This document shows positions 1-37,218 of a stretch of 37,218 nucleotides of DNA, one piece after another. The notes under the pieces were generated by a model. The model searched no databases, was not told where the DNA came from, and worked only from the letters and a program-made list of their open reading frames with translations. The stretch comes from an uncultured Pelagibacteraceae bacterium. Lineage in GTDB: Bacteria; Pseudomonadota; Alphaproteobacteria; Pelagibacterales; Pelagibacteraceae. The stretch is from NCBI GenBank assembly GCA_902611175.1, contig CACLYQ010000013.1:1-37218 (forward strand), written 5' to 3'. A program made the position numbers and the translations under genes. Each line of letters starts with the position of its first letter. Within the stretch, counting starts at the first letter, position 1.

Positions 1-1
1 A

Positions 2-1687
2 ACAGAATATTTTGGGCTTGGAGACTTAGAAGTTAGCTATAATGATAAATTACTAGCTTATTCATTAGATTTAAAAGGGTCTGAATATTACACCATACAT
101 ATAAGAGATATTAAAAGTCGAGAGCAAGTTGGTGAAAAAATTGAAAATACAAGTGGTGGAATAACATTTAGCTTAGATGACAAATATATTTTTTACTCTA
201 AGCTTGATGATAATCACAGACCAAGAGAAATTTACAGGCATGAAATTGGAACTCCTACTAGTAAAGATATTCCTATATTTAAAGAAGAAAGTGAAGCATT
301 TACTGTAGGAATAGGTCTTAGCTCTGACGAAAAGTATTTTTTTATTACATCATCTGATCATAATACGTCCGAACAGTATTATTTTAAAGCAGATGAAATA
401 ATTCCAAAACCAAAACTAATTGATAAAAGAAAAAGAGGGATAATATATTCGGTCAATTCATGGAATGGTAATTTTTACAAACATACAAATGAAGATGCAG
501 AAGATTTTAAGATCGAAAAGACAAATGATTTAGAAAAAAAGGAGTGGGAAACATTTATACCTGCACGAGAAGAAGTTTTAATTGGAGGATTAATTTTTTT
601 AAATGATTGGATTATAAGATCTGAAACTTCAAATGCATTATCAAAATTAATATTAAGAAATCCAAAAAATGATGAAGAAGAAGAAATATTTTTTTCAGAT
701 GAAAAAGTTATCGTTCCTGGTGTTTCGTTAACCCAAAGAGATAGAAATACTGATACCGTTTATTTGTCATATTCATCACCAAAAACTCCTGGAAGGACTT
801 ACCTATACAATCTTAAAACAAAGGAGAAAAAATTAGTTAAAGAACAAGAGATTCCTAGTGGCCATAATTCTGATGACTACATAGTTGAAAGATTAGAGTG
901 TACCTCTCATGACGGAAGAATGGTTCCTATAACTATAACAAGACATAAAAAAACTAAATTAGATGGATCTGCAAAATTATTATTATATGGGTATGGATCT
1001 TACGGTAGTTCTATGTCACCAAGCTTTTCTTCAACAAGAATAAGTTTAATAGAGCGAGATATTATATGGGTAACTTCTCATATTAGAGGCGGTATGGAAA
1101 AAGGAATGAAATGGTGGAAAGAAGGAAAATTATTAAACAAGAAAAATACATTTGAAGATTACATTGCTTCTGCAAATTTTTTAATTGAAAAAAAGTTTAC
1201 GTCTAAAGGTAATATTATTGGAATGGGTGGATCTGCTGGAGGTCTTTTAATGGGAGCCGCTGTTAACCAAGCGCCTGATTTATTTTTGGGTATTGTTATG
1301 GCAGTTCCTTTCGTTGACTCGTTGACCACGAACTTAGACCACTCGTTACCATTAACAGTTGGCGAATTTGATGAATTTGGAAATGCTAAAGATAAAAAAG
1401 AACACTTTGATTACATATTTTCATATGCACCTTATAACAATATTAAAAAGATGGATTACCCAAACATTTTGATAACAACAAGTCTAAGTGATAACAGGGT
1501 ATTATTTGATGAGCCAGCAAAATTTACTGCAAAATTAAGGGATTACAAAACGGATAACAATTTACTTTTATTAAAAACAGAAATGAATGCAGGTCATGGA
1601 GGAAAATCTGGAAGAGATGGAGCAATTGAGGAGATTGCAGTTGACTACGCATTCGCTTTGAAAATAGCTGGAAAATTAAATACTTGA
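2..1687 (+). CDS. ptrB: Oligopeptidase B (S9A serine peptidase), 5' end outside window
   Basis: The reading frame is open from base 2 to the stop at 1685-1687, so about 561 C-terminal residues of a roughly 690-residue family are present and the true start lies upstream. The first part is beta-propeller-like sequence. The C-terminal alpha/beta-hydrolase domain shows the nucleophile motif GMGGSAGG (about 1231-1254), a SLSDNRV segment carrying the catalytic Asp (about 1483-1503), and NAGHGGKSGR carrying the catalytic His. These are typical of oligopeptidase B rather than prolyl oligopeptidase. Known members cleave short peptides after Lys or Arg in the cytoplasm; here that is inferred from family. 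An internal TTG at 764 is not a credible start because the upstream frame is clearly homologous. Confidence 0.93.
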   Translation, partial: TEYFGLGDLEVSYNDKLLAYSLDLKGSEYYTIHIRDIKSREQVGEKIENTSGGITFSLDDKYIFYSKLDDNHRPREIYRHEIGTPTSKDIPIFKEESEAFTVGIGLSSDEKYFFITSSDHNTSEQYYFKADEIIPKPKLIDKRKRGIIYSVNSWNGNFYKHTNEDAEDFKIEKTNDLEKKEWETFIPAREEVLIGGLIFLNDWIIRSETSNALSKLILRNPKNDEEEEIFFSDEKVIVPGVSLTQRDRNTDTVYLSYSSPKTPGRTYLYNLKTKEKKLVKEQEIPSGHNSDDYIVERLECTSHDGRMVPITITRHKKTKLDGSAKLLLYGYGSYGSSMSPSFSSTRISLIERDIIWVTSHIRGGMEKGMKWWKEGKLLNKKNTFEDYIASANFLIEKKFTSKGNIIGMGGSAGGLLMGAAVNQAPDLFLGIVMAVPFVDSLTTNLDHSLPLTVGEFDEFGNAKDKKEHFDYIFSYAPYNNIKKMDYPNILITTSLSDNRVLFDEPAKFTAKLRDYKTDNNLLLLKTEMNAGHGGKSGRDGAIEEIAVDYAFALKIAGKLNT

Positions 1688-1688
1688 T

Positions 1689-1716
1689 CTTGAAATATCA
1701 AAATTAATTACCATAT
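1689..1716 (+). promoter_or_regulatory. Candidate RpoH (heat-shock) promoter of the small heat-shock gene
   Basis: CTTGAA at 1689-1694 and CCATAT at 1711-1716 resemble the alphaproteobacterial RpoH pattern of CTTG, a spacer of 17-18 bases, then a CYTAT-like -10 element; CTTG to CCATAT is 18 bases here. It overlaps the end of the oligopeptidase gene by zero bases and lies 65 bases before the ATG of an ibpA-type gene, a classic RpoH target. The expected transcript would have a leader of about 55 nt. This is a pattern match only. Confidence 0.5.
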
Positions 1717-1780
1717 CAATTCGGTTAGTCGCCTAATGGGGCTAGCAATAAATAAACTTGCTTAATTAAAGGAGGATAAT

Positions 1781-2227
1781 ATGACAAGTAAGGATCTATC
1801 AATTTTCAACTCACTTCGGCCTTTCTCAATTGGTTTTGACGATATGTTTGACCAATTCGAAAGTATGTTGGGCAATGGTGGTTTAAGTATGCAATCAAAC
1901 TACCCGCCTTACAACATAAGAAGAACTGGCAAAGATAACTACTCAATTGAGGTTGCTTTAGCTGGTTTTAGCAAAAAAGATGTTGAGGTAGAGTTTGAAG
2001 ATAATCTATTAACTGTAAGAACTAAACAAGTTGATAGAAGTGAAAACAAAAACCAAGATGGAGAGATAATCCACAAAGGTATATCACAAAGACAATTTGC
2101 GAGATCATTTACAATTGCAGATGATGTAAAAGTGAATGGTGCAGAGTTAAAAGATGGTCTTTTAACAATCGCATGTGAAAGGATTATCCCGGAACATAAA
2201 AAAAAGAAACTTATTGAAATTAAATAA
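1781..2227 (+). CDS. ibpA: Small heat-shock protein, IbpA/Hsp20 family
   Basis: A 148-residue ATP-independent holdase that keeps unfolding cytoplasmic proteins in a refoldable state. The N-terminal arm (GFDDMFDQFE) and the start of the alpha-crystallin domain (YPPYNIRRTGKDNYSIEVALAGF, roughly residues 42-64) follow the E. coli IbpA/IbpB layout. The domain runs to about residue 130, including the A-x-x-x-x-GLL motif near the end (ELKDGLLTI). The C-terminal IEI tripeptide is the usual IxI oligomerisation motif. The start is fixed by a strong Shine-Dalgarno, GGAGG at 1771-1775. It is a single-gene unit behind a heat-shock-like promoter. The 5' leader contains short possible stems (TTAG/CTAA around 1725-1736 and AGCAA/TTGCT around 1744-1761), so thermosensor control is possible but unproven. 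Confidence 0.93.
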   Translation: MTSKDLSIFNSLRPFSIGFDDMFDQFESMLGNGGLSMQSNYPPYNIRRTGKDNYSIEVALAGFSKKDVEVEFEDNLLTVRTKQVDRSENKNQDGEIIHKGISQRQFARSFTIADDVKVNGAELKDGLLTIACERIIPEHKKKKLIEIK

Positions 2228-2235
2228 GTACCTTG

Positions 2236-2258
2236 CTTGTGGGGCTAGTCCCCACAAG
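2236..2258. terminator. Nine-bp hairpin between convergent genes
   Basis: CTTGTGGGG (2236-2244) pairs perfectly with CCCCACAAG (2250-2258) around the loop CTAGT. It lies just after the small heat-shock stop codon and directly against the stop of the convergent lipoprotein gene. It is GC-rich against an A+T-rich background, which favours a real transcription barrier or 3'-end stabiliser, although no long T-tract follows on either strand. Confidence 0.6.
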
Positions 2259-2259
2259 A

Positions 2260-2592
2260 CTAAATACATCCACTAGAGCTAAATCCGATAATAACCCCTG
2301 ATGCATTCACCTCAAATTTTCTTTCACAAGGAATTCCATATTTTTTTGTTTTGTAGATAAGCATTTCATTTCCAAGTTCATTGACAAAATCTTCTGAAGG
2401 TGAGCCTAATTCTAATCTCATCTCATTAACTTCTTTTCCAACGAATTGACCAAATTTTTCATTCTCTTTTTCAGCCACCTCATCAGATTTCTTTTTAATT
2501 GTTTGGCATCCAGTTAAAAAAATTATTGTTAATGTGATAAACAGAGCAATAAATTTTTTTGATAAAGTATTATTTTTAAAAGCAATAATCAT
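2260..2592 (-). CDS. Small lipoprotein of unknown function
   Basis: A 110-residue protein beginning with a lipoprotein signal peptide: a positively charged start, a hydrophobic segment (about residues 13-27) and the lipobox LTGC with the lipidated Cys near residue 29. The mature part has a charged linker, then a compact domain with the pattern GKEVNEMRLELGSPSEDF followed by a tyrosine-containing strand, a Cys pair (PCERKF ... SSGC) and the C-terminus. The arrangement, a short helix leading to a glycine and a beta strand, is loosely like BamE/SmpA-type envelope lipoproteins, but I cannot assign it to that family. Two cysteines in the mature domain could form a disulfide in the periplasm. It is monocistronic, convergent with the heat-shock gene and divergent from the ABC operon. 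Confidence 0.75.
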   Translation of the reverse strand: MIIAFKNNTLSKKFIALFITLTIIFLTGCQTIKKKSDEVAEKENEKFGQFVGKEVNEMRLELGSPSEDFVNELGNEMLIYKTKKYGIPCERKFEVNASGVIIGFSSSGCI

Positions 2593-2641
2593 TAATACAT
2601 ACCTAAAGTTGAATTATGTTAACAATTTGTTCAAAACTTTC

Positions 2642-2662
2642 ATTAAATTGTTTGAATTTAAT
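2642..2662. repeat. AT-only inverted repeat upstream of the ABC operon
   Basis: ATTAAATT (2642-2649) and AATTTAAT (2655-2662) form a perfect 8-bp inverted repeat with a 5-base spacer. It sits just upstream of the candidate -35 element of the ABC importer operon, in the divergent spacer 2593-2730. It could be a repressor or activator site, but arms made only of A and T arise easily by chance in this background. Confidence 0.25.
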
Positions 2663-2668
2663 ACAAAT

Positions 2669-2697
2669 TTGAAAAGATAGGAAATTTTAAAGATTAT
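2669..2697 (+). promoter_or_regulatory. Candidate sigma-70 promoter of the BMP ABC operon
   Basis: TTGAAA (2669-2674), a 17-base spacer and GATTAT (2692-2697) match the sigma-70 consensus at 5/6 and 4/6 positions. Transcription would start near 2704 and give a leader of about 27 nt. Chance matches are frequent in A+T-rich DNA, so support is moderate at best. Confidence 0.35.
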
Positions 2698-2730
2698 TGA
2701 GTAATTGATTTATTATATTAAAGAAATGCT

Positions 2731-4230
2731 ATGGCAACAGACTTAAGAATATCAAATATATCAAAAATATATCCAGGATGTATAGCTAATGATAATGTAT
2801 CTCTTCAATTTAAAAGTGGAAAAATATACGCACTATTAGGAGAGAACGGAGCTGGAAAATCTACATTGGTAAAAATTTTGTCTGGTGTAGTAAGCCCAGA
2901 TAATGGTGAGGTTTTTTTAAATGAAAAAAATTTAAAATTAAGTTCTCCACTCGATGCCAAGAAAAATAAAATTGGAATGGTTTTTCAGCATTTCAATTTA
3001 TTTGAAACTTTATCAGTATTTGAAAACTTAAGTATAGATGCAACAGAAGATAACAAAAGTTTAAGGGTAAGAATAAATGAAATATTAAAAAAATATAACT
3101 TTAGTATTGACCTTGACGTTCCTGTATTAAATTTATCAGCAGGGCAAAAGCAAAAAGTTGAGATTATAAGATGTCTTTTAAGAAGCCCTAAAGTTCTAAT
3201 CATGGACGAGCCTACATCTGTTTTGACTGAGCAGGAAACAGAGGAATTATTTATATCTTTAAAAAAATTCTGCGATGAAGGAATATTAATTATTTACATA
3301 ACTCACAAGTTAAAAGAAGTTTTGTCTTTATGTGATGAGGTTGCTGTAATGCGAAAAGGTAAGGTTGTATCGGTTAGCCAAACACAAAATGAAAGAGTTG
3401 AAACTCTTGCAAATAAGATGGTTGGTCAAAAACTAGCGAAAATTAAGAAAAAAATAAATATTTCCAAAAATAAAGATGAGATATTTAAAGTAAAACATTT
3501 AAATTTTTATAGCGATGATCCTTTTGAAACAAATTTAGTTAATCTAAATTTTTCTGTAAAGAAAGGAGAATGTTTAGGTATAGCAGGTATTTCTGGCAAT
3601 GGGCAAAACGAACTCTTTCAAATTTTGAGTGGGGAAATAATTACACCTGATACATCAATCATTTTTCGAAATAAGGAAATTGCTAAACTAAATCCAAAAC
3701 AACGACGAGAGTATTTAATGGCTTTTTCTCCTGAAGATAGAATATCTCAAGCAGCTGTACCTGAATTAAAAATATATGAAAATGTAGCTTTAAATAATTT
3801 CAAGTCATCAAATTTTTTTGAAAAAGGTTTGGTAAATGAAAGAAAAATTAAAGAGCATTCAAAAAAAATATTATCTGATTTCTCAGTAAATACAGACAAT
3901 GTTGAATTAAAAAGTCAATTTCTATCGGGTGGAAATTTACAAAAACTTATTTTAGGGAGAGAGTTAATTACAGCTCCAGAATTATTAATTTGCTATAATC
4001 CAACATGGGGGCTCGATGTGGGTGCAATCAATTATATTCATGAAACACTTATAAAAATTAACGATCAAGAAAAATCAACGATTTTAATTTCTACAGATAC
4101 GGAGGAGTTATTAAAACTCAGTGATAGAATTGCAGTTATTTACAAAGGTAAGCTTTCAAAAATAATGCCTTCAGAGGAAGTCACTCCAGAAAAATTAGGA
4201 ATTCTAATGGGAGGAGGCTCCATTGATTAA
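2731..4230 (+). CDS. ABC transporter ATPase with two nucleotide-binding domains (BMP/nucleoside-type importer)
   Basis: A 499-residue cytoplasmic ATPase of the duplicated type that energises ribose- and nucleoside-class importers. Domain 1 has a canonical Walker A (GENGAGKST, residues 37-45), signature LSAGQKQ and Walker B LIMDEPTS. Domain 2 is the usual degenerate half: its P-loop reads GISGNGQNE without the Lys-Ser/Thr pair, its signature is LSGGNLQK, and Asn stands where the catalytic Glu would be (CYNPTWGLD). So one competent ATP site per polypeptide is expected. The closest known arrangement is the YufO/NupB class encoded with two permeases and a BMP-family binding protein, exactly as here. 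It heads the operon; its last 8 bases overlap the first permease gene. Confidence 0.93.
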   Translation: MATDLRISNISKIYPGCIANDNVSLQFKSGKIYALLGENGAGKSTLVKILSGVVSPDNGEVFLNEKNLKLSSPLDAKKNKIGMVFQHFNLFETLSVFENLSIDATEDNKSLRVRINEILKKYNFSIDLDVPVLNLSAGQKQKVEIIRCLLRSPKVLIMDEPTSVLTEQETEELFISLKKFCDEGILIIYITHKLKEVLSLCDEVAVMRKGKVVSVSQTQNERVETLANKMVGQKLAKIKKKINISKNKDEIFKVKHLNFYSDDPFETNLVNLNFSVKKGECLGIAGISGNGQNELFQILSGEIITPDTSIIFRNKEIAKLNPKQRREYLMAFSPEDRISQAAVPELKIYENVALNNFKSSNFFEKGLVNERKIKEHSKKILSDFSVNTDNVELKSQFLSGGNLQKLILGRELITAPELLICYNPTWGLDVGAINYIHETLIKINDQEKSTILISTDTEELLKLSDRIAVIYKGKLSKIMPSEEVTPEKLGILMGGGSID

Positions 4231-5302
4231 AATTGAAAAAAGAAATGATGTACCAATGGCATTATATTTTTTTACTCCTTTTATTGCAATCATACTTACA
4301 ATTTTAGGTGGTGGTATAATATTTTATATTTTAGGTTTTAATCCAATAGAAGCACTTAAGTTTTACTTTATTACTCCAATTTCAAATTTATATGGATTCA
4401 GTGAATTGCTACTAAAAGCAACCCCTCTTTGCTTAATTGCTATTGGTTTATCATTTTGTTTTAAAAGTAATAATTGGAATATTGGTGCAGAAGGACAATT
4501 AACTTTTGGTGCGATTGTAGGAGGAGGAGTTGCTCTTTTATTTTATAATCAAGAAGGTTTTTATATACTACCTTTAGTTATACTTGCTGGAGCAATCGGG
4601 GGAATGATCTTTGCACTTATTCCAGCAGTCCTTAAAACATATTTTAATACAAACGAGATTTTAGTTAGTCTTATGTTGGTTTACGTTTCAAAGCTACTCT
4701 TAGATTACTTAGTAGTTGGGCCGTGGAGTAATCCTGAAGGATTTAATTTTCCTGAAACAAGACAATTTAGTGACTCATCTAGAATGCCATTATTATTTGA
4801 GGGTTTGAGAATTCATGCTGGTATTTTTTTAGCTCTTGCAGCAGTTATGTTGAGTTGGTTTATTCTTTACAAAACCTATTTAGGCTTTCAGATTAAAGTA
4901 TCTGGTCTAAGTTTAAAAACTGCTAAGTATGCTGGGTTTAAAGGAAAAACCATGATTTTGGTTGTTTTTATGATTAGTGGTGCTTGTGCGGGGTTAGCTG
5001 GAGTTGGAGAAATTACTGGACCTATTGGACAACTGCATAGAATGATATCCCCCGATTACGGTTTTACAGCAATTATTGTTGCTTTTTTAGGTCGCCTTAA
5101 TCCTTTTGGCATAATTTTTGCATCTTTGGTTGTTGCTTTGACATACCTCGGTGCTGAAACGGCTCAAATTTTTTTACAAATACCAAAATATACCGGCCAA
5201 GTCTTTCAGGGTATGATCTTATTTTTTTTACTCGCATCTGATTATTTGCTTTTTTTCAAAGTTAAAATTTTAAGTTTAAAAAAAAATGAGCTTAGACATT
5301 AG
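4223..5302 (+). CDS. ABC transporter permease 1 (BMP/nucleoside-type importer)
   Basis: A 359-residue inner-membrane permease with about 8-10 hydrophobic segments, homologous in layout to YufP/RbsC-type (BPD_transp_2) permeases. The family loop motif WNIGAEGQLTFGAI lies in the first third; GFKGKTMILVVFMISGACAGLAG and GFTAIIVAFLGRLNPFGI occur in the second half. I choose the TTG at 4223 as start because a perfect AGGAGG (4212-4217) precedes it by five bases; the next in-frame ATG at 4256 has no ribosome site. The gene overlaps the ATPase gene by 8 bases, which suggests translational coupling, and overlaps the next permease by 17. It should form a heterodimer with that protein. Confidence 0.9.
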   Translation: MIKIEKRNDVPMALYFFTPFIAIILTILGGGIIFYILGFNPIEALKFYFITPISNLYGFSELLLKATPLCLIAIGLSFCFKSNNWNIGAEGQLTFGAIVGGGVALLFYNQEGFYILPLVILAGAIGGMIFALIPAVLKTYFNTNEILVSLMLVYVSKLLLDYLVVGPWSNPEGFNFPETRQFSDSSRMPLLFEGLRIHAGIFLALAAVMLSWFILYKTYLGFQIKVSGLSLKTAKYAGFKGKTMILVVFMISGACAGLAGVGEITGPIGQLHRMISPDYGFTAIIVAFLGRLNPFGIIFASLVVALTYLGAETAQIFLQIPKYTGQVFQGMILFFLLASDYLLFFKVKILSLKKNELRH

Positions 5303-6218
5303 TTTTATAGGAATTCTGATCGGATCAATAATGGCTTCATCAGTGCCATTAATACTTGCTGCATCAGGTGAATTGATTACTGAAAGATCGGGCGTTTTAA
5401 ATTTAGGTGTCGAAGGAATGATGATAATTGGAGCAATATCTGGTTTTGCTTTAATGGTAATAACAGACAACCTTTTTATAGCAATCGTAGGCTCTATGTT
5501 ATCAGGGGTTATAATTTCACTAATCTTTGGATTTTTAACGCAATCTCTTCTCACAAACCATGTTGCAACAGGTTTGGCATTAACTATTTTTGGCATTGGT
5601 TTGTCCGCAATGTTAGGAAAAAATTTTGTTGGTATCCCTGGAAAAGAATTTCCAATTTTATTTTCAAGTTTAAAAGAAAGTATTCCGTTTTTTGGTCCAA
5701 TATTATTTGGACACTCTATAGTTTTATATTTTGCTTTTGCTTTACCATTTTTAACTAATTATTTTTTAAAAAAAACTAAATTAGGCTTAGTTGTTAGAGC
5801 TGTTGGTGATTCGCCTGTTTCGGCATCTAATCAAGGTATAAATGTTATTCTAGTTAGATACTGTTGTATTCTTTATGGAGGAGCCATGTGTGGCTTAGCA
5901 GGTGCATATCTATCTTTAATATACACTCCACAGTGGATTGAAAATATGACAGCTGGAAGAGGATGGATAGCTTTGGCTTTGGTTGTATTTGCAACCTGGA
6001 GTCCTATAAAAGTTTTAATTGGTGCTTTAATTTTTGGTGGTATTACAATTCTACAATTACATATGCAAGCAATTGGGTTTAGAATACCAGTTCAATTTTT
6101 AAGTGCATTACCTTATCTGATGACAATAATAGTTTTAGTTGTAATCTCTCGTGACAGTAGAAAAATAAAACTTAATACCCCAACCTCCTTGGGAAGAATA
6201 TTCTATAAAGAAAAGTAA
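5286..6218 (+). CDS. ABC transporter permease 2 (BMP/nucleoside-type importer)
   Basis: A 310-residue integral membrane protein of the YufQ-type permease family. The N-terminus carries the family-typical segment ASGELITERSGVLNLGVEGM (about residues 27-46), followed by repeated hydrophobic segments and the cytoplasmic coupling region LGLVVRAVGDSPVSASNQGI. It starts inside the preceding permease gene with a 17-base overlap, so both subunits are probably made in fixed ratio. Downstream, 88 bases separate it from the binding-protein gene. Substrate specificity is not readable from the permease; the neighbouring phosphoribosyltransferase favours a purine base or nucleoside. Confidence 0.9.
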   Translation: MSLDISFIGILIGSIMASSVPLILAASGELITERSGVLNLGVEGMMIIGAISGFALMVITDNLFIAIVGSMLSGVIISLIFGFLTQSLLTNHVATGLALTIFGIGLSAMLGKNFVGIPGKEFPILFSSLKESIPFFGPILFGHSIVLYFAFALPFLTNYFLKKTKLGLVVRAVGDSPVSASNQGINVILVRYCCILYGGAMCGLAGAYLSLIYTPQWIENMTAGRGWIALALVVFATWSPIKVLIGALIFGGITILQLHMQAIGFRIPVQFLSALPYLMTIIVLVVISRDSRKIKLNTPTSLGRIFYKEK

Positions 6219-6306
6219 TGTTAGCTATTCGAAAATAATTATTTTTTTTTTTTGAATTTTGATTAACTTAAAGCTTCACAAAAAAAATTTAAAGGGGAAA
6301 TTCAAA

Positions 6307-7371
6307 ATGTATAAAAACTTTTTTAGATATTTAATTTCTGCAATTTTTCTACTTGGGTTTAGTGTAAACTCAAATGCAGATTTTAAAGTTGGTTTTGTCT
6401 ATGTTGGCCCAACTGGTGACCATGGATGGACATTTCAACATCATGAAGGTAGAAACGCTGTAGAGGCAGCTGGAATAAAAACAACATTTGTTGAAAGTGT
6501 TCCAGAAGGTGCTGATGCAGAAAGAGTGATAAGACAACTGGCTCAATCTGGCCACGACTTAATTTTTACAACTAGTTTTGGATATATGGATCCAACTAAC
6601 AAAGTTGCAAAAGATTTTCCAAATGTAAAATTTGAACACGCAACAGGTTATAAGAGAGAACACTCAAATGTTTCTACTTATTCTGCAAGATTTTACGAAG
6701 GGAGAACTCTTTTAGGACATATTGCAGGAAAAATGACTAAAACTAACACGATTGGCTATATTGCATCTTTTCCAATTCCTGAAGTAATAAGAGGAATTAA
6801 CGCAATGACCCTTGCTGCACAAAAGGTCAATCCAAATATTAAAACTAAAATTGTATGGGTTTTTACTTGGTACGATCCAGGTAAAGAAGCTGAAGCAGCC
6901 CAAGCTTTAATCGATCAAGGTGCAGATGTAATTATGCAACATACAGATAGTACAGCACCAGTTCAAACAGCGGAGAAAGCAGGTGTATGGTCATTTGGTC
7001 AAGCAAGTGACATGCAGAGATTTGCTCCTAAATCAATTTTGACTTCAATTATAGATGATTGGGCACCATATTATGTTGAAAGAGCAATTGCTGCAAGAGA
7101 CGGCACATGGAATCAACAAGATACATGGCATGGATTAAAGGAAGGTATGGTAGCTATGGGACCATATAATTCTGCAATGGGTGCTGACTTAGTTAAAGAA
7201 GTAGAGCAGCTTCAAAAAGATCTAGCATCAGGAAAAGTTCATTCGTTCACAGGTCCTATATATGACCAAAAAGGTAATATATTAGTTGCAGAAGGGAAAG
7301 TTGCTGATGATGGAATGTTAGCTGGAATGAGTGTTTATGTAAAAGGTGTTGAAGGAGATATTCCAAAATAA
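6307..7371 (+). CDS. BMP-family periplasmic substrate-binding protein
   Basis: A 354-residue secreted binding protein of the BMP (PF02608) family, whose known members bind purine nucleosides or related ligands. The signal peptide covers about residues 1-24 (MYKNFFRY, hydrophobic core, then VNSNA before DFKVGFVYVGP). There is no lipobox Cys, so it should be free in the periplasm, unlike the lipoprotein BMPs of many other bacteria. Family signatures include GPTGDHGWTFQHHEGR and the later stretch HTDSTAPVQTAEKAGVW. The start is the ATG at 6307, preceded by AAAGGGGA; an upstream in-frame TTG at 6259 would bury the signal peptide and has no ribosome site. The 88-base gap and strong terminator are consistent with higher expression of the binding protein than of the membrane parts. 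Confidence 0.93.
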   Translation: MYKNFFRYLISAIFLLGFSVNSNADFKVGFVYVGPTGDHGWTFQHHEGRNAVEAAGIKTTFVESVPEGADAERVIRQLAQSGHDLIFTTSFGYMDPTNKVAKDFPNVKFEHATGYKREHSNVSTYSARFYEGRTLLGHIAGKMTKTNTIGYIASFPIPEVIRGINAMTLAAQKVNPNIKTKIVWVFTWYDPGKEAEAAQALIDQGADVIMQHTDSTAPVQTAEKAGVWSFGQASDMQRFAPKSILTSIIDDWAPYYVERAIAARDGTWNQQDTWHGLKEGMVAMGPYNSAMGADLVKEVEQLQKDLASGKVHSFTGPIYDQKGNILVAEGKVADDGMLAGMSVYVKGVEGDIPK

Positions 7372-7387
7372 TTTTTAAAAAAAAATT

Positions 7388-7421
7388 AAAAAGGCCAACT
7401 TATATAGTTGGCCTTTTTTTT
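7388..7421 (+). terminator. Rho-independent terminator, probably bidirectional
   Basis: GGCCAACT (7393-7400), loop TATAT and AGTTGGCC (7406-7413) form a perfect GC-containing stem, extended by an A-tract before it and followed by eight T's. It ends the BMP transporter operon. The reverse strand has the same shape, with T-rich sequence after the stem, so it probably also ends the convergent phosphoribosyltransferase transcript, whose stop codon is at 7420. Confidence 0.93.
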
Positions 7422-7956
7422 ATGAATGTTTTTTCTTTAAACCATTAATATCTATTTCATCATAATATTCTGAAGGTTGAACTATCCAAGGATCACCATC
7501 AAGTAAAATTGGACAAAAATCTGGAGTAAAAGAAGAAGATTTTTTTTTCCAAAGACAAGCTGTTTTTATTTCTTGAATATAGTTTTTCACTGGAGCGTAA
7601 TTTTTTAACCATTTAATACTTTCATTTAATGTAAGTCCAGTATCAGATAAGTCGTCAACTAATAAAACATTTTTAAAGTCTTCATTTTTGGCTATTGAGC
7701 TTATGTCTCTTGCAAAAATAAGTTCGCCTTGTTTATTTTCTACAGTTTCTCCAGAATAACTTTGAATAACAACATAAGCAGTGGGCAATTTAAATATTCT
7801 TGATAGCATATCAATTATAGGCGCTGCACCCCTCATTATTCCAACTAAAACAGATGGTTTGTAATTTTTTTCAATTTTAAGAGCTAACTTTTCAACTGCT
7901 AATTTATAATCTTCATAATTGATTATTAATTTTTCTGCCATAAAATTTGGTAACAT
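7420..7956 (-). CDS. Phosphoribosyltransferase, probably purine (hypoxanthine/xanthine) salvage
   Basis: A 178-residue type I phosphoribosyltransferase. The PRPP-binding loop is VLLVDDLSDTGLTL (residues 97-110) with the acidic pair at 101-102. The upstream pattern LVGIMRGAAPIIDMLSR is the hood and first substrate region seen in Gpt-like and archaeal-type purine enzymes. It would convert a free purine base plus PRPP into the nucleotide in the cytoplasm. Its tail-to-tail position with a BMP-class importer fits uptake followed by salvage of purines, but the base specificity is inferred. Start choice is open: ATG at 7956 or the internal ATG at 7941 (residue 6); neither has a good ribosome site. 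The 5' end is only 27 bases from a divergent gene. Confidence 0.82.
   Translation of the reverse strand: MLPNFMAEKLIINYEDYKLAVEKLALKIEKNYKPSVLVGIMRGAAPIIDMLSRIFKLPTAYVVIQSYSGETVENKQGELIFARDISSIAKNEDFKNVLLVDDLSDTGLTLNESIKWLKNYAPVKNYIQEIKTACLWKKKSSSFTPDFCPILLDGDPWIVQPSEYYDEIDINGLKKKHS
7919..7946 (+). promoter_or_regulatory. Candidate promoter of the DUF1330 gene pair, inside the phosphoribosyltransferase 5' end
   Basis: TTGATT (7919-7924), a 16-base spacer and TAAAAT (7941-7946) match sigma-70 elements at 4/6 and 5/6. Because only 27 bases separate the two divergent start codons, a promoter within the neighbouring coding sequence is expected. Transcription would start near 7953. Confidence 0.35.
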
Positions 7957-7983
7957 AAAAAAAAAAAATTAAAAAGGAGAATT

Positions 7984-8274
7984 ATGAAAGGTTACTGGAT
8001 TGCAACTTACAGTGAAATTAAAGACCCTGAAAGAATGAAAAAATATGCAGATAAAGCCAAGGAAGCTGTACTAAAACATTCTGGAAAAATTTTAGCTCGG
8101 AGTGCTAATAACATTGCACTTGAGGGTAGAGAAATGGTTAGAATAGCACTTGCAGAGTTCCCAGACGTGGAAACTGCTAAAAAATGCTACGACTCTGAAG
8201 AATATGTTGAGGCAAGAACACATCTTAAAGATAATGTAATTAGAGAACATATGATATTTGAAGGAATGGAATAA
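7984..8274 (+). CDS. DUF1330 family protein (copy 1)
   Basis: A 96-residue soluble protein of the DUF1330 family, a dimeric alpha+beta barrel (ferredoxin-like) fold with no firmly established reaction. The diagnostic start is KGYWIATYSEIKDPERMKKYADKA, followed by the GKILARSANN strand and the C-terminal FPDVETAKKCYDSEEY segment. ATG at 7984 follows a good AAGGAG (7974-7979). It forms a pair with a diverged paralogue starting 16 bases after its stop, and the two may form a hetero-oligomer. It has no signal peptide or metal motif that I can see. Function is not assignable. Confidence 0.88.
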   Translation: MKGYWIATYSEIKDPERMKKYADKAKEAVLKHSGKILARSANNIALEGREMVRIALAEFPDVETAKKCYDSEEYVEARTHLKDNVIREHMIFEGME

Positions 8275-8290
8275 CTTAAAAGGGGCAAAT

Positions 8291-8587
8291 ATGAAGGCAT
8301 ATTGGGTGAGTTTGTATACAGAGATTTCAGATCAAGATAAGCTAAAAAAATATGGTGAAAATGCAATACCAGTAATAAAAAAATTTGGTGGTACTCCTGT
8401 AGTTAGAGGAGGAAAGCTAAAATATTATAGTGGTGATAAAATATTAAGGACCGTCATTTGGGAATTTCCCAGTTATGACAAGGCCATATCTTGTCATGAA
8501 TCAGAAGATTATTTAAAAGCTTGGTCTTATGCAGAACATACTACAAAAAGACATATGTTTATAGTGGAAGGTGCTAATACTGAATAG
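8291..8587 (+). CDS. DUF1330 family protein (copy 2)
   Basis: A 98-residue paralogue of the preceding gene: MKAYWVSLYTEISDQDKLKKYGENA at the N-terminus, GGTPVVRGGK in the middle and FPSYDKAISCHESEDYLKAW near the end, each aligning with copy 1. The start is the ATG at 8291 behind AAAAGGGGC; a TTG at 8258 in the same frame would overlap copy 1 and lacks a ribosome site. The last 14 bases overlap the convergent glycosylase gene. The two copies have diverged well beyond recent duplication, so they probably do different or complementary work. The family role is unknown. Confidence 0.87.
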   Translation: MKAYWVSLYTEISDQDKLKKYGENAIPVIKKFGGTPVVRGGKLKYYSGDKILRTVIWEFPSYDKAISCHESEDYLKAWSYAEHTTKRHMFIVEGANTE

Positions 8588-9200
8588 TATCGTCATCAAT
8601 TGAACGCCACAAATACCAAGTGGCAACAGAGCAGTAAGGAGAAAATCTTTTTTGAAGCTTTTTTACAAAAGTTTCAGGTGGAAAATATTTTTTTTTATAG
8701 TTGTTTGATATTGCTCTTAATAGCCCAATATCCTGAACTGGCCAGATATTAGACCTATTATAAGTAAATAATAAAATCATCTCTGCTGACCATCTTCCTA
8801 TCTGTCTTAAAGTTGATAGATACATAATTGCTTCTTCATCGCTCATTTTCGGAATTAATCTTGGATTAAAAGTTTTATCTTTAAATTTTTGAGACATTTC
8901 CAAGATCCCCCTTATTTTTTGACGACTAAGACCACATTTTTTAAGTTGTGATATTTTAAGCTTGGAAACAGTTTTTGGATTAATTTTTTTTTTACATGCC
9001 GATTCAAATTTTTTGAAGACAGAGTCTGCAGCAGCAACACTTATTTGTTGTCCAATTATACTTTTGCATAAAGAATAAAAGACATCTTTTCTAGTAGTTA
9101 AATTATTATCTTTATATTTTTTAATCAATGATCTCATAATACTATCTTTTTTTGAAAGATATGTTCTAGCTTTTGTCCAATATGGTGGTGCCTTACTCAT
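8574..9200 (-). CDS. alkA: DNA-3-methyladenine glycosylase II-like (AlkA/HhH-GPD)
   Basis: A 208-residue base-excision repair glycosylase that removes alkylated purines from DNA. The central IIGQQISVAAADSVFKKF segment (about 48-65), the helix-hairpin-helix LSTLRQIGRWSAEMIL (about 128-143) and the Gly-rich region before the catalytic Asp in WPVQDIGLLRA (Asp 157) fit the HhH-GPD superfamily and AlkA in particular. There is no C-terminal Fe-S cysteine cluster, which argues against endonuclease III or MutY. It lacks the N-terminal extra domain of E. coli AlkA, as in the short bacterial and yeast Mag-type enzymes. It overlaps the upstream permease gene by 8 bases and the convergent DUF1330 gene by 14. 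Confidence 0.88.
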   Translation of the reverse strand: MSKAPPYWTKARTYLSKKDSIMRSLIKKYKDNNLTTRKDVFYSLCKSIIGQQISVAAADSVFKKFESACKKKINPKTVSKLKISQLKKCGLSRQKIRGILEMSQKFKDKTFNPRLIPKMSDEEAIMYLSTLRQIGRWSAEMILLFTYNRSNIWPVQDIGLLRAISNNYKKKYFPPETFVKKLQKRFSPYCSVATWYLWRSIDDDTIQY

Positions 9201-10074
9201 TTCTACTTACCGTTACTTGTTTATTTAAATATATTTCTCTTCGAAATATAATGATTGATGATATTATTACCAGTGAAGCACCCATCAATGTTTTAATTGT
9301 GGGAATTTCATCCCAAATAAAATATCCAAAAGATATTGCAAATATTAATCCTAAATATTTAAGAGGTGTAACCAGAGAAACCTCGGATAGTTTATATGAT
9401 TGACTTAATAATAAATTAGCCGTTCCTCCCAACAAGCCAATTGTACATAAAAGTAAGAAATCATTGAAAGTTGGCATGATCCAACCAAATGGTATTGATA
9501 AAACTCCAATAATTGTAATTGCAAAAGAAAAAAAAAATGAGATCAACCAGACTGGTTCTGTGGATGAAAGTTTTCTAATTGTAATTGCAACGTAAGACAT
9601 TCCAATACAAAAGATTATTGGAAATAAGTAATAAATATTTAAGCTAGAAAATCCTGGTTGGGTAATTACTAAAACACCAATGAAACCAACAAATACTGCA
9701 GCCCATCTATATACTCCTACTTTCTCACTTAGTAAAAATATTGATAACAAAGTTGTAAATATAGGTGCAGCAAATGAAATACTTGTCACTGTTGCAAGTG
9801 GTAGGTTTCTTAGTGCCAAAAATATTGCAGCTAAAGCTATCAGTCCTGAACAACATCTAGTTAAATGTAATCCTGGTCTATTTGTTTTGTAAAAATCTCT
9901 AAATCTTGTCTTAGGAACTAAAAAAATAATTGGCAAAATACCAAATAGACCTCTAAAGAACATTACCTGTCCAATTGGATAATCTGATGACCACTTGACT
10001 ATTACATCCATAAATGAAAAGGCACATATTGATAAAAACATGTAAAAAAAGCCTAATTGATTTTTGGAAAGCAT
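9193..10074 (-). CDS. DMT-superfamily permease (EamA domains)
   Basis: A 293-residue inner-membrane protein with ten predicted transmembrane segments arranged as two EamA repeats. The first repeat begins QLGFFYMFLSICAFSFMDVIVKW and includes MFFRGLFGILPIIF; each repeat ends in a conserved glycine-rich helix (ETVGVYRWAAVFVGFIGV-like, and IKTLMGASLVIISS). Family members export or import small metabolites such as amino acids, nucleotide sugars or S-adenosylmethionine; the substrate cannot be read here. It is first in a two-gene unit with the glycosylase gene, whose ATG lies inside its end, and diverges from msrA with only 34 bases between starts. Confidence 0.87.
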   Translation of the reverse strand: MLSKNQLGFFYMFLSICAFSFMDVIVKWSSDYPIGQVMFFRGLFGILPIIFLVPKTRFRDFYKTNRPGLHLTRCCSGLIALAAIFLALRNLPLATVTSISFAAPIFTTLLSIFLLSEKVGVYRWAAVFVGFIGVLVITQPGFSSLNIYYLFPIIFCIGMSYVAITIRKLSSTEPVWLISFFFSFAITIIGVLSIPFGWIMPTFNDFLLLCTIGLLGGTANLLLSQSYKLSEVSLVTPLKYLGLIFAISFGYFIWDEIPTIKTLMGASLVIISSIIIFRREIYLNKQVTVSRNE

Positions 10075-10108
10075 GATAATAACTTTAGATTAATTAAAAT
10101 TTTTAGCA

Positions 10109-10555
10109 ATGGAAATAGCAACTTTAGCACTTGGATGTTTTTGGGGACCCGAAATAAAATTTAGCAAGTTAGACGGAGTAATAAATACAGAGGTTGGATA
10201 TTGTGGAGGTAATACTGAGAAGACATCTTATAAAGAAGTATGTTATGGTGACACCAATCACGCAGAAGTAGTTAAAGTTAAATTTGACAATACTAAAATT
10301 TCTTATGAGGAAATAATAAGAAATTTTTTTGAATTTCATGACCCAACTACTTTAAACCGGCAAGGTCCGGATGTAGGTACTCAGTATAGAAGTGAAATAT
10401 TTGTTCATGATGAAAATCAAAATAAAATCGCTAGCAAAGTATTGAAAGAAATTAATGAAAAATTTAAGGGTAAAATCGTTACTAAAATATCAAAATCAAA
10501 AAATTACAACAAAGCCGAAGATTATCATCAGAAATATTTGGAAAAAAGTTTCTAA
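10109..10555 (+). CDS. msrA: Peptide methionine sulfoxide reductase MsrA
   Basis: A 148-residue cytoplasmic enzyme reducing methionine-S-sulfoxide in proteins. The catalytic motif GCFWG is at residues 9-13 (Cys 10), followed by GYCGG near 32-36 and the strongly conserved HDPTTLNRQGPDVGTQYRS block. The C-terminus ends KAEDYHQKYLEK, the usual substrate-side Asp-Tyr-His region. It is a short MsrA without N-terminal extension. Its stop codon shares a base with the ATG of the sulfurtransferase gene (TAATG), so the two are co-translated. Oxidative protein damage and sulfur chemistry are linked in the unit. Confidence 0.95.
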   Translation: MEIATLALGCFWGPEIKFSKLDGVINTEVGYCGGNTEKTSYKEVCYGDTNHAEVVKVKFDNTKISYEEIIRNFFEFHDPTTLNRQGPDVGTQYRSEIFVHDENQNKIASKVLKEINEKFKGKIVTKISKSKNYNKAEDYHQKYLEKSF

Positions 10556-11367
10556 TGTCACTTATATCAACTGAGCGGCTAGAAAAAAATCTCTCAAATG
10601 TAAAAATAATTGATGGCTCTTGGCATATGCCTGCAACAAAAAGAAGTGGCAAAGAAGAATTTAATAAAGAGCATATACCAAATGCAATTTTTTTTGATAT
10701 TGATGAAAATTGTAATAAATCAACCGACTTACCACATATGTTAACGGACATTAGTTCGTGGGAAAATATAATATCATCTATGGGCATATCTAACGAAGAC
10801 GAAATTGTAATTTATGATAATTCTGATGTTTTAAGTGCTTGTAGAGTATGGTTTAATTTAATTTACTTTGGCCATGATAAAAAGAAAGTACATGTTTTAG
10901 ATGGAGGTTTTAATAAATGGAAAAAAGAAAAAAGAATAACTTCTGATAATAATGAAATTATTCAAATAACCAGCTACAAAGCAAAAGAAAATAATGAAAT
11001 GGTTAAGAGTAAAGATCAGATTGATCAAAATATAATTAAAAAAAAATTTGATTTAGTTGATGCGAGAAGCAAAGATCGTTTTACTGGTTTAACTCCAGAC
11101 CCAAGAAAAAATGTAGGAAGTGGTTCAATACCTAATTCAATTTGCTTACCGTTTAAAACCCTTATCAATGACGATTTTACTTTTAAAAGTAAATCTGAAA
11201 TTTCTTCTTATTTTAACGATTTATCTTTAGATGACCCAGTAAATGTAGTGTTTTCATGCGGTTCTGGGATCACAGCATGTGTTTTGGCACTTGCATATTC
11301 TCAAGTAAATAATAAGTATCTTCCAGTCATTTATGATGGCTCATGGGCTGAATATGGTAAAATATAG
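10555..11367 (+). CDS. sseA: 3-mercaptopyruvate/thiosulfate sulfurtransferase (two rhodanese domains)
   Basis: A 270-residue protein with two rhodanese domains. The N-terminal, inactive domain (about 1-130) has the IPNAIFFDID and DNSDVLSACRVWF elements; the C-terminal domain has DARSKDRFTG and the active loop CGSGITAC with catalytic Cys 235. The CGSG[IV]T loop is typical of 3-mercaptopyruvate sulfurtransferases; thiosulfate rhodaneses usually carry CRKGVT. The enzyme transfers sulfur to thiols or cyanide in the cytoplasm. Start ATG 10555 overlaps the msrA stop. Three bases separate its stop from the membrane-fusion protein gene, so an msrA-sseA-RND transcript is likely. Confidence 0.92.
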   Translation: MSLISTERLEKNLSNVKIIDGSWHMPATKRSGKEEFNKEHIPNAIFFDIDENCNKSTDLPHMLTDISSWENIISSMGISNEDEIVIYDNSDVLSACRVWFNLIYFGHDKKKVHVLDGGFNKWKKEKRITSDNNEIIQITSYKAKENNEMVKSKDQIDQNIIKKKFDLVDARSKDRFTGLTPDPRKNVGSGSIPNSICLPFKTLINDDFTFKSKSEISSYFNDLSLDDPVNVVFSCGSGITACVLALAYSQVNNKYLPVIYDGSWAEYGKI

Positions 11368-11370
11368 AAT

Positions 11371-12387
11371 ATGAAAAGATCAACAAAAATTACAAGCATA
11401 ATAATAATTTTCTTTTTAATTATAGCTACAGTGATTGTTGGTAGAACAATGATTGGAAATCATTTTAAGAAGAAATTTAGTAAAAGACCGCCTCCAGGAA
11501 TAATTGTTACTGCAGCTGAAAATAGAGTTTTTGAAAATTTAATAAGCACATACGGAACAGCAAGACCATTTAAAACACAATCCTATAAAATTGAGAAGTA
11601 TGAAATACTTAAACCTATCAACTTTAATCAAAAAGTAAAAAAAGGTGATGTAATTGCAGAACTTAAAAATAGAAAAATTACTGCTCAGTTTGATGGAACA
11701 ATTGGAAAAAGAGAATTTTCAGAAGACATCGAAGTTTCAAAATCTTCAATCTTAGTTAATCTCGAAAATACCAGTATTATCTATTGTGATGTAGATATAC
11801 CCGAAATGTTTGTACCATTTATTAAAGTTGGTTTACCTGTTGATATAAAATTTTCTGGATACAAAGATAAAACATATAAAGGTCAAGTTGACTCGTTAGC
11901 TAGTCGAATTAGTGAGGATACTAGATCATTACCAACAAGGATAAAAATGGACAATAAATCTGGTGAAATTTTGCCTGGCTCATTTTTAGAAATTTCAATA
12001 AAATATGATACAAGAGAAAGCTTAAGTATCCCAGATACCAGCACAATAGTGGAAGGTGATAATATATTTATCTATAAAGTTGACGAAAAAAATAAAGTAT
12101 TAAAAACAAATATTGATACCGGCGATAGATACCTGGGTTTTGTTGAAGTTTTAAATGGTCTAAAAGTTGGTGACAAAGTTGTTGCTGAGGGCACAAAAAA
12201 AGTCAGACCAAATTTAATAATAAGACCCATAAAAAAGGGTGCTAAAGTAGCTAATCAAAACAAATCTAGTTGGGGTGGAAAAAAGAAAAAAGATACTAAA
12301 GAAAACAAGAATGGTATGTTTGCGTGGTTACAAAAATTAAATATATTTAAAAAGTCTGACTCTGAAAAACAAGAAAATAAAAAATAA
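11371..12387 (+). CDS. RND efflux membrane-fusion protein (HlyD/AcrA family)
   Basis: A 338-residue periplasmic adaptor anchored by one N-terminal transmembrane helix (about residues 8-25). Next come a short barrel-sandwich lipoyl region (SYKIEKYEILKPINFNQKVKKGDVIAEL ... FDGTIGKREF), a beta-barrel with the CDVDIPEMFVPFIKVGLPVDIKFSGY pattern, and the membrane-proximal domain (KVGDKVVAEGTKKVRP). The alpha-helical hairpin that normally docks to the outer-membrane channel is missing or very short between the two lipoyl halves, as in other small members of this family. The C-terminal 50 residues are a Lys-rich, low-complexity tail. It lies 7 bases upstream of the RND pump gene. Confidence 0.9.
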   Translation: MKRSTKITSIIIIFFLIIATVIVGRTMIGNHFKKKFSKRPPPGIIVTAAENRVFENLISTYGTARPFKTQSYKIEKYEILKPINFNQKVKKGDVIAELKNRKITAQFDGTIGKREFSEDIEVSKSSILVNLENTSIIYCDVDIPEMFVPFIKVGLPVDIKFSGYKDKTYKGQVDSLASRISEDTRSLPTRIKMDNKSGEILPGSFLEISIKYDTRESLSIPDTSTIVEGDNIFIYKVDEKNKVLKTNIDTGDRYLGFVEVLNGLKVGDKVVAEGTKKVRPNLIIRPIKKGAKVANQNKSSWGGKKKKDTKENKNGMFAWLQKLNIFKKSDSEKQENKK

Positions 12388-12394
12388 TTAATAC

Positions 12395-15300
12395 ATGTAT
12401 ATAACTGAAGTTAGTATTAAAAGACCTGTCGTTGCATGGGTAATGTCAATGATACTAATTATTTTTGGAATTTTTGTATTTTGGGAATTACCTGTTAGGG
12501 AATTACCAGATGGTATTCAGCCTCCAGTGGTACAGGTACAAACCGATTATAAATCTGCTTCAGCTGAAATTGTTGATGAAGAAATAACACAAAAAATAGA
12601 AGATGTTATAGGAGGAGCGGAAGGAATTAAGAACATTGATTCTAGTTCGCTTAATGGAAGAAGTAGAATAAATATTTATTTTAATACAGATATAGATTTA
12701 GATGATGCAGCAAATGACATAAGAGAAAGAGTATCAAGAGTTGCGGACAATTTGCCAGATCAAGCAAACCCACCTCAAATTTTAAAACAAGCAGCAGGTT
12801 TTACAACTACAATGTGGGTTGCGCTATCATCACCAACTTGGAATGATTTGGATTTGGGTGATTATGCAGAAAGATATCTTATAGATGCCTTTTCGAGCGT
12901 ACCAAATGTTGGTAGAATTTTAGTCGGTGGATTAAGAGAGCTAAGTGTTAGAGTTTGGGTAGATCCTATCAAATTAGCAGCCAATAATCTTACTATTCAG
13001 GAAGTCGAGAGAGCATTAAGAAATGAAAATATAAACATCCCTGCTGGAACTTTAGAAGCTAGTAACAAAGATTTAACTCTTAATATTGATAAGTCTTACT
13101 CTAACATTGAAACAATCAAGCAGCTTCCTCTTAAGAAAAACAAAGATAAAGTCACAACCCTTTCTGATATTGCAAATGTTGAGCTTGGTCCAGTTTCTGA
13201 GAAAACTTTATTTAAAGCTCAAAGAAAAAATGCAGCTAATTTAAAAACAGTTGGGATTGGAATATACGCAAAAAGTGGAGCATCAACCGTCGAACTTTCA
13301 AATCAAATTAAAGAGAAAATAAACGTTTTAAATCAATCTTTACCAGATGGTTTAAAGTTAGAAATAGCATTTAATAGAGCAACATATGTAGGTACTGCAA
13401 TACAAGAAGTTTATAAAAGTTTAATCATTGCTTTTATTTTAGTTGTAGTAATAATTTACTTGTTCTTAGGAAACCTAAAAGCTGTAATAGTACCAGCCGT
13501 TGCATTACCAGTTAGTTTAATAGGATCCTTTTTAGGTTTATATATTTTTGATCTTTCAATTAATATTTTTGTACTCTTAAGCTTTATTTTAGCGATAGGA
13601 ATAATTACAGATGATTCCGTAATTATGACCGATGCAATTTATACAAGAATTGAGAAAGGAGAAACGCCACTTGTAGCTGCTTATAAAGGCTCAAGACAGA
13701 TAACATTTGCGATAATAGCTACAACTTTAATCTTAGTTGCAGTTTTTTTGCCTTTAATTTTTATTGAGGGTATAGCTGGCACCTTGTTTAAGGAAACTGC
13801 AATAGCACTATCTTTCTCAATTGTTGTTTCTTCATTTGTGGCATTAACCCTTTCACCAATGTTAGGAAGTAAGTTTTTAAATAAAAAAGAAAAAAATAAT
13901 TTTTTTGTAAAAAAATTTAATAATGGATTTAAATCTTTCACAGAGTTTTATACTGATACCTTAAGATATTGGATTAATAAGCAGAAAACAATCTCGATAT
14001 TTATAATTTTATTAATTGCAGCATCTGTTTATTTATTTAATTTCACAAAAAAAGAATTGATACCATTAGAAGATAGAGGAGCTTATTTAATTATAGGTTC
14101 CACAGACGAAGGAAGTTCATTCGAGTATACTCAGGAAAAAGCACAAATAATTGAGGGAAGAATATTAAAATTACTACAAGCAGAAGATAGTCCTTACCAA
14201 AGATTAATTATGAGGGTTCCAGGATTTGGTAAATCTGCAACCTCTTATAACTCTTTTATTATAATTGCGCTATTAGATGAATGGAAAAATAGAGAGAAGA
14301 GCACACAAGTTGTTTTAAGAGAAGCTATTGGTCAAGTTGTTAGTGTGCCAGAAACTTTTGCATTTCCTATATCACCTCAATCTATAAGAGTTTCTAGCTA
14401 CAATAAACCAGTTCAAATGGTGATTTATGGGACAAGTTATGAAGAGTTAGAACAAATTCAAAGCCAAGTTTTAAGAGAGCTAAGAAGAAATAGAAATATG
14501 TTTAGAATTGAAAGTGATTACACAAAAAATAAACCTGAAGTAAAATTAATTACTAACAAAAATAGAGCAAATGATTTAGGAGTTTCAATAGAAAATATAG
14601 GCAGAACACTAGAAACATTATACGGTGGAAAGAGGGTTACAACATATAATAAAGAAGGAAGAGAATACCCCATTATTCTTCAGCAGTATTTAGCAGATAG
14701 AAGAGATAAAGATGGCTTATCAAAGATTTTTGTAAGATCTGAGACTACAGGAAAATTAGTGTCTGTTGCAAGTTTGGTAGAATTTGAAGAGAAAGGAACT
14801 GCTGAGTCATTACCTAGGTATAATAGACAACGAGCAGTAACTATATCGGCAGCTTTATCTGAGGAATACACATTGTCTGAAGCAATAAAATATTTAGAAG
14901 ACGTAATGTTGAGAGTTGCTCCTCAAAATCAAATAACTTGGAAAGGTAAGTCCGAAGAACTAAAAGAGACCAGTAACGAAATATTTCTTATTTTCGCTTT
15001 AGCATTAATAACTGCATATTTAGTAATGGCTGCTACCTTTAACTCGTTTGTCCATCCTTTTATAATTATATTGACTGTGCCTCTTGCAGTTTTTGGAGGT
15101 CTTGTATTCATTTTATTTCTAAATAGTTCGATAAATATATTTTCACAAATTGCCTTGATTATATTAATCGGTATATCCACTAAAAATAGTATTCTTATCG
15201 TCGACTATACTAATCAAATTCGAACAACAGGTGCAAAAATTGAGGAAGCATTGATGGAAGCTTGTAAATTAAGAATAAGACCAATCATAATGACTTCATT

Positions 15301-15523
15301 AAGCACAATGATTGCAATGTTGCCTCTTATAGTAGGTAACATAGGTCCAGGCGCAGGCGAGGCGTCTAGATTAGCAGTTGGATCAACAATCTTTGGTGGA
15401 ATGATTATTTCAACATTCTTTACATTATATGTGACGCCAACTATGTATTTAACACTTGCAAAAAATACTAAGAGAATAGATGCAGTAGATCTGGAGCTAG
15501 AAAAGCAATTGATTAAAAAATAA
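12395..15523 (+). CDS. RND efflux transporter inner-membrane pump (AcrB/MexF-type)
   Basis: A 1042-residue proton-driven exporter with the standard 12-helix plan: helix 1 at about residues 10-28, a large periplasmic loop, helices 2-6 from about residue 335, a second large loop, and helices 8-12 from about residue 855. The proton-relay residues are kept: Asp 406-Asp 407 in GIITDDSVIM and Lys 930 in GISTKNSILIVDY. The start VSIKRPVVAWVMSMILIIFG and the RELPDGIQPPVVQVQTDY segment are family signatures. Substrate is not predictable; no outer-membrane TolC-like channel gene is adjacent, so it must use one encoded elsewhere. The 3' end overlaps the convergent SLT lipoprotein gene by 11 bases. Confidence 0.94.
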   Translation: MYITEVSIKRPVVAWVMSMILIIFGIFVFWELPVRELPDGIQPPVVQVQTDYKSASAEIVDEEITQKIEDVIGGAEGIKNIDSSSLNGRSRINIYFNTDIDLDDAANDIRERVSRVADNLPDQANPPQILKQAAGFTTTMWVALSSPTWNDLDLGDYAERYLIDAFSSVPNVGRILVGGLRELSVRVWVDPIKLAANNLTIQEVERALRNENINIPAGTLEASNKDLTLNIDKSYSNIETIKQLPLKKNKDKVTTLSDIANVELGPVSEKTLFKAQRKNAANLKTVGIGIYAKSGASTVELSNQIKEKINVLNQSLPDGLKLEIAFNRATYVGTAIQEVYKSLIIAFILVVVIIYLFLGNLKAVIVPAVALPVSLIGSFLGLYIFDLSINIFVLLSFILAIGIITDDSVIMTDAIYTRIEKGETPLVAAYKGSRQITFAIIATTLILVAVFLPLIFIEGIAGTLFKETAIALSFSIVVSSFVALTLSPMLGSKFLNKKEKNNFFVKKFNNGFKSFTEFYTDTLRYWINKQKTISIFIILLIAASVYLFNFTKKELIPLEDRGAYLIIGSTDEGSSFEYTQEKAQIIEGRILKLLQAEDSPYQRLIMRVPGFGKSATSYNSFIIIALLDEWKNREKSTQVVLREAIGQVVSVPETFAFPISPQSIRVSSYNKPVQMVIYGTSYEELEQIQSQVLRELRRNRNMFRIESDYTKNKPEVKLITNKNRANDLGVSIENIGRTLETLYGGKRVTTYNKEGREYPIILQQYLADRRDKDGLSKIFVRSETTGKLVSVASLVEFEEKGTAESLPRYNRQRAVTISAALSEEYTLSEAIKYLEDVMLRVAPQNQITWKGKSEELKETSNEIFLIFALALITAYLVMAATFNSFVHPFIIILTVPLAVFGGLVFILFLNSSINIFSQIALIILIGISTKNSILIVDYTNQIRTTGAKIEEALMEACKLRIRPIIMTSLSTMIAMLPLIVGNIGPGAGEASRLAVGSTIFGGMIISTFFTLYVTPTMYLTLAKNTKRIDAVDLELEKQLIKK

Positions 15524-15535
15524 TATATTTTCTAG
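15497..15535. repeat. 8-bp inverted repeat spanning a convergent gene junction
   Basis: CTAGAAAA (15497-15504) and TTTTCTAG (15528-15535) form a perfect inverted repeat with 23 bases between. It spans the overlap of the RND pump and SLT lipoprotein gene ends, with A/T tracts on both sides of the loop. It may act as a weak bidirectional terminator embedded in coding sequence. A chance origin is quite possible. Confidence 0.3.
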
Positions 15536-16112
15536 TAGTCAAAGATTTACTACATTTATTAAGCTGCTTCTTGAATTTATTTGAATAACCCTCTACTTTT
15601 TTTGCCAATACTATAACTTTCTGATTGTTTTTATAATTTTTATAATTTCCCCAGCCTTCATGATAAGCAATATATTGTCTGAAAGCATCTTTTTTTGAAA
15701 CCTTTAAAATTTTTTCCGTTTTATTTATATACCAGCCAATAAAATCAACACTATCTTTAAATCTAGTTCTTAAGGCATATTTATTTCCAGTCTCATCTTT
15801 ATATTGTTTCCAAGTACCTTTAATGGCTTGTGAGTATCCAAATGAACTAGAGGGTCTTTTATAGGGTATAACTTTAAATAATTTTTGACGAGCAGGCTTG
15901 GCGAGCCAGTCAAAATCAGATTCCATTTTTATTATTGCTAATTGTAAGTTGATTGGTGTCCCCCACTTTTTTTCAGTTTTTTTTGCGTGTTTATACCAAA
16001 GATATTTTTCAGAAAATATTGAACAGCCATCTGATGTATTTTGAGGTATCGATGAACAAGCAGTTGAAAATAATAGACCAAAAACTAAAAAATACTTTCT
16101 AAAAAGAATCAC
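15513..16112 (-). CDS. SLT-domain lipoprotein (putative lytic transglycosylase)
   Basis: A 199-residue lipoprotein. Signal peptide and lipobox FSTAC place the lipidated Cys at residue 19. The soluble domain resembles an SLT/lysozyme-like fold: the presumed catalytic Glu 64 in LAIIKMESDFDW, then SSSFGYSQAIKGTWKQY (the GxxQ-type element) and AYHEGWGNYK. It would cleave peptidoglycan glycan strands from the outer-membrane side. The start codon is GTG at 16112; there is no ATG that keeps the signal peptide. It follows the nuclease gene by 13 bases and overlaps the convergent RND gene. The domain match is good, but activity as a transglycosylase is inferred. Confidence 0.8.
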   Translation of the reverse strand: MILFRKYFLVFGLLFSTACSSIPQNTSDGCSIFSEKYLWYKHAKKTEKKWGTPINLQLAIIKMESDFDWLAKPARQKLFKVIPYKRPSSSFGYSQAIKGTWKQYKDETGNKYALRTRFKDSVDFIGWYINKTEKILKVSKKDAFRQYIAYHEGWGNYKNYKNNQKVIVLAKKVEGYSNKFKKQLNKCSKSLTTRKYIIF

Positions 16113-16125
16113 AGGTTAATATAAA

Positions 16126-16638
16126 TTATCTATTATTTTTTCTCCATATCCATGGATAATCAAATTCCATACTCCATAAACCTAACTTATTGTTTTTTGC
16201 ATAAATTTGATCTTTAGAATATTTTTTTTTAGAATATTTTGGATAATCGAAGGCTAATCCATTTCTTACCATGTAAGCTGAAACACTTTCATTATTGATA
16301 AAACACTCACCTAAATACCTACCAAAATAGTCTTTTTGGGGCTCGATTAAACATTTTAATTTTTTATTTATAATTTTTTCAGCAAGAAAATTTTTTGAAA
16401 TTTTTCCACAATTAATTTTTTTTTTATTTTTTAAACAAAACTGTTGCTTTCCTTTAAATTTAGTTTCTGGAGCATCTATTCCTGAAAAACGAATTTTTTT
16501 ATTATCTAATAAAATTGTGTCACCATCAATTATTTTAATGTTATGTGAAATTAGGATTGTTTCTGATAGTAAGTAATTTGTTGCTACAAATGTAAATAAA
16601 AATAGAAAACTAACTAACTTCAGTAGTTGCTTTTTCAT
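16126..16638 (-). CDS. Secreted thermonuclease-like (SNase fold) protein
   Basis: A 170-residue protein with an N-terminal signal peptide (about residues 1-26) and one staphylococcal-nuclease-like OB-fold domain. Visible elements are IDGDTILLDNKKIRFSGIDAPE (about 37-58), with the Asp residues of the calcium site and the conserved Arg, GRYLGECF with the second active-site Arg, and MVRNGLAFDYPKYS. Two cysteines around QQFCLKNKKKINC could bridge in the periplasm. It probably degrades DNA or RNA outside the cytoplasm, perhaps for phosphate or nucleoside scavenging, although many bacterial members are uncharacterised. Its start lies inside the upstream DUF1476 gene (29-base overlap). Confidence 0.86.
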   Translation of the reverse strand: MKKQLLKLVSFLFLFTFVATNYLLSETILISHNIKIIDGDTILLDNKKIRFSGIDAPETKFKGKQQFCLKNKKKINCGKISKNFLAEKIINKKLKCLIEPQKDYFGRYLGECFINNESVSAYMVRNGLAFDYPKYSKKKYSKDQIYAKNNKLGLWSMEFDYPWIWRKNNR

Positions 16639-16918
16639 TACATTCTTGCATTTTTTTTCTAATTTGGTCTTCGGATATATTTTTATCTTTTAAATCTGCA
16701 TATAGCTTTCTGTACACATCTTCATCACCTGCCTCAGCAAAATCAGCTTTGATTACATCTTGGATATATTGATTTTTTTTTTCCTCGTCATATCCAAGAA
16801 TTTGTGAAGCCCACTCACCTAAGTATTTATTTTTTTTTGCATTGATTTTGAATTGTTTTTCCTCATCATGAGCAAATTTTTTTTCAAAACCTTTTTTTCT
16901 TTCATCAAATGAACTCAT
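16610..16918 (-). CDS. DUF1476 protein, F1F0-ATPase inhibitor zeta-subunit family
   Basis: A 102-residue helical protein with the DUF1476 signature: FDERKKGFEKKFAHDEEKQF at the N-terminus, AKKNKYLGEWASQILGYDEEKK in the middle and EDVYRKLYADLKDKNISEDQIRKKM near the end. In Paracoccus denitrificans the family member is the zeta subunit, which binds and inhibits the ATPase in the hydrolysis direction through its N-terminus. The family is specific to Alphaproteobacteria, which supports the taxonomic call. Regulation is probably shared with the downstream nuclease and lipoprotein genes by gene overlap, though the functions look unrelated. Inhibitory activity varies between alphaproteobacterial homologues, so the role here is inferred. 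Confidence 0.9.
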   Translation of the reverse strand: MSSFDERKKGFEKKFAHDEEKQFKINAKKNKYLGEWASQILGYDEEKKNQYIQDVIKADFAEAGDEDVYRKLYADLKDKNISEDQIRKKMQECNEKATTEVS

Positions 16919-17114
16919 TGCTTTCTACCTTATTATATTATTTCAAAAATTAAAAATGATACAAGAGCATATATAATACCAAACATATCATCTATTTCAA
17001 ATCATCTTTAGAAAATTATTAAATGGCGGAATTATAAAACAATAAAAATTGATATAAGATAAGTAAAATAATTGTTTTATGATATTCATAGTTGATCTAT
17101 ATTCAAAATCGTAA
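16919..17114. promoter_or_regulatory. Longest spacer in the window; divergent promoter region of DUF1476 and gpmA genes
   Basis: This 196-base spacer has no open frame of note and no tRNA-like fold. On the plus strand a perfect TATAAT (16972-16977) lies 16 bases after TTAAAA (16950-16955), giving a plausible promoter toward gpmA with a leader of about 130 nt. On the minus strand ATTATA at 16932-16937 reads TATAAT toward the DUF1476 gene, but I find no good -35 for it. A 13-bp inverted repeat (17031-17083) lies in the presumed gpmA leader. Confidence 0.45.
17031..17083. repeat. 13-bp inverted repeat in the gpmA leader
   Basis: ATTATAAAACAAT (17031-17043) pairs with ATTGTTTTATGAT (17071-17083), 13 pairs with a single G-T wobble, around a 27-base purine-rich loop. 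It ends 31 bases before the gpmA start codon. In RNA it would be a long, AU-rich leader hairpin; in DNA it could be an operator. No T-tract follows, so it is not a terminator. Confidence 0.45.
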
Positions 17115-17825
17115 ATGAGTCACTTAATACTTGTTAGACATGGTCAAAGCGAATGGAATTTAGAAAATAAATTTACAGGATGGGTCGACGTTGAACTCGC
17201 GCCACAAGGAAAATTGGAAGCCTGTAAAGCCGGAGAGTTAATAAAAAAATTAAATTTAGAAATCAAACATTTTTATACTTCTTATCAACTAAGATCGATT
17301 GATACTTTAAAACTCATTTTAAATACAATCAGAGTAAAACCAGATAATATGATTAAGGCCTGGCAATTAAATGAAAGGCACTACGGATCACTTACAGGAT
17401 TAAACAAAGATGAAATGAGAAAAAAATTAGGAGAAGAAGAAGTTCACAAATTCAGAAGATCTTGGGATAATCCACCAAAACCTTTAAATATAAATAGTCC
17501 ATACCATCCAAAAAATATAAGTATTTACAATGATATACCCCGTAACCTAATTCCAGATACAGAGTCTCTCAAAGATACTTATGAAAGAGTTGTGCCCTAT
17601 TTTGTTGAAAACATAGAAAAAAATTTGCAGGATAATATAATTATATCTGCTCACGGTAATTCTATCAGATCACTTTTAAAATATTTATTTAAAATTGATG
17701 ACAATGAAATTTCTAAACTTGAAATACCAACAGGAAATCCTCTACTTTTGAAATTTGAAAAAAAGAATATAAAAGAAGCTAAATACCTAGATCAGAGTAG
17801 ATCTAGGGATTTAATTAAATTCTAA
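17115..17825 (+). CDS. gpmA: 2,3-bisphosphoglycerate-dependent phosphoglycerate mutase
   Basis: A 236-residue glycolytic/gluconeogenic enzyme interconverting 3- and 2-phosphoglycerate via phosphohistidine. The motif LVRHGQSEWN places the catalytic His at residue 9; NKFTGWVDVEL follows; NERHYGSLTGLNK (Glu 87, His 89) and SAHGNSIRSLLK (His 180) complete the active site. The length and the WxNPPK segment fit the dPGM class rather than a broad-specificity phosphatase. The C-terminus overlaps the end of murU by 11 bases and contains an 8-bp hairpin sequence. It stands alone on its strand, behind the longest spacer of the window. Confidence 0.95.
   Translation: MSHLILVRHGQSEWNLENKFTGWVDVELAPQGKLEACKAGELIKKLNLEIKHFYTSYQLRSIDTLKLILNTIRVKPDNMIKAWQLNERHYGSLTGLNKDEMRKKLGEEEVHKFRRSWDNPPKPLNINSPYHPKNISIYNDIPRNLIPDTESLKDTYERVVPYFVENIEKNLQDNIIISAHGNSIRSLLKYLFKIDDNEISKLEIPTGNPLLLKFEKKNIKEAKYLDQSRSRDLIKF
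17786..17807. terminator. Hairpin within the 3' end of gpmA
   Basis: CCTAGATC (17786-17793) and GATCTAGG (17800-17807) are perfectly complementary around the loop AGAGTA. The structure is coding (gpmA C-terminus) and lies just before the convergent, overlapping stops of gpmA and murU. With no free spacer at this junction, it is a good candidate for a coding-embedded terminator, although the downstream tract is only moderately T-rich. Confidence 0.45.
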
Positions 17826-18513
17826 CCTTTTGAAGAAGTTTTTCGTAAATATCTTTATCTGTTAAATGAAGAAACTCAATACCACTCTCGAAACCATACA
17901 AATTTTCTTTTATAATGTAATTATCCCAAATCTCATTCATTGAGAATATTTTTTTTGATAAATTTTTAAATATTTTTTTATTTATAATTTGACAACCTGT
18001 ATAAATATAATTTTTATCATTGTTCTTTTTTAAATTTTTGCCATCCATAGAAAAATCACCTTTAAATCTTTTATCAAAACTTAAATCTTTTTTTACAACC
18101 ATTAAAATATTTTCTAAGTTATTTTTAAAATATATATTTTCCATCTTCTTAATTTCATTTGCATATTCAGTGTTCCAAATTGTATCAGGATTAAAAACTA
18201 TAAAATCTGTTTCAACTGAATTATTTACTACATTTAAAAGACCGCCCCCTGTATCTAATATTTCTTTACCATCTTCTATAATTTGAATTTCTAAACCAAA
18301 ATTATTTGAAACAATGAAATCTTTTATTTTATCACTTAAATAGAAAGTATTAATTTTTAAAGTTTTTATTTCTAATAATTTTATCAAGTTTATTGTATTT
18401 TCTAATAAGCTAATCTCATTAATTTTTAAGAGTGGTTTTGGTGTTTTCTCAGTTAATGGCATTAATCTTTTTCCAAATCCTGCACATAAAATTATTGCTG
18501 TTTTAATTTTCAT
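17815..18513 (-). CDS. murU: Sugar-1-phosphate nucleotidyltransferase, MurU-type
   Basis: A 232-residue nucleotidyltransferase with the signature AGFGKRLMPLTEKTPKPLLKI (residues 11-31), the metal- and sugar-binding EDGKEILDTGGGLLNV region (about 80-95) and the FNPDTIWN motif. MurU converts N-acetylmuramate-1-phosphate and UTP to UDP-MurNAc in cell-wall recycling that bypasses fosfomycin-sensitive synthesis. The gene shares ATGA with the preceding kinase gene, and tsaE-amgK-murU is a known alphaproteobacterial and pseudomonad arrangement, which is the main reason for choosing MurU over other sugar nucleotidyltransferases. The protein is a little longer in its C-terminal part than the Pseudomonas enzyme and is Lys/Asn-rich, as expected in this A+T-rich genome. 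Confidence 0.85.
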   Translation of the reverse strand: MKIKTAIILCAGFGKRLMPLTEKTPKPLLKINEISLLENTINLIKLLEIKTLKINTFYLSDKIKDFIVSNNFGLEIQIIEDGKEILDTGGGLLNVVNNSVETDFIVFNPDTIWNTEYANEIKKMENIYFKNNLENILMVVKKDLSFDKRFKGDFSMDGKNLKKNNDKNYIYTGCQIINKKIFKNLSKKIFSMNEIWDNYIIKENLYGFESGIEFLHLTDKDIYEKLLQKVRI

Positions 18514-19442
18514 ATTTTTTTTATTCTTGGGTTTTTTTGTAGAAAATTTTTTAAATCATGAAAATTTGGATTATTTTTAATACGATTATCGATTAATTTC
18601 CATGCGTAGGGTATTAATTTTAGATATTTTCTTTTTTTATCTCTTTTTGCAAGTCTTGTGAATATGCCAATTATTTTTAGATTTCTTAAAACAGATAAAA
18701 TTTCAAAATCATTAATAAATTGAGATTCATTTTTATACTTAAATTTACTAAGAAATACTTTTAAAATATTTGACTTAAAACTATTTGAAGTTTTAATTCT
18801 TACATCATCTATAAGTGAGGCCAAGTCATATGCTGGATTACCCAAGACAGCATCTTGACTATCTATTAAAGCGATTTTATTTTTATAAAACATCATGTTT
18901 GAGACGTGAAAATCTCTATGTACAAACACTTTCTGTTTAATTTTTAAATTTAAATATAAATTGTCTATTATTTTTTTGAGATTTTTTTTTAAATGTCCTT
19001 TTTGAATAATTAATTTATTTGCCGCTAAGTACCAATCCAAAAAAAGGTATGACTCTTTAAGTATTTTAGCTTTTGAATAGTTTGATAAATTAAATTTTTT
19101 TTTAAGAAAATTTTGAGTTTTAAAATTTTTAATTTTTTGAATTTGATGTAAAATTTTTAGTATTCTTTTGTATTCATTTAATTTAGTTTTTGAGGATTTA
19201 ATTTTATCCAACATGTTTTTATTGCCGAAATCCTCAATTTCTATAAAATTTTTTTTATAATTTTGACTAATTAAACCTGGTGCTAATATTTTATTTTTAA
19301 TCAATATTTTGTTAACTGCATCATAATTTAACAGGTTTGATCGCTTTTGAATTTTGCTATAAACTAATACTGAATTATTTGTTCTATAAAATTGTCTAAA
19401 AGATGCATCTCCTGATAGTTTTTTAAATTTTTTCAAATTCAT
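18510..19442 (-). CDS. amgK: Amino-sugar kinase of the APH family, AmgK-type
   Basis: A 310-residue kinase of the aminoglycoside-phosphotransferase fold. The catalytic loop HRDFHVSNMMF (about 175-185) and metal site ALIDSQDAVLGNPAYDLASL (Asp at about 193 and 197) are intact, and the N-terminus begins with LSGDASFRQFYR, typical of AmgK. The enzyme phosphorylates the anomeric hydroxyl of MurNAc and GlcNAc to feed MurU. I start at ATG 19442; a TTG 15 bases upstream is in frame but less likely. The start lies inside the end of tsaE. Antibiotic resistance is not implied by the family fold. Sequence is very Lys/Asn/Ile-rich. Confidence 0.86.
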   Translation of the reverse strand: MNLKKFKKLSGDASFRQFYRTNNSVLVYSKIQKRSNLLNYDAVNKILIKNKILAPGLISQNYKKNFIEIEDFGNKNMLDKIKSSKTKLNEYKRILKILHQIQKIKNFKTQNFLKKKFNLSNYSKAKILKESYLFLDWYLAANKLIIQKGHLKKNLKKIIDNLYLNLKIKQKVFVHRDFHVSNMMFYKNKIALIDSQDAVLGNPAYDLASLIDDVRIKTSNSFKSNILKVFLSKFKYKNESQFINDFEILSVLRNLKIIGIFTRLAKRDKKRKYLKLIPYAWKLIDNRIKNNPNFHDLKNFLQKNPRIKKI

Positions 19443-19905
19443 TAAAATTAAAATCAATATTATTAGATATAATTAAGTACCTATTTTCAAGCTTTTCATC
19501 ATATTCAAATTTTAATGTAAAAGTACTTTCTATATTTTGACCCAAGATTTCAGGCCATTCAATTAATCTAGCATAATCTTCTGAGTTTTCATTAATTCCT
19601 AAGTTATTTAATTCTTTTTTATCTTTAATTCTGTAAAGATCAAAATGTCTAACAATCAAAGAATTAATCTCATATTCATTTATAATATTAAAAGTTGGAC
19701 TAGGTATTTCTGTTTTTTCTAAACCATTTTTTGTTTGAAGATAATTAATTAGATACCTAATAAATGTAGTCTTACCAACTCCGATGTTTCCATAAAAAAG
19801 CAAAGTTGTATTTTTGCTAACTTTACTTGCAATTTTTTCAGCAATTTTTTGTGTGATAATTTCTTTTGAAATATCTATTTTGCTACTTTTAGTAGCGATA
19901 GGCAT
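19423..19905 (-). CDS. tsaE: tRNA threonylcarbamoyladenosine biosynthesis ATPase TsaE
   Basis: A 160-residue ATPase that works with TsaB and TsaD in making t6A37 on ANN-decoding tRNAs. Walker A is GNIGVGKTT (39-47), followed by the switch region [14 protein letters not shown] and the [17 protein letters not shown] motif characteristic of TsaE. The gene begins 17 bases inside the end of ahcY and ends inside amgK, so translation is probably coupled to both. The TsaE-AmgK-MurU order is conserved in related bacteria even though the pathways are unrelated. Confidence 0.93.
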
Positions 19906-21175
19906 CTGGTTTATAAGGTCCTTCTGGTGTTACACTTATATATTTTGCTTGATCATCTGATAATTTGGTTAATTTAGCTCCAACTTTTTCTAAATGAAGT
20001 CTTGCTACTTTCTCGTCTAAATGTTTAGGTAAAACATATACTTTTTTCTCATATTTATCTGAGTTATTCCATAATTCTATCTGAGCTGTTACTTGATTTG
20101 TAAAAGAAGCACTCATTACAAAACTTGGGTGTCCTGTTGCACATCCAAGATTAACCAATCTACCTTCTGCTAATAAAATAATTCTTTTTCCATCTGGCAA
20201 TGTAATTTCGTGAACTTGTGGTTTTATTTCATCCCATTTATAATTTTTAAGAGCATCTACTTGGATCTCATTATCAAAGTGACCAATATTGCATAGAATT
20301 GCTCTATCCTTCATTTCTCTCATATGGTCAGCTGTCACAATATCTTTATTTCCTGTTGCCGTAACAACAATGTCGGCTTCTTTTATCATCTCATCCATTA
20401 AAACTACTTCATAACCTTCCATTGCAGCTTGGAGAGCACAAATTGGGTCTGTTTCTGTAACCATAACTCTTGCACCGCTTTGACGAAGAGAAGCAGCGCT
20501 TCCCTTTCCAACATCTCCAAATCCAGCTACAATAGCTACCTTACCTGACATCATGACGTCAGTAGCTCTTTTAATTCCATCAACTAAACTTTCTCTGCAA
20601 CCATATAAATTGTCGAACTTAGATTTTGTTACTGAGTCATTAACATTTATTGCTGGGACAAGTAAATTTCCTTCACTTTCCATTTTTTTTAATGCTAAAA
20701 CTCCTGTAGTTGTCTCTTCTGATAAACCTTTAACATCATTTAATAATTCTTTATAATCTTTGTGCATCAATGCTGTAAGATCGCCACCATCATCAAGTAT
20801 CATATTTGGTTTCCAGCCATCTTTTCCTTCAATAGTTTGCTTTACACACCACCAATATTCTTCTTCTGTTTCGCCTTTCCAAGCAAATACAGGAATGCCA
20901 GCTTTTGCAATTGCTGCTGCTGCGTGGTCTTGTGTCGAAAAAATATTACATGAGGACCATCTAACTTCAGCACCTAGCTCAACTAAAGTTTCTATTAAGA
21001 CAGCTGTTTGTATTGTCATGTGTAAACAACCAACAATCCGAGCTCCATTTAGAGGTTTTTTACCCTTATATTCTTCTCTAAGAGCCATTAATCCTGGCAT
21101 TTCAGTTTCAGCCAGTGAAATTTCTTTTCTTCCAAATTCCGCTTCAGATAAATCTTTTACTTTAAAATCTTCCAT
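19889..21175 (-). CDS. ahcY: S-adenosylhomocysteine hydrolase
   Basis: A 428-residue NAD-dependent enzyme splitting S-adenosylhomocysteine into adenosine and homocysteine, which relieves product inhibition of methyltransferases. Visible are the substrate-binding [13 protein letters not shown] region, the [13 protein letters not shown] segment (177-189), the NAD-binding [10 protein letters not shown] (218-227; the first aromatic is Phe where Tyr is usual), the [10 protein letters not shown] motif, [10 protein letters not shown], and the C-terminal KPDAYRY that closes the NAD site. It lies 44 bases after chvG and overlaps tsaE. The ChvG/ChvI-AhcY neighbourhood is typical of Alphaproteobacteria; hprK and PTS genes found between them in Rhizobiales are absent. 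No SAH-riboswitch-like structure is apparent in the short spacer. Confidence 0.96.
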
Positions 21176-21219
21176 AGAAAGAGGCTTTTAACAATTTCAC
21201 TTAATATATCAACAAAGAT

Positions 21220-22752
21220 TTACGCTTCCGGGAAAATTATTTCAATTCTTGCCCCTTTATCTTTATTATTAGATGCGTTGATTTCACCACCATGAATTTC
21301 AACTAAATTTTTGACAATATTTAATCCCAAACCCGAATGTTCTCCAAAGTTTTCAGGTCTATTACTATAAAATCTATTAAATATCTTATTTGTATCCTTT
21401 TCACTAAATCCAGATCCCTGATCAACGACAACTAATTTAATTTTTTCATTTTTATCTTTTGATATTTCAACGGTAATTTCTTGATTATTTTCACTGAAAG
21501 AAATTGAGTTTTCTAATAAGTTTGCAATAATTTGTTCAATTCTATTTTCTATCCCTAAGATACTATAATTTTTAATTCCATTAGATTTCAATTTAATTCC
21601 AATCGATTTTTTTGTTTCATAGATACTGTTAAAATCGTCAACAACAGATTGAGCAATCTCTTTTAAATTTAATTTTTGCATTTTCTCAGAGGAAATTGCA
21701 GCCTCATCTCTTAGCATTTGAGAGTAATCAGTTATTAATCTTTCAATTCTCTCTACGTCATGTGATACTATATTAATTAATTTGTTTCTTTGAGATTTAT
21801 CATTTGTGTCAGAAATTATCTCAGAGGCACTTTTTAGAGATGCTAAAGGATTTCTGATTTCATGCAAAAGATCTGTTGAATAATTTTCTGCTGTAGTAAT
21901 TCTTTTGTTTAATTCATTAGTCATTTCATCAAGAGAATTTGACAATTTTCCCAATTCGTCATTTCTTTTTTTTATATTTCCAATATTGGTCTTTTCCTTA
22001 CTTTTGTTTTTTATAATATTTGTATATTGAACCAAATTTTTAATTGGTTTTAAGAAGTATCTATTTAACACATATGAAAAAATTAAAATTACTAATGCGA
22101 CAAGCAAAGCAGTTCTAATTATAAAATTTCTTCTTTCATCTATTGCAACCTTTATTTCATTGGCATTTTCAGTAATAGCTAAATAACCAATTGTTTTGTT
22201 TTCACTAACAACATTTTTGACAGTAACTAATAAAAATTGGTCATAGTTTTCTTTGGAGTAAGTTAGTGGTTTCCCATAATCTGATGAATATGAGTACTTT
22301 TTTAAATCTTCAAATATTTCTTTACTTTCAAAGCTTTTATTACTTTCATTCAAATTCTTATTTTGAATACTTTGATTATTCAAATCACTCATTTCAATTA
22401 TGTTTAGACTTCTTGAGAAAGCATTTGGATCTAAGTCTAATGTGTCGGTATCTCCTAATAGATTAAATTCACTATCAAATATCTGTACTCTATCTATACT
22501 TTGAAATAAAAATTTAGTGGAAAACAGAAACTCTCTAATATCTTCAGATGAGAAATTTATTTTTAAACGATCAATATTTTCTGTTGTATTATCAATAATT
22601 TTTATGTGCGAGGCAGTTTTATTTTTAATGAGAGTAGGTTTTACTGTGTTAAGGTAAAATAATGTTAATACACCTATCACTAAAAAAACAATAAAGTTGA
22701 TTACTAAGAATTTTTTTAAAATAGATTGATTATTAGATTTTGAAGTAGCCAT
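21220..22752 (-). CDS. chvG: Sensor histidine kinase, ChvG/ExoS-type
   Basis: A 510-residue membrane sensor. Transmembrane helix 1 spans about 13-34, a periplasmic sensing domain of about 175 residues follows, helix 2 spans about 210-230, then a HAMP-like linker. HisKA carries the phospho-acceptor His 297 in DLLHEIRNPLASLKSA, and HATPase_c has the N box (NLLENSISFS), DQGSGFSEKD and GEHSGLGLNIV. In relatives, ChvG responds to envelope stress and acid and controls surface and metabolic genes through ChvI. It starts on the chvI stop (TAATG). The periplasmic domain is Asn/Ser/Lys-rich and looks diverged from rhizobial ChvG, so the signal is unknown. Confidence 0.88.
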   Translation of the reverse strand: MATSKSNNQSILKKFLVINFIVFLVIGVLTLFYLNTVKPTLIKNKTASHIKIIDNTTENIDRLKINFSSEDIREFLFSTKFLFQSIDRVQIFDSEFNLLGDTDTLDLDPNAFSRSLNIIEMSDLNNQSIQNKNLNESNKSFESKEIFEDLKKYSYSSDYGKPLTYSKENYDQFLLVTVKNVVSENKTIGYLAITENANEIKVAIDERRNFIIRTALLVALVILIFSYVLNRYFLKPIKNLVQYTNIIKNKSKEKTNIGNIKKRNDELGKLSNSLDEMTNELNKRITTAENYSTDLLHEIRNPLASLKSASEIISDTNDKSQRNKLINIVSHDVERIERLITDYSQMLRDEAAISSEKMQKLNLKEIAQSVVDDFNSIYETKKSIGIKLKSNGIKNYSILGIENRIEQIIANLLENSISFSENNQEITVEISKDKNEKIKLVVVDQGSGFSEKDTNKIFNRFYSNRPENFGEHSGLGLNIVKNLVEIHGGEINASNNKDKGARIEIIFPEA

Positions 22753-23450
22753 TATTTAACATTCCAACGATAACCACTACCATATCTGGTTTCTATCGCT
22801 GAAAAGTTATTATCTACTTTTTTAAACTTTTTTCTAATCCTTTTTACGTGACTATCTATTGTTCTATCTTCAATATCTGTGTCTTCTCTATAAGCAACAT
22901 CCATTAATTGAGATCTTTCTTTAATAATTCCAGGTCTTTTTGCTAATTCCTTTACAATCAAGAATTCTGTTGTTGTTAATTTATCTGGTAATTGCTTGCC
23001 ATCCCATTCACACTCTAGCTGTGAAGGGTCAAGTTTTAATTTTCCGTGTGAAATTATATTTCTATTATCCTCTAAATTATTATCTTTTTTTCTAAGTTGG
23101 ACACGAATTCTTTCAATAAGAACTTTAGTTGAAAAGCCACCTGATTTTTTTACAAAATCATCAGCCCCTAGTTTTAGTCCTAAGAGTTCATCCACCTCTT
23201 CATCTTTTGAAGTTAAAAAGATAACAGGCATAGATGTTTTTTTTCTCAATTTTTTTAACAATTCTTCTCCATCCATTCTTGGCATTTTAATATCTATAAC
23301 TGCAAGGTCTGGGGGATTTCTTGACAAACCTATTAAGGCACTTTCTCCATCCAAATAAGTTTGAATATTAAAACCCTCTTTCTCTAGAGCAATACTTAAA
23401 CTAGTTAATATATTTCTATCATCATCAACAAGGGCAATTGTTTGTTTCAT
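22752..23450 (-). CDS. chvI: OmpR-family response regulator, ChvI-type
   Basis: A 232-residue transcription regulator. The receiver domain (about 1-120) has the acidic pocket VDDD (8-11), phospho-acceptor Asp 53 in VIDIKMPRMDG, and the conserved Lys in FVKKSGGFSTKVL; the FxKKSGGFSTK stretch is distinctive of ChvI. The C-terminal winged helix (about 130-232) includes LTTTEFLIVKELAKRPG and DRTIDSHVKRIRKKF, ending YGSGYRWN. It is paired with the sensor gene by a one-base overlap. A possible promoter lies between polA and this gene. Confidence 0.92.
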   Translation of the reverse strand: MKQTIALVDDDRNILTSLSIALEKEGFNIQTYLDGESALIGLSRNPPDLAVIDIKMPRMDGEELLKKLRKKTSMPVIFLTSKDEEVDELLGLKLGADDFVKKSGGFSTKVLIERIRVQLRKKDNNLEDNRNIISHGKLKLDPSQLECEWDGKQLPDKLTTTEFLIVKELAKRPGIIKERSQLMDVAYREDTDIEDRTIDSHVKRIRKKFKKVDNNFSAIETRYGSGYRWNVK

Positions 23451-23461
23451 GTTTAACTATA

Positions 23462-23490
23462 AAAATACTAAAATGTTTAAAATTGGGCAA
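23462..23490 (-). promoter_or_regulatory. Candidate promoter of the chvI-chvG unit
   Basis: On the minus strand TTGCCC (23485-23490), a 17-base spacer and TATTTT (23462-23467) form a weak sigma-70-like pair in the 51-base spacer between polA and chvI. It would allow the signalling genes to be expressed apart from polA. Low specificity in this A+T-rich DNA. Confidence 0.25.
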
Positions 23491-23501
23491 TTAAATGTTT
23501 A

Positions 23502-26267
23502 TTAATGAAGCTCTCCCCAGTTATCACCTATATTTACATCTACCGATAATGGTATTGAAAATGAATGCAAATCACTATCTTTTACACTTGTCATAATATC
23601 TTTAATCTTTTTAGAAGCAGATTTAGTACCATTATCAATTACCTCAAAAATCAATTCATCGTGAATTTGAAGCAACATATTAAATTCATTTGTTTTTTTA
23701 GTATCAAGCTCATCATTGATTCTAATCATAGCAAGTCGCATTATTTCTGATGCAGATCCTTGGATAGGTGCATTTATAGCTGCCCTTTCTTGAAAATTTC
23801 TAACATTAAAATTTTTGTCATTGATTCCTGGAATATGAGTTTTTCGACCAAAAATATTTCTTACATATCCACTTTTTCTACAGAATTTAATTGTGTTATT
23901 CATATATTCTTTAATTTCTGGAAATTTAATAAAATATGAATTTAGAAATTCTTCGGCTTCATTGTTTGATACACCAATTTGTTTGGCCAAACCATATTGA
24001 GATATTCCATAAATAATTCCAAAATTAATAGCTTTCGCTTTTCTCCTCATATCAGCATCAATTTTTTTTATGTCTGCACCAAAAACCTGGCTAGCGGTTA
24101 ATGAGTGAATATCCTCATTATTTTTAAAAGCTTTTTTTAGTTCTTTTACATCAGCTAGATCAGCCAAAATTCTCATTTCGATCTGATTATAGTCTGCTGA
24201 AATAAGTTTTTTATTTTTTTCTGATATGAAGGCTTTACGAATATCTTTGCCCTCCTCAGTTTTAATAGGAATATTTTGTAAATTTGGATCACTAGATGCA
24301 AGTCTACCTGTTGTAGTTGCTGCTAACAGAAAAGATGTATGGACTCTTTTTGTATTAGGATTTAAATGCTCTGGCAAAGAATCTGAATATGTATTTTTCA
24401 ATTTACTAGATTGCCTCCATTCTAAAACCAATTTAGGAAATTCATTCCCTTTGTAAGCTAAATCCTCTAGAACTGCTGCACCAGTTGCAAAGCTCCCTTT
24501 TTTAGTCTTTTTTAGCGATGCAATTTTGAGATCATTATACATTATTTCACCTAACTGTTTAGTCGATGCAATATTAAATTTTTTTTTTGAAATTTTAAAA
24601 ATTTGTTTTTCTAAATCTTGAAGTTTTTTTTCAAACTTAATAGATAATTTTTTAAGAAAATTATTATCCAATTTTATGCCATTGATTTCCATTGATGCTA
24701 AAATTTTAATTAAAGGTTTTTCGAAAATTTCATAAATATTTAGTAATTTTTCTGATTTAAGCGATTTCAAAAATATTTTATATAAACGGTAAGTTATATC
24801 AGCATCTTCTGCTGCATAATCTTTTGCAATATTTAACTCTACTTGACTGAATTTAATTTCTTTTTTTCCAGATCCAACAAGATCTTTATATTTAATTGTT
24901 TTGTGACCAAGATGAATATCTGAAAGGGTATCCATGTTATGTCTATTTTTCCCAGCATCTAAAACGTATGACATCAACATTGTATCTTCCATGCTTTGAA
25001 TATCTATATCCCTTTTACGAAATATTATGTAATCGAATTTAATATTTTGCCCAATTTTTTTTAAACTTTTATCCTCTAAATATGGTTTTAAAATTCTCAA
25101 AACATCTTTTTCATTTAGATTATTTTTATCAATATGACCTGTTGGAATGTAACAAGCTTTACCTATTTTGCTAGAAATTGAGATACCAACTAAATTTGCC
25201 TGATGTGGGTCAAGAGAATCTGTTTCAGTATCAATAGAAAATTCACCAGCTTCTTCGGCTTCTTGCATCCAATCTTTTATTTCAGATAAATTTTTTATCA
25301 AAACATATTTATCTTTTGATATTTTAGATGTTTCTTTTTTGACTTCTATTTCATCACTAAATTTGGATTGACCATACGTCGAAATTGCCGAACTCAATAA
25401 CCTATTAAATTCCATTTCTCTCAAAAAATTGTATAACTTGTCTACGTCTACTTTTTTTAGAACAAAGTCAGTTAATTTGTCTTTCACCGGAACATCATTT
25501 TTTAATGTGACCAGTTTTTTACTTACCAGAGCCTTATCTTTATTTTCTAAAAGTGTTTCTCTTCTTTTATTCTGTTTTATTTTATTTGCGTTTTTGAGAA
25601 GGTTTTCTAAATTTCCATATTCCTTAATTAATTCTGCTGCTGTTTTTACACCAATACCTGGAACGCCAGGTACATTGTCTGTACTATCCCCTGCTAGTGA
25701 TTGAACATCAATTACTTTATCCGGACCAACCCCAAATTTATTGATTACATCGTCATTAGATATAAATTTATTCTTCATTGGATCGTATATACGAACCTTT
25801 TTTTTGAAAAGTTGCATTAAATCTTTGTCAGATGATACAATTGTAACCTTAGCACCTTCGTTTAATATTTGCTCTACATAGGTGGCTATCAAATCGTCAG
25901 CCTCGTAATTTAACATTTCTATAGAGGGTAAATTGAATGCTAATACTGACTTTCTAATATAATCGAATTGTGGAATTAGATCATCGGGAGCATCAGACCT
26001 ATTTCCTTTATAATCTGAATATATTTCGTTTCGAAAATTCTTTCTTGCAGAGTCAAAGATTACTGCAAAATGAGTTGGTTTTTCTAAATTTTCGCTAGAT
26101 TTAGAGTCCTCTAACAATTTAAACAGCATGTTACAAAATCCACTTACTGCTCCTACTGGTAAACCATCGCTTTTTCGTGTTAATGGTGGCAATGCATAAT
26201 AGGCTCTAAATATGTATCCGGACCCATCAATAAGATAGAAATGATCTGTTTTTTTAATTTTACCCAT
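23502..26267 (-). CDS. polA: DNA polymerase I
   Basis: A 921-residue full-length polymerase for Okazaki-fragment processing and repair. The 5'-3' exonuclease domain (about 1-300) starts LIDGSGYIFRAYYAL and has the VSSDKDLMQL and GDSTDNVPGVPGIGVKTA motifs. The 3'-5' proofreading domain keeps SIDTETDSLD with its metal-binding Asp and Glu, so it should be active. The polymerase domain has SADYNQIEMRILADL, the O-helix RRKAKAINFGIIYGISQYGLA and QIHDELIFEV. It is the first gene of the long minus-strand run and has its own good promoter. The ATG at 26267 is a good start: the conserved N-terminus begins within ten residues of it. Confidence 0.97.
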   Translation of the reverse strand: MGKIKKTDHFYLIDGSGYIFRAYYALPPLTRKSDGLPVGAVSGFCNMLFKLLEDSKSSENLEKPTHFAVIFDSARKNFRNEIYSDYKGNRSDAPDDLIPQFDYIRKSVLAFNLPSIEMLNYEADDLIATYVEQILNEGAKVTIVSSDKDLMQLFKKKVRIYDPMKNKFISNDDVINKFGVGPDKVIDVQSLAGDSTDNVPGVPGIGVKTAAELIKEYGNLENLLKNANKIKQNKRRETLLENKDKALVSKKLVTLKNDVPVKDKLTDFVLKKVDVDKLYNFLREMEFNRLLSSAISTYGQSKFSDEIEVKKETSKISKDKYVLIKNLSEIKDWMQEAEEAGEFSIDTETDSLDPHQANLVGISISSKIGKACYIPTGHIDKNNLNEKDVLRILKPYLEDKSLKKIGQNIKFDYIIFRKRDIDIQSMEDTMLMSYVLDAGKNRHNMDTLSDIHLGHKTIKYKDLVGSGKKEIKFSQVELNIAKDYAAEDADITYRLYKIFLKSLKSEKLLNIYEIFEKPLIKILASMEINGIKLDNNFLKKLSIKFEKKLQDLEKQIFKISKKKFNIASTKQLGEIMYNDLKIASLKKTKKGSFATGAAVLEDLAYKGNEFPKLVLEWRQSSKLKNTYSDSLPEHLNPNTKRVHTSFLLAATTTGRLASSDPNLQNIPIKTEEGKDIRKAFISEKNKKLISADYNQIEMRILADLADVKELKKAFKNNEDIHSLTASQVFGADIKKIDADMRRKAKAINFGIIYGISQYGLAKQIGVSNNEAEEFLNSYFIKFPEIKEYMNNTIKFCRKSGYVRNIFGRKTHIPGINDKNFNVRNFQERAAINAPIQGSASEIMRLAMIRINDELDTKKTNEFNMLLQIHDELIFEVIDNGTKSASKKIKDIMTSVKDSDLHSFSIPLSVDVNIGDNWGELH

Positions 26268-26292
26268 AATTTAATTTATAATAAATTGACGT

Positions 26293-26321
26293 ATTATAGT
26301 AAGAATAAAACATCCTGTTAA
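26293..26321 (-). promoter_or_regulatory. Sigma-70 promoter of polA
   Basis: On the minus strand TTAACA (26316-26321), a 17-base spacer and TATAAT (26293-26298) match the consensus at 5/6 and 6/6 positions. Transcription would start near 26286, giving a leader of about 19 nt to the polA ATG. It is the best promoter match I found in the window. Confidence 0.6.
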
Positions 26322-26367
26322 TAAATATTAGTGGATTAAACTTTATTAAAATAGTAATTTAAAGCTA

Positions 26368-26919
26368 ATGGAATTAGTAAATTCAATTTCTAATAATAAA
26401 ATAATTAAAATCATAATATTTGCATTAATAGGTTCTATTTTATTGACAATATCTGCAAAAATTAAAATACCTTTTTATCCAGTTCCTATGACTATGCAAA
26501 CATTTATAGTTTTGTTTTTAGGAATTTCCTTTGGATATAAAGTCGGGGTACTTTCGGTAGTTTTTTATTTGATAGAAGGAATTATGGGATTACCAGTATT
26601 TTCTAACTCACCAGAGAAAGGAATAGGATTAGCTTATTTTGTTGGTCCCACAATGGGATATTTAATAGGTTTTATATTTGCATGTATGATAGCAGGCATA
26701 TTTACATACGATAAAAACCATATATTAAATTTTTTAAAAATTATAATAGCAACATCAGTAATATATATTTTGGGTATTTTGTGGCTTGGAAATTTAATCG
26801 GTTGGAATAAACCAATATTAGAATTTGGTGTTTACCCATTTCTTTATGCTGAATTATTTAAGATATTATTACTAACAGCTTTAGTTAATAAAATTATTAA
26901 ACTTAGAAAATATATTTAG
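26368..26919 (+). CDS. bioY: Biotin transporter BioY
   Basis: A 183-residue membrane protein with about six transmembrane segments and the BioY hallmarks: AKIKIPFYPVPMTMQTFIVLFLG near the N-terminus, YLIEGIMGLPVF, and the GPTMGYLIGF motif around residue 95. BioY is the substrate-binding S component of biotin ECF transporters and can work alone in some bacteria. No energising EcfA/EcfT genes are nearby. It fits a biotin-requiring, streamlined marine cell, but biotin genes are not visible here. I see no BioR-type operator (TTATMKATAA) in the upstream spacer. It stands alone on its strand and is convergent with the response-regulator gene, with two bases between stops. Confidence 0.92.
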   Translation: MELVNSISNNKIIKIIIFALIGSILLTISAKIKIPFYPVPMTMQTFIVLFLGISFGYKVGVLSVVFYLIEGIMGLPVFSNSPEKGIGLAYFVGPTMGYLIGFIFACMIAGIFTYDKNHILNFLKIIIATSVIYILGILWLGNLIGWNKPILEFGVYPFLYAELFKILLLTALVNKIIKLRKYI

Positions 26920-26921
26920 AA

Positions 26922-27485
26922 TTACCTTGGAGATCTTTTTGATAGAATTCTTTGAAGTGTTCTTCGATGCATTTTAAGTCTTCTTGCAGTCTCAGATACA
27001 TTTCTGTTACATAATTCAAAAACTCTGTGAATATGTTCCCATTTAACTCTATCAGCGGACATTGGATTTTCTGGTGGAGCAGCTTTTTTATTTGGATCAG
27101 CTAAAAGTGCTTTTTCTACGTCATCTGCATCTGCTGGTTTAGCTAAATAGTCTATTGCACCTTCTTTGATGGCTGCTACTGCAGTTGGTATATTTCCATA
27201 GCCAGTAAGCATCACTATTCTGCTCTCTGAGTTATTTTTCTGGATTTCTTTTACAACTTCTAGTCCGTTTCCATCGTTTAGTCTCAAATCAACAACTGCA
27301 AAAGCAGGTTTTTTTGATTTCACAGACTCTATTCCAATTTTTACACCCTCTGCTTGTGAAACAGAAAAGCCCTTTTTTTCCATTGCTCGAGCTAGTCTTT
27401 CTCTAAAAGGGTTATCATCATCTACTATAAGTAGAGATTTATCCTTAAATTCTGTTATTTTTTTTAATACTTCTGCTTCTGGCAT
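26922..27485 (-). CDS. regA: Redox-type response regulator, RegA/PrrA/ActR family
   Basis: A 187-residue two-domain regulator. The receiver has SLLIVDDDNPFRERLARAM (acidic pocket about 22-24), phospho-acceptor Asp 66 in VVDLRLNDGNGLEV, and the MLTGYGNIPTAVAAIKEGAIDYLAKPAD block. A Pro-rich linker (about 134-141) leads to a Fis-type helix-turn-helix: NVSETARRLKMHRRTLQRIL. In Rhodobacter and rhizobia this family, paired with the sensor RegB/ActS, controls respiration, photosynthesis and nitrogen or carbon fixation by redox state. No sensor gene is adjacent here. A weak TTGAAA-N18-TATAAG pair lies immediately upstream on the minus strand and would give an almost leaderless transcript. Confidence 0.92.
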   Translation of the reverse strand: MPEAEVLKKITEFKDKSLLIVDDDNPFRERLARAMEKKGFSVSQAEGVKIGIESVKSKKPAFAVVDLRLNDGNGLEVVKEIQKNNSESRIVMLTGYGNIPTAVAAIKEGAIDYLAKPADADDVEKALLADPNKKAAPPENPMSADRVKWEHIHRVFELCNRNVSETARRLKMHRRTLQRILSKRSPR

Positions 27486-27573
27486 AGACCTTATATGGAA
27501 ACATTCTAAATTATTTCAAGGGTACATTTTACTTTACATTGGCTCATTTTCTGCATAAATGCTCGTTTTATAT

Positions 27574-27605
27574 AAACTTGCATAGCAGTTATGCCGGTTT
27601 TTTTT
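27574..27605 (+). terminator. Attenuator-like hairpin in the leader of the polyamine operon
   Basis: AAAC (27574-27577) and GTTT (27597-27600) flank an inner stem GCATA (27580-27584) / TATGC (27590-27594) with loop GCAGT; one T-G wobble and one mismatch join the two stems. It overlaps a run of eight T's (27598-27605), the form of an intrinsic terminator. It sits 25 bases before the decarboxylase ATG, on the coding strand of that gene and with no gene upstream to end, so an attenuator is the natural reading. Alphaproteobacterial ornithine decarboxylase genes have a described leader motif (Rfam 'speF'); I cannot confirm a match by eye. Confidence 0.5.
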
Positions 27606-27629
27606 GTTAAATTTTTTTTGGAGCTTTAA

Positions 27630-28808
27630 ATGCAAAAATTTAAATCAGTTGATAAATTGGTAAACCAACTGAAACCAACAGAACCTGTTTATTGTATTAG
27701 AAGAGATTCTATAAATATAGCTTCTAAATTTTTTCAGAATAAATTTCCTGGTAAAATCCTATATGCAGTTAAAACTAACCCGCATCCATTAGTATTAAAA
27801 ACTATCGTGGAAAGCGGAATTAATGATTTTGATATCGCTTCAATTAAAGAAGTTGAGGCAATTAGAAGTGTTAGCCCAGATGCAAAATGCTCCTACATGC
27901 ATACTGTAAAAAGCAAGGAAAGTATAAACGAAGCATATTTCAATTATAATATTAAGACTTTTTCAATAGATACAAAAGATGAATTAATAAAAATTCTTAA
28001 TAGTACTAATCAAGCTAAGGATTTAGAATTATTTGTGAGAGTTGCAGTTTCTAATGAACACGCAGAAATAGATTTATCTAAAAAATTTGGCGCACAAACT
28101 TCTGAAGCAATAGGGCTTTATAGATTAACAAAACAGTATGCAAAAAAAATAGGATTAAGTTTTCATGTGGGTTCGCAATGTATGCATCCAATATCCTATT
28201 CAAAAGGGATTAATGAAATTAAATATATAATAAAAAAAACAAAAATAGTTCCAGATGTTATAAATATAGGCGGAGGATTTCCGACAATCTATCCTGACTT
28301 AGTTCCTCAATCATTAGACTCTTATTTTGAGGAAATAAAAAATTCATTAAATAAATTAAAATTAGAAAAAAAACCAGAAATTATATGTGAGCCAGGTCGA
28401 GCAATTGTTGCAGAAAGTGGTTCGACAATTGTGAGAGTAAACTTAAGAAAAAAACAAAAGCTATATATTAATGATGGAACATATGGAACTTTATTTGATG
28501 CGGGTGTGCCTAATATAGTTTATCCATCAAGGATAATTACAAGTGGAAGAATTATATCAAAAAAATTGACTTCATTTGATTTTTATGGACCAACATGTGA
28601 TAGCATGGATTATATGAAGGGACCTTTTATTCTACCTAATAATATTAAAGAAGGTGATTACATTGAATTAGGTCAATTAGGAGCATACGGATTGACATTT
28701 AGAACTCAATTTAATGGATATTATTCTGATAGTATTTACGAAGTTTGTGATGATCCAATAATGACGATGTATGACAAAGAAACAAATAAAGAGTTTCTTG
28801 TTGCATAA
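27630..28808 (+). CDS. Fold-III PLP-dependent decarboxylase, probably ornithine decarboxylase
   Basis: A 392-residue enzyme of the alanine-racemase/DapDC fold. PLP Lys 48 is in LYAVKTNPHP; HVGSQ (179-183), GGGFP (214-218) and EPGRAIVAE (254-262) bind the cofactor; Cys 323-Asp 324 in GPTCDSMD and GAYG near the C-terminus complete the active site. The CD pair and the length favour ornithine (or lysine/ornithine) decarboxylase over diaminopimelate or arginine decarboxylase; Asp 290 in YGTLFDAG may be the substrate-recognition Asp. It would supply putrescine. GGAG at 27620-27623 is its ribosome site. It heads a four-gene operon and shares TAATG with the next gene. An arginine decarboxylase function would explain the downstream agmatine genes and cannot be excluded. 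Confidence 0.88.
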   Translation: MQKFKSVDKLVNQLKPTEPVYCIRRDSINIASKFFQNKFPGKILYAVKTNPHPLVLKTIVESGINDFDIASIKEVEAIRSVSPDAKCSYMHTVKSKESINEAYFNYNIKTFSIDTKDELIKILNSTNQAKDLELFVRVAVSNEHAEIDLSKKFGAQTSEAIGLYRLTKQYAKKIGLSFHVGSQCMHPISYSKGINEIKYIIKKTKIVPDVINIGGGFPTIYPDLVPQSLDSYFEEIKNSLNKLKLEKKPEIICEPGRAIVAESGSTIVRVNLRKKQKLYINDGTYGTLFDAGVPNIVYPSRIITSGRIISKKLTSFDFYGPTCDSMDYMKGPFILPNNIKEGDYIELGQLGAYGLTFRTQFNGYYSDSIYEVCDDPIMTMYDKETNKEFLVA

Positions 28809-29848
28809 TGTCAGATACAAAAAATCTTAATCATAACAGAAAAAAAGACTTTTTAAGTAAAGAGGTTGAACATATTGATATTACATCTTTTGACTCTAGA
28901 AAAATTATATCTTCTATGGAAAAAATGTCTTTTGTTTCAAGAGAAACTGCTAATGCATCCAAGATATATAATGAAATGCTTAAAGATAAAGATTGCACAA
29001 TATTCTTAACTCTTGCAGGGTCTACTTCTGCCGCTGGATGTATGCATATTTATAGAGATATGGTTAAATACAACATGGTAGATGCAATTGTAGCAACTGG
29101 AGCATCTATAATAGATATGGATTTTTTTGAAGCGCTTGGATTTAAACATTACCAAGGATCACAATATCAAAATGATAATGAACTTAGAGACAATTATATA
29201 GATAGGATTTATGATACTTACATCGATGAAGAGGAGCTCCAGGTTTGTGATAAAACAATAGGAGAAATAGCAGACAAACTTGAGCCGAAGTCTTACACAT
29301 CGAGAGAATTTATTAAAGAGATTGGCAAGTATCTAAAAACTAATTCTAAAAAGAAAGGTTCTTTAATTGAAACAGCTTTTGATAACGATGTACCTATATT
29401 CTGTCCTGCATTTACAGACTCAAGTGCAGGTTTTGGATTAGTCATGCATCAAGAGAGAAATCCAAAAAATCATATTACAATAGACTCAATTAGAGAATTT
29501 AGAGAATTAACAGAGATTAAAATTAAATCTAAAGGTTCGGGATTATTTATGATTGGTGGTGGAGTTCCTAAAAACTTTATACAAGACACGGTAATTTGTG
29601 CTGAACTTTTGGGAAAAAATGTAGATATGCACAAATATGCAATACAAATTACTGTTGCTGACTCAAGAGATGGGGCTTGCAGTAGTTCAACATTAAAAGA
29701 AGCAAGTTCATGGGGTAAGGTTGATACTACCAAAGAACAAATGGTATTTGCTGAAGCTACTAGTGTTTTACCATTAATAGCAAGTGACGCCTTTCATACT
29801 GGAGAGTGGAAAAATAGAGACAGAAAAAACTTTTCCAAAATATTTTGA
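28808..29848 (+). CDS. Deoxyhypusine synthase-like protein, possible homospermidine synthase
   Basis: A 346-residue NAD-dependent aminobutyl-transferase-like enzyme of the deoxyhypusine synthase (DS) family. Recognisable are FLTLAGSTSAAGCMHIYRDMV (65-85), VDAIVATGASIIDMDFFEALG (91-111), CPAFTDSSAGFG (199-210), the NAD-site glycines of MIGGGVPKNFI (248-258), and the catalytic-type Lys 304 in ASSWGKVD, the position that carries the aminobutyl group in the eukaryotic enzyme. Bacteria lack eIF5A, so the true acceptor is probably a polyamine such as putrescine, giving homospermidine; plant homospermidine synthases arose from this same family. Placement between a decarboxylase and agmatine enzymes supports a polyamine role. 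Reaction and acceptor are inferred. Confidence 0.85.
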   Translation: MSDTKNLNHNRKKDFLSKEVEHIDITSFDSRKIISSMEKMSFVSRETANASKIYNEMLKDKDCTIFLTLAGSTSAAGCMHIYRDMVKYNMVDAIVATGASIIDMDFFEALGFKHYQGSQYQNDNELRDNYIDRIYDTYIDEEELQVCDKTIGEIADKLEPKSYTSREFIKEIGKYLKTNSKKKGSLIETAFDNDVPIFCPAFTDSSAGFGLVMHQERNPKNHITIDSIREFRELTEIKIKSKGSGLFMIGGGVPKNFIQDTVICAELLGKNVDMHKYAIQITVADSRDGACSSSTLKEASSWGKVDTTKEQMVFAEATSVLPLIASDAFHTGEWKNRDRKNFSKIF

Positions 29849-29851
29849 TTG

Positions 29852-30733
29852 ATGATCAAAAAAGTAAAAATTGGAATTATTCAAAGTAAAATTTCAGATA
29901 ATACTCAAAAAAATATAAATTCAGCTATTAAAAATATAAAAAAAGCAGCATCAAAAAAAGCTAAAATAATTTGTGTACCAGAACTATTTTTATCAAATTA
30001 TTTTTGTCAAACAGAAAGTCATTCCAACTTTAAACTAGCGGAAAAAATACCCGGCAGAACTACAAAAATATTTTGTGAATTAGCCAAAGATTTACAAACA
30101 GTATTAATGATTTCATTATTTGAAAAAAAAACACATGGCTTCTATCATAATACTAGTATCGTTATTAGCGAGAAAGGTAAAATTTTATCAAAATATAGAA
30201 AAATGCATATACCAGATGATCCTGGTTATTATGAAAAATTTTATTTTACTCCTGGAGATTTAGGTTTTAAATCTGTTAAAACAAAATTTGGTAAAATTGG
30301 ACCTTTAATTTGTTGGGATCAATGGTTTCCAGAAGCTGCAAGATTGACTGCACTTAAAGGTGCACAAATAATTTTTTACCCTACTGCTATTGGATGGCAT
30401 CCTAAAGAGAAAAAAAAATTTGGAAAATCTCAACTAGATTCTTGGATAACAATGCAAAAATCTCACGCAATCGCAAATGGTACTTATGTGGTTGCTATAA
30501 ATAGAGTTGGAACAGAAAAAAAAGGTAAGAAGAAAATAGAATTCTGGGGAAACTCAATGATCATAGATCCTAGCGGGCAAATAATTGGAAAACTTGGGAA
30601 TAAAAAAGAAGAAATTTTAATTCGTGAAATAAACTATAAAAAAATTGATTCAGCCAGAGAGCATTGGCCTTTTTTAAGAGATAGAAGAATCGATTTTTAT
30701 AAAGGCATACTAAAAAATCCTGCAGATGAATGA
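29852..30733 (+). CDS. aguB: N-carbamoylputrescine amidohydrolase
   Basis: A 293-residue nitrilase-superfamily hydrolase converting N-carbamoylputrescine to putrescine, CO2 and ammonia. The catalytic triad is visible as Glu in CVPELFLSNYFCQ, Lys in KYRKMHIPDDPGYYEKFYF and Cys in PLICWDQWFPEAAR; the DDPGYYEKFYFTPGD stretch is characteristic of AguB among nitrilases. ATG 29852 is preferred over the TTG just before it. It begins three bases after the stop of the DHS-like gene and overlaps aguA by 8 bases. Paired with the downstream deiminase it completes the agmatine-to-putrescine route. Confidence 0.94.
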   Translation: MIKKVKIGIIQSKISDNTQKNINSAIKNIKKAASKKAKIICVPELFLSNYFCQTESHSNFKLAEKIPGRTTKIFCELAKDLQTVLMISLFEKKTHGFYHNTSIVISEKGKILSKYRKMHIPDDPGYYEKFYFTPGDLGFKSVKTKFGKIGPLICWDQWFPEAARLTALKGAQIIFYPTAIGWHPKEKKKFGKSQLDSWITMQKSHAIANGTYVVAINRVGTEKKGKKKIEFWGNSMIIDPSGQIIGKLGNKKEEILIREINYKKIDSAREHWPFLRDRRIDFYKGILKNPADE

Positions 30734-31778
30734 AAACTTTAATGGATTTAGAATGCCGGCTGAATGGGAGCCTCAAAATTCAGTTTGGATTGCTTGGCCT
30801 TATAATAAAAACGATTGGCCTGGATTATATCAATTTATTCCTGAAGTAATTTTAAAGATTATTAAAAAAATTTCAAAAAATCAAAAAATTAACTTAATCG
30901 TTAGCAAAAATATAAAAAATATAAAAAAATTAATAAAACTTAATAAAATTAAAAATATCAACTTCCACTATATTAAAACTGATAGAATATGGTTAAGAGA
31001 TTCTGGACCCATCTTTATAACAAATAAAGTCGAAAAGAAAAAAGTAATACTAAATTTTGGTTTTAACGGATGGTCAAAGTATAAAAATTATAAAAATGAC
31101 AATAAAATCAATAATAGTATTAGTAAAATTGCTAATTTTAAAAAGATTGATCCAATAATCAAAAAAAAAGGCAGAATTAGAAAAATAATCATGGAAGGAG
31201 GGGCATTTGATATAAATGGCTCAGGTACAATTTTATTAACCGAAGAATGTTTGTTAAGCAAAATTCAAGAAAGAAATAAAAATTTTAAAAAAAAAGACTA
31301 CGAAAAAATGTTTAATAAATACTTAAATATAAAAAACTTTATATGGCTTAAAAAAGGAATTGCAGGCGATGATACACATGGACATGTTGATGACATATCA
31401 AGATTTGTTTCAAGAAATACAATTATGACTGCAGTTGAAAAAAATAAAAAAGATATAAATTACAAAAACTTAAATAAAAATTTAAATATATTGAAAGAAA
31501 GTAAATGTGAGAAAGGAAAGAAATTCAAAATTATAAAAGTTCCTATGCCTTCACCAATTTATATTGAGAATACAAGAGTTCCTGCAAGTTATATGAATTT
31601 TTATATTTGTAATAAAAAAATAATTCTTCCAATATTCAAAGTAAAAGAAGACAATATTGCAATTAAAATTTTCAAAAATTACTTTAGAAATAGAAAAATC
31701 GAAACAGTTGACTGTAGCAAATTGATATGGGGATTTGGTGCAATACATTGCATGACCCAACAAGAACCTAAAATTTAG
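30726..31778 (+). CDS. aguA: Agmatine deiminase
   Basis: A 350-residue enzyme of the guanidino-group-modifying superfamily, hydrolysing agmatine to N-carbamoylputrescine and ammonia. Motifs are FRMPAEWEPQNSVWIAWP at the N-terminus, DRIWLRDSGPIFI, MEGGAFDINGSGT, GDDTHGHVDDISRFV, and the catalytic Cys in WGFGAIHCMTQQEP near the C-terminus. The central part (about 125-200) is unusually Lys/Asn/Ile-rich. Its ATG overlaps the aguB stop region. Agmatine would have to come from import or from an arginine decarboxylase not present as a separate gene here. The stop is adjacent to that of the convergent transporter gene. Confidence 0.95.
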   Translation: MNENFNGFRMPAEWEPQNSVWIAWPYNKNDWPGLYQFIPEVILKIIKKISKNQKINLIVSKNIKNIKKLIKLNKIKNINFHYIKTDRIWLRDSGPIFITNKVEKKKVILNFGFNGWSKYKNYKNDNKINNSISKIANFKKIDPIIKKKGRIRKIIMEGGAFDINGSGTILLTEECLLSKIQERNKNFKKKDYEKMFNKYLNIKNFIWLKKGIAGDDTHGHVDDISRFVSRNTIMTAVEKNKKDINYKNLNKNLNILKESKCEKGKKFKIIKVPMPSPIYIENTRVPASYMNFYICNKKIILPIFKVKEDNIAIKIFKNYFRNRKIETVDCSKLIWGFGAIHCMTQQEPKI

Positions 31779-32327
31779 TTATGCTGCTTTTAGTGTGCCG
31801 AGTAATAATCTAAAAGGTATCAACATTACAAGAGCTACAAATATTTTTACCGCAAGATCTCCTAACGATAAAGTTACCCAAGGAATTCCCGTTCCATAGA
31901 ATGATATTGAGAAAAATAAAAAAGTATCAACAGTTGAACCTATTAAAGAAGATGTTAAAGGTGCTATAAACCACTTTTTTTGTCTTAATTGATCAAATAT
32001 CTGAACATCTAAAAGTTGAGCAATTATAAAAGCTGTTCCTGAACCAATTGCTATTCTTATAGAAATAAGATCAGTAAAATTAGTTGAAAATATTAAAGTA
32101 AATAAAATTCCAATTGTGAAGCCTATATAGACAATTTTTCTAGCTACTAATTTTCCAAAGGATCTGTTGGCTAAATCTGTAATTAAAAATGCAATTGGAT
32201 AACTAAAAGCACCGTAAGTTAAAATTTCCTCTAAACCGTAATATTTTATAGGAAACTGAACTAAATAATTAGATGCTAGCACAACCAATCCCATTAAAAA
32301 TGAGAGAGTAAGGAAAACTTTATTCAT
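31779..32327 (-). CDS. yhhQ: Queuosine precursor transporter (YhhQ/VUT family)
   Basis: A 182-residue inner-membrane protein with about six transmembrane helices. The diagnostic stretches are TYGAFSYPIAFLITDLANRSFGKLVARKIVY, with the conserved Asp after a proline-bearing helix, and IFDQLRQKKWFIAPLTSSLIGSTVDTFLFF. YhhQ-type carriers import queuosine precursors (preQ0/preQ1), used for the wobble base of GUN tRNAs, which suits a cell scavenging the precursor. The start shares a base with the rpmB stop (TAATG). A broader VUT-family transport role remains possible. Confidence 0.88.
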   Translation of the reverse strand: MNKVFLTLSFLMGLVVLASNYLVQFPIKYYGLEEILTYGAFSYPIAFLITDLANRSFGKLVARKIVYIGFTIGILFTLIFSTNFTDLISIRIAIGSGTAFIIAQLLDVQIFDQLRQKKWFIAPLTSSLIGSTVDTFLFFSISFYGTGIPWVTLSLGDLAVKIFVALVMLIPFRLLLGTLKAA

Positions 32328-32608
32328 TATGCTGTTTTTGCGATTAGTGATTTTTTAAGCTTTTTTAATCTCAACGATAAATCTCTTGATTTTGCAGATT
32401 TTAAGAAATTATCAAAGCTACCTTTTTTATCTACAGATCTAACACCTGCATTTGAAACTGTTAACCTCAAAGATTTTTTTAAAAGTTCACTTTTAAATTT
32501 TACTTTCTTTAAATTTGGAAGAAATCTTCTCTTAGTTTTATTGTTAGCGTGACTAACATTATGGCCTTTTAGAGGTATTTTACCAGTAAGTTCGCATTTT
32601 TTAGACAT
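32327..32608 (-). CDS. rpmB: 50S ribosomal protein L28
   Basis: A 93-residue L28 with the standard start [33 protein letters not shown] and the C-terminal basic helix. Only one Cys (Cys 5) remains of the CxxC pairs found in zinc-binding forms, so this is the zinc-independent (C-minus) type, as in most Alphaproteobacteria. It is translationally coupled to the transporter gene and follows pyrD by 43 bases. The gene is likely to have its own promoter in that gap, though I see no convincing one. Confidence 0.97.
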
Positions 32609-32651
32609 AAATTTTCAAGATGTATATGGTCTTAAAGAATACCAGTCAAGA

Positions 32652-33692
32652 TTAATTTTTTGTTCCAATAGCTTCAGAAATATTTTTAAAACCTTCTCTT
32701 TTTACAATTTCGTCGAGATCTTTATTAATCTTTGAAGCAATAGTCGGTCCTTTATAAACCATGCCTGTATACAATTGCACAAGAGTTGCACCGCTTACAA
32801 TTTTATTAAAAACTCCTTCGGCAGAATCAACACCTCCAACTCCAATTATTAAGATTTTTTTTCCAACTAATTTAAAAAATTTATTAATTAATTCATTAGA
32901 GATATTTTCAAGTGGTTTTCCAGACAAACCGCCTTTCTCTAATTTATTTATATTAGATATATTTTCTCTATTTCTATCTGTCGTATTTGAAACTATAACT
33001 ATTTTAACATTATATTTTAAAAAAAGTTCTGAGATTTCATCAATACTGTTTTCATCAATATCAGGAGATACCTTGACTGCTATTGGCACATTTGAATTTA
33101 AATTTTTCTTTTCTTCATTTATGCATTTTAAAAGATTATCTAAATCTTCATTTTTGTGAAAGTTTCTTAAATTTTCTGTATTAGGAGAAGAGATATTAAT
33201 TGTAATATAGTCTGCTAAATTATGAAATTTTCTGAAACAAATTAAATAATCTTCAACTCTGTTTTCAGTATCTTTATTAGGTCCTATATTAATACCAAGT
33301 AATCCATTAGGTGAATTATTTTCAATATTTTTTTTACTTTCTTCTGATCCAATATTGTTAAATCCAAGTCTATTAATTAAAGCCTCATCTTCTTCCAATC
33401 TGAACACTCTTGGCTTTGGATTTCCTATTTGTGGTTTAGGTGTAATTGTACCTACCTCAACAAAACCAAATCCTAGTTTGTATAGAGGATTGTAAACTTC
33501 TGCATTTTTATCAAATCCAGCAGCTACACCTAGAGGAGATTTTAACGTTTTGTTTAAAAATTTAGTTTGGATAGTAACTCTGGTTGTTTTATCTATAGCT
33601 GGTATCTGATTTAACTTTAAAGCCTTTATTGCTAGTGAGTGAGCAACTTCAGGGCTAAATTTAAATATAAATGGTCTTATAAGATTAAACAT
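32652..33692 (-). CDS. pyrD: Dihydroorotate dehydrogenase (quinone), class 2
   Basis: A 346-residue FMN enzyme of pyrimidine synthesis that feeds electrons to quinone at the inner membrane. N-terminal membrane-associated helices (residues 1-40, LIRPFIFKFSPEVAHSLAIKAL) mark class 2. SPLGVAAGFDKNAEV, GFVEVGTITPKPQIGNPKPRVFRL, NISSPNTENLR (catalytic Ser) and IIGVGGVDSAEG are family motifs. I start at ATG 33692 (8-base overlap with the lysS stop); a TTG two codons upstream is the alternative. The overlap with lysS suggests coexpression. Confidence 0.95.
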   Translation of the reverse strand: MFNLIRPFIFKFSPEVAHSLAIKALKLNQIPAIDKTTRVTIQTKFLNKTLKSPLGVAAGFDKNAEVYNPLYKLGFGFVEVGTITPKPQIGNPKPRVFRLEEDEALINRLGFNNIGSEESKKNIENNSPNGLLGINIGPNKDTENRVEDYLICFRKFHNLADYITINISSPNTENLRNFHKNEDLDNLLKCINEEKKNLNSNVPIAVKVSPDIDENSIDEISELFLKYNVKIVIVSNTTDRNRENISNINKLEKGGLSGKPLENISNELINKFFKLVGKKILIIGVGGVDSAEGVFNKIVSGATLVQLYTGMVYKGPTIASKINKDLDEIVKREGFKNISEAIGTKN

Positions 33693-35253
33693 TTTCAACC
33701 TTTTTTCTTATCAATTCTTTAGTTTCATTTACTCCAAAAAAACTAATGAAGAAGCCCATTCTGGGTCCATTTTCATCACCAAATACAACCTCATAGATAA
33801 GCTTAAACCATTCTCTTAAATTTTCTTTATAACCATTTTCTTTTCCTACGGTAAAAATATTTGTCTGAATATCTTCAGGAGCCATTTTATCATTACAATT
33901 ATCTAAAGACTTAATTAATGCTTTCAGTGCAACTTTCTCTTTTTCATTTGGAGTTTTGTAAATTTTTTTTATTTTTATAACATCATTGAAATATTTTATT
34001 GCATATTCAATTAAATTATCAAAAATTGGATGATCATTTTCATTAATTTCTGACTTGTATTTTTTTACAAATTTCCAAAGTAATTGTTTGTTGTCCGCAT
34101 TACTTGTTTCAACTAAATTTAAAAGCATTGAAAAAGTCATAATTGTATTTTCCTCTGGCATTGATCCATTATGTACATGCCAAACTGGATTCATTAACTT
34201 CTGTAAATCATTTTGAGTTTTTCCTTTTTCTATAAAATCTAGATATTCATCAACAGCTTTTGGAACAACTTCTCTGTACAATTTTTTTGCTCTTTTTGGA
34301 TTTTGATACATGTAAAGAGATAGACTTTGAGGAGATGCATAATTCAGCCATTCATCTATAGTTACCCCATTACCTTTTGATTTAGATATTTTTTCACCTT
34401 TTTCGTCCAAAAAAAGCTCATAAGCAAAACCAGATGGGTTAGATTTACCTAATGTTTTAATAATCTTAGTTGAAAGAATTGCACTCTCAATTAAATCCTT
34501 TCCATACATTTCAAAATCAACATCTAAAGCGTACCATCTCATTGCCCAATCAACTTTCCATTGCAATTTGCAGTTCCCGTCTAAAATACTTTTTTCCAAT
34601 TTTGATCCATTATTATCAAATATGATTTTAGAAGATTTAGAATCAATTTCTAAAACAGGTATTTCAAGAACTTTTCCAGTTTCTGGGCATATTGGTAAAA
34701 AGGGAGAATAGGTTTTCTGCCTTTCTTTGCCTAAAGTTGGAAGAATTATTTCCATAATTTTTTCGTAATTTTCTAGAACTAATTTTAGGGTGTCATTAAA
34801 ATAACCAGACTTGTAGAGTTCTGTAGAACTTTTAAATGAATATTTAAATTTAAAATTATCAAGAAATTGTTTCAACATATTGTTATTATGTTCTCCAAAA
34901 CTACGAAACTTTTCAAATGGATCAGGGACATCCGTTAAAGGTTTGTGAAGATTATTTTTGAGCTTTTCTTGATTTGGAACATTTTCAGGTACTTTTCTAA
35001 GACCATCCATATCATCAGAAAATGTAATAATTTCCTTTGGAATATCTGTTAAATGATCAAGAGCGTTGACAATCATTGTCGTCCTTGCAACTTCTCCAAA
35101 TGTACCTATATGAGGTAGACCACTAGGGCCATAACCTGTTTGTAAAACTATTTTATTTTTTTTTTCTATGTTTGATTTTCTCTCTCTTAATAGCTTTTTT
35201 GCCTCAACAAATGGCCAGGCGTTTGTTTTGTCAAAATTTGTTTTGTCTATCAC
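33685..35253 (-). CDS. lysS: Lysyl-tRNA synthetase, class I (archaeal-type)
   Basis: A 522-residue class I LysRS, unrelated to the class II LysRS of E. coli. The HIGH-type motif is PHIGT (47-51) after TGYGPSGL and the KMSKS-type motif is KISKSKGNG (288-296). SDDMDGLRKVPENVP, WAMRWYALDVDFEMYGKDL and the C-terminal alpha-helix cage follow the family plan. Alphaproteobacteria often use this class, so it supports the taxonomic call. The frame begins with GTG at 35253; upstream AAGG lies about 14 bases away, so the ribosome site is weak. It is the first gene of a minus-strand run with pyrD, rpmB and the queuosine carrier. Confidence 0.96.
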   Translation of the reverse strand: MIDKTNFDKTNAWPFVEAKKLLRERKSNIEKKNKIVLQTGYGPSGLPHIGTFGEVARTTMIVNALDHLTDIPKEIITFSDDMDGLRKVPENVPNQEKLKNNLHKPLTDVPDPFEKFRSFGEHNNNMLKQFLDNFKFKYSFKSSTELYKSGYFNDTLKLVLENYEKIMEIILPTLGKERQKTYSPFLPICPETGKVLEIPVLEIDSKSSKIIFDNNGSKLEKSILDGNCKLQWKVDWAMRWYALDVDFEMYGKDLIESAILSTKIIKTLGKSNPSGFAYELFLDEKGEKISKSKGNGVTIDEWLNYASPQSLSLYMYQNPKRAKKLYREVVPKAVDEYLDFIEKGKTQNDLQKLMNPVWHVHNGSMPEENTIMTFSMLLNLVETSNADNKQLLWKFVKKYKSEINENDHPIFDNLIEYAIKYFNDVIKIKKIYKTPNEKEKVALKALIKSLDNCNDKMAPEDIQTNIFTVGKENGYKENLREWFKLIYEVVFGDENGPRMGFFISFFGVNETKELIRKKVENV

Positions 35254-35339
35254 AACTACTTAAATATCCTTAATATCAGCCTTTTTAATAATTCATATAG
35301 AGTTGAAATTTATTTACCATAAAATAATGTCCATTCAAA

Positions 35340-36788
35340 ATGTCCAATTATAAAACTGTCTTTTTTACATTAGGGGTTTTGCAAATTATTTTAGGTCTTT
35401 CAATGATTGTACCTATTTTGGTTCAATTAATATTTGATCAAATTGATGCAGGATTTATCGGATCAATGATTGTTACTATTGTTTTTGGATTTTTATTTTT
35501 CATTTCTAATTATGATCACGATAAAAAGATAAGTTTACCTCAAGCTTTTTTGCTCACAGCACTTTCGTGGTTAAGTATTGCTATATTTGGTTCTTTGCCT
35601 TTAATTTTTTCTAGTACGGATTTGAGTTTTACAGATGCGTTTTTTGAGAGCATGTCTGGTATTACAACAACAGGATCTACAATTATCACCAATCTAAATG
35701 AAACATCTAAAGCGATATTACTTTGGAGAGGAATGTTACAGTGGTTTGGTGGTATTGGAATTATTGTAATGGCAATCACTTTAATGCCTTTAATGAATAT
35801 AGGGGGTATGCAACTTTTCAATATTTCATCTAATGATACTTCTGAAAAAATTTTTCCTAAAACTAAAGAAGTTTCTTTGAGATTATTGTCTATATATTCC
35901 TTATTAACTTTAACTTGTGCTTTTTTTTATTTTATATTTGGGATGAGTTTTTTTGATAGCATCGTACATGCTATGACAACAATAGCAACAGGAGGTTTTG
36001 CAAATTATAATGAATCTATAGGTTATTTTAACAGCTCGTTAATAGAAATTAATGCAATAATATTTATTATTCTTGGAAGTATACCTTTTATTAGTTACAT
36101 CAAATACTTAGCTGGAGATAAGAAAATATTTTTCAAAGACACACAAATAAAAACTTTTATAATTTTGGTTATTATTTCAATTCTTTTAATGTTTTTTTAT
36201 TTATCTGTTATAAATAAAAGCTTAACTGAGATAAGTTTTTTATCTGTTAGCTTTAATATAATTTCTATTTTAACCGGAACAGGATATGCTACAGAAAATT
36301 TTAGTAATTGGGGTCAATTTCCATTAGTATATTTCATAATTTTAATGTTCATTGGAGGCTGTGCAGGCTCTACAACTTGCGGAATAAAGATTTTTAGAGT
36401 TCAAATTTTGTATCAATTCATATCAAACCAGCTGAAAAAAATAATTTACCCTCGAGGAATTTTCAAAATTAAATATCAAAATAATAATGTGGATGAAAAA
36501 TTTATGGACTCAATTATTTCTTTTATCTTTTTTTATATATTAATATTTTTTGTTGTGACTGCACTTTTATCGCTTGATGGATTAAATTTTATTACCGCAA
36601 TTTCAGCGGCTGCCACGTCAATTTCAAATGTTGGTCCAGGTTTAGGTGATATTATTGGTCCAAACGGAAGTTTTTCAAGCCTGTCTGATTTTTCTAAATG
36701 GGTTCTCAGTGCTGCAATGATACTTGGAAGGTTGGAATTATTTGCAATTCTAGTATTATTTATTCCATCTTTTTGGAGAAAATATTAA
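35340..36788 (+). CDS. trkH: Potassium uptake protein TrkH/KtrB family
   Basis: A 482-residue K+ translocation subunit of the TrkH family, with about ten hydrophobic helices and four P-loop repeats. The selectivity-filter glycines are visible in SGITTTGSTI, TTIATGGFANY, ILTGTGYATENF and TSISNVGPGLG. It needs the cytoplasmic NAD-gated partner TrkA, whose gene is not in the window. The length and N-terminal hydrophobic extension fit TrkH rather than the shorter KtrB. ATG 35340 has no good ribosome site; a nearby ATG at 35327 is out of frame. The stop overlaps the next gene's ATG (TAATG). Confidence 0.93.
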   Translation: MSNYKTVFFTLGVLQIILGLSMIVPILVQLIFDQIDAGFIGSMIVTIVFGFLFFISNYDHDKKISLPQAFLLTALSWLSIAIFGSLPLIFSSTDLSFTDAFFESMSGITTTGSTIITNLNETSKAILLWRGMLQWFGGIGIIVMAITLMPLMNIGGMQLFNISSNDTSEKIFPKTKEVSLRLLSIYSLLTLTCAFFYFIFGMSFFDSIVHAMTTIATGGFANYNESIGYFNSSLIEINAIIFIILGSIPFISYIKYLAGDKKIFFKDTQIKTFIILVIISILLMFFYLSVINKSLTEISFLSVSFNIISILTGTGYATENFSNWGQFPLVYFIILMFIGGCAGSTTCGIKIFRVQILYQFISNQLKKIIYPRGIFKIKYQNNNVDEKFMDSIISFIFFYILIFFVVTALLSLDGLNFITAISAAATSISNVGPGLGDIIGPNGSFSSLSDFSKWVLSAAMILGRLELFAILVLFIPSFWRKY

Positions 36789-37218
36789 TGTTTGAAAAAA
36801 AACAAACCTGGTCAGAATCTATTTTAGTTTACAAGGATATTAGAATGCTAAGAATATTACTTCTTGGTGCAATTAGTGGATTTCCTTGGGTTTTAATTGC
36901 CAGCAGTTTAAGCCTTTGGCTAAAAGAAGAAGGTTTAAGTAGATCAACTATTGGATGGGCAGGTTTAATATTTGGGGTGTACGCCTTTAATTATTTATGG
37001 GCACCAATAATTGATAGAATACAAATTCCATTTTTAACAAAAAGATTAGGACATCGACGAGGCTGGATTGTCCTTATGCAAATTATAATTTTATTTAGTT
37101 TAATTGTTTGGAGTTTTATTAACCCTACAGAAAATTTGGCGTTACTAATTAGTGTTGGATTAGTTATAGCAATTGCTTCGGCTACACAAGATATTACAGT
37201 TGATGCGTTGAGAATCGA
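36788..37218 (+). CDS. MFS permease, AmpG-like, 3' end outside window
   Basis: A frame opening with ATG at 36788, overlapping the trkH stop, and running off the window after about 143 codons. It encodes at least four transmembrane helices. The segments GAISGFPWVLIASSLSLWLKEEG (about 28-50), GVYAFNYLWAPIIDRI, the basic loop RLGHRRGWIVLMQ and SATQDITVDALRIE are typical of AmpG-type muropeptide permeases and close MFS relatives. AmpG carries GlcNAc-anhydroMurNAc peptides into the cytoplasm. A cell-wall recycling role would agree with amgK and murU elsewhere in the window, but only the first third is visible. Confidence 0.8.
   Translation, partial: MFEKKQTWSESILVYKDIRMLRILLLGAISGFPWVLIASSLSLWLKEEGLSRSTIGWAGLIFGVYAFNYLWAPIIDRIQIPFLTKRLGHRRGWIVLMQIIILFSLIVWSFINPTENLALLISVGLVIAIASATQDITVDALRI

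Follow-up and report, generated by a model that had tools for sequence, protein, structure and literature searches.

The stretch of DNA analyzed here (hereafter the window; 37,218 nucleotides, from an uncultured Pelagibacteraceae bacterium) carries four genes for polyamine enzymes at positions 27630-31778, and the question raised by this locus is in which order the enzymes act, i.e., whether agmatine is trimmed to putrescine before condensation to homospermidine or is coupled first and trimmed afterwards. Four open reading frames, all on the plus strand, were confirmed in this region, and all four proteins exceeded the cut-offs of their Pfam families. The genes and their two neighbors are:

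26922-27485, minus strand: ActR/PrrA/RegA response regulator, upstream flank (NF033791, 312.6 bits, cut-off 250)
27630-28808, plus strand: PLP decarboxylase of the AR fold, 392 aa (Pfam Orn_Arg_deC_N/Orn_DAP_Arg_deC above cut-off)
28808-29848, plus strand: deoxyhypusine synthase (DHS)-family enzyme, predicted caldomycin synthase, 346 aa (NF002699 above cut-off)
29852-30733, plus strand: AguB-like carbon-nitrogen hydrolase, ATG start (Pfam CN_hydrolase)
30726-31778, plus strand: AguA-like guanidino deiminase, 350 aa (Pfam PAD_porph)
31779-32327, minus strand: Vut_1/queuosine-precursor transporter, downstream flank (Vut_1 and TIGR00697 above cut-off)

The coordinates agree with the overlapping and abutting arrangement given in the initial annotation, i.e., a TAATG junction between the decarboxylase and DHS genes (1-base overlap at 28808), a 3-base gap between the DHS and AguB genes (29849-29851) and an 8-base overlap between the AguB and AguA genes (30726-30733). 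It is a fair inference that the four genes would share a single transcript, and the reading of the cluster as one compact polyamine operon is judged right. An alternative start of the AguB-like reading frame is possible at a TTG at position 29849. Both flanking genes are common to AguAB-type and SpeB-type SAR11 loci; the regulator was located upstream in 22 of 23 AguAB-type and 30 of 30 SpeB-type loci examined, and the transporter downstream in 11 of 23 and 26 of 30, respectively. With regard to RNA regulation, no Rfam matches were found in the window at gathering scores.

The decarboxylase conserves K48, H179, C323 and D327 and is 59-99% identical to DHS-linked decarboxylases at other SAR11 loci. 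Two AR-fold decarboxylase matches were found in 27 of the 28 SAR11 genomes searched and one in the remaining genome (G038); the second gene, besides that of the operon, is presumably lysA. The initial annotation had stated that no arginine decarboxylase gene accompanies aguA, had considered the agmatine supply open and had let the decarboxylase supply putrescine in its simple route. Two SAR11 enzymes of this family, named "ornithine decarboxylases", acted in published assays on arginine only, with no activity on ornithine or lysine (PMC9992855), which does not agree with the first statement, points to a source of agmatine and leaves an ornithine-based step in that route without support; the ornithine route was therefore set aside. 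The product of 27630-28808 is probably an arginine decarboxylase and not an ornithine decarboxylase.

The catalytic Lys of the DHS homologue (K304) was confirmed, and the initial view that this protein acts on free polyamines is judged right. Among the DHS-type models, only NF002699 (caldomycin synthase) was exceeded (575.5 bits; curated cut-off 500); the scores were below the cut-offs of all others, including NF001980 ("homospermidine biosynthesis protein", which we take to be the SpeY homospermidine synthase family; 181.6 bits, cut-off 450) and TIGR00321 (true deoxyhypusine synthase; 238.7 bits, cut-off 304.25). NF002699 is named after the Thermus caldomycin synthase CdmS, which is described as coupling two agmatines and not using putrescine (PMC10981699). 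As the DHS homologue passes the model named after this agmatine-coupling enzyme, the bolder option of the initial annotation, i.e., agmatine as the DHS substrate with AguA and AguB acting afterwards, is the better-supported reading. Overall, the initial interpretation is supported in part.

We compared the guanidino-site residues of CdmS (Ser67, Glu136, Asp143 and Glu293), plus the catalytic Lys299 as well as Phe204, with the DHS homologue. At a constant offset in numbering, these correspond to S72, E141, D148, E298, K304 and F209, and six of seven substrate and catalytic residues are identical; the seventh, CdmS Leu286, is replaced by C291. This position is Leu in 61 and Cys in 19 of 80 aligned NF002699 family members. 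Over 334 columns, the DHS homologue and its Thermus arciformis orthologue are 55.7% identical; CdmS itself is reported to share 27-33% identity with its human, plant and cyanobacterial comparators (PMC10981699). By family and residues, the DHS homologue is predicted to be a caldomycin synthase performing agmatine homocoupling. As a separate matter, the Phe and the Cys were considered as proof of agmatine use, and this was weakened, as Phe was present in all but one (G281, with Met) and Cys in all 67 of the alphaproteobacterial NF002699 DHS aligned; these near-invariant residues therefore do not separate substrates within the family, and they occur too in the DHS of genomes that might be putrescine-first.

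We infer that agmatine is the substrate of this DHS and that AguA and AguB act after it, and we propose, with a probability of roughly 0.6, that the operon leads from arginine to homospermidine with free putrescine not being an obligatory intermediate. The decarboxylase would convert arginine to agmatine, and the DHS homologue (using NAD and K304) would join two agmatines to 1,9-bis(guanidino)-5-azanonane (caldomycin) with release of ammonia; AguA would then turn each guanidino end of caldomycin into a carbamoyl end and AguB would remove the carbamoyl ends as CO2 and ammonia, yielding homospermidine. In sister SAR11 lineages, a ureohydrolase in the same operon place would finish the same product, and a relaxed AguA/AguB pair may also still take agmatine to putrescine for spermidine. 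The sequence analysis itself shows which genes are present, which families they belong to, which residues are conserved, that the finishers are interchangeable and that AguB has lost a Glu (see below), and assays by others on relatives cover the two arginine-specific SAR11 decarboxylases (PMC9992855) and agmatine coupling by CdmS (PMC10981699). In SAR11 cultures, added spermidine gave no rise in homospermidine, which fits an enzyme taking agmatine only; the proposed pathway, if true, would help explain this unresponsiveness. Strain HTCC7211 contains spermidine and lacks native homospermidine, and both homospermidine and spermidine rose when norspermidine was added; this rise in homospermidine counts against the proposal, as agmatine coupling does not predict it.

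AguB scored below the cut-off of TIGR03381 (N-carbamoylputrescine amidase; 298.1 bits, cut-off 410.25) and keeps the catalytic Glu, Lys and Cys (E45, K118 and C155; TTG-start numbering). It has Trp-His where Medicago CPA has Ser186-Glu187, with H184 (same numbering) at the position of Glu187, which binds N-carbamoylputrescine by its amine tail and is described as conserved among CPA enzymes (PMC6447857, PMC4812014). His occupies this position in 24 of 24 SAR11 AguB aligned, and the Glu is absent in all 15 AguB-like proteins (277-331 bits) of other phyla whose genomes encode DHS and kept in all 33 AguA-adjacent AguB of DHS-lacking relatives. Loss of Glu187 would be as expected if the substrate were a longer product. 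This loss is not exclusive to DHS-bearing genomes: a window-like AguB without the Glu was found in the DHS-lacking G395 (8% contamination), G430 has His in an otherwise ordinary AguB, and four DHS-bearing genomes (G293, G248, G427 and G401) have an ordinary AguB with the Glu. AguB of the Trp-His or Trp-Ala lineage lies next to DHS in SAR11 as well as in DHS-bearing genomes with the labels Chlorobi, Chloroflexi, Planctomycetota, Acidobacteria and Cytophagales. We tentatively suggest, at somewhat less than even odds, that this lineage and its AguA, which are annotated as putrescine-making, are a dedicated pair trimming caldomycin to homospermidine without a putrescine stage. The Glu is also missing in the AguB-like protein of PDB entry 6mg6.

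AguA keeps the catalytic Asp, His, Asp and Cys (D92, H220, D222 and C342) and has R87 at the position of Asp89 of Medicago AIH, which faces the substrate amine tail (PMC6447857, PMC4812014). In G205, neutral Leu and Gln occupy the AguA Asp89 and AguB Glu187 positions. The direct amine ligand Asp220 is retained in AguA, which, along with the ordinary AguB of the four genomes named above, would speak against the agmatine-first order. A score below the cut-off of TIGR03380 (agmatine deiminase; 246.5 bits, cut-off 381.8) was dropped as a sign of new function, because all ten other AguA tested were also below it; three DHS-lacking AguA scored highest (324-370 as compared to 223-270), and the shortfall was smaller for four AguA from DHS-lacking or unlinked controls. 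A first AguA tree, whose DHS-lacking rows were the best-scoring ones alone, placed all AguA of DHS-bearing genomes on one side (94/89), and an AguB tree with the same choice of rows likewise did so with weak support (67/69). In a 128-row AguA tree, which did not include the cut AguA of DHS-lacking G395, the SAR11/G205/G289 lineage stood alone (26 rows; support 1.0), and four other DHS-bearing AguA were intermixed with three DHS-lacking ones, the label needing 4 changes. The trees were not upheld as proof of specialisation.

Of 197 Pelagibacterales genomes, 136 carry DHS, and in 53 of these AguA follows it at a constant spacing, which argues that the cluster is not a chance arrangement; the absence from all related genomes that the initial annotation had named as speaking against its reading was not observed, the cluster being conserved. 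AguB lay between DHS and AguA in all 24 loci read, window included. A ureohydrolase was located behind DHS in 79 of the 136 genomes, none had both AguB-AguA and a ureohydrolase there, and the remaining 4 represented contig breaks; a guanidino-removing module of one of two unrelated kinds thus followed DHS in 132 of 136. The DHS tree requires six or more swaps of finisher type, which makes these loci a natural experiment in pathway modularity, with two unrelated finishers interchanged behind one conserved enzyme. In all 15 alphaproteobacteria whose DHS exceeded the cut-off, the finisher modules were likewise complementary. Tight linkage is not a general rule outside, as a ureohydrolase or AguA/AguB was near DHS in only 17 of 80 scan loci of other phyla (60-bit limit, with refs), some of which end at contig breaks. 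Among the 53 AguAB-type genomes, 21 did not strongly match the family of the unlinked ureohydrolase, and AguA/AguB may therefore have to make putrescine there too, a point against the proposal.

The main rival explanation is a putrescine-first route, in which AguA and AguB convert arginine-derived agmatine to putrescine and DHS, as SpeY, condenses two putrescines. The SAR11 cluster is so labelled in print, where SpeY enzymes are described as converting putrescine to homospermidine (PMC9992855), and this mode was proposed for the Zymomonas set (PMC8594446); the intact catalytic residues of AguA/AguB and the ordinary AguB in four DHS-bearing genomes also favor it. However, DHS family and residues point to CdmS, for which no putrescine use is described (PMC10981699), the NF001980 score is just 181.6 of the 450 bits of its cut-off, and loss of Glu187 would be odd for an AguB specific for N-carbamoylputrescine. 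We thus regard this route as unlikely, if still a serious competitor.

Considerably less probable is the coupling of agmatine with putrescine to N1-aminobutylagmatine, with AguA/AguB acting on both agmatine and that product. A relaxed tail site would permit both uses, and small amounts of N1-aminobutylagmatine were seen as an intermediate when the two Thermus enzymes acted together, but agmatine was the only acceptor CdmS used among those tested (PMC10981699). We give least credence, as very improbable, to another job altogether, i.e., that triamines taken up by the cell are split or rearranged by DHS (the Dys2 hypothesis) or that AguA/AguB use a guanidino compound with a carboxylate tail. Dys2 has been considered for spermidine metabolism, and the HTCC7211 response to norspermidine would agree; a carboxylate tail would fit the exchange of acidic tail ligands for Arg (AguA) and His (AguB). 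Against this, the authors of the Dys2 idea preferred SpeE over Dys2, the first gene of the operon encodes a decarboxylase that probably yields agmatine, and the tail positions in G205 are neutral.

Compared to published systems, the agmatine-first reading is closest to the caldomycin pathway of Thermus thermophilus, where CdmS (TTHA1570) is followed by the ureohydrolase SpeBap as finisher; the DHS belongs to the same NCBIfam family with nearly the same substrate residues, and agmatine and homospermidine are the predicted substrate and product here, whereas the window has a deiminase-amidase finish, a single operon including the decarboxylase, and Cys in place of CdmS Leu286 (PMC10981699). Li et al. 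2023 described SAR11 clusters of Ca. Fonsibacter ubiquis and Ca. Pelagibacter ubique, the former with the same genes (ODC/ADC, DHS/SpeY, NCPAH and AIH); that study predates caldomycin, its assays concerned the decarboxylases and found arginine decarboxylase activity, and it describes DHS as a homospermidine synthase and assigns putrescine formation to AIH/NCPAH (PMC9992855). Zymomonas mobilis, whose major polyamine is sym-homospermidine, likewise has a decarboxylase-DHS operon plus AguA and AguB, but in two operons (ZMO1020-ZMO1019 and ZMO1369-ZMO1370) and with a putrescine-first proposal (PMC8594446). In the model proposed for Haloferax volcanii, DHS also transfers agmatine and agmatinase removes the guanidino group afterwards, but the acceptor is the aIF5A lysine and not a second agmatine (PMC5178350). 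AguA and AguB share family and catalytic residues with Medicago AIH and CPA, and differ in the replacement of AIH Asp89 by Arg and CPA Glu187 by His (PMC6447857, PMC4812014).

The cluster is hence not new in kind, its gene set being published for SAR11 (PMC9992855) and Zymomonas (PMC8594446), and agmatine-coupling chemistry is already published for Thermus (PMC10981699), so that the proposed pathway would be a variant of a route demonstrated to date in that hot-spring bacterium alone; what is new are the mutually exclusive AguB-AguA and ureohydrolase finishers behind DHS and the Glu loss in AguB. In the available text of the sources found by our literature search, no coupled guanidino-polyamine was described as being finished by a deiminase and an amidase, and caldomycin synthase, aminobutylagmatine, agmatine homocoupling and guanidinohomospermidine were confined to a single caldomycin paper. 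Should coupling of agmatine precede the trimming, the pathway would run through guanidino-polyamines, which ordinary profiling could miss, as the Thermus product is invisible to the usual polyamine reagent (PMC10981699); the published pathway drawing would be corrected and a widespread AguA/AguB lineage renamed. DHS had no matches among 50,697 phage records, and in PHROGs the decarboxylase, DHS and AguA had no match and AguB matched three nitrilase-like families.

Re-reading of the open reading frames and their junctions confirmed the four adjoining genes described in the initial annotation, and alignment likewise placed the catalytic Lys of the deoxyhypusine synthase (DHS) homologue at K304. 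In profile searches all four gene products exceeded Pfam family cut-offs. The genes are:

27630-28808, + strand, PLP decarboxylase
28808-29848, + strand, DHS homologue
29852-30733, + strand, AguB-like protein
30726-31778, + strand, AguA-like protein

The host genome (G000; Pelagibacterales; 970,553 bases, 52 contigs) is incomplete (73%). The cluster is of the Fonsibacter type of Li et al. 2023 (PMC9992855), whose text places AIH and NCPAH in the Fonsibacter cluster and arginase/agmatinase in that of Pelagibacter, and whose Figure 2 legend names ODC/ADC, DHS/SpeY, NCPAH and AIH. Our best reading, with a probability of about 0.6, is that arginine would be converted to agmatine, agmatine to caldomycin (i.e., two coupled agmatines) and caldomycin to homospermidine, with AguA and AguB as finishers. 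The coupling chemistry has already been described in Thermus, as has the gene set in SAR11; a deiminase-amidase finish of a coupled guanidino-polyamine was not found in the literature searched on caldomycin, agmatine coupling and homospermidine.

The DHS homologue matched the caldomycin synthase (CdmS) family NF002699 (575.5 bits; cut-off 500) and fell under the own cut-offs of the six other DHS-type models listed (e.g., NF001980, 181.6 vs. 450). The family name agrees with the product reported for Thermus CdmS, which, as described by Kobayashi et al. 2024 (PMC10981699), couples two agmatines and does not use putrescine or spermidine, the ureohydrolase SpeBap acting afterwards to give homospermidine. 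With positions shifted by +5 throughout, Ser67, Glu136, Asp143, Phe204, Glu293 and Lys299 among the CdmS residues reported there are the same in the window protein, whereas Leu286 is replaced by Cys; human DHS has Asp at both the Phe204 and Leu286 positions. Among the best 80 of 586 confirmed stretches in a DHS scan of genome_contigs, the Ser, both Glu, Asp and Lys were present in 80/80, Phe in 79/80, and the Leu286 position was occupied by Leu (61/80) or Cys (19/80). Identity between the window protein and its Thermus arciformis orthologue is 55.7% over 334 columns. Two Nostocaceae plasmids (L073:6536-9038 and L074:6494-9038) also carry an NF002699-like DHS, 55% identical to that of the window, downstream of an ornithine aminotransferase gene and surrounded by iron-uptake genes, hinting at a siderophore-linked polyamine.

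By profile, the window decarboxylase is an AR-fold Orn/DAP/Arg decarboxylase; it shares 59-99% identity with its DHS-linked counterparts elsewhere in SAR11. Two purified SAR11 "ODC" homologues (Pelagibacter and Fonsibacter) are reported to decarboxylate arginine and not ornithine or lysine (Li et al. 2023, PMC9992855). The window enzyme is probably arginine-type by kinship to the DHS-linked copies, a comparison made apart from the sequences of the assayed proteins.

DHS was found in 136 of 197 Pelagibacterales genomes (133 above the cut-off), all of family f1 and none of f2. When match positions of DHS, AguA and ureohydrolase were combined, AguA lay 904-914 bases downstream of DHS in 53/136 genomes (AguAB-type) and a ureohydrolase behind DHS in 79 (SpeB-type; 5-23 bases in 76, and 211, 819 and 833 bases in three); none of the 136 had both. 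The remaining four reflect contig breaks: contigs stop about 1 kb behind DHS in G194 and G191 and within DHS in G107, and in G171 DHS is divided between two contigs, a ureohydrolase adjoining the C-terminal piece. No f1 genome had the DHS-linked kind of AguA or ureohydrolase without DHS. On a 67-row DHS tree (24/53 AguAB-type and 28/79 SpeB-type SAR11 loci, 12 class-sample rows labelled from genome content and 3 unlabelled) the finisher label required 8 changes, at least 6 of them forced by starred branches. Flanks are common to both types, i.e., an upstream ActR regulator (22/23 AguAB-type, 30/30 SpeB-type loci) and a downstream Vut_1 transporter (11/23 and 26/30). The interchange of finishers shows that the DHS operon is accompanied by a guanidino-removing module of either kind. 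In two SpeB-type loci (L221:3792-4574 in G015; L222:3820-4602 in G133) DHS and ureohydrolase are separated by an additional gene for a 260-aa protein of the PhzC-PhzF (isomerase-like) family, and the DHS-linked ureohydrolase of another SAR11 relative (G158:C1:288115-288980), with two overlapping match pieces and stops in each, looks broken or poorly assembled.

Among 241 alphaproteobacterial genomes, 15 had DHS above the cut-off; in 8 a ureohydrolase adjoined DHS and AguA was not found, and in 7 AguA was found with no adjoining ureohydrolase (P = 1.6 × 10-4, Fisher test, uncorrected for kinship). AguA adjoined DHS in G000 and G293, was separated from it by about 3 kb in G248 and G427, and lay far away in G205, G289 and G401. 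AguA was not commoner with DHS (7/15) than in DHS-lacking alphaproteobacteria (74/226; P = 0.27). Excluded from the 15 was G381, a possible further DHS-ureohydrolase pair; its divergent DHS (L163:6802-8642; 83 bits against NF002699, one stop) lacks Ser72 and Phe209, and the adjoining ureohydrolase is 31% identical to that of SAR11.

The finisher swap does not by itself define the order of steps. In the main rival to the agmatine-first route, AguA and AguB would make putrescine and the DHS homologue would condense two; we consider this less likely. On the order of steps we give most weight to a change in AguB. Glu187 of Medicago CPA is described as holding the free amine tail and setting substrate length (PMC4812014); in the window AguB, directly after the conserved PTAIG, Ser-Glu is replaced by Trp-His. 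In an alignment of 62 AguB, this position was His in 24/24 SAR11 proteins and G289 and Gln in G205, all DHS-bearing, whereas Glu was kept in the 3/3 other DHS-bearing genomes (G293, G248, G427) and in 33/33 AguA-adjoining AguB of DHS-lacking genomes (19 f2 and 14 others). In the f2 loci (L032-L051) AguA adjoins AguB with Glu187 in 19/19 AguB, and the DHS-type decarboxylase was not recognised within these 4-kb loci. A class-wide search placed AguB above the cut-off in 47/241 genomes; Glu187 was present in 41 of 44 loci (including DHS-bearing G401), which partly overlap with the 62 aligned proteins. The exceptions were G395 (Gln, window-like; DHS not found; 8% contamination), G430 (His, otherwise ordinary) and a lower-scoring second copy in G219 (gap). 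When AguB was sought in 50 of the 80 DHS-bearing genomes from the best 80 of 586 stretches and 30 loci were read, none of 15 AguB of 277-331 bits (L310-L324) had Glu187 (Trp-His 8, Trp-Ala 6, Asn-Ile 1); it was present in the two AguB that exceeded the cut-off and in one scoring 228 bits, and other matches below 260 bits resemble other nitrilases. The change would fit enzymes taking a longer tail, as in caldomycin and its products; it stems from few independent events, and loss of a specificity residue is no proof of a new substrate. In AguA, the position of Medicago AIH Asp89, reported to contact the substrate tail via water (PMC6447857), is Arg in 24/24 SAR11 proteins and G289 and Leu in G205; Asp89 is kept in four other DHS-bearing AguA and 90/98 remaining sequences, and Asp220, a direct tail ligand, is retained.

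Noell et al. 2021 (PMC8437039) report native spermidine and homospermidine in HTCC1062 and spermidine alone in HTCC7211, homospermidine without significant rise on spermidine addition, and a rise of both on norspermidine addition to HTCC7211; they conclude that homospermidine synthesis is not the primary role of Dys2, the SAR11 DHS homologue. An enzyme of the CdmS type would be unresponsive to spermidine; it leaves unexplained the norspermidine effect and the missing native homospermidine of HTCC7211. Spermidine is reportedly made by a SAR11 AdoMetDC-aminopropyltransferase fusion (PMC11107197), and a Spermine_synth match was found in 26 of 28 genomes searched. Putrescine for this fusion could come from an unlinked ureohydrolase, which in G003 exceeds the agmatinase model NF002564 (314.3; cut-off 302). 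The copy in the window's genome, of the same score class, is:

G000:C1:44195-45013, unlinked ureohydrolase

Ureohydrolases of this class occur in 32/53 AguAB-type genomes, G000 included; the other 21, some incomplete genomes among them, have no match or a weak one. In these 21, AguA and AguB may also process agmatine, or the cells may import putrescine.
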